Assembly (NCBI RefSeq): GCF_033170155.1
Contig: NZ_CP137079.1
Span: 2,728,001-2,792,000, forward strand
Reading direction: 5' to 3'
Origin: Raineyella sp. W15-4
GTDB lineage: Bacteria > Actinomycetota > Actinomycetes > Propionibacteriales > Propionibacteriaceae
DNA length: 64,000 nt
This document shows positions 1-64,000 of this stretch, one piece after another. Below the pieces are notes generated by a model. It saw only the letters and a list, made by a program, of their open reading frames with translations. It did not search any database and was not told the origin of the DNA. The translations under genes and the position numbers were made by a program. Positions within the stretch are counted from its first letter, which is position 1, and each line of letters starts with the position of its first letter.

Positions 1-890
1 ACCAGCACCGGCGGGGCGATCACCGCGGTGGCGATGGCCGAACTACGCAACAGCGGACCGACCCAGGCCAGGTAGAACTCGCCGAACTCCTGGTTGGCGC
101 GCAAGTAGCGCCCATGTGCCTCCCCGACCCGGCCGAAGGCCTTGACCACGGTGATGCCGCTGACGAACTCGACCATCGTCGACGAGATCCGGGCCAGACG
201 GACGTCCATCTCGGCGGTCTTGACGCCCATCCCGCGCATCGTCCAGGCATAGATCGCCACGTAGATCGGCAGGGTGCCGATGGCCAGCAGTCCCAACCGC
301 CAGTCGACCACGAAGGCGTACGCCAACAGGGCGATCGGCATCACCACGGCCGCAGTCGATTCGACCGGCTGGTGGGCGACCAGCGTGTGCAACGTGGCGG
401 TGTCGTCCTGCACCGCGCTGCGCACCCGGCCGGAGGTGGTGGCGCTGAACCACGACAGTGGCGCACGACCGAGCACGTCGAGAATGTCGTGCCGCAGCAC
501 CGCGCTGAGCTTCACATCAGCGAAGTGGGTGACCAGCAGGGCGACGTAGTACAGGGTGAGTCGGGCGACAAAGGTGCCGACCAGGACCATCAGGACGGCA
601 CTCACCCGGTCAGCGTCCGGCGGGCTCCCGGCGGCCCATGCGCGCAGCAGGACATCGCCCAGCTGGACCAGGGCGATGTAGGGGGCGATGGCCAGCACGG
701 CCGACAGCCCCGCCAGGATCCGGCCGATCAGCAGGCGGGTGGCGATCGGCCGGGTGAGCCGGGCCAGGGCCCGGGCGCCCTCGCGGTGGCGGTCGGCGGC
801 ACCGGCAGCGGCCTCGTCAACCGGTGGCGCGGCGGGAGACGGATGATCGGATCGGCTCGGCGGAACGGTGGAGAGGGTATCAACGCCCAT
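1..890 (-). CDS. ABC transporter, exporter-type membrane domain (3' end outside window)
   Basis: The frame is open from an ATG at 890 to the window edge, giving 296 residues without a stop. It reads as a type-1 exporter transmembrane domain: several hydrophobic helices, then a cytoplasmic helix with the segment SGITVVKAFGRVGEAHGRY that precedes the nucleotide-binding domain in this family. The ATPase half must lie beyond position 1. The start overlaps the end of the ECF ATPase gene by 11 bases, so it is the last in-window gene of an operon read right to left (S component, EcfT, EcfA, this gene). Together with the iron box at the head of the operon and the SIP reductase nearby, this suggests a YbtP/IrtA-like role in siderophore import. 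That role is inferred from context; a drug or peptide exporter is the alternative. Confidence 0.78.
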   Translation of the reverse strand, partial: MGVDTLSTVPPSRSDHPSPAAPPVDEAAAGAADRHREGARALARLTRPIATRLLIGRILAGLSAVLAIAPYIALVQLGDVLLRAWAAGSPPDADRVSAVLMVLVGTFVARLTLYYVALLVTHFADVKLSAVLRHDILDVLGRAPLSWFSATTSGRVRSAVQDDTATLHTLVAHQPVESTAAVVMPIALLAYAFVVDWRLGLLAIGTLPIYVAIYAWTMRGMGVKTAEMDVRLARISSTMVEFVSGITVVKAFGRVGEAHGRYLRANQEFGEFYLAWVGPLLRSSAIATAVIAPPVL

Positions 891-2358
891 GGCGTACGTC
901 CTTCCGTGGCAGGTGCGGCTCCGAGCGGTCCCCGGAGTCCAGTAGGGGCAGCGTGGTGATGGTGTCGGCGCAGGCGGCGATGAGTTCGGGGTCGTGGGTG
1001 ATCACGATGACGACCACGCCGGTGCCGGCCAGGGTCTGCAGGTGGCCGGCGACGGCCTGCAGATGGCGGCGGTCCACGCCGGAGGTCGGCTCGTCGAAGA
1101 TGTAGAAGCGACGCCGGCAGGCCATCGCCGAGGCCACCACCAGCCGCTGCTTCTGTCCACCCGACAGGGACAGCGGGTGACGGTCCGCCAGGTCCGCCAG
1201 GCCGAAGTCGGCCAGCAGGCCGTCCACGTCGACCTCGGCCGCCCCGGCGGGACGCATGCCGACGACGAGTTCCTTGGCCACGGTCTCGGCGAAGAGCTGG
1301 CGGTGCACGTCCTGCATCACCAGGTAGCCCTGCCGCAGCCGCTCCCGGGTCGAGACGGTCCGGCCGTCCAGCCGGATGGTGGCACCGCGCCCGGGCTCGA
1401 CGAGCCCGCAGAGGATCCGGGCGAGGGTGGTCTTGCCCGCACCGTTGACACCGCGCAGGACGTTGACCACACCGGGGGCGAAGGCCATCTGCTCGATGTC
1501 GAGCACCGCCCGCCCGTGGAAGCCGTGGCGGAGGTTCTCGACCACCAGCCCGCCCTGTCCCGACTCGGCCGGACGGTCCGGTGGCGACACCGGCTTCCGG
1601 GTCGTCCGCAGTCCCATCGTGTCCAGCCGGTCCTCGGGCAGGGCGAAGAGCTCGGTGCCGGTGAAACGGTGACGACAGCGTCCGGCCGCCATCACCAGCA
1701 CGTCGTCGACCAGACCGCGCAGGAAGTACAGCCGGTGCTCGGCGATCACCACGGCGTGTCCGGTGGCGCGCAGCCGGCCGATCAGCGCGGCCACGTCGGC
1801 GACGCCCTCCTGGTCCAGGTTGGCGGTCGGCTCATCGAACAGCACCAGCGGCGGCGCAGCGGTCAGGGCCGCGGCGCAGGCGGCCCGCTGCAGCTCCCCG
1901 CCCGACAGCGCCGAGACGGGTCGGTCGAGGAGGTGGCCGGCCCCCAGTTCGTCGGCGGTGGCGAGAATCCGGCGGTGGATGTCGGCCGGGTCATCGCCGC
2001 GGTTCTCCGAGGCGAAGGCCATCTCGGTGCAGACCCGGGTGGTGAAGAACTGGTGTCGGGGATGTTGGAAGACCGTTCCGCTGGTCGATCCGGCCCGCCA
2101 GGGTTCGGTCTCGGGGACCTCCAGGCCACCGACGCGTACGCTCCCCGACAGCACACCTTCGTGGAAGTGCGGGACCAGCCCGTTGAGCAATCGCAGAGCG
2201 GTCGTCTTGCCCGACCCGGACCCGCCGCACAGCAGCGTGGTGGTGCCCGGCTCGACACGCAGGGACAGGTCCTCCAACGACGCCGGGCCGGTGTCAGCAT
2301 CGTCACCGACGGCGTACGCGAATCGAACGTCGGTCACCTCGGCAATCGGCGCGCTCAT
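880..2358 (-). CDS. ECF transporter ATPase, two fused ATP-binding domains
   Basis: A 492-residue cytoplasmic ATPase with two ABC domains in one chain, like a fused EcfA1–EcfA2 pair. The first half has Walker A GGSGSGKTT (about residue 45), signature LSGGE and Walker B LVLFDEPT. The second has Walker A RGVNGAGKTT, signature LSLSGGQKQR and Walker B FYIFDEPTSG. It powers uptake by the EcfT scaffold and S component encoded just upstream. Its start overlaps the ecfT stop by four bases (ATGA) and its end overlaps the next ABC gene, so translation is probably coupled. The operon's first gene has an iron box upstream, so iron-dependent repression is expected. Confidence 0.9.
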   Translation of the reverse strand: MSAPIAEVTDVRFAYAVGDDADTGPASLEDLSLRVEPGTTTLLCGGSGSGKTTALRLLNGLVPHFHEGVLSGSVRVGGLEVPETEPWRAGSTSGTVFQHPRHQFFTTRVCTEMAFASENRGDDPADIHRRILATADELGAGHLLDRPVSALSGGELQRAACAAALTAAPPLVLFDEPTANLDQEGVADVAALIGRLRATGHAVVIAEHRLYFLRGLVDDVLVMAAGRCRHRFTGTELFALPEDRLDTMGLRTTRKPVSPPDRPAESGQGGLVVENLRHGFHGRAVLDIEQMAFAPGVVNVLRGVNGAGKTTLARILCGLVEPGRGATIRLDGRTVSTRERLRQGYLVMQDVHRQLFAETVAKELVVGMRPAGAAEVDVDGLLADFGLADLADRHPLSLSGGQKQRLVVASAMACRRRFYIFDEPTSGVDRRHLQAVAGHLQTLAGTGVVVIVITHDPELIAACADTITTLPLLDSGDRSEPHLPRKDVRHGR

Positions 2359-3143
2359 CGGAGTCCCCCGCCAAGAGTCCCCTCACCGAGCACCGCCCAC
2401 GCGATGATGCCGGCCAGAGCAGCGGCAATCCCCACGTCAGCGAGGCCCCAGCGCAACGGGATGGCGCTGGTGGGTCGGGTCGGGGCGCCGAGCCCTCGGA
2501 CGACCGCCGAGGCACTGAGATCGTCGGCAACACGGGAGGACGAGGCCAGGAACGGCACCAGCAGATACTCCGCGGAGCGCAGCGGATGGGTCAGCCAACC
2601 CCGCCATCCCGGGTCGATGCCGCGGACCTGCATCGCCTCCCTGATGGCGGTCAACTCGCCCCAGGCGATGGGGAAGAAGCGGAACAGCACGGTGATCGGC
2701 ACCGCCAGCACCGACGGCACCCGCCACGCCGCCAGGGCGGCCCGCAGGTGGGCCGGCTGGGTCGACATCAGCACCGCCACAGCCATCCCGATGCTGACCA
2801 TCATCCGAGTGCCCCAGTAGCCGACCACCGTGAGCAGGCCCGGCACCACGCCGGTCCACACCCGCGGCAGGGCCAGCCACAACCACGCCATCGCCGCGAA
2901 CGCGACCAGCCAGCCGATGCCCGCCCGGGCCGGTAGCACGGCCGACAGGCAGGCGACGGTGACCGCGGCAAGCACAAACACCATCGTCTGGGGGACCCGC
3001 CCGTAGGCGAGGACATTGACGACCAGCAACGCCATCAGCTTCGTCCGCGGATCGATCCGCGGCGAACGGGTCATCAGCTGGGGCAACACGGTCCCGGTCC
3101 CACCGGCCGGCGCCCTGTTCCGGACCATCTGCCGCACCGTCAT
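2355..3143 (-). CDS. ECF transporter transmembrane scaffold EcfT
   Basis: A 262-residue integral membrane protein of the CbiQ/EcfT family. The N-terminal segment SPRIDPRTKLMALLVVNVLA is typical of EcfT. Several hydrophobic helices follow, then the cytoplasmic coupling region with EAMQVRGIDPGWRG, matching the conserved A-x-x-x-RG coupling motif that contacts the ATPases. The ATG at 3143 is chosen because it overlaps the stop of the S-component gene (ATGA); upstream in-frame codons would run far into that gene. It connects the S component to the fused ATPase encoded directly downstream. Confidence 0.88.
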   Translation of the reverse strand: MTVRQMVRNRAPAGGTGTVLPQLMTRSPRIDPRTKLMALLVVNVLAYGRVPQTMVFVLAAVTVACLSAVLPARAGIGWLVAFAAMAWLWLALPRVWTGVVPGLLTVVGYWGTRMMVSIGMAVAVLMSTQPAHLRAALAAWRVPSVLAVPITVLFRFFPIAWGELTAIREAMQVRGIDPGWRGWLTHPLRSAEYLLVPFLASSSRVADDLSASAVVRGLGAPTRPTSAIPLRWGLADVGIAAALAGIIAWAVLGEGTLGGGLR

Positions 3144-3817
3144 CGGGCGATTCCAGCCTTGGTGAAGTGCTTGGCGAGGAGCAGCTGCCCGATCCAGCCG
3201 CCGACCGCGCCGGCCGCGGCGGCGACGGCCAGGAAGCCGGTCACCACCGGCAGCGTGAACACTCGCATCCACTCGTCGGCGTACTCGGCCCCCATGCTGG
3301 CGGCGACGTACTCGTGGTAGGCGGTGGGATCGATGAACATCGGCAGCAGCGGACCGATGTACCACAGCGAGAAGGTCGCGTACGCGAGCACGGACAGCCA
3401 CCGATTGCGGTGGTGACCGGCGCGCAACAGCAGGTCACCGATCAGACCCAGCCCGCCCGCAATCAGGATGGTGCCCCAGAAATGACCGGTGAGCACCATC
3501 AGGAAGCCCACCACCACACCCAGCAAGGTCATGGTGCCCATGCGACGGACGCGGGTCTGGAGCAGCACGACCACTGGGCCGTTGAGCAGGATGCCGACGA
3601 GAAACCCCACCAGGGAAGCGAGGGGGTTGATCAGTCCGAGCATGCCGGCGCCGAAGACGATGACGAAGTAGATCGCCGAGAACACCCCGATGTTGATCAG
3701 GTCCCGGGGGCGCAGACCGCCCCCGGTGCGGCGGGGCGGGACCGGACGGGGAGCTGCCGGCGCCGACCTGGGATGGCCGGCTTCCTGGGGGGACGACTCC
3801 GAGAGAGGTGCGGACAT
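3140..3817 (-). CDS. ECF transporter substrate-binding S component, Trep_Strep type
   Basis: A 225-residue membrane protein with about six hydrophobic segments after a proline-rich cytoplasmic N-terminus. The start LRPRDLINIGVFSAIYFVIV and the later FLVGILLNGPVVVLLQTRV and GHFWGTI segments resemble the Trep_Strep family of ECF S components, which confer substrate specificity. The ATG at 3817 is preferred over the one at 3865 because AGGAGGAAG sits just upstream of it. It is the first gene of the operon and lies 55 bases from the iron box at 3872–3890. The family's substrates are poorly defined; a siderophore or metal chelate is inferred here from the iron box and the SIP gene. Confidence 0.82.
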   Translation of the reverse strand: MSAPLSESSPQEAGHPRSAPAAPRPVPPRRTGGGLRPRDLINIGVFSAIYFVIVFGAGMLGLINPLASLVGFLVGILLNGPVVVLLQTRVRRMGTMTLLGVVVGFLMVLTGHFWGTILIAGGLGLIGDLLLRAGHHRNRWLSVLAYATFSLWYIGPLLPMFIDPTAYHEYVAASMGAEYADEWMRVFTLPVVTGFLAVAAAAGAVGGWIGQLLLAKHFTKAGIAR

Positions 3818-3871
3818 GGATTCTTCCTCCTGACGAGCACGGATGAGGCCATCTCCCGAGAACATGAAAAG

Positions 3872-3890
3872 TTAGGTTAGCCTTACCAAA
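3872..3890 (-). promoter_or_regulatory. Iron box (DtxR/IdeR/DmdR-type operator) for the ECF operon
   Basis: The sequence TTAGGTTAGCCTTACCAAA matches 16 of 19 positions of the actinobacterial iron-box consensus TTAGGTTAGGCTAACCTAA. It lies 55 bases upstream of the chosen S-component start, where it would overlap a promoter. Repression by an iron-loaded DtxR-family protein is the expected behaviour; the regulator gene is not in this window. Confidence 0.8.
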
Positions 3891-4112
3891 CACTAAACAC
3901 TGTTCCGACAGATGTTGATGAAGGTAGCATCGGCCCGGCCGGCTGTGTAGAGAGGTGTGTCACACTGGTGGACTGCATCGGGGCAACCGCGCCCCCTTCC
4001 CACTGTCGCCGGCTCGATCCGTGTGACTGATGCCGGATCATGCCGGCCGGTCGATGACCGTAGTGGGACGGACGCGATCGCCCGTACGAGGGGATCAGGT
4101 GGACCGGAACTC

Positions 4113-4478
4113 ATGAGTGCTCAGCACACGCAAGGGCGCGCGGAATGGGTGCCGACGCACGATGGGCGACGGCTCTACGCCATGGTCCTTCCCGTCTCCG
4201 ACACAGACTCGGCGCGCCGGGACGGGGCACCGACCGTGGTGTTCGAAGCGGGTGCCGCGGCGTCCCGCTCCTCCTGGGCTGCCGTGCAGCCAGGGGTGGA
4301 ACGATTCGCGCGAGCGATCGTCTACGACCGTTCGGGCGGTATCGACGGTGACGCCGGCATCGGAGGGGCGACACCGGCCGATTGGAGGATCGTGGCGGGT
4401 TGTGGGTGTGCGCGGTCGTGTGCGTGGAGCTTCGTCCCGCGAGGAGGTTGCCCTACAGAACGAGAACTGATTAGGTAA
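4113..4478 (+). pseudogene. Truncated alpha/beta hydrolase fragment
   Basis: An open frame of 121 residues whose first ~77 resemble the start of an alpha/beta-hydrolase: residues such as PTVVFEAGAAASRSSWAAVQ and FARAIVYDRSG match the first strands and helix of that fold. After YDRSG the sequence stops looking like the family, and the nucleophile elbow, acid and histidine regions are absent. The perfect iron box at 4471–4489 overlaps its final codons. It is most likely a remnant left by deletion. A functional short protein cannot be ruled out but is unlikely. Confidence 0.6.
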
Positions 4479-4489
4479 GGCTTACCTAA
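4471..4489. promoter_or_regulatory. Perfect palindromic iron box upstream of the SIP gene
   Basis: TTAGGTAAGGCTTACCTAA is a perfect 9-base inverted repeat around one central base and fits the DtxR/IdeR/DmdR operator consensus. It lies 166 bases upstream of the SIP start and about 580 bases from the ECF iron box. It most likely controls the SIP transcript, with a rather long leader. Confidence 0.85.
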
Positions 4490-4509
4490 CTTGATCAAGG
4501 GATAGGTGG

Positions 4510-4572
4510 ATGCCGCTGCCGAGGCGGGTCCGCGGCACCCCGGCCCAGGCGGCCGCGGCCGAACTGGCCTGA
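4510..4572 (+). CDS. Possible 20-residue leader ORF between iron box and SIP gene
   Basis: ATG at 4510 opens a 20-codon frame (MPLPRRVRGTPAQAAAAELA) starting 21 bases downstream of the iron box, with a purine-rich GGATAGG just upstream. It ends 83 bases before the SIP start. It may be a leader peptide, a chance ORF in GC-rich sequence, or a relic of the deletion that truncated the neighbouring hydrolase. No family resemblance is visible. Confidence 0.2.
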   Translation: MPLPRRVRGTPAQAAAAELA

Positions 4573-4655
4573 GCGTGTCCGGGAGTACGTGGTCGCCGAC
4601 CTCGGCACCTGCCCGCGACAGGCTCTGCCCCCGGACGTACTGAGAGGACACACCG

Positions 4656-5489
4656 ATGCCGAGCACCAACATGCGGACCACACGGGTCAAGCCCGAGACC
4701 AGCCGCCTGCTCACCCTGCACGTGCTCCGCAGCGAGCAGATCAGCCCGCACTTCAGCCGCGTCACACTTGGGGGCGGTGACATCGCGGCCTTCGTGCCGC
4801 GCGGCTACGACCAGTGGTTCCGGCTCTTCCTTCCGGTCGCCGGCGGGAGCCTGGACCGCGTGCCGAACAAGCTGGATGTGGTCAGCTACCTGCGGTTCCT
4901 GACCGTCTCCAGAGCGGCCCGGCCGGTGTTACGCAGCTACAGCGTGCGGGCCTTCCGGCCCGACGGCCCGGAGGGACCCGAGCTGGACGTCGACTTCGTC
5001 CTGCACGGCTTCACGGACGGCGACTCGCCCGGGCCGGCCGCCACCTGGGCGCTGGCCTGCCTGCCCGGCGATGCGGTCGGGATCCTCGACGAGGGCACCG
5101 GGTTCCGGCTGCCCGGCGATGCCGGGCACCTGCGGATCGTCGCCGACGAGACCGGGCTGCCGGCGACCGCCAACATCCTCGCCTCGCTCCCCGACGGGAT
5201 CACCGGGGATGTGGTCCTGGAAATCCCCGACGAGGCCGACCGCCAGGACCTGAGTGCCCCGGCGGGCGTCGAGGTCACCTGGCTGGCCCGCAACAACCAC
5301 GACCAACCGCCGGGCCGGCTCGCGCTCGCCGCCGCCCTCGATCTGCCGGCACCACCGGAGCCGTCGAGGCCATGGTTCGGGTTCACGGTCGGTGAGCAGG
5401 CGCTCGCGTCGGGCGTACGCCGGCACTGGGTCTCCGGCGGCCAGCCCAAGGACCGGCTGATGTTCTGTGGTTACTGGCGGGCGGAGTGA
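4656..5489 (+). CDS. Siderophore-interacting protein (FAD-dependent ferric-siderophore reductase)
   Basis: A 277-residue cytoplasmic flavoprotein of the ViuB/SIP family, which reduces Fe(III) bound to imported siderophores to release iron. Residues 15–120 form the FAD-binding barrel with the R-x-Y-S motif (RSYSVR, about 93–98). The C-terminal NAD(P)H-binding part ends in FCGYWR, typical of this family. AGAGGA lies 9 bases before the ATG. The gene sits behind a perfect iron box and across a ~840-bp gap from the iron-boxed ECF/ABC operon. In IrtA of mycobacteria a SIP domain is fused to an exporter-fold importer, so this arrangement may be a split version of that system. Confidence 0.9.
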   Translation: MPSTNMRTTRVKPETSRLLTLHVLRSEQISPHFSRVTLGGGDIAAFVPRGYDQWFRLFLPVAGGSLDRVPNKLDVVSYLRFLTVSRAARPVLRSYSVRAFRPDGPEGPELDVDFVLHGFTDGDSPGPAATWALACLPGDAVGILDEGTGFRLPGDAGHLRIVADETGLPATANILASLPDGITGDVVLEIPDEADRQDLSAPAGVEVTWLARNNHDQPPGRLALAAALDLPAPPEPSRPWFGFTVGEQALASGVRRHWVSGGQPKDRLMFCGYWRAE

Positions 5490-5578
5490 CCGATCGGTCG
5501 AGGCCGCGCGGCCGCCGCCCACAACTCATGATCTGAGGCCGCAGAGATCCATGGCAACGCGTTGCTCAGATTCGGCTT

Positions 5579-5612
5579 GCCGTATCGACGTTTGCGCCGT
5601 ATCGACGTCTGC
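5579..5612. repeat. Two tandem 17-bp copies
   Basis: GCCGTATCGACGTTTGC at 5579–5595 is followed directly by GCCGTATCGACGTCTGC, differing at one base. It lies in the 218-bp gap between the SIP gene and the oxidoreductase, where no gene is visible. Confidence 0.7.
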
Positions 5613-5621
5613 GCAGCGGGG

Positions 5622-5655
5622 CATGTCGTATTGCCGGTTTGCGATGACTCACAGC
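5622..5655 (+). repeat. Dispersed 34-bp repeat, copy 1
   Basis: This stretch matches 27–28 of 34 bases with 10227–10260. The shared core is TTTGCGATGACTC. Copy 2 begins exactly at the right end of the IS3-type element, so the two copies bracket the accessory block. Confidence 0.6.
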
Positions 5656-5707
5656 GCTGAAATTGGGCAGGATGCCTATCGCGCAGCCGGCAAAACCTCC
5701 CCGCACG

Positions 5708-6688
5708 TCACAGCTTCGGTGCGAGGATGATCTTGCCGTTCGCGCCGCTCTCGACGCGGCGATGCGCCTCCGCGGCGTCTTCGAGGGCGAAGACCTCGCC
5801 GACCACCGGCTTGATTGCTCCCAGTCGCACGCCGGCGCGCAGAAAGGCTCCCATGCGGGCCACCGTCACCGGATCGAGGGTGTGCTCGAAACTCGCGTAA
5901 GTGAAGATTCGCAGCCCGACACCCACCGGGAACGGCGTGGGGCGAGAGTCGAGGAAGCCGGCGACGACCAGGGTGGCACCGGGGCCGGCCGCCGTCACCA
6001 ACTGCTGCTGACCGGGACCACGAACCAGGTCCAGGACGATCTCGGCTCCGCCACCGGTGACCTCACGGACACCCTCGGCAAGATCCACGCCCTCGGTCAC
6101 GACGACGGCCGCCGCACCGGCCGCGACGAGCTCCTCCCGCTTGGCGTCCTCACGCGTGAGAGCGATCGGGATCGCCCCGATCTGGTTCGCGATCTGGATC
6201 GCGGACCGCCCGACGCTCCCGGAGGCGGCCGAAATCAACACGCGATCACCCGGGCGCATACCTGCCTTCTCGACCAGGGCGCCGTATGCCGTCGAGAAAC
6301 CGACCCACGTCGCGGCGGCGGTGATCGCGTCCATGCCGTCCGGACGCGGGATCACGTGCTGCGCAGCCAGGACCGTGTAATCAGCGTAGGTTCCGGCGGC
6401 CGCCGCGTTCGGGACCGCGCTGACGAGCACCGACTGCCCAACCTCAAGGCTGGTCACTCCGCTGCCGACGGCATCAACCACGCCAGACGCCTCCACCCCG
6501 AGACGGGCGCGGGGCAACGGGACCGGCGCCGGTGAGCTCCCGGCGCGCATCATCAGGTCCAGGGGATTGACCGCAGTCGCCTCGATCCTGACCCGGACTT
6601 CGCCGGGGCCCGGCTCCGGGACCGCCTCGTCCGTCACGCGGAGCACTTCGGGTCCGCCGAACTCATCGAACACAACAACGCGCGGCAT
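5708..6688 (-). CDS. Quinone-oxidoreductase-like MDR family protein (NADP-dependent)
   Basis: A 326-residue medium-chain dehydrogenase/reductase without obvious structural-zinc cysteines, so of the quinone oxidoreductase type. The GroES-like part runs to about residue 120 (GPGEVRVRIEATAVNPLDL, LGVEASGVVDAVGSGV). The Rossmann part carries DRVLISAASGSVGRSAIQIA. The ATG at 6688 follows GAAGGAG at good spacing; a longer frame to 6850 would overlap the divergent regulator's promoter. It is divergent from an HxlR regulator 80 bases away, a common pairing for electrophile- or quinone-responsive reductases. Substrate is unknown. Confidence 0.88.
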   Translation of the reverse strand: MPRVVVFDEFGGPEVLRVTDEAVPEPGPGEVRVRIEATAVNPLDLMMRAGSSPAPVPLPRARLGVEASGVVDAVGSGVTSLEVGQSVLVSAVPNAAAAGTYADYTVLAAQHVIPRPDGMDAITAAATWVGFSTAYGALVEKAGMRPGDRVLISAASGSVGRSAIQIANQIGAIPIALTREDAKREELVAAGAAAVVVTEGVDLAEGVREVTGGGAEIVLDLVRGPGQQQLVTAAGPGATLVVAGFLDSRPTPFPVGVGLRIFTYASFEHTLDPVTVARMGAFLRAGVRLGAIKPVVGEVFALEDAAEAHRRVESGANGKIILAPKL

Positions 6689-6768
6689 GACGTCTCCTTC
6701 TCCTCGCGGCCTGCCTGATAAAGACCACGTTAGGAAGCGCTGAGGCACCGAGAGGTACCTTCGCAGGT

Positions 6769-7122
6769 GTGCAGAACGTCGCCGGCCCGGCCTTCCTCTC
6801 GGACTGCCCCACCCGCCTGACGCAGGAAATCCTGGCAGACAAGTGGGCACCCTTGGTCATCTTCGGCCTCAGCAAGCAGCCCCGCCGTCACGGCGAACTC
6901 CTCAACCTGATCGGCGGCGTCTCCCGAAAGGTGCTGACCGAGACGCTGCGCCGCCTGCAGGGCTACGGACTGGTCGAGCGGCACGCAGACTCGGCCCGAT
7001 CGATCGCCTACGACCTGACCGAACTGGGGCGGACCCTGATCGAGCCGATCGAGACGCTAACCGCCTGGGGCCGAGATCACAGCGCCGACGTGGCCGACTT
7101 TCAGGACGCCGCCAATATCTGA
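6769..7122 (+). CDS. HxlR-family transcriptional regulator
   Basis: A 117-residue winged-helix protein. CPTRLTQEILADKWAPLVIF begins the HxlR domain, and GVSRKVLTETLRRLQGYGLVER is the recognition-helix region. The start is taken as GTG at 6769; no strong ribosome binding site is visible, so the message may be leaderless. It is divergent from the MDR oxidoreductase and probably controls it. The 80-bp intergenic region holds the palindrome AGGTACCT at 6753–6760. HxlR proteins often sense aldehydes or quinones, consistent with that partner. Confidence 0.88.
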   Translation: MQNVAGPAFLSDCPTRLTQEILADKWAPLVIFGLSKQPRRHGELLNLIGGVSRKVLTETLRRLQGYGLVERHADSARSIAYDLTELGRTLIEPIETLTAWGRDHSADVADFQDAANI

Positions 7123-7424
7123 GGACTGCACGTAGCACGCCATAGGCTTTCGACCCCTCGGAAACTCGACGTCGACCCGACAGCGTGCGAGCTCAGCGCT
7201 CGTCGCGAGCGACCCACGCTGCGTGCGTCAAAGTCTCCATGTGGTATTGCTCGTCCGCGGCGCCTCAGACCTGACTTGGTTCAGGTGACCGTATTCCGCG
7301 TTGCGGCAGCCGTTTGGCTAGGGGCTTTGCTGGTGGGGGTGTGCACTAGGAAGTGTGGTCGGTAGCCTGTTTCGGTGGGGTCGTTCGTGCGGAAGGTTGA
7401 AGCGCCCCAGGTTCTCTGCCGCCC

Positions 7425-8092
7425 TCATACGGGTTGCGGCTCTCGGTTGAGGGTCGCGTAGTGGGCGGTCTCGAACTCCACAGGGCTGATCATGCCAAGG
7501 GACCCGTGTAGGCGTCTCTGGTTGTACCAGTCGACCCAGCCGGCGGTCGCGTACTCGACGTCCGCCAGGGTCTTGTAGGGCCCGTCGTGGAAGACGGTGG
7601 TGCGGATGCACTCGGCTTTGTAGAGGCCGTTGATGGTCTCCATCAGCGCGTTGTCATAGGCGTCGCCCACTGATCCGATCGAGGGATGGATGTCCTCGAT
7701 TCCCAGATGCTCAGTCAACCTGATCGAGGTGTACTGGGACCCTGCGTCGGAGTGGTGGATCAGCTCCTTGGCAACGACCGGGTGGCCGTCGTGGTCACGC
7801 TGCCAGAGCGCCATCCGCAGTGGGATCATCACCAGGTCGGTCTCCTTCGAGGTCGAGGCGTGCCAGGCCACGATCCGTTGGGAGAACACGTCCACGATGA
7901 ACGCAACGTAGACCCATGCCGGGGACCACGTCCTGACGTAGGTGAAGTCGGTCACCCAGACCCGGTTCGGCGCCGGCGCGGTGAAGTCACGGTTGAGCAG
8001 GTCACCGGCACGGATCCCGTCCTTGGCCGGGATCGTGGTCCGGACGCCCTTGTCGCGCCTGATCCCGGACAGGCCGAGGGTGCGCATGGCCC
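7425..8092 (-). pseudogene. IS3 orfB transposase, 3' fragment (catalytic core)
   Basis: About 221 residues carrying the integrase-type catalytic core: VWVTDFTYVRTW gives the first Asp, HHSDAGSQYTS the second, and GDAYDNALMETINGLYKAE the region of the final Glu. The fragment ends in the family's WYNQRRLHGSLG motif. It is separated from its own N-terminal part (9546–9866) by the IS256 insertion and has no start signal, so it should not be made as a complete transposase. Confidence 0.88.
8085..8092. repeat. 8-bp target-site duplication, left copy (right copy 9546–9553)
   Basis: CATGGCCC occurs directly outside both ends of the IS256 element. Eight bases is the usual duplication for this family, and removing the element plus one copy restores an uninterrupted orfB frame across SVDRAM–RTLGLSG. 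Confidence 0.9.
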
Positions 8093-9545
8093 GAGGGTGT
8101 CAGATGGTTTGTGTGAGGGAGGGTGCCCTCGTCTGAAGGAGACGACACTATGACTATGGCTATTAGCCCGGAACGTGCTGAGCGGCGTCGGGCTCAGAAG
8201 GAGCTCGCTGACCAGTTGAAGGCGTCCGGGGCGATGGATGAGATCTTCGCCAAGATCGATGCTGGTGAGCCGTTGACCGGTGAGGGTGGCCTGTTGGGCA
8301 GCATGCTGAAGGCCACCTTGGAGCGGGGCTTGGAGGTCGAGCTGACCGACCACCTGGGCTACGAACGTGGGGACCCGGCGGCGGCGATGTTCGACAACTC
8401 CCGCAACGGCACCAGCTCCAAGACCGTGACGACCGAGGTCGGAGACATCGAGTTGGCCGTGCCGCGGGACCGGCAGGGCTCGTTCACCCCGATGCTGGTC
8501 GCGAAGGGCCAGCGCCGCCTGGACGGCATCGATGGGATGATCATCAGCTTGTACGCCGGCGGGATGACGATCCGTGACATCCAGCACCACCTGGCCTCGA
8601 CGCTGGGTACCGAGTTGTCGCACGAGACGATCAGCAAGATCACCGATCAGATCGCCGAGGAAGTCCTGGCCTGGCAAACCCGGCCGCTGGAAGCGTTGTA
8701 CCCGGTGATCTACCTCGACGCGATCGTGGTGAAGGTCCGCGACGGCGGGCACGTGCGGAACAAGGCCGCTCACATCGCGGTCGGCGTCGACCTCGATGGC
8801 GTCAAGCACGTCCTGGGGATCTGGGTCCAAACCACCGAAGGGGCGAAGTTCTGGGCGTCGGTGTGCGCCGAGCTCGCCAACCGCGGGGTGCGTGACGTGC
8901 TGATCGTGTGCTGCGACGGGCTGACCGGGTTCCCCGACGCGATCGCGGCAACCTGGCCGTACGCGACCGTGCAAACCTGCGTGGTGCACCTCATCCGCGC
9001 GTCGATGCGGTTCGTCGCCTACGGCGACCGCAAAGCCGTTGCCGCAGCGTTGAAGCCGATCTACACCGCCGCGAACGACGACGCCGCGCTGGAAGCCCTG
9101 GCCGCGTTCGAGGACAGCAGCCTGGGCCGTAAGTACCCGGCGACCGTGAAGACGTTCACCGACGCGTGGGAACGGTTCACACCGTTCCTGGCGTTCCCGC
9201 CCGAACTGCGCCGGGTCATCTACACCACGAACGCGATCGAGTCGCTGAACTACCAGCTCCGCAAGGTCACCAAGAACCGCGGACACTTCCCCAACGACGC
9301 CGCCGTGGTCAAGCTGCTCTGGCTGGCGATCTGCAACATCGAGGACAAACGCGCCCGCGACCGCGCCAAAGAGAAAGGCCTACCCGCCGGCAGGCGCAAA
9401 GCATCCGGCAGGCTCGTCGAAGGCCAGATCGTCACCAACTGGAAAGCCGCCCTCGGCCAACTCGCCATCGCCTACCCCGACCGCATCAACCCCTACCTGT
9501 AACCACCAATCGGAAACCGCCTTACACAAACAACTTGACAAGCTC
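8093..9545 (+). mobile_element. IS256-family insertion sequence, 1453 bp
   Basis: Bounded by imperfect terminal inverted repeats (left GAGGGTGTCAGATGG, right read inward GAGCTTGTCAAGTTG; about 20 of 26 bases agree) and by an 8-bp duplication. It carries one intact transposase gene and lies opposite in orientation to the host IS3 element. The identical target copies and full-length transposase suggest a recent insertion. Confidence 0.9.
8150..9502 (+). CDS. IS256-family transposase (mutator type)
   Basis: A 450-residue DDE transposase. The catalytic residues are visible in VIYLDAIVVKVRD (about D190), VCCDGLTGFPDA (about D256) and YTTNAIESLNYQLRK (about E363). The typical C-terminal stretch NRGHFPNDAAVVKLLWLA is present. 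ATG 8150 is chosen because GAAGGAGA lies about 8 bases upstream; the frame could also open at 8123. Full length for the family and undamaged, so the element is probably still able to move. Confidence 0.95.
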   Translation: MTMAISPERAERRRAQKELADQLKASGAMDEIFAKIDAGEPLTGEGGLLGSMLKATLERGLEVELTDHLGYERGDPAAAMFDNSRNGTSSKTVTTEVGDIELAVPRDRQGSFTPMLVAKGQRRLDGIDGMIISLYAGGMTIRDIQHHLASTLGTELSHETISKITDQIAEEVLAWQTRPLEALYPVIYLDAIVVKVRDGGHVRNKAAHIAVGVDLDGVKHVLGIWVQTTEGAKFWASVCAELANRGVRDVLIVCCDGLTGFPDAIAATWPYATVQTCVVHLIRASMRFVAYGDRKAVAAALKPIYTAANDDAALEALAAFEDSSLGRKYPATVKTFTDAWERFTPFLAFPPELRRVIYTTNAIESLNYQLRKVTKNRGHFPNDAAVVKLLWLAICNIEDKRARDRAKEKGLPAGRRKASGRLVEGQIVTNWKAALGQLAIAYPDRINPYL

Positions 9546-9866
9546 CATGGCCCGGTCCACGCTGCCTGCCGACGCCCCCGCGAGCCGTTGTCGGCGGACC
9601 AGCGCGGTCATCTTCCGGCGCCCGTAGAGGCCTTCGGGGGTCAACTTGAGTCGACCCGTCCTCGTGCACCGGGCCCAGGCGAGGTCGCGCACCACGTCGA
9701 CCACTTGCGCATCACTGATGGTGCGGGCGGCGAGGTGGAGGTGCCCGTTGCGCCAGGCCCGGTAGGTCCGTGCGGCGATCTGGCAGCCCTGCTCGCGCAG
9801 GACCCGGCAGATCGACTCGACCGCATGACCCTCGGCGCGCAGGGTGTCGATGAACCCCATCATCAC
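9546..9866 (-). pseudogene. IS3 orfB transposase, 5' fragment
   Basis: Begins at GTG 9866, overlapping the orfA stop by four bases, and encodes the DNA-binding N-terminal part of orfB (DTLRAEGHAVESICRVLREQ, KMTALVRRQRLAGASAGSVD). The frame then runs into the IS256 end and stops at 9522. The remainder is at 7425–8092. Confidence 0.85.
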
Positions 9867-10174
9867 CGGTTGCGGGGGTCGAGTTCCCCCACGAAGAAAG
9901 ATGTCGCGGCCTTCAGAATGGCCACGTCCTCACGCAGCCGGCGGTTCTCGGCCTTCAGCCGCTTGATCTCCTCGGCCTCCTCGCTGGTCACCCCGGGCCG
10001 TTGGCCGGTGTCGACCTCGGCCTGGATCACCCACCGGCGCACCGTCTCCTTGCCCACCCCCAGCTGCTTGGCCACGGCCTGGCTGGCGGCCGTCAACGTC
10101 GGGTACTCACCACGGTGTTCGGTCACCAAGCGCACCGCTCTGGCCCTCAACTCCGGATCGATCTTCTTCGGCAT
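9863..10174 (-). CDS. IS3-family transposase orfA
   Basis: A 103-residue protein with a helix-turn-helix (AASQAVAKQLGVGKETVRRW) and a leucine-zipper-like coiled coil (EEAEEIKRLKAENRRLREDV), the standard IS3 orfA layout that dimerises and binds the element's ends. ATG 10174 follows AGGAGG at about 9 bases. Its stop overlaps the GTG start of orfB, allowing coupling or a frameshifted fusion, but orfB is broken here, so orfA is left without a working partner in this copy. Confidence 0.9.
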   Translation of the reverse strand: MPKKIDPELRARAVRLVTEHRGEYPTLTAASQAVAKQLGVGKETVRRWVIQAEVDTGQRPGVTSEEAEEIKRLKAENRRLREDVAILKAATSFFVGELDPRNR

Positions 10175-10226
10175 GCTGCTCATCCTCCTGCACTCAAACA
10201 GGAGCGGCATCAAACCTCGGACGCTT

Positions 10227-10260
10227 CATGCTGTACTGCAGATTTGCGATGACTCGCAGC
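10227..10260 (+). repeat. Dispersed 34-bp repeat, copy 2
   Basis: Partner of 5622–5655, with the core TTTGCGATGACTC shared. Apart from its first two bases it begins where the IS3-type element ends. Confidence 0.6.
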
Positions 10261-10850
10261 CCCTCAGCCCGATGGCGCCGCCATCTGCCGTGGCATGCAC
10301 GCAAGTCTCAGCGGGTCGCTGCAGCCGTTGCCACGCCGTGCTCAGGGTGCGGTCGCGTCGTACGGCTCCGCCCTACCACCTGGCGGGCATACCGCCAGCT
10401 GAGACGCAGATGCTGGTTCGAGCGCTCACCAGACCGCTGCACACCATTGCCCGAGCTCCCGCTCACCTCTCGTAGCGGGGCTCGCTGCGTTATCGCCCGA
10501 ATGGAGCGGTGCACACGCACGAGCAGGCACGGACATGGCTCTCATGGATGGGTTGCTCACCACTGCATGAGTGAGACACTCCTGCCGCTTCCTGCGGCTG
10601 AAACTGTATGCGACGCCGCGCCGACAAGATGCGTTCATGGACACGTGTCATCGCCGAGCCGTCATGGATCGATCGATCACCTTACCTTCTGAGGTCCTCA
10701 AATACGGCTCTGACCTGCATCTTTATCTGACCACTACGCAAGGCGCCGAGTCGTGCCTGAACATGCATGGACACGCCACGCCACGGACCTTCTTGCCATC
10801 TCCCGTTGCGGCAGGTACTCTCGGGAGTCCATAAGCGTTAGGAGTGCTGC
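10261..10850. other. Gene-free stretch between IS element and gene pair
   Basis: No reading frame here looks protein-like in codon use or family resemblance. The right end, from about 10805, should hold the promoter of the gene pair, which has AGGAG 7 bases before its ATG. The composition is lower in GC than the flanking core genes, in keeping with an accessory junction. Confidence 0.5.
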
Positions 10851-11492
10851 ATGGACGTGAGCGAGACGCTCAAGAAGGCGTGGACTGCCGTCGAGGATGC
10901 CGGTCTGCCCGAGAAGCTTCAGGAAGTTGCGTTCCGCGAAGCGGTGCGACTGCTCGTCCCCGCTCAGGTCGTAGCGGCTGCTTCTGCTGCCGCACCGCGT
11001 ACGTCTGGCCAGTCGGGGAAGTCTGGCGCGACGAGCGGGTCCACCGGGAGCGGTACGAGCGGCGGGGGCTCCAACGGCGACGGGTCCAAGATCACCGAGG
11101 CTGAGAGCACGATCCTCGACAAGGTCGAGCAGCACACGGCCGTCTCCCGCGAGAAGCTGGAGGAACTGGTCTACCTCGACGACGGGGTCCTGAAGGTGAG
11201 CCTCCCCGGCATCAAGTTGGGCAAGAACAACGCCGACAAGACGCGGGCGATCGCGCAGATCCTCACCATCGTGCGCGGCTTCGGTCTGGACGAGGACGAG
11301 ACCTCGCTGGAACTCGTGCGGGCCGAGGCCCAGCGGCTCAAGTGCTACGACTCGGCGAACTTCTCGGCGCAGGTCAAGGCGCTGAACGGCTACCTCATCA
11401 CCGGTAGCGGCGCCAACCGCCGCATCCGGGCGAAGTCCGGTGGCATTAACGGGTTCCCCGCGTTCGTAGACAGCCTCCTGAGCGAGTCGTGA
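10851..11492 (+). CDS. Uncharacterised protein A of an overlapping gene pair
   Basis: A 213-residue soluble protein I cannot assign to a family. It has a short helical N-terminal part (1–48), a Ser/Gly/Thr-rich disordered linker (about 49–79), and a C-terminal domain (80–213) with alternating charged helices and the pattern DDGVLKVSLPGIKLGKNNADK, which could be a nucleic-acid or partner-binding fold. No membrane segment or signal peptide. It overlaps the next gene by four bases (GTGA), so the two are probably made in fixed ratio. It lies between a nested IS and a tRNA gene, a typical place for defence or toxin–antitoxin cargo. Function unknown. Confidence 0.75.
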   Translation: MDVSETLKKAWTAVEDAGLPEKLQEVAFREAVRLLVPAQVVAAASAAAPRTSGQSGKSGATSGSTGSGTSGGGSNGDGSKITEAESTILDKVEQHTAVSREKLEELVYLDDGVLKVSLPGIKLGKNNADKTRAIAQILTIVRGFGLDEDETSLELVRAEAQRLKCYDSANFSAQVKALNGYLITGSGANRRIRAKSGGINGFPAFVDSLLSES

Positions 11493-12259
11493 CCGCGCTC
11501 GACGTCCGCGTCCAGCAGGGCTTCATCGCAGCGGGCATCCCCGCCGAGCTGGTGAAGGAGTTGCTGGAGGCGTTCGCCGAGGCGAAGCGGCGGTTCTACC
11601 GGGACGACTTGCGGCCCTCCGAGATCGAGGGCGCTCGGTTCTCGGAAGCCGTCTTCCGGATCCTCGAGTGGGCGACGACGCAGCAGTACACGCCGCTCGG
11701 CGGCAACCTGCCCAAGATCCCGACCCTGATGGGCAAGTTAGAGCAGGCTACGGCTTCGCCTGAGAGCGTCCGCTTCCACATTCCGCGCACGCTCCGTCTG
11801 ATCTACGACGTGCGGAACAAGCGGGACGTGGCGCACCTTGGCGACGGCATCGACCCGAACCGGCAGGACGCCACGATGGTCGTTCGGAACATGGAGTGGG
11901 TGCTCTCCGAGCTTGTGCGCCTCCACCACAACGTGTCCGCGACCGAGGCGCACGGGATCATCGCCGACCTCGTGTCGAAGGACATCCCACTGATCCAGGT
12001 CTTCGACGGCTTCCCGCGCGTGCTGAAGCAGTTGAAGGCATCGGACCACATGCTCGCCTTGCTCTACTGGCGCGGTGTCGAGGGTGCAACTTTCACCGAG
12101 TTGCATTCCTGGGCGAGGGCAGCGATGCGCGCCAACCTGAAGCGCACCCTGAACACGCTGGACGCCAAGGATCTGATTCACCTCAACGGTGACCGCCACG
12201 TTCTGACTAATCTCGGCGAACGGGACGTCGAGCAGCGCAAGCTGCTCGAACCGCAGTAG
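11489..12259 (+). CDS. Uncharacterised HEPN-like protein B of the gene pair
   Basis: A 256-residue soluble protein starting at GTG 11489 within the stop of the preceding gene. An all-helical N-terminal half contains RNKRDVAHLG with R109 and H116 spaced R-X6-H, followed by a helix NMEWVLSELVRLHHN. This is the arrangement of the HEPN ribonuclease motif found in abortive-infection and toxin proteins. The C-terminal ~60 residues (FTELHSWARAAMRANLKRTLNTLDAKDLIHLNGD) look like a winged helix. The HEPN assignment is pattern recognition, not a database match. If right, B could be an RNA-cleaving effector and A its regulator or scaffold. Confidence 0.72.
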   Translation: MTALDVRVQQGFIAAGIPAELVKELLEAFAEAKRRFYRDDLRPSEIEGARFSEAVFRILEWATTQQYTPLGGNLPKIPTLMGKLEQATASPESVRFHIPRTLRLIYDVRNKRDVAHLGDGIDPNRQDATMVVRNMEWVLSELVRLHHNVSATEAHGIIADLVSKDIPLIQVFDGFPRVLKQLKASDHMLALLYWRGVEGATFTELHSWARAAMRANLKRTLNTLDAKDLIHLNGDRHVLTNLGERDVEQRKLLEPQ

Positions 12260-12579
12260 GCCGTTCCCCGGAGCCCATGACGCTTGGTCATACCGACCCT
12301 CTCGCAGGCTCCCGCCGTTCTAGATCGCGATCTGCGGCGGTCCGACGCTAGAGAGGCCTCCGCCAAGGATCGCGAGGGCACCCTCCTCGAGCTCATCCAG
12401 TCGGCCGTCTTATGCGCAAGGAGCACAGCACCGTGACTGGTCGTTTCGAGGTAAAGGTCGCCTTCGTCTCAAGGGCGGTATGCGGTGCGACTCCGATAGC
12501 GAGGACGACACGAGGAGTAAAGCCAGAGTTTGAAGCCCACCCTGCCGGGTCGAGCCAACGCACAAGGCTCGAACTTTCG
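12260..12579. other. Gene-free stretch between gene pair and tRNA
   Basis: No supported gene. A short plus-strand frame in the left part of the stretch reads RDLRRSDAREASAKDREGTL, which looks protein-like and may be a decayed coding remnant, but no family is recognisable. No integrase gene or copy of the tRNA 3' end was seen. Confidence 0.4.
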
Positions 12580-12652
12580 TGCCCCCGATGGGATTCGAAC
12601 CCATACTGTGGCGGGTTTAAGCCGCCTGCCTCTGCCGTTGGGCTACGGGGGC
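12580..12652 (-). tRNA. tRNA with anticodon UAA (Leu UUA), short variable region
   Basis: The minus strand folds as a 73-nt tRNA. The acceptor stem GCCCCCG pairs with CGGGGGC, with discriminator A. The D stem is GCC/GGC, and the anticodon stem GGCGG/CCGCC encloses loop CTTAAAC, giving anticodon UAA. The T stem ATGGG/CCCAT encloses TTCGAAT. CCA is not encoded. The anticodon predicts leucine, but leucine tRNAs normally have a long variable arm, whereas this one has only five bases. Identity is therefore uncertain. Confidence 0.85.
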
Positions 12653-12695
12653 CCATGGGGATCGTACGATCCCCGATCGACACACGGGAGCGGGT

Positions 12696-13688
12696 TCAGT
12701 CGCCCCGCAGCGCCCAGTCGGCCGCCCCGTCGAGGAGGTCGGTCTCGGAGACCAGCAGCCCCGGCACGTCGAGCCGGCGCGCGATCCGTTCCAGGATGAC
12801 TGCACCGGCGGTGATCACCTCAGCCCGCTTCGGGTGCAGCGAGGGGATCCGGCGCAGGTCGGCGATCGTCCGGGCGCAGAACTCATCGGCCAGCGAACGC
12901 AACGCGGGCAGTGGCATCCGGGCGCCGTGGATGCGGTCCCGTTCGTACGTCGATAGCTCCAGGTGGACGGCCATCAGCGAGGTGACGGTGCCGGCGACAC
13001 CGACCCATTCGCGGACCGCCGCGAAGTCGATCCCGCTCGCGTCGAGGGCCCGGTCGATGACGTCTCGGGTGGCGATGATCTCCGCCTGGCTCGGCGGGTC
13101 GCCGGGCAACGTACGCTCCCGCAGCCGGACCGACCCGATGTCCAGGGAAGCCACGAAGGGGGCCCGCACCTCGTCGTCCGGGTCGCCGAGGGCGAACTCG
13201 GTCGAGCCGCCGCCGACATCGGTGACCAGCACCGGGCCGGCAACCTTCACCCCGGCGACGCGCAGGCCCCTGACCGCTCCGGCGAAGGACAGCGCGGCCT
13301 CCCGGTCGCCGGAGATCACGGTGGGGTCGACGCCAAGCCGCTCGCGGACCCCGGCGACGAACAGATCGCGGTTGGTGACGTCACGGGCGGCGGAGGTCGC
13401 CACCATCCGGATGTGGCCCGGGTCGACCCCAGCCTCCCGGATCATCCCGGCGTACTCGTCGAGGGCGGCGAATGTCCGCGCCAGCGCCGCCGCGGAGAAC
13501 TCGCCGGTGGCATCGACCCCCTCGCCCAGCCGGACGATCCGCAGCTGGCGGGTGAGCTCGACCGGCGTCGGGTGGGAGTGGGCACCGGGAACAGGCGTGG
13601 TACCGGTGCCGGGAGCACCGCTATCGTCGCCCTCCACCAGCAGGAGGCGCAGCGAGTTGGTCCCGCAGTCGATCCCCGCGGCCCGCAT
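12696..13688 (-). CDS. ppx: Exopolyphosphatase / guanosine pentaphosphatase (Ppx/GppA)
   Basis: A 330-residue member of the ASKHA ATPase fold. GIDCGTNSLRLLL (residues 6–18) is the first phosphate-binding loop and VTDVGGGSTEFALG the second. HGARMPLPALRSLA and LHPKRAEVITAGAVIL are family-typical C-terminal segments. It hydrolyses inorganic polyphosphate and may act on pppGpp. The start overlaps the stop of the DUF501 gene by one base, in the conserved actinobacterial order eno–ftsB–DUF501–ppx, so it is probably the distal gene of that operon. It is a single-domain short form, as is common in actinobacteria. Confidence 0.93.
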   Translation of the reverse strand: MRAAGIDCGTNSLRLLLVEGDDSGAPGTGTTPVPGAHSHPTPVELTRQLRIVRLGEGVDATGEFSAAALARTFAALDEYAGMIREAGVDPGHIRMVATSAARDVTNRDLFVAGVRERLGVDPTVISGDREAALSFAGAVRGLRVAGVKVAGPVLVTDVGGGSTEFALGDPDDEVRAPFVASLDIGSVRLRERTLPGDPPSQAEIIATRDVIDRALDASGIDFAAVREWVGVAGTVTSLMAVHLELSTYERDRIHGARMPLPALRSLADEFCARTIADLRRIPSLHPKRAEVITAGAVILERIARRLDVPGLLVSETDLLDGAADWALRGD

Positions 13689-14239
13689 CAGCCCTGATCC
13701 TGACCGACATGCCGTCGTCCGTTCTCCGCCTCGTCGAGGGACGACGCGCCTTCATCGAGGCACGGGTGACGCCAGAACTCCCCCAACGCGGCCAGCGTCT
13801 CGTCGCCCAGCGGATTGACACCGGGCCCCGCAGCGAGGGAATGCGCGGCGAGCACGTGCAGGCACTTCACCCGGGTCGGCATACCGCCGGCGCTGATCCC
13901 GTCGATCTCCTCGACGTGCCCGAGCGCCTCGCGGTCGGCGAGGTAGGCCTCGTGGGCACGCCGGTAGCCGGCGGCGAGGTCCGGGTCGACGCCCAGCCGA
14001 TCTGTCATCTCGGCCATCAGACCGGCGGCCTCGAGGGTGGAGCACTCGGCGGTGGCCCGGGGGCAGGTCAGGTAGTAGGTGGTCGGGAACGGGGTGCCGT
14101 CAGGCAGCCGCGGTGCGGTCGCCACGACGCCCGGCTTGCCGCACGGGCAGCGCCAAGCGACCCCCACTACGCCCCGCGGCAGCCGGCCGAGCTGGGCGGC
14201 GATCACCTGCTCGTCGCGGGGACTCATCGGTTCGACCAT
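13688..14239 (-). CDS. DUF501 domain protein
   Basis: A 183-residue soluble protein with the DUF501 pattern: QLGRLPRGVVGVAWRCPCGKPGVVATAPRL, then a TTYYLTCP motif and GISAGGMPTRVKCLH. The cysteine pair WRCPCGKP plus two later cysteines could bind metal. The gene is almost always found between ftsB and ppx in actinobacteria, yet its function is not established. The start at 14239 is tentative; the ATG at 14227 (MSPRDEQV) is equally possible. Confidence 0.88.
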   Translation of the reverse strand: MVEPMSPRDEQVIAAQLGRLPRGVVGVAWRCPCGKPGVVATAPRLPDGTPFPTTYYLTCPRATAECSTLEAAGLMAEMTDRLGVDPDLAAGYRRAHEAYLADREALGHVEEIDGISAGGMPTRVKCLHVLAAHSLAAGPGVNPLGDETLAALGEFWRHPCLDEGASSLDEAENGRRHVGQDQG

Positions 14240-14372
14240 GGGGTCCAGTCTCGCACGCCGGCACGGGGCCGGGCCGGGCCGACCACGTCGTCCGGTCAGC
14301 TCACGGGACCCTCCTGCTCAGGTCAACGGCCCCATCCGAGCCCTATCTGATGGGCACACCAGGCCCGCCCGA

Positions 14373-15044
14373 TCAGGGGGTGGGGCCGGTCTCGGGCACC
14401 GAGGTGAGGGTCCGGGAGCCGGCCGGGGTCGTCGCCTTGCCGGTGCTGCGGCCGCCGGCCGTGGAAGAGGGGGTGGCACTCGGGGTGGCGGAGGCGGCCG
14501 GGGTCGAGGCGCCGACCGGCACGTCGCTCGCCGGGGTGGGCCGGTCCGCGGTCGTGGCGCTGCCCCACATCTTCATCCACCAGGCATCGGTGGCCGGTGT
14601 CGCCTGATCGGACCGTTGGCTGTCCAGCCGGGCGCCCTCCAGCGGTTTGCCGTCGGCACCGATCACGCGGTAGCCGGTCTCCCCCGGCATCACCCAGCCG
14701 AGGCGCTGCCGGGCCTGCTGACGGACATAGGCCGGGTCGTTCCAGGACGCGAGCTGACGGTTGAGGTCATCGATCGCCTGCTGGCGCTGGGTGATCGCGG
14801 TGCGCAACTCGGCGAGCTGGCGCTGCTGGCGGAAGTAGATCTGCAGGCTGGCAGCCGCGGAGATGACCAGCACCCCGACCACCGTTCCCAACAGGACCAG
14901 CCGCAGGGCGGCGCTCGGGCCCGCGGAACGTGGCCGCTCCTCGGCGCCGTCGCCGGGGTCGGACGACGAACGGGAGCCGGCCCGATCCCGAGGTGTCCCC
15001 CGGTCCGGTCCGGCTCCCGTTCTGGTCTGTCCCTGGTCTGCCAC
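14373..15044 (-). CDS. FtsB/DivIC-type septum formation initiator
   Basis: A 223-residue single-pass membrane protein. It has a ~45-residue charged cytoplasmic N-terminus, one membrane helix (LRLVLLGTVVGVLVISAAA) and a coiled coil (RQQRQLAELRTAITQRQQAIDDLNRQL). The conserved YVRQQARQRLGWVMPGETGYRV follows, then a Pro/Ser/Thr-rich extracellular tail. It belongs to the divisome and links early and late division proteins through its coiled coil. It sits 31 bases after eno, as in most actinobacteria. Confidence 0.92.
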   Translation of the reverse strand: MADQGQTRTGAGPDRGTPRDRAGSRSSSDPGDGAEERPRSAGPSAALRLVLLGTVVGVLVISAAASLQIYFRQQRQLAELRTAITQRQQAIDDLNRQLASWNDPAYVRQQARQRLGWVMPGETGYRVIGADGKPLEGARLDSQRSDQATPATDAWWMKMWGSATTADRPTPASDVPVGASTPAASATPSATPSSTAGGRSTGKATTPAGSRTLTSVPETGPTP

Positions 15045-15075
15045 GTCCCCCAGTGTGGCCGATCAGGTCAGGAAA

Positions 15076-16431
<1,356 letters not shown>

Positions 16432-16485
16432 CTAGACATATCGGTTCGGTCCGGTGTGAGGTACCCCCTCCCCGCGCCGGACGGG

Positions 16486-17325
16486 TCAGAGTTCCTCGGA
16501 GTCGGTCTCGGTGTCCGGCACGACCCGGCCCGGCCGGCGGGGCCCCGGGCGGTCGGCCGGCCCGGCGTCTTCGCCGGGTCCGGCGTTTTCCTCGGAGCCG
16601 ACGGTTCCACCGGGCCTGGCGCCCGCACCCGATCCGGCGGTCTCGGCGCGGACCACCGCCGCCTCGAGCCGGCGCAGCGCGTCCCGGGTGGCCTGCTCCG
16701 GGTCGACGCCACCGGCCCGGGCCCGGCTGACCAGGCCGAGGATCGTACGTCCCAGCTCCTCGGCGCTGATCGGGTCGGTCGGCAGCTCGATGCCCTGGCC
16801 GGCCAGGTCGACCTGGTGGGACACCGCCCGGCCGATCACCTTGTTCGCCCGGTGCATCGCGGACAGCTGTTGGGGGATGCCGTCGAGGGTGGACGTACGC
16901 CCCTTGAGCCGGCGTTTGCGCTGCTCCCAGGTGGCGTCGAGGTCCTCGGGGACCTCCTCGGCCGCGAAGATGTACGGATGCCGGGCGATCAGCTTGTCCG
17001 CGACACCCCGGGCGATGTCGTCGATGTCGAAGCCCTCACCGTCCGGCTCCGCAGCGATCGCGGCGTGGAAGACGACCTGCAGCAGCAGGTCGCCGAGCTC
17101 CTCCCGCAGGTGCGCCGGCTCCCCGACCTCGATCGCCTCGACGGTCTCCATCGTCTCCTCGACCAGGTACTGCACCAGGGACCGGTGGGTCTGCTCGGCG
17201 TCCCACGGGCAGACCTCGCGCAGGATGCCCATTACCTCGACGAACCGGTCGAGCTGCGGGTGCGGGGTGCCGGTCCTGGCGAGGGGGATGGCGCGTGGAG
17301 CGCGGGGGCTGTCGCGCGGAGCCAC
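16486..17325 (-). CDS. mazG: MazG-family nucleoside triphosphate pyrophosphohydrolase
   Basis: A 279-residue protein whose residues 25–210 form a MazG domain. CPWDAEQTHRSLVQYLVEET and EELGDLLLQVVFHAAIA supply the E-x-x-E and E-x-x-D metal-binding helices, and KLIARHPYIFAAEEV is the family's next block. It removes pyrophosphate from NTPs, including damaged ones. The last ~70 residues are Pro/Gly/Glu-rich and disordered. It lies 7 bases after the SurA-like gene and next to mfd, so it may share that transcript. Confidence 0.92.
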   Translation of the reverse strand: MAPRDSPRAPRAIPLARTGTPHPQLDRFVEVMGILREVCPWDAEQTHRSLVQYLVEETMETVEAIEVGEPAHLREELGDLLLQVVFHAAIAAEPDGEGFDIDDIARGVADKLIARHPYIFAAEEVPEDLDATWEQRKRRLKGRTSTLDGIPQQLSAMHRANKVIGRAVSHQVDLAGQGIELPTDPISAEELGRTILGLVSRARAGGVDPEQATRDALRRLEAAVVRAETAGSGAGARPGGTVGSEENAGPGEDAGPADRPGPRRPGRVVPDTETDSEEL

Positions 17326-17332
17326 CGGGGCC

Positions 17333-17857
17333 TCAGTTCGTCGTGACCGGCACCGACAGCGATCCGGTGCCGGTGACCAGGCTCATCTGCTTGGTGTCCC
17401 AGGTGCCGAAGCGCGGGTTGACCGCGATGCTGGTGCTGGCCTGCTGGGCTGCCATCGCCTCGGCGCCGAAGGCCTGCTGGGCGTGCACGACGTCACCGAC
17501 CGCCTCGGCGTACGGGCGGGCGTCCGCATCGCCCTCGAGCTGTGTCCCGCCCGGGATGGAGGCGAGCGCCGCGTCCCGGTCGGCCGTGGTGATCGGCTTG
17601 CCGGCCTTCTGCGCCGCACTGTCGGCCAGTGCCTGCGACACCAGGGCCGCCACCACGAGCTGCTCGTCGCGCAGGGTCGCTGTGTTGTCGCCGCGTACGG
17701 TCGAGGCCACCGCGGTGGCCGTCTTCTCCACCTCGGCGACCGACACCCGCCGCCCGTTGATCACCACCGCGTCGGAGCCGGTGCCGCCGGCACACCCGGT
17801 CAGCGTGAGGATGATGGCCCCCGCGGCAGCGAGGGCGGGCAGTGCGCGAAGCGCCAT
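17333..17857 (-). CDS. SurA N-terminal-domain-like lipoprotein
   Basis: A 174-residue exported lipoprotein. The signal peptide MALRALPALAAAGAIILTLTGC ends in the lipobox LTGC. The mature part, INGRRVSVAEVEKTATAV followed by helices with repeated alanines, resembles the SurA_N chaperone domain, but no PPIase domain follows. ATG 17857 follows GGGAG at suitable spacing. It lies between mfd and mazG, a placement shared by many actinobacteria, and probably acts as a small periplasmic-side chaperone. Confidence 0.82.
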   Translation of the reverse strand: MALRALPALAAAGAIILTLTGCAGGTGSDAVVINGRRVSVAEVEKTATAVASTVRGDNTATLRDEQLVVAALVSQALADSAAQKAGKPITTADRDAALASIPGGTQLEGDADARPYAEAVGDVVHAQQAFGAEAMAAQQASTSIAVNPRFGTWDTKQMSLVTGTGSLSVPVTTN

Positions 17858-17894
17858 GGTGTCTCCCGTCGGACGTCTGGTCGTCGGCCCGATC

Positions 17895-21665
<3,771 letters not shown>

Positions 21666-21785
21666 CGGACAACGGTAGCGCGCGGTCCTGACACCGGGCC
21701 CGGCGTGGAAGCCGACGTACGCCCCGCAACGGCCGGGTGAGGCGGCACCTGGGGCGATGTCACCCCGATCGCCTACCCTGAGGCT

Positions 21786-23171
21786 GTGAGCGACTCCCAG
21801 CCGCCGAACCAGCAGCGTCCGCCGTGGCAGGGCGGCCCGGTGCCCCCGCCGTCGGGTCCGACCCCGACGCCGCAGGGCCCCGCGCCATCACCCTGGACCC
21901 GACCGTACGATCCTCCGTCGCCGTGGGCCCGCCCGTCCGGCCCCGCACCCTCCGCCGGGGCCTTCGGCGCGCCGGCGCCGGCCGAGCCGTACCGACCGGT
22001 GCAGGTCCGGATGGTCCGCCGGGCGGGTGCCCCGCTGGCCGGCCTCATCCTGGCCGCCATCGGTGCCGCCGTGGTGGTGTTCCTCGCCCTGTCCGGCGCG
22101 ACCACCGTCGGCACCTTCGTCGGTGCGGTCGTGCTGGCCACCGTCGGCGCCGTCGTGGTCATCACCTGCTACATGTGGCTGGACCGCTGGGAGCCGGAGC
22201 CGCCCGCGTACCTGATCTGGGCCTTCCTGTGGGGCGGCGGGGTCGCGACCGTGGGGGCGATGGTGATCGAGCAGGTCCTCTCCCTGCTCGTCTTCGACGG
22301 TGACGAGGTGCTGACCGCGGCCGTCGGCGCCCCGCTGGCGGAGGAGTCCCTCAAGGGCGCCTTCCTGCTGATCATGCTCACCGGGCTGCGCCGCCGGGAG
22401 ATGACCTCACTGACCGACACCCTGGTGTACGCCGGGATGTCCGGGATCGGCTTCGCCTTCGTGGAGAACCTGCTCTACTTCTCCACCTCGGAGTCGCTGG
22501 GTCAGACGACGTTCATGTTCTTCGCCCGGATCCTGATGGGGGCGTTCGCGCACCCCTTCTTCACCACCATGACGGCGTTGGGGGTGTGGGCGTCGATGCA
22601 GCGGCGGGCGGGCGGGGCGAAGGTGACCTTCATCCTCCTCGGCCTCGCCGGGGCGATGGTGCTGCACGGCCTGTGGAACCTCTCCTCCTCCTACAGCATC
22701 ACGGCGTACGTCGGCACCTACGTGCTGGTGATGGTGCCGGCGTTCGTCGTGCTGGTGCGCCAGGCGATCCGGTCACGGCGACTGGAGGGCGTGGTGGTCC
22801 GCCGGGAGCTGCCGGAGATGGTGTGGAGCGGGCTGATCAGCCCCGAGGAGGCCGGCTGGCTGGGATCGCTGCGCACCCGAGCGGCCCGGACCCGGGGCCT
22901 GCCGCGCGAGGAGGCCCGGGCGGTGGCCACCTTCACCGACGCGGTGACCGAGCTGGCGTTCGTCCGGGACCGGATCAAGCGCGGCTGGTCGACGCCGGAG
23001 CTGCAGGCCCAGCAGGCGGAGTTGGCGATGTTCGTGGCGGATCTGCACGCCGCGGCGGCACCGGTGATCGAGCCGATGACCGGCGGGATCCCGGTGGTTC
23101 CGCCGGTGGCGCCGCCGCCCAGCGCGCCGCTGCCGCCGTTCGAGCCGCGGCCCGGCGGCTGGCGGGGCTGA
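21786..23171 (+). CDS. PrsW-family intramembrane metalloprotease
   Basis: A 461-residue membrane protein. The first ~75 residues are Pro/Gln-rich and cytoplasmic, followed by about eight hydrophobic helices. The family's catalytic signature is visible: VGAPLAEESLKGAF (EE-x-x-K), GFAFVENLLYF, and AHPFFTTMTALGV plus MVLHGLWNL for the metal-binding histidines. A soluble helical C-terminal tail follows. PrsW proteases cleave anti-sigma factors and similar membrane proteins; the target here is unknown. Start is GTG 21786. It is convergent with pth, with 22 bases between the stops. Confidence 0.9.
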   Translation: MSDSQPPNQQRPPWQGGPVPPPSGPTPTPQGPAPSPWTRPYDPPSPWARPSGPAPSAGAFGAPAPAEPYRPVQVRMVRRAGAPLAGLILAAIGAAVVVFLALSGATTVGTFVGAVVLATVGAVVVITCYMWLDRWEPEPPAYLIWAFLWGGGVATVGAMVIEQVLSLLVFDGDEVLTAAVGAPLAEESLKGAFLLIMLTGLRRREMTSLTDTLVYAGMSGIGFAFVENLLYFSTSESLGQTTFMFFARILMGAFAHPFFTTMTALGVWASMQRRAGGAKVTFILLGLAGAMVLHGLWNLSSSYSITAYVGTYVLVMVPAFVVLVRQAIRSRRLEGVVVRRELPEMVWSGLISPEEAGWLGSLRTRAARTRGLPREEARAVATFTDAVTELAFVRDRIKRGWSTPELQAQQAELAMFVADLHAAAAPVIEPMTGGIPVVPPVAPPPSAPLPPFEPRPGGWRG

Positions 23172-23193
23172 CCCTGACGGGAGAGCGGCCGGG

Positions 23194-23787
23194 TCAGGAG
23201 TTGTAGCGGTTCTGGGCCGCCGACAGGCCCTCGGTGAGCAGCATTTCCACCGCGTCGGCGGCCCGGGCGACCTCGACCGCGACCGCCTCGCGTTGGCCCG
23301 TGGGAATCGGCGCGAGAACGTAGTCGGCCGGCGCCTGACGGCCGGGTGGCCGGCCGATGCCGAACCGGACCCGTAGGAAGTCCCCGGAGTGCAGGTGGGC
23401 CCGCATCGACTTCAGGCCGTTGTGGCCGTTGTCGCCGCCGCCTTTCTTGAGGCGCAGCTGGCCCAGGTCGAGGTCCAGCTCGTCGTGGACGGCGACGATC
23501 TCACCGGGGGTGACCCCGTAGAAGGCGGCGAGCCGGCCGACGGCGAGCCCGGAATCGTTCATGTAGGTGTGCGAACGGACCAGGGCCAGGCGTACGGCCC
23601 CGGCCCCGGGAACGCCGAGGCCCAGCGGACCGATCCGGGTCTCGGCGACGTCGGCCCGCATCTTCGGCACCGACTTCAGGGCGACCCGGGCGCGGCGGGC
23701 GAGTTCGTCGACGACCAGGTAGCCGACGTTGTGCCGGGTGTGGGTATAGGTGGGGCCCGGATTGCCGAGCCCCACCACCAACCACAT
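23194..23787 (-). CDS. pth: Peptidyl-tRNA hydrolase
   Basis: A 197-residue cytoplasmic hydrolase that recycles peptidyl-tRNAs. WLVVGLGNPGPTYTHTRHNV contains the catalytic His (about residue 20) and Asn motif. SHTYMNDSGLAVG and VAVHDELDLDLGQLRLKKGG hold the remaining active-site residues, and GDFLRVRFGIGRPPG completes the family pattern. It is usual length and stands downstream of rplY, the standard actinobacterial rplY–pth order. Confidence 0.96.
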   Translation of the reverse strand: MWLVVGLGNPGPTYTHTRHNVGYLVVDELARRARVALKSVPKMRADVAETRIGPLGLGVPGAGAVRLALVRSHTYMNDSGLAVGRLAAFYGVTPGEIVAVHDELDLDLGQLRLKKGGGDNGHNGLKSMRAHLHSGDFLRVRFGIGRPPGRQAPADYVLAPIPTGQREAVAVEVARAADAVEMLLTEGLSAAQNRYNS

Positions 23788-23891
23788 GTCCGTCAGTCCT
23801 TCCGGGCGATGTCGATCGCCGCGATGTCAGGCAGTCCCGATATCTGTCGTCTCGAGGTCGGTCGCCCGACCAAGCGTGCCGTCCGCGAGGG

Positions 23892-24494
23892 TCACTCGGC
23901 GGCAGGAGCCTCCGCAGTGGCCTCCTCGGTGGCCTCGGCCGGCTCGGCCTCGACCTCCTCGTGGGACACCGACACGATGGTCTCGTCGAGATCACCGACG
24001 AAGGTGACGCCCTGCGGGAGCGCGAGGTCCTTGGCGGACACCTGCGCGCCCGCCTCGAGGCCCTCGACGCTGACCTCGATGTCCTCCGGGATGTGGGTGA
24101 CCGGAGCCTCAAGGGTGATGGTGTTGCGGTCGAGGACCACGGTGGTACCGGGGGCGGCGTCGCCGGTGACGAGCACCGCGACCTCGACGACGACCTTCTC
24201 GCCGGCCCGCACGGCCAGCAGGTCGACGTGGATCAGGTCGCCCCTGATCGGGTCACGCTGGATCTGCTTGACCAGCGCCAGGCGCGGGGTGGACTCGCCC
24301 ACGACGTTGAGCTCGAGCAGGGCGTTGTCGGTGCGCAGCGCGAGCATCGCCTCGTGCCCCGGCAGGGTCAGGTGCAGCGGGTCCATGCCGTGGCCGTAGA
24401 GGACGGCGGGGACGAGGTGGGCCCGACGGGTGCGGCGCGCAGCGCCCTTGCCGAACTCGTCGCGGACCTGGACGGAGAGGGTGGCGTCAGCCAT
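23892..24494 (-). CDS. rplY: 50S ribosomal protein L25/general stress protein Ctc
   Basis: A 200-residue two-domain L25 of the TL5/Ctc type. The 5S-rRNA-binding domain covers residues 1–95 (GKGAARRTRRAHLVPAVLYG, IQRDPIRGDLIHVDLLAV) and the C-terminal beta domain 96–180. A Glu/Ala-rich acidic tail ends the protein. ATG 24494 follows AGGAGGTCACC, a strong ribosome binding site. Confidence 0.95.
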   Translation of the reverse strand: MADATLSVQVRDEFGKGAARRTRRAHLVPAVLYGHGMDPLHLTLPGHEAMLALRTDNALLELNVVGESTPRLALVKQIQRDPIRGDLIHVDLLAVRAGEKVVVEVAVLVTGDAAPGTTVVLDRNTITLEAPVTHIPEDIEVSVEGLEAGAQVSAKDLALPQGVTFVGDLDETIVSVSHEEVEAEPAEATEEATAEAPAAE

Positions 24495-24859
24495 GGTGAC
24501 CTCCTGGTGTCGGGCCGTCACGCGGGCGGCCGGGATGCTGGATCTGCCGCCCGGGCCGGGACGTACGCATCCACCGGCAGCCGCGCCCACGGAGGACGGC
24601 GGCACACCACGTCGATCACGTTCGGCGTACCTGGGTACGCCTCCCCTCGCCGAGGCAACCCGGGCATGCTATCACGCGAGCAGGGTCGGGCCCGCGTGAC
24701 GGAATCTGCCTGGAACGCCGGGTCCGGGACCCGGAACGCAGCCGGCCCCGGCCGACGGGTCGACCGGGGCCTCACGCCGCGGACGCCGACACCCCGAGGA
24801 GCGGTGCCGGCGTCCGGAGCGTCAGCCGAACAGCATGGCGTCAGCCGAACAGCATGGCG
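24495..24859. other. Intergenic region between prs and rplY
   Basis: No gene. It should contain the rplY promoter and leader. A perfect 7-bp hairpin, GGCGTAC/GTACGCC with a 4-base loop, lies at 24624–24641, and TAGCAT on the minus strand near 24669 is a possible -10 element. The right end carries the tandem repeat described separately. Confidence 0.5.
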
Positions 24860-24877
24860 TCAGCGGAACAGCTTGGT
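24821..24877. repeat. Tandem 19-bp repeat copying the 3' end of prs
   Basis: GTCAGCCGAACAGCATGGC occurs at 24821–24839 and again at 24840–24858. A third, diverged unit, GTCAGCGGAACAGCTTGGT (24859–24877), contains the stop and last codons of prs. The first two units therefore look like duplicates of the gene's end. Confidence 0.85.
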
Positions 24878-25828
24878 GACCGAGCCGTCCTCGAACACCT
24901 CGTGGATGGCCTGGGCCAGCATCGGGGCGATGGACAGCACGGTCAGCTTGTCCACCGGTACTTCGGTGCGGATCGGCAGGGTGTTGCAGACGATGACCTC
25001 TTCGAAGGCCGAGTCGTTGAGCCGCTGGGCGGCCGGGCCGGACAACACCGGGTGGGTGGTGGCGGCGATCACCTTCTTGGCGCCGCGCTGCTTCAGCGCC
25101 TCGGCGGCCAGACAGATCGTCCCGGCGGTGTCGATCATGTCGTCGACCAGCAGGCACACCCGGCCCTCGACGTCACCGACCACCTCGTGCACGGCCACGG
25201 TGTTGGCGATGCTGGGATCACGCCGCTTGTGGATGATCGCCAGCCGGCTGCCGAGCCGATCGGTCCACATGTCCGCCAGGCGCACCCGACCGGCATCGGG
25301 GGACACCACCGTCATCTCGTCAGTGTCGTACTTCCCCTTGACGTACTCGGCGAGCACCGGCAGCCCCCACAGGTGGTCGACCGGGCCGTCGAAGAAGCCC
25401 TGGATCTGCGCGGCATGCAGGTCGATCGACATGATCCGGTCGGCACCCGCGGTCCGGAACAGGTCGGCGACCAGCCGCGCCGAGATCGGCTCGCGACCCA
25501 GATGCTTCTTGTCCTGGCGGGCGTACGGGTAGAACGGCACGACCACGGTGATGCGCTTGGCGGAGGCCCGCTTGAGCGCGTCGATCATGATGAGCTGCTC
25601 CATCAGCGACTCGTTCACCGGCGCGGCGTGGGACTGGATCACGAAGGCGTCCGAGCCGCGGACCGACTCCAGGTACTGGACGTAGATCTCGGAGTTGGCG
25701 TACGTCACATGCCGGGTGGGCACCAGCTCGGTGTCCATCAGTCGGGCGATCTCCTGTGCGAGCTCGGGATAGGCCCGGCCGGAGAAGAGCATCAGATGCT
25801 TCTCGGTCGGCAGCTTCAAACCACTCAC
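24860..25828 (-). CDS. prs: Ribose-phosphate pyrophosphokinase
   Basis: A 322-residue enzyme making PRPP from ribose 5-phosphate and ATP. The ATP-binding flexible loop PYARQDKKHLGREPISARL, the catalytic region SIDLHAAQIQGFFDGPVDHL and the PRPP-binding loop VCLLVDDMIDTAGTICLAA are all present. GTG 25828 is chosen because it gives the normal N-terminus SGLKLPTEKHLMLFSG and follows GGAGACC. It lies 112 bases downstream of glmU, the usual actinobacterial order. Confidence 0.96.
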   Translation of the reverse strand: MSGLKLPTEKHLMLFSGRAYPELAQEIARLMDTELVPTRHVTYANSEIYVQYLESVRGSDAFVIQSHAAPVNESLMEQLIMIDALKRASAKRITVVVPFYPYARQDKKHLGREPISARLVADLFRTAGADRIMSIDLHAAQIQGFFDGPVDHLWGLPVLAEYVKGKYDTDEMTVVSPDAGRVRLADMWTDRLGSRLAIIHKRRDPSIANTVAVHEVVGDVEGRVCLLVDDMIDTAGTICLAAEALKQRGAKKVIAATTHPVLSGPAAQRLNDSAFEEVIVCNTLPIRTEVPVDKLTVLSIAPMLAQAIHEVFEDGSVTKLFR

Positions 25829-25940
25829 GTGCTGGTCTCCTCGGAGTTGTCGGGGGTGCCGGCCCCTGTCGTGTCGGTCGCCGCGCTGGGCCCACGGCGA
25901 ACGCGCCGACAGTGGCGCTGCCGGCGCGGGGTGTCGATCC

Positions 25941-27353
25941 TCAGTCGAGACCGGAGCCACCGGCGCCGGCGGCACCCTGCGTGGTGCCGGTGGTGCCCCT
26001 CTGCGTGGTCACGTCCTCGGTGACGGTCGATCCGGCGGCGACGTATGCCCCGTCGGAGACCGTGACGGGGGCGACCAGCACGCTGTGGGCACCGATGAAG
26101 GCACCGGCACCAACACGCGTCGTGTGCTTGGTCACCCCGTCATCGTTCGCGACGATGGTACCGGCACACAGCGTGGCCCCGGCGCCGATCTCGACATCCG
26201 CCGCGTACGCCTGGTGGGCGATATGGGCGCCGTCGCCGATCACCGCACGCTTCGTCTCGACGAAGGCGCCCAGCCGGACGTCCGCACCGAGCTCGGTGCC
26301 CGGGCGCAGGTAGGCGAACGGACCCACCTGACCACGCGGGCCGACGGTGGCGAGCAACCCCTGGGAGCGGGTGATCGTCGCCTCCTCGCCGACCTCGACG
26401 TCCTTGAGGCTGGTATCCGGGCCGATCACCGCACCGGCCGCGATCGAGGTCGCGCCGAGCAGGCTGGTGCCGGGCAACAGGGTGACGTCGGCGGCGATGT
26501 CGACCGAGTCCTCGATCCAGGTGGTCGCCGGGTCGACCACGGTGACGCCGGCGAGCATCCACTTCTCGCCGATCCGCCGGTTCATCTCCGCGCCCATCCG
26601 GGCCAGCTGCAGCCGGTTGTTGACCCCCTCGGTCTGCCACAGGTCCTCGGTGACGTACGCCCCCACCCGCCGGCCGACGGCGTTGGCGTGGGCGATCACG
26701 TCGGTGAGGTAGAGCTCGCCCTGGGCGTTGTCGGTGCCGAGGCTGGCCAGCCCGTCGTGCAGGATGTCGGCGTCGAAGACGTAGATGCCCGAGTTGATCT
26801 CGTCGATCGCCCGCTCGGCCGCCGAGGCGTCCTTGTGCTCGACGATCCGGGCGATGCCCGCGTCGCCGCCGCGGACGATCCGGCCGTAGCCGGTGGGATC
26901 GGGCACGTGCGCGGTCAGCACGGTGATCGCGTCGCCGGAGCGCCGGTGGTCCTCGACCATCGCGGACAGGGTCTCCCCGCTCAGCAGCGGGACGTCACCG
27001 TACGTGACGACGACGACGCCACCGATCTCCCCCAGTGGCGCCAGCCCGCACATCACTGCGTGGCCGGTGCCCTTCTGTTCCTCCTGGACCGCGGTCAGCA
27101 CGGCCGGGGCGACCTCCCGCAGGTGCCCTTCGACCTGCTCGCGCTGGTGCCCCACGACGACCACCAGGTGCTCCGGGTCGACCTGTTCGGCGGCGTCGAC
27201 CGCCCAGGAGAGCATCGAGCGCCCGGCGACCTCGTGCAGCACCTTGGCACGGGAGGACTTCATCCGGGTGCCGGCACCGGCGGCGAGCACCACGACAGCG
27301 GCCACACCTCCACCCGCCGTTCCGTTCGTCGTCACGTCGTCACTCGCGGTCAC
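25941..27353 (-). CDS. glmU: Bifunctional UDP-GlcNAc pyrophosphorylase / GlcN-1-P acetyltransferase
   Basis: A 470-residue two-domain enzyme making UDP-GlcNAc for peptidoglycan. The uridylyltransferase half has VVVLAAGAGTRMKSSRAKVL (about residues 20–39) and VVVVTYGDVPLL. The C-terminal half is a left-handed beta-helix of hexapeptides (LGADVRLGAFVETKRAVIG) with the acetyltransferase site around KHTTRVGAGAFIGAH. Full length. Probably co-transcribed with prs. Confidence 0.95.
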   Translation of the reverse strand: MTASDDVTTNGTAGGGVAAVVVLAAGAGTRMKSSRAKVLHEVAGRSMLSWAVDAAEQVDPEHLVVVVGHQREQVEGHLREVAPAVLTAVQEEQKGTGHAVMCGLAPLGEIGGVVVVTYGDVPLLSGETLSAMVEDHRRSGDAITVLTAHVPDPTGYGRIVRGGDAGIARIVEHKDASAAERAIDEINSGIYVFDADILHDGLASLGTDNAQGELYLTDVIAHANAVGRRVGAYVTEDLWQTEGVNNRLQLARMGAEMNRRIGEKWMLAGVTVVDPATTWIEDSVDIAADVTLLPGTSLLGATSIAAGAVIGPDTSLKDVEVGEEATITRSQGLLATVGPRGQVGPFAYLRPGTELGADVRLGAFVETKRAVIGDGAHIAHQAYAADVEIGAGATLCAGTIVANDDGVTKHTTRVGAGAFIGAHSVLVAPVTVSDGAYVAAGSTVTEDVTTQRGTTGTTQGAAGAGGSGLD

Positions 27354-27475
27354 CGTCGTCTCCTTCGGCAGGGGGCTCTTGAGCGGGCACGCCCCGACGT
27401 ACTCGGGTCCGGGACGGACCGGACGGTCACCCCGGGGCGTGTTCTCACCCTATCGCGGAGCACCCGTACCGCCGG

Positions 27476-29056
27476 CTACTTGTCGACCGGACCGCCCGTT
27501 CCGGTCGACGTGGACGACGGGGCGTTGAGCCCGGCCAGGTTCGGGGTGGTCTGCACCCCACCGCGCCCGTTGCCCCGCGCCATCTGACGGAACGCGTTCT
27601 CCATCACCCGTCGGACGAAGGCGACGGAGGCGTCGGTGATGGTGTACTTCGCGTTCGGGCCGTTGAGCACCTTGACCCACATCATCGAGCCGGTCGCCCA
27701 GACGCCCGCCGTGCCCCCGGTCGCCGTACCCACCGAGTAATACGTCATGTCCGAGTACGTGTGCTTCGAGGTGCCGCAGGTGACCGGGGAGTGCGCGACG
27801 ACGACGAGCGAGTCGGGGCTGCCCGGGATCGGATAGGCCCGGTCGATCTCGATGCCCACCACCCCGGGGACCCGGTCGCCCTGCTTCACTCCGGTACCGG
27901 CGAAGAGGGGGAAGTCGGGCTGCTGGATCACCAGGTCCCCGTACGCGGGGAAGCACTCGTAGAGCATGCCGGTCAGCGAGTTCTCCGGATCGGGGTAGGG
28001 CTGGGAACGCCACCTGACGGTGGTGTCGACCGCGTTCTTCTTAGGGTCCGCCCCGGCATCCTTGTGGCCGACCACCACTCGGCGATCGCCGGTCGGGCTG
28101 TCCTCGAGGCGGACCCGCCAGTAGACGGCGTTGGCGCCGAGGAAGGCCAGCGACGTCCCGGTGTCGCGGGCCTTCTCCACGGCCGTACGCTCCGCGACGG
28201 TCCAGTACTCGTCGTGGCCCATGCTGACCATCCCGGAGGCGCCCTGCAGCAGGTCCGGCTCGCGGTCGAGGTCCACCGACGTGACGTACGCCAGATCGAC
28301 GCCGAGACCCTCCGCGAGCTGGATCGCCGCGAGCTCGTCACCGAAGAACTGCTGAGCCCCGTTGCCCTTCTGCGGGCGATCGAAGCTTACCCGGGTCCCG
28401 CGGCCGTTGCCCGGCCCGTCGTAGAGCGAGTAGCCGCCCCAGTCGTTGTACGCCTGGTCGGTGATGACGGCGTTGACGATCACCAGCCGCCCCGCGGTCG
28501 ACCGGCTGCGCACGGTGATCGGGACGTAGCGGGACCTGCCGCCGGCGGTGAGCTTGAGCAGGTAGGAGCCCTCGGGCCAGCCGGCGGTGGCGATGTCGGC
28601 GGTTCTCGCCCACTTCGCGACGACCATGTGGTCGGCCTCGATCACCGGATCCGGTTGTCTGACCCCCGCGATCGGCTGAGGGGACTGCCAGACCAGGCGG
28701 GCACCGGCGCCGCCGTACGACCCGATCCGGTAGGCGGCGACGGTGACGTCGCCCAGGGTGGAGGTGACGTAGAGGCCGAACGTGTCGCCGGAAAGCACCG
28801 AGGTGTGGTCGGCGTAGCCGCACAGTTCGGCGTCGGAGGCGACGGCGGAGTCCGGGATGCGCCAGTCTCCGGTGCCCGGCTTGGCGTTCTCGGCGACCGT
28901 CCATGGCTGGGTGGACGCCGCCGAGGCCGGCGCGGTGCGCACGTCGTTCGGTGCGCTGCCGGGGGCGCCACAGGCGGCGGTGACGAGCAGGCCGGCGAGC
29001 AGCAGGCAGCAGATCGCCGCGGCAGAGGTGCCGCGCCGGCCGGATCGGGATCCCAT
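27476..29056 (-). CDS. Secreted lipoprotein with N,N-dimethylformamidase beta-subunit-like domain
   Basis: A 526-residue exported protein with lipobox LLVTAAC near residue 30. The mature chain has a beta-sandwich-like start (VLSGDTFGLYVTSTLGDVTV, AYRIGSYGGAGARLVW). A long domain follows with GYSLYDGPGNGRGTRVSFDR, VTSVDLDREPDLLQGASGMV, SMGHDEYW and FLGANAVYWRVR. That pattern is typical of the DMFA2-like C-terminal domain of N,N-dimethylformamidase, a metal-dependent hydrolase fold. Bacterial secreted homologues are uncharacterised, and amide hydrolysis here is only a guess. No strong ribosome binding site marks the chosen ATG 29056. Confidence 0.78.
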   Translation of the reverse strand: MGSRSGRRGTSAAAICCLLLAGLLVTAACGAPGSAPNDVRTAPASAASTQPWTVAENAKPGTGDWRIPDSAVASDAELCGYADHTSVLSGDTFGLYVTSTLGDVTVAAYRIGSYGGAGARLVWQSPQPIAGVRQPDPVIEADHMVVAKWARTADIATAGWPEGSYLLKLTAGGRSRYVPITVRSRSTAGRLVIVNAVITDQAYNDWGGYSLYDGPGNGRGTRVSFDRPQKGNGAQQFFGDELAAIQLAEGLGVDLAYVTSVDLDREPDLLQGASGMVSMGHDEYWTVAERTAVEKARDTGTSLAFLGANAVYWRVRLEDSPTGDRRVVVGHKDAGADPKKNAVDTTVRWRSQPYPDPENSLTGMLYECFPAYGDLVIQQPDFPLFAGTGVKQGDRVPGVVGIEIDRAYPIPGSPDSLVVVAHSPVTCGTSKHTYSDMTYYSVGTATGGTAGVWATGSMMWVKVLNGPNAKYTITDASVAFVRRVMENAFRQMARGNGRGGVQTTPNLAGLNAPSSTSTGTGGPVDK

Positions 29057-29120
29057 GGGCGGGAGACTAGTGCGGCCCGGGGCAGCGGGGACGGCGTCGG
29101 GGTGACGAGGACCGGCCGGC

Positions 29121-29696
29121 TCAGGCCACGATCCCGAAACCGCCGGTCCAGGAGATCTTCTCGCCAGCAGCCAGCGTGATCTGCAGGAAGCCGATCGCCT
29201 CCAGTTCCCGCGCTCGCCGCAACGAACCGGCGTCGATCGCCTTGAGCCCACCGGCGGTGACCACGCCGGCAAGAGCGGCCTTGGCATCCGCATCATCACC
29301 GGCGATGAGCACCGTCGTGGTGAGCGGCCCGACAGCTCCGGCCGCCAGCGTGCCGGCGAAGGTGGTGTTGAACGCCTTGAGCACCCGTGCGGCCGGCAGC
29401 TTCGCGGCGAGCAGGGCGGCGGCCGAGGAGTCGGCCGGAACGGTGAGAGAGTCGAAAGTCTCGAAGTTCAACGGGTTGGTGATGTCGACCACGATCCTGC
29501 CGTCGAACTGGCCGGGACGCTGGGCGAGCACCTGGTCGACCGCCGGGTAGGGCACGGCGAGCACGACAATGTCACCACGGACCGGGGTGGCGGCGTCAGT
29601 CTCGCCGAACAGCTCCAGTTCGTTGCCGCCCCTGGTGACAACGCTTGCGATGGCCTGGCCCATATTGCCGGTGCCGATGATCGAGATGAGTGCCAT
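29121..29696 (-). CDS. F420/NADP-oxidoreductase-family dinucleotide-binding protein
   Basis: A 191-residue single-domain Rossmann protein. IIGTGNMGQAIASVVTRGG (residues 6–24) is the nucleotide-binding loop, and VVDITNPLNFETFDSL with VLKAFNTTFAGTLAAG is typical of the NADPH-dependent F420-reductase-like family. The true partner cofactor cannot be told from sequence. ATG 29696 follows AGGAGGTTGTC. The upstream region is AT-rich (29700–29762) and probably contains its promoter. Confidence 0.85.
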   Translation of the reverse strand: MALISIIGTGNMGQAIASVVTRGGNELELFGETDAATPVRGDIVVLAVPYPAVDQVLAQRPGQFDGRIVVDITNPLNFETFDSLTVPADSSAAALLAAKLPAARVLKAFNTTFAGTLAAGAVGPLTTTVLIAGDDADAKAALAGVVTAGGLKAIDAGSLRRARELEAIGFLQITLAAGEKISWTGGFGIVA

Positions 29697-29864
29697 GACA
29701 ACCTCCTGTATTTGTCGTGCTTGGCGCCCAACCTACCCACAGTTAGTTTATGTTTCAAGTAAATGTTCGGCCGATGGACCCGCGCGCGAGGCCAGAAACA
29801 GACGTCCGGCGATCACGGCGCCGAGCGATCGCCGGACCCGGTGATCATGGGTCCGGTCTACCGG

Positions 29865-30863
29865 TCAGCTGGTGAAGCCGGCGTGGACGTGGTCGTGGTG
29901 GGTGTCGTCGGTGAAGAATGCCGAGCCGGACAGGGCGTACGGTCCGCCGACGTTGTACGAGCCCGCCTTCGCGGCGTCGCGCATGTACGCGGTGACCAAC
30001 GACTGCGGGGTCGCCGCGTCGATCACGGCCCGGTCCTCGATCCGCCAGGTGTCGAACGCCCGGCCGCGCGGATGGTCGCTGAGCCTGGTGGTGCCGAAGA
30101 CGTAGGTGGGGTGCCCGGACCGGACCACGCTGACCCCGATCCGGTAGGTCTGCGCCAGCGTCAGCAGGGCGTCCAACACGGAATCGTGCACCTGCCCGGA
30201 GGCGATGTCGGCTGCCGAGGCCGGTGGCAGGTCGATCCGGTCGGAGGACAGCACCTCCGTGGCCAGTGCCGACAGGGTGACCGCCGGCCCGGGGTCGGAG
30301 GGATGGATCTCGGTGACCCGCCAGGTCGGCGAGGCCTGGACGAGGCGTACGTCGTAGGTGGCCCCGCCGGCGGTGACCGCCCCGGCGGCGTCCCGGGTCC
30401 AGGCCCGGGTCACCACCAGCACGCTCGCCGAGGTGGCGAGGATGCCGCCGTACTGGGCGAAGATCACCTGGAGGGCCGACGCGTCGGCTCCCGACACGAC
30501 CGGGCCGGCCGCGGCGACCAGGCCGGGGTCCTGGCCCAGCGCACCGACCCGGGCCCGGGCGGCGTCCGCGCCGGACTGGCCGGGTCCCCAGTCGCCGAGC
30601 GCCTCGACGAGCCGGGTGGCGGCGAGCTTGACCGCCGGCTGTACGTCGCGCGGGTTCGCCGCCCAGGTCGTGGCGGACGGCAGCGGGGTCGGACTCGGCG
30701 TGGCCGAGGAGGGGCCGACGGTGGGCGTCATCCCCGAGGCAGATGTCGTACCGGCGGCGCCACCACCGCCCGACCGAACACCGCAGGCGGACAGCAGCAC
30801 GCCGGTGCCGGCGAGGAGAAAGGCACGCCGCCCGAGAGCGAGCCGGTCCTGAGGAGCGCTCAT
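29865..30863 (-). CDS. Putative lipoprotein with M15-like peptidase motifs
   Basis: A 332-residue exported protein with a twin-arginine-like start (GRRAFLLAGTGVLLSAC) and lipobox LSAC. A Ser/Thr/Pro linker is followed by a helical region, and the C-terminal third has SDHPRGRAFDTW and THHDHVHAGF. These resemble the zinc ligands (H…D…H) of M15/VanY-type peptidases, so a cell-wall peptidase is possible, though the family's W-H motif is altered. Its ATG overlaps the stop of the toxin remnant by four bases, so its translation may be coupled to that decayed gene. Confidence 0.72.
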   Translation of the reverse strand: MSAPQDRLALGRRAFLLAGTGVLLSACGVRSGGGGAAGTTSASGMTPTVGPSSATPSPTPLPSATTWAANPRDVQPAVKLAATRLVEALGDWGPGQSGADAARARVGALGQDPGLVAAAGPVVSGADASALQVIFAQYGGILATSASVLVVTRAWTRDAAGAVTAGGATYDVRLVQASPTWRVTEIHPSDPGPAVTLSALATEVLSSDRIDLPPASAADIASGQVHDSVLDALLTLAQTYRIGVSVVRSGHPTYVFGTTRLSDHPRGRAFDTWRIEDRAVIDAATPQSLVTAYMRDAAKAGSYNVGGPYALSGSAFFTDDTHHDHVHAGFTS

Positions 30864-31012
30864 GCACCCCAGTGTGCGTCGGGCAAGTCCAGGACAACCG
30901 CGTCGGTCGCGACAGCCAACCCCAGGTCACGCACGTGCTCGACGTCGTGACCCGCTGCGGTCAGCAACTCCACGAGCCTTACAGACAGATTGTTGTCGAG
31001 CAGGAGCCTCAT
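30860..31012 (-). pseudogene. Truncated DUF5615 PIN-like toxin
   Basis: A 50-residue frame beginning MRLLLDNNLSVRLVELLTAA and continuing VEHVRDLGLAVATDAVVLD, which is the N-terminal third of DUF5615 toxins (normally about 110 residues). After VVLD it changes to LPDAHWGA and stops. The rest of the nuclease domain, including later acidic residues, is missing. It overlaps the antitoxin gene by four bases (ATGA), the normal arrangement of the pair, so the locus was once complete. Confidence 0.75.
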
Positions 31013-31239
31013 GCGGCTGGGGTCACGGGTATGTGCCGCTCCTGAACGAGATCGGCGGCGAATCGCAGGGACGCCGCAATGTCCTCGGCGGTCAGGTCCG
31101 GCAGGTCCGCGACGATCTCCGCGACGCTCATTCCGTCGGCCACCATCGCCACCACCGTGGACACCGGAATGCGCAGGCCTCGGACGGTCGGCACTCCGCC
31201 CATGACCGCCGGGTCCACTGTGATGCGGGATGGGTCCAT
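31009..31239 (-). CDS. DUF433 antitoxin-like protein
   Basis: A 76-residue protein of the DUF433 family: ITVDPAVMGGVPTVRGLRIP, then VADGMSVAEIVADLPDLTAE, a helix-turn-helix-like layout. It is the usual upstream partner of DUF5615 toxins, binding operator DNA and the toxin. ATG 31239 gives the standard start MDPSRITVDP. Its toxin gene is truncated, so the protein may now be an orphan. Confidence 0.85.
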   Translation of the reverse strand: MDPSRITVDPAVMGGVPTVRGLRIPVSTVVAMVADGMSVAEIVADLPDLTAEDIAASLRFAADLVQERHIPVTPAA

Positions 31240-31440
31240 GGCTCCAGCGTACGACGGCGCCGGCCCCAAGGTGCCTGCCTGGGTGCGTTGCGGCAGACTC
31301 CCGCTCGTCTGGAACAGATATCAGGCTGATTGCGCGATCTCCGGCACGGTGTGGCCTCGAACCTCTCTCAAGGTGGCAATGACGATGTCGAGGTCCAAGG
31401 CGTCTCGGTCAGATCTCCGGAAGTGGTCAGGTGAAACAGC

Positions 31441-31519
31441 TCCCCGGGCAGGAGTCGAACCTGCGTCGCTTGTCCTGATTCAAAGTCAGGCGGGCCCTGC
31501 CGACAGACCAACCGGGGAA
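31441..31519 (-). tRNA. tRNA-Gln (anticodon UUG), unusual form
   Basis: The minus strand gives acceptor TCCCCGG/CCGGGGA with discriminator G, anticodon stem CCTGA/TCAGG around loop CTTTGAA (anticodon UUG) and T stem GCAGG/CCTGC around TTCGACT. The variable region is nine bases and an extra base separates the D and anticodon stems, making 79 nt, longer than a normal tRNA-Gln. CCA is not encoded. It may be functional but divergent, or partly decayed. Confidence 0.75.
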
Positions 31520-31613
31520 TGGTGCGAACCCAGGCAACTATACGGGACGGCGGCAGCGTGCACGGATGTCTCGGCGGCCGGCATCGCCCGCACCGGAGGC
31601 CGGCCGGACCGCC

Positions 31614-32666
31614 CTATCCAGTCGTCGCAGCCCGGTGCCAGCCCAGCAGCGGCGCCAGGTGCTCGGCGATATCGGTGAGGATCTGGACGTAGTCCTCGGG
31701 CGCGAAGTCGAAGGGCAGCGCGAAGGCGACCTCGTCGACCAGGCGGAACGCCGCCGACGCCTGCAGCCGCTCGGCGATCTCGGCCGACGTACCGACCAGA
31801 TCGGGGGCGAAGAGCAGCTGCGCCGGTCCCTGGGGCCGGAGCGTCCGCGGCAGCCGTTCCGCCCCGTACGCGTGGTAGCGCGCGGCCTGCTCACGGGTCG
31901 CCGAGTCGGTCGGCACGACGACCAGCCCCTGGGAGACACGCGCCGCGTCGCCCCGAGGATGGTGGGCACGGAAGGTCCGGATCTGCCCAGCCTGGATGGC
32001 GTCGAAGTCGGCCGGGGCATCGGCGTCGCCGGCCTTGACCACGCTGCTGGTGAGCAGGTTCATCGCATGCTCCCCCGCCCACCGGGCCGAGCGCAGGCTG
32101 CCCGCCCCGTACCACAGGCGCTCCCGCAGCCCCGGCGCGTGTGGCTGGACATGGTCGCTGAACTCCTCGACGATGCTCGCCCGGCCGGAGAAGCTGCTCA
32201 CCGGACGGCCCTCGATGGCCCACAGCAGCCGATCAACCCTGGCGTAGGTGAAGTCCTCCCGGTCGAAGGAGTCCGGATAGAGGAACTCCTTGACGTCGTC
32301 GTAGCGCATCGGCGGCCCGACGCTCACCCCCGGGTTGAGCCGGCCGACACTCAGCAGGTCGACGGTGGCGAGGTCCTCGGCGAGCCGCAGCGGGTTCTCC
32401 AGGCCGACCGGGATGACGGCGGTGCCCAGCTCGATCCGGGAGGTCCGCTGCGACGCCGCAGCGAGCACGGCGACCGGTGAGGAGATGCCGTGCTGGAGGT
32501 GGCGCTGGCGGACCCAGGCGGAGTCGTAGCCGAGCCGCTCACCGAGCTCGATCATCGCCAGGGTGGCCTCGTGGCCCGCGGCGGGCCGGTCCTCCTCGAA
32601 CGTGCCGAGGGTGAGGAACCCCAGCCTGCGCAGGGGACGCGGCCGGGTGCCGGCTGCTGCTGTCAT
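31614..32666 (-). CDS. Luciferase-like flavin-dependent monooxygenase
   Basis: A 350-residue TIM-barrel flavin monooxygenase of the bacterial luciferase-like (LLM) superfamily. LGFLTLGTFEEDRPAAGHEA starts the barrel, then AWVRQRHLQHGISSPVAVLA, TSRIELGTAVIPVGLENPLR and VDLLSVGRLNPGVSVGP. The start ATG 32666 follows AAGGACG. It is the leftmost gene of the sulfur island and lies downstream of the GPH transporter and an NtaA-like monooxygenase on the same strand. The substrate cannot be told; an organosulfur compound is suggested by neighbours. Confidence 0.85.
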   Translation of the reverse strand: MTAAAGTRPRPLRRLGFLTLGTFEEDRPAAGHEATLAMIELGERLGYDSAWVRQRHLQHGISSPVAVLAAASQRTSRIELGTAVIPVGLENPLRLAEDLATVDLLSVGRLNPGVSVGPPMRYDDVKEFLYPDSFDREDFTYARVDRLLWAIEGRPVSSFSGRASIVEEFSDHVQPHAPGLRERLWYGAGSLRSARWAGEHAMNLLTSSVVKAGDADAPADFDAIQAGQIRTFRAHHPRGDAARVSQGLVVVPTDSATREQAARYHAYGAERLPRTLRPQGPAQLLFAPDLVGTSAEIAERLQASAAFRLVDEVAFALPFDFAPEDYVQILTDIAEHLAPLLGWHRAATTG

Positions 32667-32725
32667 CGTCCTTCGACCTCCGTCATCCTTCGACCTCCAT
32701 CCGTCCGGCGCGGTTCGCGCTGATG

Positions 32726-34111
32726 CTATCCATCGCCTAGCCACGGCTCCGCTTCGATGTCGCGGCGGCGCAGCCGGTAGCCACGGAAGACGACCAGGCT
32801 GATCAACACCAGCAGCGCGGGGATGATGCTCAGCCCGAGGACGATCGCCACCACGGCCGAGGCCGGCTGGGTCACCGCCACCCCGGCCGAGGCCTGATAG
32901 CCGCCGACCTGCAGCAGCACCGACAGCAGCACGGCCCCGAAGGCCAGCCCGGCGGTCTCGCCACCGGTCCACACGCCGGTGAACACCCCGGCCAGATCGC
33001 GATGCTGGCGCCGGGTCTCGTACGCCACCACGTCGGGCAGGATCGACAGCGGCAGGGACTGCAGCCCGGCGTACGCCACTCCGGCCACCGCCACCGGCAC
33101 GTACAGCCAGGGGCCTGGCAGCCAAACCAGCACGATCATGCTGGCGGTGGCCGCAGCGAACAGGCCACCGGCCAGGTACACCAGCGGCTCCTTGCCGTAG
33201 CGGTCGGCCAGCCGACCCCAGACGGGGGTGACCAGCAGCGCCGGGCCGATCAGCGCCAGGAAGATCCAGGTGAGGGCGCTCTCCCGGTGCAGCACCCAGG
33301 TGGCCACATACTGCCCCACGGCCAGCAGCAGACCGGAGGCGATGGCCTTCAGGACGAAGGAGAGGAAGAGGGCCCGGAACGGCCGGCTGCTGGAGAAGGC
33401 CCGCCAGCCCTGGCGATAGGCCTCCACCGGACCGATCGAGGAGCGTACGGGCCGGTCTCCCCCGGGCGTCGTGGGCCGGGCTGTGGCGGCCTGGCCGGCG
33501 ATCCACATCGAGGCGCCCATCAGCAGCGCCGAGGCGACTGCCATCACCAGGTAGCCGACGGCGACGTCATCGAACTGCTGACGGATCGCCGGGGCGACAC
33601 CGCCGAAGAGCAGGATCGCGACCGTGAGCATCACGATCCGCCAGGTCAACAACCGGGTCCGCTCGGTGTAGCGGTCGGTGATCTCGGCGGCCAGTGCCAG
33701 GTAAGGAATCTGGAACAGGCTGAACGAGGTCGCCGCGAGGACGAAGGCCGCGGTCACCCAGGCTCCGGCCAGCCATCCCGGCAGGCTGCGATCGACGGCG
33801 AAGGTGAGCACGAAGAAGATCGGGATGGTGACCGCTCCCAGCCTCATCAACGGGCGCCGCGAGCCGTGCAGTGCGGTCGACCGGTCGCTGATCGAGCCGA
33901 TCACCGGATCGATGACCACGTCCCAGACCTTGGCGACGGCCACCACCACCCCGGCCGCCAGCGCGGCGATGCCGACGACATCGGTGAGGTAGTACAGCAG
34001 CACCAAGCCGGGCAGGGTGTTGAAACCGCCGGTGCCGATCGACCCGATCGCGTACTGGGTCACTGTCCGGCGGGACAGCGCCGGAGCCACGTCGGTGTCG
34101 GTGGTGCTCAC
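32726..34111 (-). CDS. GPH-family (MelB-like) cation symporter
   Basis: A 461-residue transporter with about 12 membrane segments. The N-terminal VVAVAKVWDVVIDPVIGSIS-DRS motif (about residues 60–80) is typical of glycoside–pentoside–hexuronide:cation symporters. It probably imports a small organic solute by cation coupling. GTG 34111 is the likely start, four bases after the stop of the neighbouring monooxygenase gene, so the two are probably coupled. In this context a thio-compound or sulfonate is conceivable, but the family mostly carries sugars. Confidence 0.87.
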   Translation of the reverse strand: MSTTDTDVAPALSRRTVTQYAIGSIGTGGFNTLPGLVLLYYLTDVVGIAALAAGVVVAVAKVWDVVIDPVIGSISDRSTALHGSRRPLMRLGAVTIPIFFVLTFAVDRSLPGWLAGAWVTAAFVLAATSFSLFQIPYLALAAEITDRYTERTRLLTWRIVMLTVAILLFGGVAPAIRQQFDDVAVGYLVMAVASALLMGASMWIAGQAATARPTTPGGDRPVRSSIGPVEAYRQGWRAFSSSRPFRALFLSFVLKAIASGLLLAVGQYVATWVLHRESALTWIFLALIGPALLVTPVWGRLADRYGKEPLVYLAGGLFAAATASMIVLVWLPGPWLYVPVAVAGVAYAGLQSLPLSILPDVVAYETRRQHRDLAGVFTGVWTGGETAGLAFGAVLLSVLLQVGGYQASAGVAVTQPASAVVAIVLGLSIIPALLVLISLVVFRGYRLRRRDIEAEPWLGDG

Positions 34112-34115
34112 TGGT

Positions 34116-35492
34116 CTACTCCCCCGGAGCTGCCAGTGCCGCGGGCACCGCACGGTGCCAGTGCACCTCCGGCCGGGCCAGACCGTAGTGCTCGCGCAGC
34201 GTCGACCCGGTGTAGGCGGTGCGGAACAGGCCGCGTTCCTGCAGGATCGGCACGACCTTGTCGACGAAGTCGGTCAGTCCGTCGGGGTGGACGGGCGGCA
34301 TGATGTTGAACCCGTCGGCCGCCCCGGAGGTGAACCACTGCTCGATCACGTCCGCCACCTGCACCGGGGTGCCGGTCACCACCAGGTGCCCGCGGGCCCC
34401 GGCGAAGAATCCCAGCAGCTCCAGCAGGGTCGGCGATGTCGCCCGGATCCAGTCCCGCAGCACGGTCCGGCGGCTCACCGTGTTGTCCGACTCGTCCCCC
34501 TGGACGGCGAAGATCTCCACCGGGACCCGGTCGTCCGGCTCCAGGGCCGCGAGCGCCTGCGGATCGACCTGGGCGTACTCGGCGATGTAGGCCTCCCCGT
34601 ACCGGCGATTGATGTGGCTGTGCAGCTCGCGGGCCACCTCCCTGGCCGCTGCAGCGGTGTCACCGATGTACGGGCTCAACCCGGGCAGCACCTTGATGTC
34701 CCGGCCGTCACGGCCGAAGCCGGCAGCCCGGCTCCGGACGTCGGCGGCGAAGGCGAGGGCCTGCTGCTGGTCCTGCTGCGCGGTGAAGATCACCTCGGCG
34801 AAACGGGCGGCGAAGTCCCGGCCGGTGGTGGAGGAGCCGGCTTGCACGTAGACCGGGCGCCCCTGTGGGGATCGGGGCAGATTGAGCGCCCCAGACACGC
34901 TGACCTCCGCACCGGAGAAGTCGGCCGGTCGGATGTGGCTGATGTCGGCGTAGACACCACTCGGCCGGTCCGCCCGGAACGCCGCGTCGTCCCAGCTGTC
35001 CCACAGCTGGGTGATCGCCTCGACGTACTCGGTGGCCCGCGCATACCGCCGGGCCGGATCGGGGTGCTCGGGTCGGCCGAAGTGGCCGGCGGCCTGGGGC
35101 CAGGCGGTGGTGACGATGTTCCAGCCCGCACGTCCCTTCGACAGGTGATCCAGGGTCGACAGCTGACGGGCCAGGTTGTACGGCTCGGTGTAGGTCGTGG
35201 ACGCCGTCGCGACCAAGCCGATGCGACGGGTCGCGGTGGCCAGCGCCGACAGCAGCGAGATCGGCTCCAGGGCGTGCAGCGCGCTGAACCGGACCTGCCG
35301 GTCGTCGTAGACGGGCGCATCGGCCAGGAAGATCGCGTCCAGCAGACCCCGCTCCGCGGTCGTCGCCAGCTCGGTCCAGTAGTCGAGGTCGGTCAGGCGA
35401 TCCGCCCCCGAGGACGGGTGGCGCCACGCGGCCTCATGGTGGCCCGCGTAGTAGAGGAACGCATTGAGGTGGAGCTGGCGGCTGGCGGTCAC
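34116..35492 (-). CDS. NtaA/SnaA/DszA-family FMN-dependent monooxygenase
   Basis: A 458-residue LLM protein of the length and pattern of nitrilotriacetate/dibenzothiophene-sulfone monooxygenases: HLNAFLYYAGHHEAAWRHP, LAMI-type barrel strands, LDHLSKGRAGWNIVTTAW and RPVYVQAGSSTTGRDFAARF. Such enzymes use FMNH2 from a separate reductase to attack C–S or C–N bonds. The reductase at 41110–41607 is a plausible partner. GTG 35492 is chosen over TTG 35498. It is divergent from cysK across a 186-bp region. Confidence 0.9.
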   Translation of the reverse strand: MTASRQLHLNAFLYYAGHHEAAWRHPSSGADRLTDLDYWTELATTAERGLLDAIFLADAPVYDDRQVRFSALHALEPISLLSALATATRRIGLVATASTTYTEPYNLARQLSTLDHLSKGRAGWNIVTTAWPQAAGHFGRPEHPDPARRYARATEYVEAITQLWDSWDDAAFRADRPSGVYADISHIRPADFSGAEVSVSGALNLPRSPQGRPVYVQAGSSTTGRDFAARFAEVIFTAQQDQQQALAFAADVRSRAAGFGRDGRDIKVLPGLSPYIGDTAAAAREVARELHSHINRRYGEAYIAEYAQVDPQALAALEPDDRVPVEIFAVQGDESDNTVSRRTVLRDWIRATSPTLLELLGFFAGARGHLVVTGTPVQVADVIEQWFTSGAADGFNIMPPVHPDGLTDFVDKVVPILQERGLFRTAYTGSTLREHYGLARPEVHWHRAVPAALAAPGE

Positions 35493-35516
35493 AGGCAATC
35501 CAATCCCTGCTGAAAT

Positions 35517-35533
35517 AGTAGGCTTTTATCAGT
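35517..35533 (-). promoter_or_regulatory. AT-rich motif shared with the lysR promoter
   Basis: Read on the minus strand this contains ATAAAAGCCTACTA, close to ATAAAACCTACCTG upstream of the lysR gene (38847–38863). It overlaps TACTAT, a plausible -10 element for the monooxygenase gene. It could be an operator for the LysR protein. Confidence 0.35.
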
Positions 35534-35678
35534 GTAGGCATCCCCCATCCCGCCGTACGACAGCGTTCCGAACATCTCGCTCGGCCCTCACAGTTTCACG
35601 GATGTGATGGGTAGGATCACCCCAGCTTCTGCATCCGACATGCAGATCCGTATCCGACGTGTAGAAAGGTCCACCACC

Positions 35679-36626
35679 GTGGCACCCGTCCATGACAACC
35701 TCACCGAACTGGTCGGCGCCACCCCGCTGGTGCACCTCGGCCGTCTCATCCCCGAGGGTCGCGTGCTCGGCAAGCTGGAGTCGCTCAACCCCGGCGGCAG
35801 CGTGAAGGACCGCGCCGCGCTGGCGATGATCCGGGCCGCGGAGGCCGACGGTCGCCTCGCCCCCGGTGGCACCATCCTGGAGGCCACCAGTGGCAACACC
35901 GGGATCGCACTGGCCTGGATCGGCACCGCCGCCGGCTACCGGGTGGTGCTGGTGATCCCGGAGGACCAGTCGCTGGAGCGCCGGGCCCTGGTCCGCGCCC
36001 TGGGCGCCGAGCTCGTCCTCACCCCTGCCGCGGACGGCATGGCGGGTGCCAACCGGCGGGCCGGCGAGATCCTGGCCGCAACACCCGGCGCCTGGCTCGT
36101 CGGCCAGGGCGGCAACCCGGCCAACTTGGAGGCGCATTACCGCACCACCGGGCCGGAGATCTGGGCCGATACCGAGGGTGAGGTCGACATCTTCGTCGGC
36201 ACCACCGGAACCGGCGGCACGGTGACCGGGGCGGGGCGCTACCTCAAGGAGCAGAAGCCGGACCTGCAGGTGGTCGCGGTCGAACCGGCGGAGGCGCCGG
36301 TGTACAACGGTGGGGACTGGCAGCCGCACCGCATCCAGGGCATCATCGGCGGTGCGTCGGTGCCGCCGATCACGGATCTCGAGCTGTTCGACGAGGTGAT
36401 CGACATCCCGGAGGAGGAGGCCCTCGAGGTCGCCCGGGAGGCGATGCGCACCGAGGGACTGATCGCCGGGATCAGCGCCGGCGCCGCGCTGGCCGCGGCC
36501 CGGCGGCTGGCCGCGCGGCCGGAGAACGCCGGCAAGACAATCGTGGCAGTGCTGCCCGACACCGGCGAGCGCTACATCTCCACCGATCTGTTCGCGCCGT
36601 TCCGGACAGCTGACGAAGCGGACTGA
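35679..36626 (+). CDS. cysK: Cysteine synthase (O-acetylserine sulfhydrylase)
   Basis: A 315-residue PLP enzyme that joins sulfide to O-acetylserine. LESLNPGGSVKDRAALAMI contains the PLP lysine (about residue 41), EATSGNTGIALAWI binds the substrate carboxylate, and GTTGTGGTVTGAGRYL binds the phosphate. GTG 35679 follows AGAAAGG; the frame extends 25 codons upstream without family resemblance. It lies centrally in the organosulfur island, flanked by a monooxygenase and a rhodanese, and would capture the released sulfide or sulfite-derived sulfur. Confidence 0.94.
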   Translation: MAPVHDNLTELVGATPLVHLGRLIPEGRVLGKLESLNPGGSVKDRAALAMIRAAEADGRLAPGGTILEATSGNTGIALAWIGTAAGYRVVLVIPEDQSLERRALVRALGAELVLTPAADGMAGANRRAGEILAATPGAWLVGQGGNPANLEAHYRTTGPEIWADTEGEVDIFVGTTGTGGTVTGAGRYLKEQKPDLQVVAVEPAEAPVYNGGDWQPHRIQGIIGGASVPPITDLELFDEVIDIPEEEALEVAREAMRTEGLIAGISAGAALAAARRLAARPENAGKTIVAVLPDTGERYISTDLFAPFRTADEAD

Positions 36627-36722
36627 CCGCCGAGGACAAGCCGGGCCAACCGGCAGCGCCGCACCGCCGCTGCGCACGCATCAGTCAGCCGCCGCCCGTC
36701 CAGTCAGCTGCGCCCCGCCGAT

Positions 36723-36779
36723 GCGCGGCGGATAGCTGAAAGCGCAGCGGGTAACCGAAGGCGCGGCGGATGTCGCCGA
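36723..36779. repeat. Three degenerate tandem 19-bp units
   Basis: Units at 36723–36741, 36742–36760 and 36761–36779 each begin GCGCRGCGGRT. They lie in the 354-bp gap between cysK and the rhodanese gene, which holds no gene I can support. Confidence 0.6.
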
Positions 36780-36819
36780 CATCAGCACCCTGGTGCGCGG
36801 CGCCAAGGTGTCGACCGCC

Positions 36820-36902
36820 GGGCCAGCACACGGCATGAGTGGGCCAGCACGTGGCTGAGTGGGCCACCACGTGCCACGACTGGCCCAGTACGTGGCATGA
36901 TG
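36820..36902. repeat. Four degenerate tandem ~21-bp units around CACGTG
   Basis: Units start at 36820, 36841, 36861 and 36882, with pattern GGGCCAGCACGTGGCATGAGT and up to seven differences per unit. Three carry ACGTG. The array runs directly into the terminator hairpin. Confidence 0.65.
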
Positions 36903-36935
36903 AGGGCCCCGCCGGGCTCCCGGCGGGGCCCTCAT
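36900..36935. terminator. Strong hairpin between convergent cysK and rhodanese genes
   Basis: A perfect 17-bp inverted repeat (ATGAGGGCCCCGCCGGG and its complement) with a two-base spacer. No U-run follows, but the very stable stem between two converging genes fits a bidirectional terminator. Confidence 0.7.
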
Positions 36936-36980
36936 CCCCCGTACGCCCCGTCAGAACGGAACGATCCCCCCCCCGTACGC

Positions 36981-37817
36981 CTAGCGTTCCGCGCCCACGG
37001 CCCGGGGCAGCTCGTCGTGGTTCGACCACTGTGACCAGGATCCGGGGAACAGCGCGGCGTCGAAGCCGGCGATCGCTAGCGCGGCGATCTCGTGGGTGGC
37101 GGTGACCCCGGAGCCGCAGTAGGCCCCCACCTCGACACCGTCATGGACGCCGAGGCCCTCGAACCGGCGGCGCAGGTCGGCGGCGGGCAGGAAGCGACCG
37201 TCGGGCCCCAGGTTCCCTCCGGTCGGCGCGTTCACCGCACCGGGAACGTGGCCGGCGTGCGGGTCGATCGGCTCGCTGTCCCCGCGGTAGCGTTCCGGCG
37301 CCCGGGCGTCCAGCAGCACCCCGGACCGTGCCGCCGCCAGCACGCCGTCCAGCGGGATGGTGGGCAGCCGTCCGGAGTCCAGCCTGACGTCACCGGCCGG
37401 TGGGGTGACCTCGCCGGTCTCCAGGGGCAGCCCGGCGGCCTGCCAGGCCCCCAGCCCGCCGTCCAGCAGTTGCACCGCGTCGAACCCGGCCCAACGGAGC
37501 AGCCACCAGGCCCGGGCCGCCGCCAGCGCATTGACCGCGTCGTACGCCACCACAGTGTCCCCGTCGTGCAGGCCCCAGCGCCGTGCGGCCGCCTGGAGAT
37601 CGGCCGGAGCGGGCAGCGGGTGTCTGCCGTCCCGGGGATCGCCGGGCGAGGCCAGCTCCCGGTCCAGGTCGACGTAGACCGCGCCGGGGAGGTGCCCCTC
37701 CCGGTAGTGGTCGTGGCCGTGCGGGTCGCCCAACGTCCATCGGACGTCGAGCAGCACCGGCGCTTCCCCGCGGGAGATCCGCTCGCCCAGTTCCTGGGCA
37801 CTGATCAGAACACTCAT
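36981..37817 (-). CDS. Thiosulfate/3-mercaptopyruvate sulfurtransferase (tandem rhodanese)
   Basis: A 278-residue protein with two rhodanese domains. The inactive N-terminal one (LLDVRWTLGDPHGHDHYREG) covers about 1–130 and the catalytic one 150–278, with the active-site loop AYCGSGVTATH (Cys about 234). Such enzymes transfer sulfane sulfur from thiosulfate or 3-mercaptopyruvate to acceptors such as cyanide or thiols. It is 37 bases from the LysR gene on the same strand, in a sulfur-metabolism context. Confidence 0.92.
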   Translation of the reverse strand: MSVLISAQELGERISRGEAPVLLDVRWTLGDPHGHDHYREGHLPGAVYVDLDRELASPGDPRDGRHPLPAPADLQAAARRWGLHDGDTVVAYDAVNALAAARAWWLLRWAGFDAVQLLDGGLGAWQAAGLPLETGEVTPPAGDVRLDSGRLPTIPLDGVLAAARSGVLLDARAPERYRGDSEPIDPHAGHVPGAVNAPTGGNLGPDGRFLPAADLRRRFEGLGVHDGVEVGAYCGSGVTATHEIAALAIAGFDAALFPGSWSQWSNHDELPRAVGAER

Positions 37818-37853
37818 GGCAGCACGCTAAGGAGAGGCCCGGCGGGGGTCCAA

Positions 37854-38834
37854 TCACAGTTCGTCATCGGTCGCCCCCACCGTCGACGATCCGTCGCGCA
37901 GGTCCGCCCGAGCAGCCGATCGGGGGGCCGCACCGACCGGAGCGACACCCGACCGCTCGACACCCAACCGGGAGCTCGGATGCGCCACCTGCGACAGGAA
38001 GGTCTCCCCCGCCTCCAGCGCGGTGAGCTCGATCGCCGGATCCAGGCCCTGCCGGGCGACCAGGTGCACTCCGACGGTGCCCACCGGGGGCAGGTCCGGC
38101 CGGGTCACCAGGCCTGCCGGCGCCCCACCGATGCTGGGCAACACCGCGGCCCCCAGCCCGGCCCGGACCCCGGCCAGCACACCCTCCAGGGTGGCGGACT
38201 GACCGGCCACGACCGCCCGGTAGCCGTCGGTGGCCAGCGCCGCCAGCGCCCGCTCACGCATCGCGCACGGTTCCTCGAAGGCGACCAGCGGGAAGGTCTC
38301 ACCGTCGGCCGGGGGCTCCCAGTCGGGCGCCGCCCACCAGGTCAGGGGGAAGCGACCGATCTCTCGCCCGCCCTCGGTGCCGCGGGAGGCCAGGATGACC
38401 GCGAAGTCGACCACACCGCGGGCCACGGCCTCCTCCAACTGGGTGGAACGGCCGATCTCGAAGCGGGTCTGCGCGTCCGGGAACGCCGCCCGCAGGGCCC
38501 GGATGAGCTCGGGCAGCAGCTGCTCCGCGCTGTGCTCACTCGACCCGACGACGATGCTCTGCCGTGGGGGATCGAGCAACCGTTCCAGCGCTTCGTCGTG
38601 CACCGCGAGGATCTGACGGGCCTCCGCCAGCACCCGTTCACCCTCCTCGGTGAACTTCATGCCCCGACCGTTCTTCACGAACAGTCGCAGCTTCAGGCCC
38701 CGCTCCAGCAGTCGGACATGCTGGCTCAGGGCGGGCTGGCTGATGTGCAGCACGACCGCCGCCTTGCTGAACCCACCGCACTCGGCGATGGCGACGAGGG
38801 TCCGGAGGTGATCGAGATCCAGAGTCTTTCCCAT
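37854..38834 (-). CDS. LysR-family transcriptional regulator
   Basis: A 326-residue regulator. The N-terminal HTH (LRTLVAIAECGGFSKAAVVL, HISQPALSQHVRLLERGLKL) is followed by a periplasmic-binding-like effector domain (about 90–290) and a disordered C-terminal tail. ATG 38834 gives the usual LysR start; 38867 is possible. It stands between sseA-like and the plus-strand hydrolase operon, making it the obvious candidate to control the island, as CysB/Cbl/SsuR do for sulfur genes elsewhere. The effector is unknown. Confidence 0.9.
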   Translation of the reverse strand: MGKTLDLDHLRTLVAIAECGGFSKAAVVLHISQPALSQHVRLLERGLKLRLFVKNGRGMKFTEEGERVLAEARQILAVHDEALERLLDPPRQSIVVGSSEHSAEQLLPELIRALRAAFPDAQTRFEIGRSTQLEEAVARGVVDFAVILASRGTEGGREIGRFPLTWWAAPDWEPPADGETFPLVAFEEPCAMRERALAALATDGYRAVVAGQSATLEGVLAGVRAGLGAAVLPSIGGAPAGLVTRPDLPPVGTVGVHLVARQGLDPAIELTALEAGETFLSQVAHPSSRLGVERSGVAPVGAAPRSAARADLRDGSSTVGATDDEL

Positions 38835-38846
38835 TCCCCCATTATT

Positions 38847-38863
38847 CAGGTAGGTTTTATTGG
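38847..38863 (-). promoter_or_regulatory. AT-rich motif upstream of lysR
   Basis: On the minus strand this holds ATAAAACCTACCTG, partner of 35517–35533. It is 13 bases upstream of the chosen lysR start and could be an autoregulatory site. Confidence 0.35.
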
Positions 38864-38965
38864 TCATAAGCTTGTCTCATACCGTGGGCCGCGCGACCGC
38901 CGCCCGATCGGCCCGGGGTGACCGACCGATCAGGTTCGCCCATCGGTCGGCATCACGGATCCGTC

Positions 38966-38996
38966 TTGGACCGGGCGGGGCGAGCGTCCCGATACT
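38966..38996 (+). promoter_or_regulatory. Predicted promoter TTGGAC-N19-GATACT (leaderless)
   Basis: TTGGAC (38966) and GATACT (38991) are separated by 19 bases. The ATG at 39004 begins 7 bases after the -10 element, so the transcript would start at or next to the start codon. The same TCTTGGACC -35 block and 19-base spacing recur upstream of the two ABC operons. Confidence 0.6.
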
Positions 38997-39003
38997 CGTG
39001 CCC

Positions 39004-39777
39004 ATGACCATTCTCTCCACACCGATCACGCCCACCGGGTGGCAGGAGCCGGAGGGCGTCGCCGCCCGGGGTACCGTCATCGTGCTCCCCGGGCGGGGCG
39101 AGACGGCCGCCACGTACGGGCGGCTCGGTCGCCGGCTGGCAGCCGACGCCTACCGGGTCCGGGTGCTCCCCCACACCGGACCGGCCGACCCGGTGGTCGC
39201 GGAGCGGCTGCGCAGACTGCTGGCCGACCCCGCCCTGCCGTCGCCGCGGGTCCTGCTCGGCAGCGACACCGGGGCCCTGACGGCCCTACGGCTGGCCGCC
39301 GGGGTGAGCGGGATCCAGGCGGTGGTGGTGGCCGGCACCCCCGACTCCTCGACACCGGCGATCACCACCTGGCAGGAAGAACTGGACGCCCGCACCAGCT
39401 GTCCCACACACCGTCGGGTGCTCGCCGACGACGCCGGCTTCCGCCGCGGAGCACTGACCGATCCGGCCCCCGCAGGGGCTGCCGTGGACCTCTCGTCCGC
39501 CACCTCCGCCGGGCTTCCCCCGGACCTGCCGATCCTCGTACTGCACGGCGGCGCTGACCCGGTCAGCTCGGTCACGGCCGTCCGCACCGCGCTGGCCGGC
39601 GCCGGTCGGCTGCGGGTCGCCGTGGTCGAGGGCGCCCACCACGACGTGCTCAACGACGTCAGCCACCGATCGGTCGCGGCAACGCTGGTGCTCTTCCTGG
39701 AGAGCCTGCGTCTCGACCCGTCGCTGCCGGTCATCGTGCACGGCCCCGACGATCGACCCGGCGCGGAGGAACGATGA
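39004..39777 (+). CDS. Alpha/beta hydrolase
   Basis: A 257-residue hydrolase. GTVIVLPGRGETAATYGRLG is the oxyanion-hole strand; LLGSDTGALTAL takes the place of the nucleophile elbow, with Asp or Ser at the turn (G-S-D-T-G rather than G-x-S-x-G). LPILVLHGGADPVSS and EGAHHDVLND supply the acid and His. The altered elbow makes esterase activity uncertain. It is the first gene of an operon with the GlcD-like oxidase (ATGA overlap) and flavin reductase. Confidence 0.8.
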   Translation: MTILSTPITPTGWQEPEGVAARGTVIVLPGRGETAATYGRLGRRLAADAYRVRVLPHTGPADPVVAERLRRLLADPALPSPRVLLGSDTGALTALRLAAGVSGIQAVVVAGTPDSSTPAITTWQEELDARTSCPTHRRVLADDAGFRRGALTDPAPAGAAVDLSSATSAGLPPDLPILVLHGGADPVSSVTAVRTALAGAGRLRVAVVEGAHHDVLNDVSHRSVAATLVLFLESLRLDPSLPVIVHGPDDRPGAEER

Positions 39778-41108
39778 GTCTGCTCACCGCGGTGCCGTCG
39801 GCGTCCACCGACCCGGAGGCCCGTTCCCGACGCCGGACCGACCGATCGGGACACCCCGGGGCACTGCCGGACACCGTGGTGGTGGCCGACTCGATCGAGG
39901 CGGTCCAGGACACCCTGCGGTGGGCGAACGCCCATCGCGTGCCGGTCATCCCGCGCGGCGCCGGCACCGGCCTGGCCGGCGGCGCCGTCGCGGGGCCGGG
40001 CATCGTCCTCGACCTGTCCGGCCTGGACGCGATCACCGCGCTCGAACCGGTGGACCTGACCGCGGATGTCCAGCCCGGGGTGATCACCGCCGACCTGGAT
40101 CGCGCCGCGGCGGCGTACGGCCTGTGCTACGCGCCGGACCCGGCGAGTGCGGCACTCTCCACCATCGGCGGCAACATCGCCACCAATGCCGGCGGGATGC
40201 GCTGCGTGAAGTACGGCGTGACCCGCGACGCGGTGCTCGGCCTGGACGTCGTCCTGGCCGACGGTCGCCGGATCCGCACCGGCCGGCGCACCACGAAGGG
40301 AGTCGCCGGCCTCGACCTGACCTCCCTGCTCGTCGGTTCGGAGGGCACCCTCGGGGTGATCGTCGGGGCGACCGTCCGACTCACCCCCCGGCCGGACCAG
40401 CTGGCGACCGTCGCGGCAGCCTTCCCGACGGTGGTCGCCGCCGCCACCGCCTGCGCCGAGCTCACCCGTCGGCGCCTGCGGCCCAGCATGCTGGAGCTGC
40501 TCGACCCCGCCACCCTGGCCGTCATCGACCGCCAGCAGGGCACCGAGCTGGCCGCCCGGGGCGGCGCACTGGTGCTGGCCCAGGTGGACGGCCCGGGACT
40601 CCGGGAACAGCTCACCGCGGTCCGGCAGGCGTTCGCGCCACTGGCCGCCGAGGTGCGCGCCACCGAGGATCCCGACGAGGCCGACGCCCTGCTGGCCGCC
40701 CGCCGGCTGGCGCTGCCGTCCATCGAAGCCGAGGCCCACGCCTTGATCGAGGACATCTGCGTGCCGCGGTCCCGGCTCGCCGAGGCGGTCGAGGGCGTGG
40801 CCGCGATCTCCGCCCGCCACGGCGTGGCCACCTACACCTTCGCGCACGCCGGCGACGGCAACCTGCACCCGATCCTCAGCTACGACCGGGGCCTCGACCG
40901 GCCCCCGGCGGAGGTCGAGGCGGCCGGCGACGCGATCTTCTCCCTGGCCCTGGGGCTGGGCGGGACGGTCACCGGCGAGCACGGCATCGGCCTGCTCAAG
41001 CGGGCCTGGCTGGCCCGCGAAGTCGGCACCGACACCCTCGAGGTGTTCCGGTCACTGAAACGGGCGCTCGATCCCCACGACATCCTCAACCCCGGGAAGG
41101 CCCTGTGA
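39774..41108 (+). CDS. GlcD-like FAD-linked oxidase
   Basis: A 444-residue flavoenzyme of the glycolate oxidase/D-lactate dehydrogenase family. The FAD domain shows VPVIPRGAGTGLAGGAVAGP, STIGGNIATNAGGMRCVKYG and LVGSEGTLGVIVGATVRLTP. The C-terminal FAD-oxidase domain has FAHAGDGNLHPILSYD and GTVTGEHGIG. It oxidises a 2-hydroxyacid to a 2-oxoacid. In this cluster it may process the carbon product left after sulfur removal. Start overlaps the previous stop by four bases. Confidence 0.9.
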   Translation: MSLLTAVPSASTDPEARSRRRTDRSGHPGALPDTVVVADSIEAVQDTLRWANAHRVPVIPRGAGTGLAGGAVAGPGIVLDLSGLDAITALEPVDLTADVQPGVITADLDRAAAAYGLCYAPDPASAALSTIGGNIATNAGGMRCVKYGVTRDAVLGLDVVLADGRRIRTGRRTTKGVAGLDLTSLLVGSEGTLGVIVGATVRLTPRPDQLATVAAAFPTVVAAATACAELTRRRLRPSMLELLDPATLAVIDRQQGTELAARGGALVLAQVDGPGLREQLTAVRQAFAPLAAEVRATEDPDEADALLAARRLALPSIEAEAHALIEDICVPRSRLAEAVEGVAAISARHGVATYTFAHAGDGNLHPILSYDRGLDRPPAEVEAAGDAIFSLALGLGGTVTGEHGIGLLKRAWLAREVGTDTLEVFRSLKRALDPHDILNPGKAL

Positions 41109-41109
41109 G

Positions 41110-41607
41110 ATGACCCATTCCGCCCGCTCGACGACCGCGGTGGCCCTCGACGACTTCCGTGCGGTGATGGCACAGATCGCCGGGTCGGTGGCAGTCGTCA
41201 CCACCGTGGACGACGGCACACCGTACGGCAGCACGGTGACGGCCTTCGTGTCGCTGTCGTTGGAGCCGCCGATGATGCTGGTGTCGCTGGCACAGACCTC
41301 GAGCCTGCTGCAGCACCTGCGGCTCGGCAGCCGCCTGGGCGTCAACGTGCTCGCCGCAGACCAGGCCCCGCTGGCCACCCGGTTCAGCCGACGCGACATC
41401 GACCGGTTCGCCGGGGTGCCCTGGCGCCTCGAGGCAGGCACCGCCGCGCTGGCCGACGTGCACGCCTGGTCGGCACTGAGCGTCGGCCAGCTGATCGAGG
41501 CGGGCGACCACGTCCTGCTGCTGGGCGACGTGATCGACGCCCGGACCGGCGGTGGACGGCCGCTCACCTACTGGCACCGCGGCTACGGCAGCCACCACGC
41601 CTTCTGA
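41110..41607 (+). CDS. Flavin reductase (FMN-binding, SsuE/DszD-type role)
   Basis: A 165-residue flavin-reductase-domain protein: FRAVMAQIAGSVAVVTTVDD, STVTAFVSLSLEPPMMLVSL and LGVNVLAADQAPLATRFSRR. It would reduce FMN with NAD(P)H and pass FMNH2 to the six luciferase-like monooxygenases and the DszC-like oxidase of the island. It is the only such reductase in the window. It starts one base after the oxidase stop. Confidence 0.92.
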   Translation: MTHSARSTTAVALDDFRAVMAQIAGSVAVVTTVDDGTPYGSTVTAFVSLSLEPPMMLVSLAQTSSLLQHLRLGSRLGVNVLAADQAPLATRFSRRDIDRFAGVPWRLEAGTAALADVHAWSALSVGQLIEAGDHVLLLGDVIDARTGGGRPLTYWHRGYGSHHAF

Positions 41608-41755
41608 CCCCTGCTGCCCCTCGGGGAACCCGTCCTCCCGGGGGGCTCGGCGTGGGCCGTCCGGGACCGGACCGCGGGACATCACTGGCTCCACACATCC
41701 AGTCAGATTAACGTAACCATTCACTCCACTTATCGATCGACATCGCCCTTCAGTC

Positions 41756-41786
41756 TTGGACCCCGAGAACATCGGGACCCTAGGGT
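41756..41786 (+). promoter_or_regulatory. Predicted promoter TTGGAC-N19-TAGGGT for ABC operon 1
   Basis: TTGGAC (41756) and TAGGGT (41781) are 19 bases apart and lie 47 bases before the GTG of the first permease gene. A 12-base palindrome, GACCCTAGGGTC (41776–41787), overlaps the -10 and could be an operator. Confidence 0.55.
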
Positions 41787-41832
41787 CGTAGCCAGATACC
41801 ACACCAAATCCATCGTTTATCAGGAGATTCCG

Positions 41833-42852
41833 GTGACCCTGCTCGCGACACCTCGGCTCGGCCAGGAGACCGTCGACGCCGTCGACCCGGTCGGCCCTGA
41901 CTCCGGCGGTCGGCGCCGGCTGCGCTGGCCGTTCTCCCGCCGCTATCTCCTGGGCCGTACGGTCAACGCCGCGATCGCCGTCTGGGCGGTGCTGACGATC
42001 GTCTTCTTCGCCCTGCACCTGACCGGGAATCCGGCGGTGCTGCTGGTCTCCCCGGACGCCTCCAGGAGCGACGTCGAGCGGATCTCCGCCCAGCTCGGCT
42101 TCGACAAGCCGCTCATCGTGCAGTACGGCATCTTCCTCGCCCAGATCGCCGGCGGGCACTTCCCGGCCTCGATCCGCTACGGCACCGACCCACTGGCGAT
42201 CGTCCTCTCCCGGCTGCCGGCCACCCTGCTGCTCGGCGGCACCGGGCTGGTGGCAGGCGTGCTGCTGGGGCTGACGGCCGGCTACTGGGCGGCGGTCGGC
42301 CGCAACGGACGGCTGCGGCGGGTGCCGGTCAGCATCCTGACCGCCTTCGAGGCGGTGCCCAGCTTCTTCCTCAGCGTCGTGTTCATCGCCCTGTTCGCGA
42401 TCACCTGGCCAGTGCTGCCGATCGCCGGCAACGACAGCCCGGCCGCGCTGGTGCTGCCCGCCACGGTGATCGCCCTCGCCCTTGCCGCCCCGATCGCCCG
42501 GGTCTTCCGCACCTCGCTCACCGAGGTGCTCGACGCGGACCACGTACGTCTCGCCGAGGCCAAAGGCCTGTCGGCCACCACCGTCACCCTGCGCCACGTG
42601 GTGGTGAACTCGCTGGCACCGGTGGTCAACGTCGTCGGCGTCCAGGCCGGCGTGGTGCTGGGCGGGGCGGTGGTCACCGAGTCCGTGTTCAGCTGGCCGG
42701 GCGTCGGGCAGCTGGCCACCTCCGCCATCGCCTCCCGCGACTATCCCGTCGTGTTGGCCTCAGTCACCCTGATCGCGGTCGGCTTCGTCCTGATCAACCT
42801 GGTGGTCGACGCCGCGGCGGCCCTGCTCGACCCGCGAGGGGGCCGGCGATGA
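41833..42852 (+). CDS. Opp/Dpp-type ABC importer permease 1 (DppB-like)
   Basis: A 339-residue permease with six membrane helices. WAVLTIVFFALHLTGNPAVL begins the DppB-type N-terminal region; the EAA loop is LAEAKGLSATTVTLRHVVVN (about 238–257), and VVTESVFSWPGVGQLATSAI is family-typical. GTG start after AGGAG. It forms the channel with the next gene's product for the substrate delivered by the lipoprotein at 45481–47028. Confidence 0.93.
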   Translation: MTLLATPRLGQETVDAVDPVGPDSGGRRRLRWPFSRRYLLGRTVNAAIAVWAVLTIVFFALHLTGNPAVLLVSPDASRSDVERISAQLGFDKPLIVQYGIFLAQIAGGHFPASIRYGTDPLAIVLSRLPATLLLGGTGLVAGVLLGLTAGYWAAVGRNGRLRRVPVSILTAFEAVPSFFLSVVFIALFAITWPVLPIAGNDSPAALVLPATVIALALAAPIARVFRTSLTEVLDADHVRLAEAKGLSATTVTLRHVVVNSLAPVVNVVGVQAGVVLGGAVVTESVFSWPGVGQLATSAIASRDYPVVLASVTLIAVGFVLINLVVDAAAALLDPRGGRR

Positions 42853-43754
42853 ACCACGCAGTCACCGATACCGATCCGGCCACCACCACGATCCTCCCGG
42901 AGGAACCTGCCGGCACGGCCCGCCGGCGACCGCTCGTCTCGACCGGGGTGCTGCTCGCCGCAGCCTACCTGCTGGCCGTCGTCGCCCTCGCCCTGCTCGC
43001 ACCGGTCCTCGCCCCGCAGGGCTACGACGCCCAGGATGTGGCGGCGCGCTACACCGAACCGTCCTGGTTCCTCGGCCCGCATCCCTTCGGCACCGACGAA
43101 CTGGGCCGCGACCTGCTGGTCCGGGTCCTCTACGGGGCCCGTCCGGCGCTGGCGATCAGCCTCACCGCGGCACTGCTCGCCACCGCGATCGGCGTCACCC
43201 TGTCCCTGCTGGCAGTCTTCGGGGGCCCGTTCTGGGACGGCCTGATGGGCCGGTTGGCCGACGTGCAGCTGGCGATCCCGTCGATCCTGCTGGCCCTGGT
43301 GGTGCTCGCCTTCGCCGGCACCGGCTTCGTCGCCCTCGTTGCGGTCCTCGCGGTGGGTGCCTGGGTGCTCACCTTCCGGATCATCCGGGCCCACGCGGCC
43401 GGGATCGCCACCCTCCCGTACGTCGAGGCCGCCCGGCTCAGCGGCGCCGGGACGCTCGGGGTGCTCACCCGCCACGTCCTGCCGGCGTCGGTCCCGCTGC
43501 TGATCGTGGCGATGACGCTGAACTTCTCCTCGGTGCTGATCCTGGAGTCCAGCCTGGGCTACCTCGGACTCGGCGTGCAGCCGCCGCAGCCCGACTGGGG
43601 ACAGTTGGTCGCCTCCGGCCAGGCACAGCTGGCCGGCGCCTGGTGGATCTCGATCATCCCCGGCGTGGCCATCGTGCTGACGGTCGTCAGCCTGCAGGTC
43701 GTCGGTGACCGACTGGCCGACCACTTCTCCCTCGCCGCCCTGAAGGAGCGCTGA
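42849..43754 (+). CDS. Opp/Dpp-type ABC importer permease 2 (DppC-like)
   Basis: A 301-residue permease with the DppC signature LGPHPFGTDELGRDLLVRVLYGARPAL-type segment near residue 75 and EAA loop VEAARLSGAGTLGVLTRHVL. About six membrane helices. Start overlaps the previous stop (ATGA). Forms the heterodimeric pore with the DppB-like protein. Confidence 0.93.
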   Translation: MNHAVTDTDPATTTILPEEPAGTARRRPLVSTGVLLAAAYLLAVVALALLAPVLAPQGYDAQDVAARYTEPSWFLGPHPFGTDELGRDLLVRVLYGARPALAISLTAALLATAIGVTLSLLAVFGGPFWDGLMGRLADVQLAIPSILLALVVLAFAGTGFVALVAVLAVGAWVLTFRIIRAHAAGIATLPYVEAARLSGAGTLGVLTRHVLPASVPLLIVAMTLNFSSVLILESSLGYLGLGVQPPQPDWGQLVASGQAQLAGAWWISIIPGVAIVLTVVSLQVVGDRLADHFSLAALKER

Positions 43755-43755
43755 C

Positions 43756-45444
43756 ATGACCGAGACCAGCGTCGAGCCACGGACCGTCCCACCGCTCACC
43801 CACGCCGATCCGGCACCGTTCGATCCGACACCATTGCTGGCGGTCCGGGGCCTCACCGTGGGCACCACCCGGGGCGCGGAACTGGTGCACGACGTCACTT
43901 TCTCGGTGGCCGCCGGCTTCTCCCTGGGCATCGTCGGTGAATCGGGCTCCGGCAAGACGATGACGGCGATGGCCGTCGCCGGCCTGCTCCCCCGCAACGT
44001 CGCGGTCACCGCCGGCAGCGTCCGGGTCGCCGGCCAGGACGTGACGGCCCGCACCGACGCCGAGCGCCGCGTCCTGCTCCGCGACACCTTCGGGGTGGTC
44101 TTCCAGAACCCCACGGTGACACTGAACCCCCGGCTGACGATCGGCGCCCAACTGCGCGAGGCGCTGCCACCGGAGCTCCGCCGCCACCGGCCCGCGGCCC
44201 GGGCGCGGAGCCTGGAGCTGCTCGACCACGTCGGCGTCCCGCGCGCCGCCGAACGGCTCACCGCCTACCCGCACGAACTGTCCGGCGGCCTCAACCAGCG
44301 CATCGTGATCGCCATCGCGGTCGCCCGCCGCCCCCGGATCCTGATCGCCGACGAGGCCACCACCGCGCTGGACGTCAGCGTCCAGAAGCAGGTGCTCGAC
44401 CTGATCGACCGGCTGCGCGCCGAGCTCGACCTGGCGGTGATCATGGTCAGCCACGACATGGGCGTGATCGCCGACCGCACCGACGAGGTGCTGGTGCTCA
44501 AGGACGGCCACCGGGTCGAACAGGGTCCCGTCGACCGGTTGATCACCGGGCCGCGGCACCCCTACACCCGGACCCTGCTGGACGCCGTACCGAGCCTCGA
44601 CGCCCCCGCCCCACCACCGCCCACCGACGACCGCCCGGTCCTGATCGAGGCCCGTGACCTGGTCCGGACGTTCAGCGCGCACGGCCAGGGTGCCGGCGTC
44701 ATCCGCGCGGTCGACCATGTCGACCTGACCCTGCACGGCGGTCAGGCACTCGGGGTGGTCGGCGAGTCCGGCTCCGGCAAGACCACCCTGGCGCGGATCC
44801 TGGTCGGACTGGACCGGCCGGACGAGGGTGGGCTCAGCGCGCTCGGCACGCCGATCCGCGGCACGACGATCGCCCGGCGACGCCGCCAGCTGCAGGACGT
44901 GCAGTACGTCTTCCAGGACCCGTGGTCCGCGCTGGACCCGCGGCAGACGGTCGAGGAGATCATCGCCGAACCCATCCAGCTCTCCGGCACCCCCGACCAG
45001 CGCCGGCAGGTGAGCCGGCTGGTCGCCGGTCTGCTGGAGGACGTCCGGCTGCCCACCTCGTACGCGGACCGCACACCGCACCAGCTCTCCGGCGGCCAGC
45101 GCCAGCGAGTGGTGATCGCCCGGGCCCTCGCCCTGGGGCCGCGGGTGGTGGTCGCCGACGAGCCGGTCTCCGCCCTCGATCTGTCGGTGCAGGCCACCGT
45201 GCTGGACCTGCTGGCCCGGCTGCGTGAGGAGCACGACCTGTCCTACGTGGTCATCTCCCACGACCTCGCGGTGATCAAACGCCTCTGCACCGACGTCCTC
45301 GTGATGCGGGAGGGCCGCGTCGTGGAGCGCGGCCGCACCGACGACATCTTCACCACCCCCACCGATCCCTACACCCGACTGCTGCTGGACGCGATCCCGG
45401 GCCGTGACCGGCTCCATCGGTCCGGGCAGCGTCCCACCCCCTGA
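43756..45444 (+). CDS. Fused Opp/Dpp-type ATPase (DppD–DppF)
   Basis: A 562-residue protein with two ATPase domains. The first has Walker A GIVGESGSGKTMTAMAVAGL, signature LSGGLNQR and Walker B ILIADEATTALD. The second has GESGSGKTTLARILVGL, signature LSGGQRQR and VVVADEPVSALD. Each domain is followed by the PYTR oligopeptide-ATPase tail (HPYTRTLLDAVP, DPYTRLLLDAIP). It energises the two permeases encoded before it. Confidence 0.95.
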   Translation: MTETSVEPRTVPPLTHADPAPFDPTPLLAVRGLTVGTTRGAELVHDVTFSVAAGFSLGIVGESGSGKTMTAMAVAGLLPRNVAVTAGSVRVAGQDVTARTDAERRVLLRDTFGVVFQNPTVTLNPRLTIGAQLREALPPELRRHRPAARARSLELLDHVGVPRAAERLTAYPHELSGGLNQRIVIAIAVARRPRILIADEATTALDVSVQKQVLDLIDRLRAELDLAVIMVSHDMGVIADRTDEVLVLKDGHRVEQGPVDRLITGPRHPYTRTLLDAVPSLDAPAPPPPTDDRPVLIEARDLVRTFSAHGQGAGVIRAVDHVDLTLHGGQALGVVGESGSGKTTLARILVGLDRPDEGGLSALGTPIRGTTIARRRRQLQDVQYVFQDPWSALDPRQTVEEIIAEPIQLSGTPDQRRQVSRLVAGLLEDVRLPTSYADRTPHQLSGGQRQRVVIARALALGPRVVVADEPVSALDLSVQATVLDLLARLREEHDLSYVVISHDLAVIKRLCTDVLVMREGRVVERGRTDDIFTTPTDPYTRLLLDAIPGRDRLHRSGQRPTP

Positions 45445-45480
45445 CCCGCCTCACCCCTGACCCGCCGAAAAGGACCCACC

Positions 45481-47028
45481 ATGTCCCCCTCCCCCCGCAC
45501 CCGCCTCCTCGCCGCCGCAGTGGCCCTGCTGGCTCTCGCCCCGCTGGCGGCCTGCGGCACCGCCAACGGCAGCAGCGGCGCGCCCGCCGGTGACAATCTC
45601 GTCATCGGCATCTCCCGCAAGCTGACCGCCCTGGATCCCGCCAAGGGCAGCTCGGTCGACGGCGACGGCTCCATCCAGCGAGCCATCTACGAGGGCCTCA
45701 CCAGCTACGACGCGAACCAGCAGCTGCAGCCCCAGCTGGCGACCTCGTGGCAACAGACCGACCAGACCACCTGGACCTTCACTCTCCGCGACGGGGTCAC
45801 CTTCAGCGACGGCAGCCCGTTCACCGCCTCCGACGTGGTGTTCACCTTCAACCGGTACCTGGATCCGAACACGAAGATCACCACCGCGGCAGCGGTCAAG
45901 GCGTTCGTCTCCTCGGTCGAGGCACCCGACGACCACACCGTCGTCATCCACACCAAGGGCCCCTACCTCGACCTCCCGGACCGGCTGGCCAACTTCTTCA
46001 TCCAGGACGAGACCTTCGTCAAGGCGCACCCCGACGACGTCAAGGCCGCCGTCGGCACCGGACCGTACGTGCTGGACACGGTGGACCTGGAGAACGGCGC
46101 CACCCTGCACCGCAACGACAGCTACTGGGGGGCCGAGCCGCAGTGGAAGACGGTGGCCTACAAGGTGCTGGAGACCGAGGCGGCGCGGGTCCAGGCCGCC
46201 CAGGCCGGCAGCATCGACGTCGCCATCCAGTACGAGCCGGCCGACCTCAAGCTGTTCGGCAAGAGCAAGGACTACACCACCGGCTCGCAGTGGTCCTCGT
46301 GGAACAACACCCTGCGGCTGAACGAGAACATCAAGCCGCTGGACGACGTCCGGGTCCGCCAGGCGCTGAACTACGCCATCGACAAGCAGGCGATCATCCG
46401 CGACGTGCTCGGCGCCGACGTCCAGCCGCTGGCCGGCCAGGCCCTGGCCGCGCCGTACGACAAGGTCAACCCGGATCTCACCGCCTATCCGTACGATCCG
46501 GCGAAGGCCCGCCAGCTGCTGGCGGAGGCCGGCTACCCGCAGGGCTTCGACATCGAACTCGGGCTGAGCACCGGGACGTACGTGGCGCAGGACGCCGCCG
46601 CCCAGGTCATCGCCAAGCAGCTCGGCGAGGTCGGGGTGCGGGTCAACATCACCCAGCAGGCGTTCCCGAACTGGGTGCAGCGGACCTACTCCGACCAGAA
46701 CGCGCCGGGCCTCTACTACATCGGCTACACCTCCGGCTACAAGGCGATCGCCGAGCGGCTGCGGACGTACGCCACCAGCAACGCCCAGACCCACTACGCC
46801 CAGCCGGACACCACCTACGACGGCCTGGTGGCCAAGGTCACCACGGCCACCACCGCCGAGGAGCAGCAGCAGTACGCGAACCAGGCCACCGCACAGTTCC
46901 GGGACCAGGCTCACGTCGTCTTCCTGTGGCCCCAGCCGCTCACCTACGTGGTCCGCAAGAACCTGCAGTGGACCCCGCGCCCCGAGCACTGGCTGGAGCC
47001 GCAGGAGTTCTCCCCCAAGGCCTCCTGA
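45481..47028 (+). CDS. Substrate-binding lipoprotein of ABC importer 1
   Basis: A 515-residue SBP family-5 protein. The signal peptide ends in lipobox PLAAC (Cys about 21). TALDPAKGSSVDGDGSIQRA, AIYEGLTSYDANQQLQPQLA, WTFTLRDGVTFSDGSPFTAS and VRQALNYAIDKQAI are standard landmarks. The family binds peptides, nickel chelates, glutathione and other solutes. Here, with the desulfurising monooxygenases downstream, a sulfur-containing peptide or amino-acid conjugate is a reasonable guess. Confidence 0.92.
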   Translation: MSPSPRTRLLAAAVALLALAPLAACGTANGSSGAPAGDNLVIGISRKLTALDPAKGSSVDGDGSIQRAIYEGLTSYDANQQLQPQLATSWQQTDQTTWTFTLRDGVTFSDGSPFTASDVVFTFNRYLDPNTKITTAAAVKAFVSSVEAPDDHTVVIHTKGPYLDLPDRLANFFIQDETFVKAHPDDVKAAVGTGPYVLDTVDLENGATLHRNDSYWGAEPQWKTVAYKVLETEAARVQAAQAGSIDVAIQYEPADLKLFGKSKDYTTGSQWSSWNNTLRLNENIKPLDDVRVRQALNYAIDKQAIIRDVLGADVQPLAGQALAAPYDKVNPDLTAYPYDPAKARQLLAEAGYPQGFDIELGLSTGTYVAQDAAAQVIAKQLGEVGVRVNITQQAFPNWVQRTYSDQNAPGLYYIGYTSGYKAIAERLRTYATSNAQTHYAQPDTTYDGLVAKVTTATTAEEQQQYANQATAQFRDQAHVVFLWPQPLTYVVRKNLQWTPRPEHWLEPQEFSPKAS

Positions 47029-47094
47029 GACCTCCCTCCACCGAGCATCCCTCCGCAGCAAGTCAGAGCGGAAAGACAGAAAGGACGTGACACG

Positions 47095-48462
47095 ATGACC
47101 ATCGACCACCCGACCGGTGTCCCCGGACAGCGCGTGGCCCACGGTGAGCAGCTGGTGCTCGCCACCCTGATCGGCGGGGTCGGCAACCATGCCGGCGCCT
47201 GGCGGCGACCCGGCAGCCGGGTCGAGGAGAAGTACAACCTGTCGCTGTTCCGCGACATCGTCGGCTGGGCCGAGCGGGCCAAGCTGCACGCGGTCTTCCT
47301 CGCCGACACCGTCCGGCTGGACACCGACGCGGTGCGCAGCCAGCCGTTCGCCGGCCTGGAGCCGCTCACCCTGCTCTCCGCCCTGTCGGCGGTGACCGAG
47401 CACATCGGCCTGATCGGATCGGTCTCCACCACCTTCTCCGAGCCCTACAACGTCGCCCGCCAGCTGGCCTCCCTCGACCACCTGTCCGGTGGCCGGGCCG
47501 GCTGGAACCTGGTCACCTCCGCGTACGGGGAGGAGAACTTCGGCCGGGAGCTGCCCGGGCACGACGAGCGCTACCAGCGTGGCGCCGAGTACGCGCAGGT
47601 GTTGTTCGAGCTCTTCGACAGCTGGGAGGCCGACGCGATCGACATCGACCGGGCCGCCGGTGTCTACGCCGATCCGGACAAGGTGCACCGGATCGACCAC
47701 TCCGGCCGGTACTTCACCGTGCAGGGACCGCTGAACGTGGCCCGCCCCCCACAGGGCCGCCCGGTTGTCGCGCAGGCCGGCTCCTCCCGCGCCGGGCAGG
47801 AGGTGGCCGCCCGATTCGCCGACCTGGTCTTCACCACCGGGCGGACCTCCGACGCCGACAGCCTCGCCTTCTACCGGTCGCTCAAGGACCGGGTGCTGCG
47901 GGCCGGCCGCCGCCCGGAGTCGGTGAAGATCCTGCCCGGAGTCTCACCGATCATCGGACAGACCGAGACCGAGGCCAAGGCGATCGAGAAGGAGCTCAAC
48001 GGTCTGATCGATCTGGAATCGGGCCGGGCCAAGCTCTCCCGCCAACTCGCCGGGACCCTCCTCGACGACCTCGAGCTGGACGACACCGTCCCGCTCGACC
48101 GGCTGCCCGACGAGCGCACGGTCGAGGGCCGGCGGTCACGGTACGGGGTCTACCTCGACCTGATCCGCGAGGGCTGGACGCTGCGACGGCTGATCGAGTG
48201 GGAGGTCGCCTCGTCGGGGCACTTCGTCCCGGTCGGTGACCCCGAGCAGATCGCCGACCTACTGCTGCGCCGCTTCGAGGCCGGGGCCGCCGACGGTTAC
48301 ATCCTGCTGCCGTCGTACGTCCCGGAGGGCTTCGCCCTGCTGACCGACGCGGTCGTCCCGATCCTGCAGGACCGCGGCGCCTTCCAGACCGACTACGCCG
48401 GCTCGACCCTGCGCGAGAACCTCGGTCTGACCGACTACCCCACGGCCCGCGCCGCCGCCTGA
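47095..48462 (+). CDS. NtaA/SnaA/DszA-family FMN-dependent monooxygenase
   Basis: A 455-residue LLM protein of the same subfamily as the one at 34116–35492. GGVGNHAGAWRRPGSRVEEK, LDHLSGGRAGWNLVTSAYGE, FGRELPGHDERYQRGAEYAQ and RPVVAQAGSSRAGQEVAARF mark the family. AAAGGACGTGAC precedes the ATG. It follows ABC importer 1 and probably cleaves the imported compound, using FMNH2. Confidence 0.92.
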   Translation: MTIDHPTGVPGQRVAHGEQLVLATLIGGVGNHAGAWRRPGSRVEEKYNLSLFRDIVGWAERAKLHAVFLADTVRLDTDAVRSQPFAGLEPLTLLSALSAVTEHIGLIGSVSTTFSEPYNVARQLASLDHLSGGRAGWNLVTSAYGEENFGRELPGHDERYQRGAEYAQVLFELFDSWEADAIDIDRAAGVYADPDKVHRIDHSGRYFTVQGPLNVARPPQGRPVVAQAGSSRAGQEVAARFADLVFTTGRTSDADSLAFYRSLKDRVLRAGRRPESVKILPGVSPIIGQTETEAKAIEKELNGLIDLESGRAKLSRQLAGTLLDDLELDDTVPLDRLPDERTVEGRRSRYGVYLDLIREGWTLRRLIEWEVASSGHFVPVGDPEQIADLLLRRFEAGAADGYILLPSYVPEGFALLTDAVVPILQDRGAFQTDYAGSTLRENLGLTDYPTARAAA

Positions 48463-48526
48463 CCCACCACACCCGAACCGCCACGCCGCCCCAGCCCCAC
48501 CACACCGGAACCACCACGGAGAGAAC

Positions 48527-49312
48527 ATGACCGTCACCACCGACCACACCCTCACCACCGACCAGCCGACCACGGCCACCGCACCGGCCGGCACCGCCAG
48601 CACCGGCCTGCCCGAGGTCGTGCCGCCCCGCTCCAGGGACACCCGGTGGGAGCTGGCCGCCGCCCTGCGCCAGCTGGGCCGGCTGGGCTACGAGTTCGGC
48701 TTCAACGGGCATGTCTCGGCCAGGGCCACCGAGGCCCCCGGCCATTACTGGGTCAACCCGTTCGGGGTCTCGATCAGCACCGTCACCCCCGCGGACCTTG
48801 TTCTGGTCGACGACCGCGGCGAGGTCGTCGACCCCCGCGGCGGGCAGACCATCAACGGTTTCGCCGGCAACCTGGCCCTGCACCAGCAGATCCCGGAGGC
48901 GGCGGTGGCGATCCACCTGCACACCCCGCGCGGCTTCATCTGGTCGAATCTGGGCCGGCCGCTGCGGGCGGTGACCACCGACGCCGCCCTGGTGGTCGGG
49001 CTGCAGGGGCTGAGTGCCCGGATCTGGGGCGAGGAGTCGGGGCCGACGAACGTCGAGCTGGCCCGGGCCGGCAAGCGGGTCATCCTGCAGAGGGGCCACG
49101 GCTTCGTCACCTGGGGCGGCTCGGTCGGCGAGGCGGCGTTCTATCTCTGGGCGGCGGAACGCGCCGCGGACGCCAACCTGGCGCTGCTCGGCGTCGCCGA
49201 GCCCGAGGTGCTGTCCGCGGAGCTGGTGACGAAGTGGACCCTCACCCCAGAGCTCGCCCGGGCCCACTTCGAGCCCGCCTTCACCCTGGCCGAGGCGGAG
49301 GGGCTGCGATGA
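48527..49312 (+). CDS. Class II aldolase/adducin-family protein
   Basis: A 261-residue protein with the zinc-aldolase fold: GFNGHVSARATEAPGHYWVN, AAVAIHLHTPRGF carrying the His-x-His zinc ligands, and ILQRGHGFVTWGGSVGEA with the third His. Members cleave or decarboxylate sugar phosphates and related compounds. In this operon it may act on the carbon skeleton released by the monooxygenases. The first ~35 residues are Thr/Pro-rich and likely disordered. AGAGAAC precedes the ATG. Confidence 0.88.
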   Translation: MTVTTDHTLTTDQPTTATAPAGTASTGLPEVVPPRSRDTRWELAAALRQLGRLGYEFGFNGHVSARATEAPGHYWVNPFGVSISTVTPADLVLVDDRGEVVDPRGGQTINGFAGNLALHQQIPEAAVAIHLHTPRGFIWSNLGRPLRAVTTDAALVVGLQGLSARIWGEESGPTNVELARAGKRVILQRGHGFVTWGGSVGEAAFYLWAAERAADANLALLGVAEPEVLSAELVTKWTLTPELARAHFEPAFTLAEAEGLR

Positions 49313-50394
49313 GCCGGCGCTATGTCGTCATCGGTGCCGGCGGGGTCGGTGCCGGCCTCGCGGCCGGGTTCGTCCGGGCCGGGATCCCGGTAGTGCTCGT
49401 CTCGCGGGGCGACACGTACGAGGCGATCCGCGACCGCGGCCTGCGCTATCGCCAGGGCGGGGAGGCCAGGACCCTCGATGTCGATGTCGTCGGCTCCCCC
49501 GACCAGGTCCGGCTCCGCCGCACCGACATCCTGGTGCTGGCGACCAAGTCGCAGGACGCCCCGGCGACGCTGGCGGACTGGGCCTGGCGCCCCGTCGAGG
49601 GCGGCGGGGTGGCCGCCGAGCTGCCGGTGCTGCTGACCCAGAACGGCCTGGACGCCGAACGGGTCGCGCTGCGCTACTTCGCCACCGTGATCGGTGGGGT
49701 GACCCTCGTCGCAGCCCGCCACGTCGTGGCCGGCGAGATCGAGATCCTCAATGCGCCGCGGATCGGCCAGCTGATCGTCGGTGCTTATCCCTCCGCGGCA
49801 TCGGCCCCGCACGCGGTGGCGACCGCGGAGCGGATCTCGGCGGATCTCACCCGGGCCGACTGGCTCTCCCAGAGCGTGCCCCACATCGACCACTGGCTGG
49901 CCTGGAAGGTCACCGTCAACGCCACCTTCGCACTGTCGGTCCTGGACGGCACCGAGGCGGAGCGCACCGCGCTGCGCGACCGTATCGTCGAGGAGGTGCG
50001 CCGGGTGCTGGCCACGGCGGGCCACACCCTCGCCGATCCCGCCGCCGAGACGACGTACGACGCCACCCAGGCCGCCGTCGGCCCCAGCCGCAGCGGGACC
50101 GGGCACCGGCCGTCCACCTGGCAGAGCTTCGCCCGCGGAGCCGGCAGCGAGGTCGACTACCTGAACGGGGAGATCGTCCTGCTGGCGCGGCTGCACGGCG
50201 TGCCGGCCCCGTACAACACCGCGCTCCAGCAGGTACTGGGCCGCTCGGCGGCGCGGCACGAAGGGCCGGGAGTGCACACGGTCGTCGAGGTGATCAGTCT
50301 CGCCGGGTCCCTCGGCACCCGCGGTGTCGCCGATGTCGCTGACATCCCCGCTGCCGCTGACCCCCGCCCCGGCCAGGAAGGAGCCGTCGCATGA
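49309..50394 (+). CDS. Ketopantoate-reductase-like NAD(P)-dependent dehydrogenase
   Basis: A 361-residue protein with an N-terminal Rossmann domain (VIGAGGVGAGLAAGFVRAG, residues 6–24) and a helical C-terminal ApbA domain (HIDHWLAWKVTVNATFALSV, RPSTWQSFARGAGSEVDYLN, VPAPYNTALQQVLG). The last pattern resembles the conserved S-M-x-x-D and E-x-D-x-x-N regions of PanE. It starts inside the aldolase stop (ATGA). Because it is embedded in a catabolic operon, it is more likely a 2-oxoacid/2-hydroxyacid dehydrogenase than a pantothenate enzyme. Confidence 0.85.
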   Translation: MSRRYVVIGAGGVGAGLAAGFVRAGIPVVLVSRGDTYEAIRDRGLRYRQGGEARTLDVDVVGSPDQVRLRRTDILVLATKSQDAPATLADWAWRPVEGGGVAAELPVLLTQNGLDAERVALRYFATVIGGVTLVAARHVVAGEIEILNAPRIGQLIVGAYPSAASAPHAVATAERISADLTRADWLSQSVPHIDHWLAWKVTVNATFALSVLDGTEAERTALRDRIVEEVRRVLATAGHTLADPAAETTYDATQAAVGPSRSGTGHRPSTWQSFARGAGSEVDYLNGEIVLLARLHGVPAPYNTALQQVLGRSAARHEGPGVHTVVEVISLAGSLGTRGVADVADIPAAADPRPGQEGAVA

Positions 50395-51614
50395 CCACGA
50401 CAGCAACCGACACCGACCTCTCCGTCCCGCCGACCGCCTCGCCGACCGTCGAGTTCATCAGCCAGATCCATCTGGCACCCTCGACGGAGCTGTCCCCGGT
50501 GCCGACCCGGGGCATCGACCTGGCCTATCTGCGCCGCTACGTGCGGGCGCTGGAGGACGCCGGCTTCGACTACACCCTGGTGCCGTACGGCTCGGCGAGC
50601 GCCGACTCGCTGGTGGTCGCCTCGGCCATCGGGCAACTCTCCGAGACGTTGAAGACCGTCGTCGCGGTGCGTCCCAACACAGTCTTCCCGCTGGTCGCCG
50701 CCCAGCAGCTGGCCACCCTCGACCAGCTGACCGAGGGCCGGACGATCATCCACCTGATCTCTGGCGGCAACGACGCCGAGCAGGCCCGCCAGGGCGACTA
50801 CCTGACCAAGGACGACCGCTACGCCCGGACGACCGAGTTCCTGCAGCTGCTGCGTCGCGCCTGGACCGAGCGGCAGCCCTTCAGCCATCACGGCCGGTTC
50901 TATCGCTTCGACGACTTCGGCCCGGGCTTCGCCACCCACAGTGGCCGGGCACTGCCGATCTCGATCGGCGGCCAGTCCGACGCCGCCTTCACCCTGGGCG
51001 GCGAGCTGGCCGACGTGTTCAGCTTCTGGGGCGAGCCGCTGGCCGAGATCCGGGCCCAGCTCGATCGCCTGGGCACCATCGCCGGTGCCGCGGGCCGGCC
51101 CGACCGGCCGCGGATCTGGGTCACCTTCCGGCCGATCATCGCCGCCACCGACGAGCTGGCCTGGCGCAAGGCGTACGACTATGTCGAGCGGATCGGCCGT
51201 ACCTACCGCGACGGCAGCTACTTCATGCGCGGATCGCTGGGAGGCGGCCAGCCGCAGAACGTGGGCTCCCAGCGGGCGCTGGAGTTCGCCGACCGGCACG
51301 AGGTGTTCGACCGGGCGCTGTGGACGGCGACCGCCGCGGCCACCGGCGCCAGCGGCGCGGCGACCGCCCTGGTCGGCACCCCGGAGACGGTCGCTGCGGC
51401 CATCCTCGACTACATCGATCTGGGCGCCTCGCTGGTCTCCATCCGCGGCTACGACAACCTCAACGACACCATCGACTACGGCCGCCTGGTGCTGCCGCTG
51501 GTCCGCCAGGAGCTCGCCCACCGGGCAGCGACCGGGCAGCGGTCCCGCCTGCAGGCGGACCATCCCGGCGCGCTGCGCGACGGCTTCGACCCGGCGGTCC
51601 TGGCCGCGGGGTGA
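50391..51614 (+). CDS. SsuD-like FMNH2-dependent monooxygenase, paralogue 1
   Basis: A 407-residue LLM protein close to alkanesulfonate monooxygenase: DQLTEGRTIIHLISGGNDAE, then RQGDYLTKDDRYARTTEFLQ-LLRRAW and ISIGGQSDAAFTLGGELADV-FSFWGEPL correspond to the SsuD R-Y-x-x-x-x-E-F and GGSSDAA regions. SsuD-type enzymes release sulfite from sulfonates. It overlaps the KPR-like stop by four bases and is followed at 51689 by a near-identical paralogue. Confidence 0.88.
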   Translation: MTTTATDTDLSVPPTASPTVEFISQIHLAPSTELSPVPTRGIDLAYLRRYVRALEDAGFDYTLVPYGSASADSLVVASAIGQLSETLKTVVAVRPNTVFPLVAAQQLATLDQLTEGRTIIHLISGGNDAEQARQGDYLTKDDRYARTTEFLQLLRRAWTERQPFSHHGRFYRFDDFGPGFATHSGRALPISIGGQSDAAFTLGGELADVFSFWGEPLAEIRAQLDRLGTIAGAAGRPDRPRIWVTFRPIIAATDELAWRKAYDYVERIGRTYRDGSYFMRGSLGGGQPQNVGSQRALEFADRHEVFDRALWTATAAATGASGAATALVGTPETVAAAILDYIDLGASLVSIRGYDNLNDTIDYGRLVLPLVRQELAHRAATGQRSRLQADHPGALRDGFDPAVLAAG

Positions 51615-51688
51615 CGAACCCGTCCACCAGGGCTGTCCGACCACCACACCGATCAGAAGACCACCACCGATCAGAAAGGCACCTCACC

Positions 51689-52900
51689 ATGAGCGCACCG
51701 ACGTTCGACCAGACCATTCCCCAGACCGCTTCACCCACCGTCGAGTTCATCAGCCTGTCGCACCTCAACCCGTCGACCGAGCTGAACCCGATCCCTACTC
51801 GCGGCATCGATCTGGCCTTCTTCCGCCGGTACGTACGGTCCCTGGAGGACGCCGGCTTCGACTACACCCTGCTGCCGTACGGCTCCAACGGCGCGGACTC
51901 CTTCGTGGTGGCCAGCGCGGTCGGCCAGCTCACCGAGCGGATCAAGCCGATCGTCGCGCTGCGCCCCAACACCACCTTCCCGCTGGTGGCCGCACAGAAG
52001 GTCGCCACCCTCGACCAGCTGACCGAGGGCCGTGCCGTCGTGCACCTGATCAGCGGCGGCAACGACGCCGAGCAGGCCCGACAGGGCGACTATCTACCCA
52101 AGGACCAGCGCTACGCCCGCACCTCGGAGTACATCGACCTGCTGCGTCGGGCCTGGACCGAGCCGGCCCCGTTCAGCCATGCCGGCGAGTTCTACCGCTT
52201 CGACGACTTCGGTCCCGGCTTCGCCCCGTACGGCGGCCCGATCCCGATCTCGATCGGCGGCCAGTCCGACGCGGCGTTCCAGGTCGGTGGCGAGAAGGCC
52301 GACATCTTCAGCTTCTGGGCCGAGCCGCTGGACGACGTACGCAGCGAGATCGACCGGGTCAACGGGATCGCCCGGGCCGCCGGGCGCACCACGCTGCCGC
52401 GGATCTGGGTCACCTTCCGGCCGATCATCGCGCAGACCGACGAGCTGGCCTGGCGCAAGGCCCACGAGTACGTGTCGCGGATCGGCGCGACCTTCGACCA
52501 CGGTCAGTTCCACCGCCGGATCGACCGCAACGCCCCGCAGAACGTCGGCTCCCAGCGGGCGCTGCAGTTCGCCGAGCAGTCCGAGCTCTACGACCGGGCG
52601 CTGTGGACCAAGACCGCGGCCGTCACCAACGGCACCGGCGCGGCGACCGCTCTGGTCGGCTCGCCGGAGACGGTCGCCGCGGCCATCCTCGACTACATCG
52701 ACCGGGGTGCCTCGCTGGTCTCCATCCGCGGCTACGACACCCTCAACGACGCCGTCGACTACGGCCGCTACCTGCTGCCGCTGGTCCGCCAGGAGCTGGC
52801 CCATCGGGAGGCGACCGGGCAGCGCGGCAGCCTGCAGGCGACGGCGCTGGGCAACTATGCCGACGAGTACCGCCAGCTCGCCACCGCGGGCCGGGCATGA
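51689..52900 (+). CDS. SsuD-like FMNH2-dependent monooxygenase, paralogue 2
   Basis: A 403-residue LLM protein aligning without large gaps to the preceding one; long blocks such as HLISGGNDAEQARQGDYL and RIWVTFRPIIA are identical. Differences cluster at the N-terminus and around residues 265–300 (FDHGQFHRRIDRN versus YRDGSYFMRGSLG), the region that would line the substrate pocket. AGAAAGGCACC precedes the ATG. Probably a tandem duplicate that handles a related substrate or works as a heteromer. Confidence 0.88.
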   Translation: MSAPTFDQTIPQTASPTVEFISLSHLNPSTELNPIPTRGIDLAFFRRYVRSLEDAGFDYTLLPYGSNGADSFVVASAVGQLTERIKPIVALRPNTTFPLVAAQKVATLDQLTEGRAVVHLISGGNDAEQARQGDYLPKDQRYARTSEYIDLLRRAWTEPAPFSHAGEFYRFDDFGPGFAPYGGPIPISIGGQSDAAFQVGGEKADIFSFWAEPLDDVRSEIDRVNGIARAAGRTTLPRIWVTFRPIIAQTDELAWRKAHEYVSRIGATFDHGQFHRRIDRNAPQNVGSQRALQFAEQSELYDRALWTKTAAVTNGTGAATALVGSPETVAAAILDYIDRGASLVSIRGYDTLNDAVDYGRYLLPLVRQELAHREATGQRGSLQATALGNYADEYRQLATAGRA

Positions 52901-54111
52901 GCGCCACCGACACCGCAGCCGCCACGATCCCGACCGCGGCGATCTCGCTGCCCGTCCCCGACCTCTCCGACGAGGCGCTGGCCACGGTCACCGCCGAGAT
53001 CGCCGCGACCGCCGCCGAGTACGACCGATCCGGCGCCGTCCCGGTGCAGGGGCTGCAGGTCGCCCACCGGGCCGGCCTGCTCACCGCCACCGTCGGGCGC
53101 CGGTTCGGCGGCCCGGGCCTCGGGCCGCGGGACACCGCCCGGATCCTCACCGCCCTCGGCGAGGGGGACCCGTCGGTGGCGCTGATCGCCGCCAACAGCC
53201 TGCACGGACACAGCGCCCAGGCCGCCCACCCGCACTGGCCCGAGGCGCTCTACGCCGATCTGCTCGCCAGGTCGCTGGTCGGCCCGGCGCCGATCAACAC
53301 CGTCCGGGCCGAACCGGAGCTCGGCGCGCCGGCCCGCGGCGGGCTGCCGAAGGTCACCGCCACCCGGACCGCCACCGGCTGGGTGCTGAACGGCCACAAG
53401 GCGTACGCCACCGGGGGCACCGCCCTCGCCTATCACCTGGTCTGGGCGAAGGCCGACGAGCCCGGCGGTGACCCGGAGGCGCCACGGGTCGGCCACGTGA
53501 TCGTCCCGGCGGACCGGCCGGGGATCAGCTGGGTGGAGACCTGGGACCACCTCGGTCTGCGGGCCTCCAACACCCACGATGTCCACTACCACAACGTCGA
53601 ACTGCCGGCGGACGCGTTCGTGGAGATCCCCCGTGGAGCCGACGGCGTCTACCGCGATCCGGCGGCGATGGCCTCCGGGCCCGGCAGCTTCGGTCACCCC
53701 GCGCTGTACGTCGGAGTGGCCCGGGCCGCCCGGACCGCCTACGCCGAGATCGCCCGCACCCGGGTGCCGGCGGCTCTCGGCCGACCGATCGCCACCACCG
53801 AACGGATCCAGCGGATCGCCGGTGAGATCGACCTGCAGATCGCCCAGGCGGAGACCCTGCTGCACGGCGCCATCCTGCGGCTGGAGGCCGGCGACACCGG
53901 GATCACCCCGCAGCTGTCGGTGATCAAGGCCGCCATCGCCCGCTCCTCCGTCGCGGCGGTGGAGACCGCAGTCGCGGCGCTCGGCAATCTCGGACTCACC
54001 CGCCACCACCCGCTGGAGCGCCATCTGCGCGACGTGCTGTGCGTGCGGGTCCACCCGCCGCAGGAGGACACCGCGCTGCTGGCGGCCGGACGTCGCGTCC
54101 TGGGCGTCTGA
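52897..54111 (+). CDS. DszC/SfnB-like acyl-CoA-dehydrogenase-fold monooxygenase
   Basis: A 404-residue flavoprotein with the acyl-CoA dehydrogenase fold. An N-terminal helical domain (1–125) is followed by a beta domain with NGHKAYATGGTALAYHLVWA and GLRASNTHDVHYHNVELPAD. The C-terminal helices (RIQRIAGEIDLQIAQAETLL) end in HHPLERHLRDVL. The usual catalytic Glu motif of true acyl-CoA dehydrogenases is not evident. Relatives DszC and SfnB/SfnC oxidise thiophenes, sulfones or are induced for sulfur acquisition. It starts within the stop of the SsuD-like paralogue 2. Confidence 0.87.
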   Translation: MSATDTAAATIPTAAISLPVPDLSDEALATVTAEIAATAAEYDRSGAVPVQGLQVAHRAGLLTATVGRRFGGPGLGPRDTARILTALGEGDPSVALIAANSLHGHSAQAAHPHWPEALYADLLARSLVGPAPINTVRAEPELGAPARGGLPKVTATRTATGWVLNGHKAYATGGTALAYHLVWAKADEPGGDPEAPRVGHVIVPADRPGISWVETWDHLGLRASNTHDVHYHNVELPADAFVEIPRGADGVYRDPAAMASGPGSFGHPALYVGVARAARTAYAEIARTRVPAALGRPIATTERIQRIAGEIDLQIAQAETLLHGAILRLEAGDTGITPQLSVIKAAIARSSVAAVETAVAALGNLGLTRHHPLERHLRDVLCVRVHPPQEDTALLAAGRRVLGV

Positions 54112-54148
54112 GTCGCGCGGCCGTGACGACCGTACGGGGCAGGGCCGG

Positions 54149-54189
54149 CGCGGGTGGGCTGGGCACCATGTTCGCCCAGCCCACCCGCG
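54149..54189 (+). terminator. 16-bp hairpin after the ACAD-like gene
   Basis: CGCGGGTGGGCTGGGC (54149–54164) and its exact complement (54174–54189) flank a 9-base loop. No U-run follows. It may terminate or attenuate the long monooxygenase operon before the next LLM gene, or protect the message's 3' end. Confidence 0.6.
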
Positions 54190-54220
54190 AATCGGACCAC
54201 CCGACCCCGGAAGGAACCCC

Positions 54221-55345
54221 ATGACCACGCACCCCGCCCCCGGATACTCCGACCCCACGCTGTCTCTCCGGACGACCGAACTGCCGGAGGGATTCCGACC
54301 GATCCGACGGCTCGGCTTCAACGCCCGGGTGTCGTTCAGCGACGACCGCGGCCCGGCGCAGGGCCTTCGCGACGGGATCGGACTGTTCCGGGCTGCGGAG
54401 GCCCTGGGCTACCAGTCCGGCTGGGTCTACCAGCGGCACTTCGACCACTATCTCTCCTCGCCGCTGCCCTTCCTCGCCGCTGTCGGTCAGCACACCGACC
54501 GGATCACCCTCGGCTCCGCCGTCCTGCCGATGCGTTATCAGGAACCGATCCTGCTGGCGGAGGCCGCTGGGACGACCGACCTGCTGGTGGACGGGCGGTT
54601 GGACCTCGGTCTCGCCACCGGCAACACGGGCACCTTCGACGCGGTCTTCGGGACGGTCGGCACCGACACCCGCACCGAGGCGCAGCGGCGACTCGTCCGG
54701 TTCCTGGAGGCGGTCGAGGGCCGGACCCTGCACACGGTCGACGGTCCGGGCCAGGGCGCTCCGGTGGGCACCGAACTGCGGGTCACTCCGCACAGCCCCG
54801 GGCTGCGCGGGCGGCTGCGGCAGGGGGTGACCAGTGTCGACTCGGCGGTGCAGGCCGCCGAGCTGGGGCTCGGCCTGCTCGTCGGCACCGTGCTGCGCGG
54901 GATCGCTCCCGGCGAGACCTTCTCCCAGTACCAAGCCCGGATCATCACCTCCTACCGCACCGCCTGGCGGGACAGGCAGGGCACCGAGCCGCCCGCGGTC
55001 GCGGTCGCCGCCTCGGTGCTGCCCGGCACCACCGCGGAGAGCCGGGACCGGTACGCCGACTACGATCTGCAGCGCCGGACCGAGGGGATGGCCGCGTCAC
55101 GCCCCCGGGGCGCGCTGGTGCCGGTGGTGACGGCCGATCTGCCGGACGGCACGCAGATCTCCCCGGTCTTCCACGGCACCCCCGACGAGGTCACCCGCGG
55201 TGTCCTCGCCGACCCGGGTCTCGCCCAGGCCGACGAGTTGGTGCTCTTCCTGCCGCCGGCCTTCGGGCTGGTCGAGAACGTCCGGCTGATCACCGATCTG
55301 GCCGACACCGTGGCTCCGGCCCTGGGCTGGCGACCGGCCTCCTGA
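54221..55345 (+). CDS. Luciferase-like monooxygenase
   Basis: A 374-residue LLM barrel protein: FNARVSFSDDRGPAQGLRDG, GWVYQRHFDHYLSSPLPFLA, RITLGSAVLPMRYQEPILLA and DLLVDGRLDLGLATGNTGTF. The pattern resembles the KPN_01858/CE1758-type LLM subfamily, which in other bacteria is found beside peptide ABC importers and SfnB-like oxidases, as it is here. AAGGAACCCC precedes the ATG. Substrate unknown. Confidence 0.85.
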   Translation: MTTHPAPGYSDPTLSLRTTELPEGFRPIRRLGFNARVSFSDDRGPAQGLRDGIGLFRAAEALGYQSGWVYQRHFDHYLSSPLPFLAAVGQHTDRITLGSAVLPMRYQEPILLAEAAGTTDLLVDGRLDLGLATGNTGTFDAVFGTVGTDTRTEAQRRLVRFLEAVEGRTLHTVDGPGQGAPVGTELRVTPHSPGLRGRLRQGVTSVDSAVQAAELGLGLLVGTVLRGIAPGETFSQYQARIITSYRTAWRDRQGTEPPAVAVAASVLPGTTAESRDRYADYDLQRRTEGMAASRPRGALVPVVTADLPDGTQISPVFHGTPDEVTRGVLADPGLAQADELVLFLPPAFGLVENVRLITDLADTVAPALGWRPAS

Positions 55346-55392
55346 CCCGAGCGGCCGTTCTCACCCGTCCGGTCGATCCGATCCGGACCGTA

Positions 55393-55421
55393 GCTGAGCT
55401 TGGATTGTCCATAAGCTCAGC
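55393..55421. promoter_or_regulatory. Perfect 9-11-9 inverted repeat (putative LysR-type operator)
   Basis: GCTGAGCTT, an 11-base spacer and AAGCTCAGC. The geometry fits the T-N11-A palindromes bound by LysR regulators. Its centre lies about 41 bases upstream of the predicted -35 at 55448, near -75 from the expected start, where LysR recognition sites usually sit. Confidence 0.55.
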
Positions 55422-55447
55422 GAATGGCTTGCGATCCCCGACTTCTC

Positions 55448-55478
55448 TTGGACCGCCGGGCAGGCCTCCACCTACAGT
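55448..55478 (+). promoter_or_regulatory. Predicted promoter TTGGAC-N19-TACAGT for ABC operon 2
   Basis: TTGGAC (55448) and TACAGT (55473) with 19 bases between them, 128 bases before the start of the binding protein. Same -35 block (TCTTGGACC) and spacing as at 38966 and 41756. Confidence 0.55.
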
Positions 55479-55605
55479 CGAGTCACCCGCCCCTGGGCCG
55501 CCGATCCCGGCCCGCATCCGCGGACCCCCGGTCCAGAGACACCAGTATTCCTACTGATCAACTTCGCTATCCGTCGAGCCCCATCCGCCGCAAGGAGACC
55601 CGCAG

Positions 55606-57264
55606 ATGACCACGACCCGCAGGGCCAGACCCGTCCGCCGTGCCCGACACCTCTTCGCCGCCCTCGCAGCGATGGTCGTCCTCCTGACCGGCTGCAGCAG
55701 CGCCGGCAACGCCTCGGAGTCCGGCTCCGGCCGGCCGACCGACGGCGGTGACATCACCTTCCTGATCGATTCCCTCGGCACCACCTGGATCCCCAACAAC
55801 AGCGCCATCTCCAGCTTCGAGGGCAACATCTGGGGTCACGTCACCGACAAGCTGGTCTATGTCGACGCCAACGGGCAGGTCAGCCCGTGGGTCGCCGAGA
55901 GCTGGGAGCAGAACCAGAACGCCACCGAGTTCACTCTGCACCTGAAGCAGGGAGTCACCTTCTCCGACGGGTCGGCGCTGGACGCCGCCGCGGTGGTCAC
56001 CAATCTCGACATCTGGTCGAAGGGCCGGCCGCAGGACGGGATCAACCCGATCGGGCTGTTCCCCAAGACGTACGACCACGCCGAGGCCGTCGACGCCAGC
56101 ACCGTGAAGGTCTACTTCACGGCGCCCACCCTCGGGTTCATCCCGACGCTCGGCTACCACGGCTCGATCCTGATCTCCCCGAAGACGCTCGCCTCCCCGG
56201 CCTCGGACCAGGCCGATCTCAGCAAGACCGTCGCCAGCGGCCCGTTCACCGTCCAGTCCTGGAAGGAGGGCGACCATGTCACCCTGGTCAGGCGCAAGGA
56301 CTACAACTGGGGCCCGGCGGCGTTGGGCCAGACCGGACCGGCGCACCTGGACTCGATCACCTTCAAGCAGGTCCCCGAGCAGTCGCTGCGCGTCTCCTCG
56401 GTGCAGTCCGGCCAGGCCGACGTCGCCTACAACGCGTCCCCCCAGGAGCTGGAGTCGCTGAAGTCGGAGGGATTCACCGTCGCGGTGCCGCGCTACCTGG
56501 GCTTCGTCAACGGCTGGGCGATCAACACCAAGGTGGCCCCGTACGACGACCTCCGGGTCCGACAGGCGCTGCAGGCCGGGATCAACCGCCAGCAGATCAT
56601 CGACACCGTCTACACCCCGGACTGGAAGCCTGCCACCTCGTTCATCCAGAGCAACGTCCCCGGGGCCACCGACCACAGCAACCTGCTCGGGTACGACCCG
56701 GTCAAGGCCAACCAGCTGCTCGACGAGGCCGGCTGGGTCAAGGGCGCCGACGGCATCCGGGCCAAGGACGGCAAGCCGCTCACCCTGACTCTCTACTCCA
56801 ATCCCTACCTGGCCACCTCGAAGTCCATCGACGAACTGCTCGCCCAGCAACTCACCACGATCGGCTGGAAGGTCGACATCCAGGCGTACGACGTCGTGAC
56901 GTACGGCCAGCGGGTGAAGGTCGGGGGTGCGGCGGTGCCGGCCTACGAGATCACCCGCAGCTTCATCGACGCCGGCACCGTGGCCGGCATCCTGACCGAC
57001 GCGAACAAGGGTGAGGACTGGTTCGGCCTGGGCGAGAGCGACCCGACACTCAATGCGCTGCGCGACGGCATCGCCAAGGCCAGCAGCCTGGACCAGCGCA
57101 ATCCGCTGCTCGACCAGTTGCAGTCGTACGTGCTGGAGCAGGGCTACTTCATCCCGCGCACCCAGATCGTCCAGCGGATCTACGTCCAGAACCCGAAGCT
57201 CAAGGGCGAGACCTACAACGGCGTCGCGTACGCCAACTACTACACGGCCTATCTCGAGAAGTGA
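55606..57264 (+). CDS. Substrate-binding lipoprotein of ABC importer 2
   Basis: A 552-residue SBP family-5 protein. The signal peptide ends in MVVLLTGC (Cys about 30). GGDITFLIDSLGTTWIPNNS, FTLHLKQGVTFSDGSALDAA and VRQALQAGINRQQIIDT are visible. It differs clearly from the first importer's binding protein, so the two systems probably take up different compounds. CAAGGAGACC precedes the ATG. First gene of operon 2. Confidence 0.92.
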   Translation: MTTTRRARPVRRARHLFAALAAMVVLLTGCSSAGNASESGSGRPTDGGDITFLIDSLGTTWIPNNSAISSFEGNIWGHVTDKLVYVDANGQVSPWVAESWEQNQNATEFTLHLKQGVTFSDGSALDAAAVVTNLDIWSKGRPQDGINPIGLFPKTYDHAEAVDASTVKVYFTAPTLGFIPTLGYHGSILISPKTLASPASDQADLSKTVASGPFTVQSWKEGDHVTLVRRKDYNWGPAALGQTGPAHLDSITFKQVPEQSLRVSSVQSGQADVAYNASPQELESLKSEGFTVAVPRYLGFVNGWAINTKVAPYDDLRVRQALQAGINRQQIIDTVYTPDWKPATSFIQSNVPGATDHSNLLGYDPVKANQLLDEAGWVKGADGIRAKDGKPLTLTLYSNPYLATSKSIDELLAQQLTTIGWKVDIQAYDVVTYGQRVKVGGAAVPAYEITRSFIDAGTVAGILTDANKGEDWFGLGESDPTLNALRDGIAKASSLDQRNPLLDQLQSYVLEQGYFIPRTQIVQRIYVQNPKLKGETYNGVAYANYYTAYLEK

Positions 57265-57277
57265 GCGGAGTGCCCCC

Positions 57278-58270
57278 ATGTCCCGCGGCTACCTGAGCTT
57301 CGCGCTCCGGCGACTCGCTCAGGCCGTCGTCGTCATCCTGGTGGCGTACGTCTTCACCTTCGTGGTGATCAGCATCCTGCCGGGCGACCCGGTGACGAAC
57401 GTGCTGCGCAACCCGCAGAACGGCTTCTCCGAGGACGATATCGCCCGCATCGTCGGCTATTACGGACTGGACCAACCGATCCACGTCCAGCTGTGGCGCT
57501 CGCTGTCGAAGTTCCTGGTCAGTGACCTAGGCGTGTCGCTGCGCTCCAACCGTCCGGTCGCGGACCTGATCGGCGAGGTGCTCGGGTCGACCCTGCTCCT
57601 CGCCACCGCGGGACTGGCGGTGGCGCTGCTGCTGGCCGTGGCGATCGCGTACGGCAGCCAGGTCCTGCCCAAGCGGTACGGGCAGGACCTGCTGCGGACA
57701 CTGCCCTCGTTCTTCCTGTCGGTGCCCAACTTCGTCATCGGTCTGGTGCTGATCCACGTCTTCGCCTTCCAGCTCCGGCTGTTCCGGGTGATCGACGCGG
57801 AGAGCCCGTGGGCGACGCTGTTCGCCGCGATCGCCCTCGGGGTCCCGGTCTCCGCCCAGATCGCCGAGGTGCTGATCGCCGGCCTGGACCACGAGTCCCG
57901 GCAGGAGTATGCCGAGGTGGCCCGCTCCCGTGGCCTGGGGCAGGCCCGGCTGTTCGCTCGGCACCTGCTCAAACCCGCCTCCCTGCCGGTCGTCACGGTG
58001 ATCGCGCTCACCGTCGGCGAGTTGCTCGGCGGCTCACTGATCACCGAGACGATCTTCGGCCGCACCGGCGTCGGCAGCCTGATCCAGCGGTCGGTCACCA
58101 CTCAGGACACACCGGTCCTGCAGGCGGTCGTCTCGCTGGCCGCCCTGGTCTTCGTCACCGTCAACCTCGTCGCCGATCTGGTGTACCCGCTGCTCGACCC
58201 GCGGGTGCGGGTCGTTGACGGCCGCACCGCGCCGCGGCCGACCGTTCAGGAAGCGGGGGCGGCAGGATGA
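57278..58270 (+). CDS. ABC importer 2 permease (DppB-like)
   Basis: A 330-residue six-helix permease: RRLAQAVVVILVAYVFTFVV, SILPGDPVTNVLRNPQNGFS, EAA loop YAEVARSRGLGQARLFARHL and LITETIFGRTGVGSLIQRSV. ATG 57278 is 14 bases after the binding-protein stop; earlier in-frame starts lie inside that gene. Confidence 0.93.
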   Translation: MSRGYLSFALRRLAQAVVVILVAYVFTFVVISILPGDPVTNVLRNPQNGFSEDDIARIVGYYGLDQPIHVQLWRSLSKFLVSDLGVSLRSNRPVADLIGEVLGSTLLLATAGLAVALLLAVAIAYGSQVLPKRYGQDLLRTLPSFFLSVPNFVIGLVLIHVFAFQLRLFRVIDAESPWATLFAAIALGVPVSAQIAEVLIAGLDHESRQEYAEVARSRGLGQARLFARHLLKPASLPVVTVIALTVGELLGGSLITETIFGRTGVGSLIQRSVTTQDTPVLQAVVSLAALVFVTVNLVADLVYPLLDPRVRVVDGRTAPRPTVQEAGAAG

Positions 58271-59142
58271 CCGTCAGCCCGGCATCTCTCGATCCTTCGT
58301 CTCTCGACACCGGGCGGGCCCGGTGGACCGCCGTCATCGGACGTCTTGCCGCGTTCCGGCTGCCGGCCACCGTGCTGCTGGCCTTCGGTGTGCTCGCCGT
58401 GGTGATCGCCTGGTCGCTGGCCCCGGGCCTGTTCACCACCCAGGACCCGGTCGCCGGGGTGCCGGCCGACAAGCTGCTCGGCCCCAGCGCCCAGCACTGG
58501 TTCGGCACCGACCACCTGGGCCGCGACCTCTACGCCCGGGTCGTGTACGGCACCGCATCCTCGGTGTCCAGCGCCCTCATCGCCGTGCTGATCGGGGTCG
58601 TCGTCGGAGGCCTGATCGGCCTGTTGGCCGGCTTCCTGGGCGGCTGGGTGGACGGCGTCCTGGCTCGGCTGGTCGACGTCCTGCTGGCCATCCCGAGCTT
58701 CCTGCTGGCGGTCATCGTGGTCAGTTCGCTGGGGTTCGACACCACCAACGCCGCCATCGCCACCGGGGTGTCGGCGGTGGCGGTCTTCGCCCGGGTGATG
58801 CGTTCGGAGGTGATCAAGACCCGTCGGGCCGTCTTCGTCGAGGCGTCGTTCCTGCAGGGCGGGTCCCGCTGGCACATCCTGGCGCGCCACGTGCTGCCGA
58901 ATGCCTCCCGCTCCGTGCTCACCCTCGCGGTGCTCCAGTTCGGGCTGTCGATCCTGGTCATCGCCGGCCTGGCGTTCCTCGGCTACGGCGACCCGCCGCC
59001 GGCCTCCGACTGGGGCCTGCTGATCTCCACCGGCAAGGACTACCTGAAGTGGCCCTGGCTGGTGTACGCCCCTGCCTTCGTGACAATCGCAACCGTCCTC
59101 TCCGTGAACAGGATCAGCCGATGGCTCCGTACGACCACCTGA
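58267..59142 (+). CDS. ABC importer 2 permease (DppC-like)
   Basis: A 291-residue permease with SAQHWFGTDHLGRDLYARVV, EAA loop VEASFLQGGSRWHILARHVL and C-terminal GLAFLGYGDPPPASDWGLLI. Start overlaps the DppB-like stop (ATGA); its end overlaps the ATPase gene by 22 bases. Confidence 0.93.
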   Translation: MTVSPASLDPSSLDTGRARWTAVIGRLAAFRLPATVLLAFGVLAVVIAWSLAPGLFTTQDPVAGVPADKLLGPSAQHWFGTDHLGRDLYARVVYGTASSVSSALIAVLIGVVVGGLIGLLAGFLGGWVDGVLARLVDVLLAIPSFLLAVIVVSSLGFDTTNAAIATGVSAVAVFARVMRSEVIKTRRAVFVEASFLQGGSRWHILARHVLPNASRSVLTLAVLQFGLSILVIAGLAFLGYGDPPPASDWGLLISTGKDYLKWPWLVYAPAFVTIATVLSVNRISRWLRTTT

Positions 59143-60839
59143 CCACGACCCTCGACGTACCTCCCGCACCGGAGCGCCGCTCCACACCGGCACCGGCCGC
59201 CACGATCGCTGCTCCGCCGTCCGTCCTGCTGGACGTGCAGGGCCTGTCGGTGGCGTACAACGGCCACCGGGTGGTGGACGACGTCTCGTTCCGCCTCGAC
59301 CGAGGTGGCAGCCTGGCTCTGATCGGGGAATCGGGATCGGGGAAGTCGACCATCGCCCGCTCGGTGCTGCGCCTGCTGCCGCGCGCCGGACGGGCCACCG
59401 GGCGGGTCGCGTTCGACGGCCGGGAGATCCTCACCCTGCCCGAACGGCGCTTCCGCCCGCTGCGCGGCCGCCGTCTCGGCTTCGTCCCCCAGGATCCGGG
59501 CAGCGCTCTCAACGCGGTGCGGACCATCGGCTCCCAGGCCCGGGAGGCGGCCGCACTGCTCGACCGGGACAACGAGACCGACCCGCGCGAGCTGATCCTG
59601 GAGACCCTCGCCCGGGTCGGACTGGACGACCCTCGCCGGATCTACGAGTCCTATCCCCACGAGCTCTCCGGTGGAATGCTGCAGCGGGTGCTGATCGGTC
59701 TGGCCGTCCTGCCCCGCCCGGACCTGCTGGTCGCCGACGAACCGACCTCGGCGCTCGATGTCACCATCCAGAAGCGGATCCTCGACCTGCTGTCCGAGCT
59801 GCAGTCCACCCTCGGGATCAGCCTGCTGCTGATCACCCACGATCTCGCCATCGCCGCCGAACGGGCCGACACCCTGGTGGTCCTGCGCGGCGGCACCGTG
59901 CAGGAGGCCGGCGACACCGCGACGGTCTTCGCCGCCCCGGCCTCGGACTACGCCCGCACGCTGCACGCCGACGTGCCTGCCCTCAACCCGGACCGCTACG
60001 CCGACCGGCTCGCGGTCGGTCGTTCCCGCCTCGACGACCCATCGGCCGGCCCGCGGATCGAGGTGCGCGGCGTCAGCAAGTCCTTCACCGTCGACGGCAC
60101 CACTCTCACCGCCGTCGACGACGTGTCGTTCACCGTACCGGCCGGGACCACCCACGCCCTGGTCGGCGAGTCCGGATCCGGTAAGACCACCACCGTCCGG
60201 CTGCTGCTCGGTCTGGAGCAGCCCGATGCCGGCGAGATCGTGGTCGCCGGGGAACGGCTCGACGGCCGCTCGCACGCGTCGCTGCGGACCGCTCGGCGCA
60301 ACCTCCAACTGGTCTACCAGAACCCCTTCACCTCGCTGGATCCCACCTGGTCGGTGCGCCGGCTGATCCGCGAGCCGCTCGACCGCTACCGGGTCGGTAC
60401 CCCGGCGGACCGTACGCAACGGGTGCGCCGGGTACTGGCCGCCGTCGGTCTGGACGAGCAGTTCCTCGGTCGCAGGCCGGCCGGCCTGTCCGGAGGGCAA
60501 CGGCAACGGGTGGCGATCGCCCGGTCACTGGTGCTGCGTCCCGACGTCGTCGTCCTCGACGAGCCGACCTCGGCCCTCGACGTCAGCGTGCAGGCGGACA
60601 TCGTCGAGGTGCTGCTCGGTCTGCAGGCCGAGCTCGGTCTCACCTACGTCTTCGTCTCCCACGATCTGGCCCTGATCCGCCAGTTGGCCCACTCGGTGTC
60701 GGTGATGCACCGCGGCCGGATCGTCGAATCGGGCCCGGTGACGCAGGTCCTCGACGATCCGGCCGAGCCCTACACCCGTACGCTCGTCGGGTCGATCCCC
60801 TCCGGGATCCGCGCCAGCACCGGCCGGGCGGTGGCCTGA
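59121..60839 (+). CDS. ABC importer 2 fused ATPase (DppD–DppF)
   Basis: A 572-residue double ATPase. Domain 1: ALIGESGSGKSTIARSVLRL, signature LSGGMLQR, LLVADEPTSALD. Domain 2: ALVGESGSGKTTTVRLLLGL, signature LSGGQRQR, VVVLDEPTSALD. Oligopeptide-type PYTRTLVGSIP follows the second domain. ATG 59121 lies within the preceding gene's 3' end. The fusion matches the layout of importer 1, suggesting both operons descend from one duplication or are the norm in this lineage. Confidence 0.94.
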   Translation: MAPYDHLTTTLDVPPAPERRSTPAPAATIAAPPSVLLDVQGLSVAYNGHRVVDDVSFRLDRGGSLALIGESGSGKSTIARSVLRLLPRAGRATGRVAFDGREILTLPERRFRPLRGRRLGFVPQDPGSALNAVRTIGSQAREAAALLDRDNETDPRELILETLARVGLDDPRRIYESYPHELSGGMLQRVLIGLAVLPRPDLLVADEPTSALDVTIQKRILDLLSELQSTLGISLLLITHDLAIAAERADTLVVLRGGTVQEAGDTATVFAAPASDYARTLHADVPALNPDRYADRLAVGRSRLDDPSAGPRIEVRGVSKSFTVDGTTLTAVDDVSFTVPAGTTHALVGESGSGKTTTVRLLLGLEQPDAGEIVVAGERLDGRSHASLRTARRNLQLVYQNPFTSLDPTWSVRRLIREPLDRYRVGTPADRTQRVRRVLAAVGLDEQFLGRRPAGLSGGQRQRVAIARSLVLRPDVVVLDEPTSALDVSVQADIVEVLLGLQAELGLTYVFVSHDLALIRQLAHSVSVMHRGRIVESGPVTQVLDDPAEPYTRTLVGSIPSGIRASTGRAVA

Positions 60840-60939
60840 CCCCGACGGCAGCACACCGGATCGCGCCGCGGCGCGATGCTACAGTGGCCGAAGTCTCGCC
60901 GACCGGAAGGACGGCGGCATCACCTCGATCGGATACAGC

Positions 60940-61644
60940 GTGGCCGACAGCAGACACCCCGAGCCCTCCGGCCGCCGGATCGCGGCGCCCGAGGGCGGCG
61001 CCGGTACCCGCCGTCCCCGCGAGGGGCGCACCCGGATGACCGCAGCGCAGCGCCGCGAGCAGCTGATCACCGTGGCCCGGACGCTGTTCGCCGAGAAGGG
61101 GGTGGAGGGCACCACCGTCGAGGAGATCGCGGCCAGCGCCCAGGTCTCCAAACCGGTCGTCTACGAGCACTTCGGCGGCAAGGAGGGGCTCTACGCGGTG
61201 ATCGTCGACCGCGAGCAGCGTACGTTGCTGGAGGCGATCCGGTCGGGCATCGACCAGGCCAAGGGCCCCCGCCGCAAGGTGGAGGCCGGCACCCTGGCGT
61301 TGCTCGGCTACATCGAGACCCATCCCGACGGCTTCCGGATCATCTCCCGGGACGCGCCCACCGGCTCCACCGGGACGTCGTTCGCGACGATCCTCTCCGA
61401 CGTCGCCTCCCAGGTGGAGGACATCCTCGGCGACGAGTTCCGCCACCGGGGCCTCAAGGAGGAGATGGCCCCGATGTACGCCCAGATGCTGGTCGGGATG
61501 ATCGCCTACACCGGGCAGTGGTGGCTCGACGAGCGTGACCAGGATCGCACCACGGTCGCCTCGAACATCCTCAACCTCGCCTGGAACGGCCTGTCCCGGA
61601 TGGTTCCCGACCCCGACCTCTACACCTACACCCGGCAGGACTGA
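60940..61644 (+). CDS. TetR-family transcriptional regulator
   Basis: A 234-residue regulator. The N-terminal HTH (RREQLITVARTLFAEKGVEG, TTVEEIAASAQVSKPVVYEH, FGGKEGLYAVI) starts at about residue 37, after a 35-residue Pro/Arg-rich extension. The ligand domain contains FRIISRDAPTGSTGTSF and QMLVGMIAYTGQWWLDE, as in TetR_C_33-type actinobacterial regulators. GTG 60940 is the likely start; MTAAQRREQL (60940+96) is an alternative. It follows importer 2 by 100 bases and overlaps the MerR gene end by 19 bases, tail to tail. Target unknown. Confidence 0.9.
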   Translation: MADSRHPEPSGRRIAAPEGGAGTRRPREGRTRMTAAQRREQLITVARTLFAEKGVEGTTVEEIAASAQVSKPVVYEHFGGKEGLYAVIVDREQRTLLEAIRSGIDQAKGPRRKVEAGTLALLGYIETHPDGFRIISRDAPTGSTGTSFATILSDVASQVEDILGDEFRHRGLKEEMAPMYAQMLVGMIAYTGQWWLDERDQDRTTVASNILNLAWNGLSRMVPDPDLYTYTRQD

Positions 61645-62276
61645 CCGCCCCTCTCCGCCCCGCCGAACCGTCGCGCGGCGGCATCCTGGAGGGCCAGCCG
61701 CCGCAGCGCCACGATCAACGGCTCGATCAGCACCGTGCCCAGCACCACCTGGCGCACCGCCGCCTCCGGTGAGTCGTCGGGCACCGTGGCGACCTCCTCG
61801 ACCGCCAGCTCGTGGATCAGCCCGGCGTAACGGACCACCCCACCCTCGAGCAGGGTGAGCTGCGCCTCATCGATGGCAGCCAGCGCCGCCGCCAGCTCAC
61901 CCAGCGCCGCGCTGCCCGGGGCGATCGACCAGCCCAGCCCGGCCACCGTACGACGCCCCACCGGATCCTCGCCCCCGTCGCTGCCGCCGTCACCGCCCGA
62001 CGATGCCGACAGCACCTCCGTCGCCCGGCCCAACAGCTCCAGCGGCGACTCCGGCGGATCGTCGATCGCCGCCAGCACCGACCGGACCGTGGCGATCGAC
62101 AGCCCACCCGGCCCGACCAGCGCCCGGATCAGCCGCAGCCGAGACAGATGACTCTCGTCGTACTGAGCCTGGGTGGCCGAGGTCAACCGGCCGGCCGGCA
62201 GCAGCCCCTCCCGCAGGTAGTACTTGATCGTCGCCGTGGGGACCGCACTGCGACGGGACAACTCGGAGATGCGCAC
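61626..62276 (-). CDS. MerR-family transcriptional regulator
   Basis: A 216-residue regulator. MRISELSRRSAVPTATIKYYLREGLLPAGR is the MerR HTH start, followed by LSRLRLIRALVGPGGLSIAT, a short dimerisation helix and a long effector-binding C-terminal half rich in alanine and leucine. It is divergent from the DUF4188 gene, with an inverted-repeat operator between them. MerR proteins usually activate the divergent gene when a ligand binds; the ligand is unknown. Confidence 0.9.
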   Translation of the reverse strand: MRISELSRRSAVPTATIKYYLREGLLPAGRLTSATQAQYDESHLSRLRLIRALVGPGGLSIATVRSVLAAIDDPPESPLELLGRATEVLSASSGGDGGSDGGEDPVGRRTVAGLGWSIAPGSAALGELAAALAAIDEAQLTLLEGGVVRYAGLIHELAVEEVATVPDDSPEAAVRQVVLGTVLIEPLIVALRRLALQDAAARRFGGAERGGQSCRV

Positions 62277-62323
62277 CGGACTCCTTGCCTGATCGGTCGG
62301 ACTTGTCCGACGGGCTGGACAGT

Positions 62324-62349
62324 ACTACTCTCCAATATTAGGGAGTAGT
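62324..62349. promoter_or_regulatory. MerR-type operator between merR-like and DUF4188 genes
   Basis: A 26-base imperfect palindrome with outer arms ACTACTC and GAGTAGT around an AT-rich centre; 22 of 26 bases pair. It lies midway between the divergent starts (47 bases from the MerR start, 28 from DUF4188), as expected for a MerR site within an overstretched promoter. Confidence 0.7.
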
Positions 62350-62377
62350 GATATCCAAGATACCCGAGGAGTCCACC

Positions 62378-62857
62378 ATGGCCGTGACCAACCGGGGTCG
62401 GATGACCCACGACCACGACGGCGAACTCGTCGTCTTCCTGATCGGCATGACCATCAACGCCTGGTGGCGGCCAGACCGCTGGCTGCCGGTCTTCCTGGCG
62501 ATGCCCCGGATGATCCGGGAGCTGTCCCGGGACCGGGACTCCGGACTGCTCGGCTACCGGCTGGTCTTCGACCTGCGCGGGCCGTGGCTGGTGCAGTACT
62601 GGAACAGCCTGGACAAGCTGTACGCCTACGCCAGTGACCCACGGGCCACCCATCGCCCGGCCTGGGCGGCCTACAACCGCCGCGCCCGCACCGCGAAGGG
62701 TGCAGTGGGCGTGTGGCACGAGACCTTTCCGGTCACCCACGCGGAGTCGGTCTACGTCAACACGCCCCTGCAGGGACTCGCCAGGGCGACCGGCATCCGC
62801 CCGGTCACTGCACGCCTCGACACCGCCCGGCAGCGGATCACCGAGACCTCGGGCTGA
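62378..62857 (+). CDS. DUF4188 domain protein
   Basis: A 159-residue protein: LVVFLIGMTINAWWRPDRWL, then LLGYRLVFDLRGPWLVQYWN, DKLYAYASDPRATHRPAW and VGVWHETFPVTHAESVYVN. This is the DUF4188 pattern, a dimeric alpha/beta-barrel-like fold distantly related to small monooxygenases. ATG 62378 follows GAGGAG at 8 bases. Function is unknown; control by the MerR neighbour suggests a stress-induced enzyme. It overlaps the DUF2809 gene tail by 20 bases. Confidence 0.85.
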   Translation: MAVTNRGRMTHDHDGELVVFLIGMTINAWWRPDRWLPVFLAMPRMIRELSRDRDSGLLGYRLVFDLRGPWLVQYWNSLDKLYAYASDPRATHRPAWAAYNRRARTAKGAVGVWHETFPVTHAESVYVNTPLQGLARATGIRPVTARLDTARQRITETSG

Positions 62858-63272
62858 CGCCCCGACTGTCGATCCCGCCGGCGCCGAACCGTGAGACAGC
62901 CGCGTCGGCTCCTGTCAGCGCGGCCACGGCCACGACGTAGACGACGAGGTCGCGCGCATCGAAGGCGGAGCCGAGGAGGAGGAACGCCGGTGGGAAGCGG
63001 GCGCCGACGGCCAGCGGAACGCCGGTGAGCTGGAACAGTTCGACGACGATGCACCACACGGCGGCAAGTCCGCCGACGGTGAGCAGTCGCAGGCGCGGCG
63101 CGAGGACGACGATCGCCAGGTACGCGGCGGCGGCGTACAGGGCGTCGCCGGCGATGTCGGTGACGATGCTGCCGGGCAGCAGCAGGTGGGTCAGCAGTCC
63201 TGCCGCGATGACCACCAGGAGGGCGAGCGCCGCACCGATCCGCCGGCGGCCACGTCGCCGGGCATCACTCAT
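62838..63272 (-). CDS. DUF2809 membrane protein
   Basis: A 144-residue protein with four membrane segments: [59 protein letters not shown] and [20 protein letters not shown]. The V-E-L-F-Q-L-T and G-x-x-F-x-x-x-D-L motifs are DUF2809/VanZ-like. ATG 63272 overlaps the stop of the kinase gene by eight bases, so the two are co-translated. A role alongside the sensor kinase, for example in envelope sensing, is only inferred from that coupling. Confidence 0.85.
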
Positions 63273-64000
63273 GCGCCCGGCCGATCCATCCGACCGACGG
63301 GGCGCCACCCGCGGTGTGCGCGATAGCTCGGGGCAGCACGATGTCCACCCGGAACCCGTCGTGTACGTGCGTCGCCCGCACTTCCCCGCCGTGCGCCTCC
63401 ACGATGCCCTGGACGATGGCCAGCCCGAGCCCGGCGCCGGATCCCGGCGACTGCGGACCGGGCATCCGTGCCAGGCTCCCCCGCCAGCCCACGTCGAACA
63501 TCCGTTCGAGGTCGGATGGGGCCACTCCTCCGCCGGCATCCTTCACGCTGAAGGCAACTTGGTCGTCATCGAGTCGGTGGGTGGAGACGAGCACCTCCGA
63601 ATGCTCGGGTGCATAGCGGATGCTGTTGGACAACAGGTTGGTGATTACCCGGGTCAGCGCCCGAGGGTCTGCCAGCACCAGGTCATCGGCCATCCCGCCA
63701 TGCGTCACCCGGATGCCGCGCAGCGCCGCGAGCGGACGGATGTCCGCCACGGCATCCGAGGCGAGGTCGACGAGCACCACCGGCTCGGGGCACAGGCGCA
63801 GGGTCCCACTGTGGATCTTCGACAGTTCGAAGAGGTCGTCGACCATCAGGTTCACCCGGTCGACCTGGAGGCGGATCTGCCGGATGTACTCGAGAGGATC
63901 GTCGACGAGGCCTTCCTCGAGTGCCTCAGCCATCACCCGCATCCCGGTCAGCGGCGTGCGCAGATCGTGGGAGACCCACGCCACGAGCTGACGACGAGAG
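63265..64000 (-). CDS. Sensor histidine kinase (5' end outside window)
   Basis: The C-terminal ~245 residues of a membrane-type histidine kinase. [20 protein letters not shown] is the HisKA phosphoacceptor box with the H. The ATPase domain shows [18 protein letters not shown] (N box), [19 protein letters not shown] (G1) and [20 protein letters not shown] (G2). The frame is open through 64000, so the sensor domain lies beyond the window. The response regulator should be just outside as well. Confidence 0.92.

Follow-up and report, generated by a model that had tools for sequence, protein, structure and literature searches.

The gene described here lies within a 64,000-nucleotide stretch of the Raineyella sp. 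W15-4 genome (contig NZ_CP137079.1; the window) and encodes a leucine tRNA with the anticodon UAA and a short, class I variable loop. Its features are collected in Table 1. ARAGORN calls the gene as tRNA-Leu(taa) at 12579-12652 of the minus strand, and the Rfam model RF00005 covers 12580-12652 (minus) end to end, with 58.6 bits where the gathering score is 29. Together with our reading of the sequence, these calls confirm the coordinates and the five-base variable loop of the original prediction, and ARAGORN places the same Leu(UAA) anticodon. The acceptor stem has 7 bp (GCCCCCG/CGGGGGC) and is followed by U8 and A9, the D loop is AACGGCAGA, the anticodon stem (GGCGG/CCGCC) and the T stem (AUGGG/CCCAU) have 5 bp each, and CCA is not encoded. 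The clean pairing of all stems, also predicted, is evident in the sequence but was only partly reproduced by folding: the RNAfold structure (-33.4 kcal/mol, z -2.59) contains the stems of the acceptor, anticodon and T arms, whereas its D hairpin differs from the native D stem. The core of the D arm is of the leucine type and carries the class I switch (C12-G23 and C13), and U48 of the variable loop is taken to pair with A15. The variable loop of 5 nt compares with 11-19 nt for the class II tRNA-Leu parsed (42 tRNAs), so that the long arm of class II is missing. An allo-tRNA or selC-like identity was considered and rejected, as the acceptor and T stems are 7/5 and the loop is short, instead of 8/4 or 9/3 with a long arm. 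A search of the gene's surroundings for a sigma-70-like promoter and for a terminator, a weak test, found neither.

Table 1. Features of the tRNA-Leu(UAA) locus (window coordinates)
Feature	Position	Strand	Details
Class I tRNA-Leu(UAA) gene	12580..12652	-	73 nt up to discriminator base; ARAGORN, Rfam, sequence reading
Discriminator A73	12580..12580	-	Sequence reading
Variable loop, short	12605..12609	-	ACAGU; sequence reading
Anticodon UAA	12617..12619	-	Within loop CUUAAAC (12615-12621); ARAGORN and sequence
D arm	12628..12643	-	3-bp stem GCC/GGC; C13, A14, A15, G18G19, C20, A20a, G21, A22
Ppx/GppA phosphatase gene	12696..13688	-	Directly 5' of tRNA; Pfam PF02541

The order of ppx/gppA followed by the tRNA recurs among relatives. 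When a Ppx homologue on the strand of a leucine tRNA, ending no more than 1.5 kb 5' of it, is taken as synteny, the arrangement was present at 22 of the 50 loci from relatives (of which many are short, some have CAA or UAG genes and one is the window's own), at 18 of 118 genome-contig loci among the matches listed, and at 2 of 30 class I and 1 of 30 class II loci from the phylum. On the other side of the gene, two adjoining ORFs of 213 and 256 aa (10851-12259) lie between the tRNA and a set of insertion sequences, and Pfam searches of these two ORFs at E 1e-5 gave no match. A Mutator-family transposase (8123-9502) is flanked by an integrase-core ORF (7425-8087) and an HTH_Tnp_1 ORF (9863-10213), with a match to the ALIL pseudoknot at 9771-9905; the region 7425-10213 looks like one insertion sequence within another. 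Integration of a mobile element into the tRNA gene itself was rejected, since the 20-nt 3' end is present once in the window, with up to three mismatches allowed.

To place the tRNA in its genomic context, the complete set of tRNAs was surveyed in the window's genome (one contig of 3.96 Mb, 99% complete). The Rfam tRNA model gave 53 matches, 52 of them above the cut-off, and ARAGORN resolved these sites into 47 distinct tRNA genes that cover all 20 amino acids. The four other leucine tRNAs (CAA, CAG, GAG and UAG; 84-87 nt) are all class II. The window gene is the only tRNA-Leu(UAA) detected by Rfam and ARAGORN, which makes it the sole UUA decoder, as in bldA-type systems; a scan of the genome with a class II UAA pattern gave no match, and the second, class II tRNA-Leu(UAA) whose presence the original prediction proposed to check was thus not found. 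One LeuRS exceeded the cut-off (793.6 and 142.8 bits, in a single frame of 826 aa); the remaining LeuRS profile matches are weak and fall within three other long frames, which we take to be related synthetases. Two further tRNAs from the survey are unusual in their own right. The only tRNA-Gln(UUG) found (31439-31518 of the window, minus strand) is 80 nt long; of 14 family genomes searched, 12 contain a match that spans most of it, so that it is a conserved gene and no stray copy. A second tRNA-Gly(UCC), at L041 101-173 (G000:C1:404253-404323), scores 53.2 bits with the tRNA model and is quite unlike the other tRNA-Gly(UCC) of the genome (L005).

BLAST searches with the window tRNA matched 56 of 57 genomes, its own included. 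Within its family, a class I tRNA-Leu was read in 32 of 33 genomes, with the anticodon UAA in all 32, and the single exception is a draft that is 71% complete. The class I tRNA-Leu(UAA) is no single-strain oddity, and because it is conserved with paired changes in 32 of the 33 genomes, a chance origin is ruled out. Among the matches read in other families of the order, class I UAA genes occur in three genomes of one family (f3), and further f3 genomes with such genes came from a scan with a D-loop-constrained pattern, which matched at least 34 of 117 genomes, demands two D-loop bases and misses the window gene itself. Some f3 genomes have a UCC/GGA-type D stem and were missed by the strict class I pattern. 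A class II UAA gene was read in one genome of a second family of the order (f2). Class I leucine tRNAs of other families in the order have the anticodon CAA at nine loci (L143, L146-L149, L152, L154, L158 and L159) and UAG at one (L155), with varied D stems. Four loci of family f4 (L150, L151, L153 and L156) have a tRNA-Leu(UAA) with a variable loop of 7-9 bases and the D arm GGUCGAGG; with this intermediate loop, it is a clear member of neither class I nor class II.

The wider distribution was explored in 396 genomes drawn evenly from Actinomycetota, with most loci collected by patterns that fix AGAGGC and UUAAA. The strict class I pattern matched 59 of the 396 genomes and the class II UAA pattern matched 162, a figure slightly too high as it includes some chance matches (for example G168 and G268). 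No genome matched both (Fisher p 1e-15, relatedness ignored), and 175 matched neither, some of which carry other D stems or loops. Rescanning 45 of these 175, together with five genomes of the same order from outside the sample, with looser patterns gave nine matches in 50 genomes (six class II, two class I with a six-base loop and one probable chance match) and none in the other 41. A scan of genome contigs returned at least 119 stretches, and 118 of those listed hold an ARAGORN tRNA-Leu(UAA) of no more than 79 nt. Of 80 titles among the matches listed, we assign 73 to Actinomycetota (the named records include Mycobacterium, Nocardia, Rhodococcus, Corynebacterium, Microbacterium and others), six to other groups (five metagenome-assembled genomes and Moorena) and one to an unnamed bacterium. 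The corresponding scan of viral contigs returned at least 120 stretches, and every one listed holds a tRNA-Leu(UAA) of at most 79 nt. By BLAST, 105 of 50,697 phage records contain something similar at E 0.01 or better; of the four that were read, Streptomyces phage CeilingFan, Synechococcus phage S-CREM1 and one further phage carry class I UAA genes and phage Wakanda carries a class I CAA gene. The annotated phage copies are labelled plain 'tRNA-Leu'. Two of the viral contigs (L239 and L262, of L165-L284) have short leucine tRNAs for UAA, CAA, UAG and GAG in one array. The class I tRNA-Leu subclass is therefore widespread in Actinomycetota and is found also in phages.

The absence of the arm raises the question of whether the body of the tRNA is that of a leucine tRNA, and it is the class I shape that first speaks for charging with another amino acid, and so for reassigned or ambiguous UUA codons. 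Plain sequence identity is a second point in that direction, as the D arm of the window tRNA scores 8 against the Trp and Lys(CUU) tRNAs of the genome and 6 against its class II Leu(CAG); over the full length, Leu(CAA) is just the nearest (19.0, against 17.5 for Arg(CCU)). The D-arm core gives a different answer. In the sequences gathered, 895 tRNAs were predicted, 803 of them distinct, and the leucine core (defined as a 3-bp D stem, A14, R15, GG-N-A, G21 and A22) is present in 339 of the 369 distinct leucine tRNAs (297 class I and 42 class II) and in none of the 434 distinct non-leucine tRNAs. Among the 30 leucine tRNAs that lack it are the longer-loop f4 genes and, with an altered D loop, class II UAA genes from large genomes of f6 (probably Streptomyces). 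Thirty class I cores have an anticodon other than UAA (CAA 18, UAG 8, GAG 2, CAG 1 and AAG 1), and all of these are leucine anticodons. A tRNA that belongs to another isotype and has acquired its anticodon by mutation was rejected on the strength of this core, the closer D-arm identity to Trp and Lys notwithstanding, and a tRNA-Met body with a changed, leucine anticodon, which would likewise be without the long arm, differs from the window tRNA in that the body of the latter is leucine-type.

Within the shared core, the two classes differ in a coordinated manner. Position 9 is A in 280 of 297 class I genes and G in all 42 class II genes; the 12-23 pair is C12-G23 in 296 of 297 class I genes and G12-C23 in 42 of 42 class II genes, with G23 fixed by the search patterns for most class I genes; and position 13, left free by the patterns as was position 9, is C in 297 of 297 class I genes and G or A in 42 of 42 class II genes. 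Among the 30 non-UAA class I genes, which fall outside the pattern selection, 25 have the full switch, four have G9 and one has G9 with G12-C23. The D stems of this group vary (CUC/GAG, CGC/GCG, UCC/GGA, AUC/GAU and ACC/GGU), and thus show paired change. A73 is present in 295 of the 297 class I genes, and the 15-48 pair is A-U in 254, G-C in 31, G-G in 8 and A-C in 4. The departures from A-U are all viral except one G-C (30 of the 31 G-C pairs are viral), leaving 179 A-U and one G-C among bacterial class I genes, so that in bacteria the pair is simply conserved.

Further evidence for a leucine tRNA is provided by one family of the phylum (f21), in which both classes occur. Class II genes of three genomes (G282, G121 and G314) share their upstream neighbours and spacing with the class I genes of G251, G262, G271, G382 and others, in a comparison that rests on mechanically called ORFs, and some of these locus sharers belong to one genus; three other class II genes (G292, G240 and G434) share fewer neighbours with class I loci. 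All 16 f21 genes read (six class II, ten class I) have the acceptor stem GGGGGCG/CGCCCCU, and all except the class I gene of G426 have the T stem GUGGG/CCCAC, while the variable region and the coordinated core positions differ between the classes. Because the locus, the acceptor stem and, for the most part, the T arm are common to both, the two forms look like alleles, one apparently standing in for the other at a single locus. Such shared loci and arms speak against a tRNA that serves another amino acid.

The meaning of UUA was assessed by aligning homologous ORFs near class I genes and scoring the residue that faces UUA where the codon of the partner differs. UUA faces Leu at 66.3% of 201 sites, as do the other leucine codons (CUA 66.6%, UUG 66.8%, CUU 67.3% and CUG 60.7%), compared with 36.4% for AUG, 20.6% for AUC and 19.5% for UUC. 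The 201 sites come from 26 loci, each with a class I UAA gene and none from the window's genome, and 129 of them from four loci (L380 with 58, L287 with 35, and L340 and L402 with 18 each). Ten genomes in which a looser pattern found class I UAA genes only account for 160 of the sites, with Leu at 69.8%; the remaining 41, from outside the checked genomes, give 52.3%. In all 13 genomes searched with it, the looser pattern found UAA genes of class I only (completeness given for five). In the window's genome itself, PDB alignments were sought for 8 of the 31 ORFs with UUA; three had no PDB match, in four of the five proteins with a match the UUA precedes the aligned region, and in the fifth (HelD-like) it faces Met, counted by hand along the alignment. 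UUA reassignment was rejected on the codon alignments. With a core never seen in the 434 non-leucine tRNAs, class I cores that bear leucine anticodons only and UUA at leucine positions, the earlier suggestion of a tRNA charged with something else is not supported, and we consider such charging extremely improbable.

A different proposal takes up the mention of bldA in the original prediction: UUA would be reserved for a small number of regulated genes, with the tRNA limiting until late growth. The codon is indeed rare: it makes up 36 of the 129,194 codons (0.28 per 1000) in ORFs chosen mechanically from 464 kb of the window's genome and occurs in 31 of the 282 ORFs, and no second UUA decoder was found in the genome. 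However, UUA is no rarer than base composition predicts, since the ratio of UUA to CUA is 36/243 and that of UUG to CUG is 423/5227, and the same subclass serves other genomes in which the loci fetched are rich in UUA. The predicted rarity of UUA stands, and we regard a bldA-like regulatory switch as improbable.

Taken together, these results make it highly probable that the window tRNA is the sole UUA decoder of its genome and is charged with leucine by the ordinary LeuRS; we infer its charging, its expression and the reason that the arm could be lost. Outside the arm, the tRNA holds A73, A15-U48, G18G19, A20a and U8-A14, all of which are described as leucine identity determinants in E. coli or Aquifex in a review, which also states that E. 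coli tRNA-Leu variants without the long arm stay active in leucylation (PMC9976931). LeuRS would charge the tRNA through these arm-independent determinants, reading A73 and the D-loop/T-loop core and leaving the arm unread; the arm could then be lost if the core is re-tuned, because A73 and the core are read instead. The tRNA belongs to a class I subclass of tRNA-Leu marked by a coordinated switch within the core, as a rule to A9, C12-G23 and C13 in place of the class II G9, G12-C23 and G/A13, and would carry out ordinary UUA reading, plus UUG by wobble.

Bacterial leucine tRNAs are commonly taught as class II, and the Streptomyces bldA tRNA is class II. The window tRNA resembles bacterial class II tRNA-Leu(UAA), bldA included, in its anticodon, A73, A15-U48, D-loop core and standing as sole UUA decoder, as well as in the shared f21 locus and in one class II locus that adjoins ppx (L130); it differs in its class I form without the long arm and in A9 (sometimes G9 in the subclass), C12-G23 and C13. 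Metazoan mitochondrial tRNA-Leu(UUR) likewise lacks the long variable arm and is reported to be charged by LeuRS essentially via A73 and A14 (PMC9976931), although it is mitochondrial and the window tRNA is a regular bacterial cloverleaf. A single sentence in work on a tRNA gene cluster that mycobacteria acquired horizontally mentions a tRNA-Leu(TAG) that also combines a leucine anticodon with a short variable loop (PMC6582537); that gene lies in the cluster and comes on top of a normal copy, whereas the window gene is the sole chromosomal UAA gene. The phage 'tRNA-Leu' genes (of a Streptomyces phage, a cyanophage and others) belong to the same class I UAA subclass but are phage-borne, and some viral ones have G15-C48. 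Work on the MenT3 toxin lists M. tuberculosis tRNA-Leu 2, 3 and 5 as long-loop (PMC11541572), which suggests that others of this species lack long loops. Individual class I genes stand in public records as tRNA-Leu; in the part of the open-access literature searched, no description of a class I tRNA-Leu subclass with a coordinated core switch was found.

More speculatively, the class I tRNA-Leu might be a distinct subclass in which the core switch (positions 9, 12-23, 13 and the variable loop) offsets the loss of the arm. It would be exchanged between phages and bacteria and, time and again, would take the place of the class II UUA tRNA at the latter's locus; a possible reason is that toxins or enzymes that hold on to the long arm miss a leucine tRNA without one. 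We put this forward tentatively, as a rather unlikely reading in its entirety. An armless tRNA-Leu(UAA) across many genera nevertheless departs from the textbook rule of class II leucine tRNAs, and constitutes a natural experiment on the requirements of LeuRS. Loci shared by both classes offer class I/class II pairs for structural studies, and the subclass calls for care in tRNA classification as well as in work on enzymes whose recognition involves the long arm.
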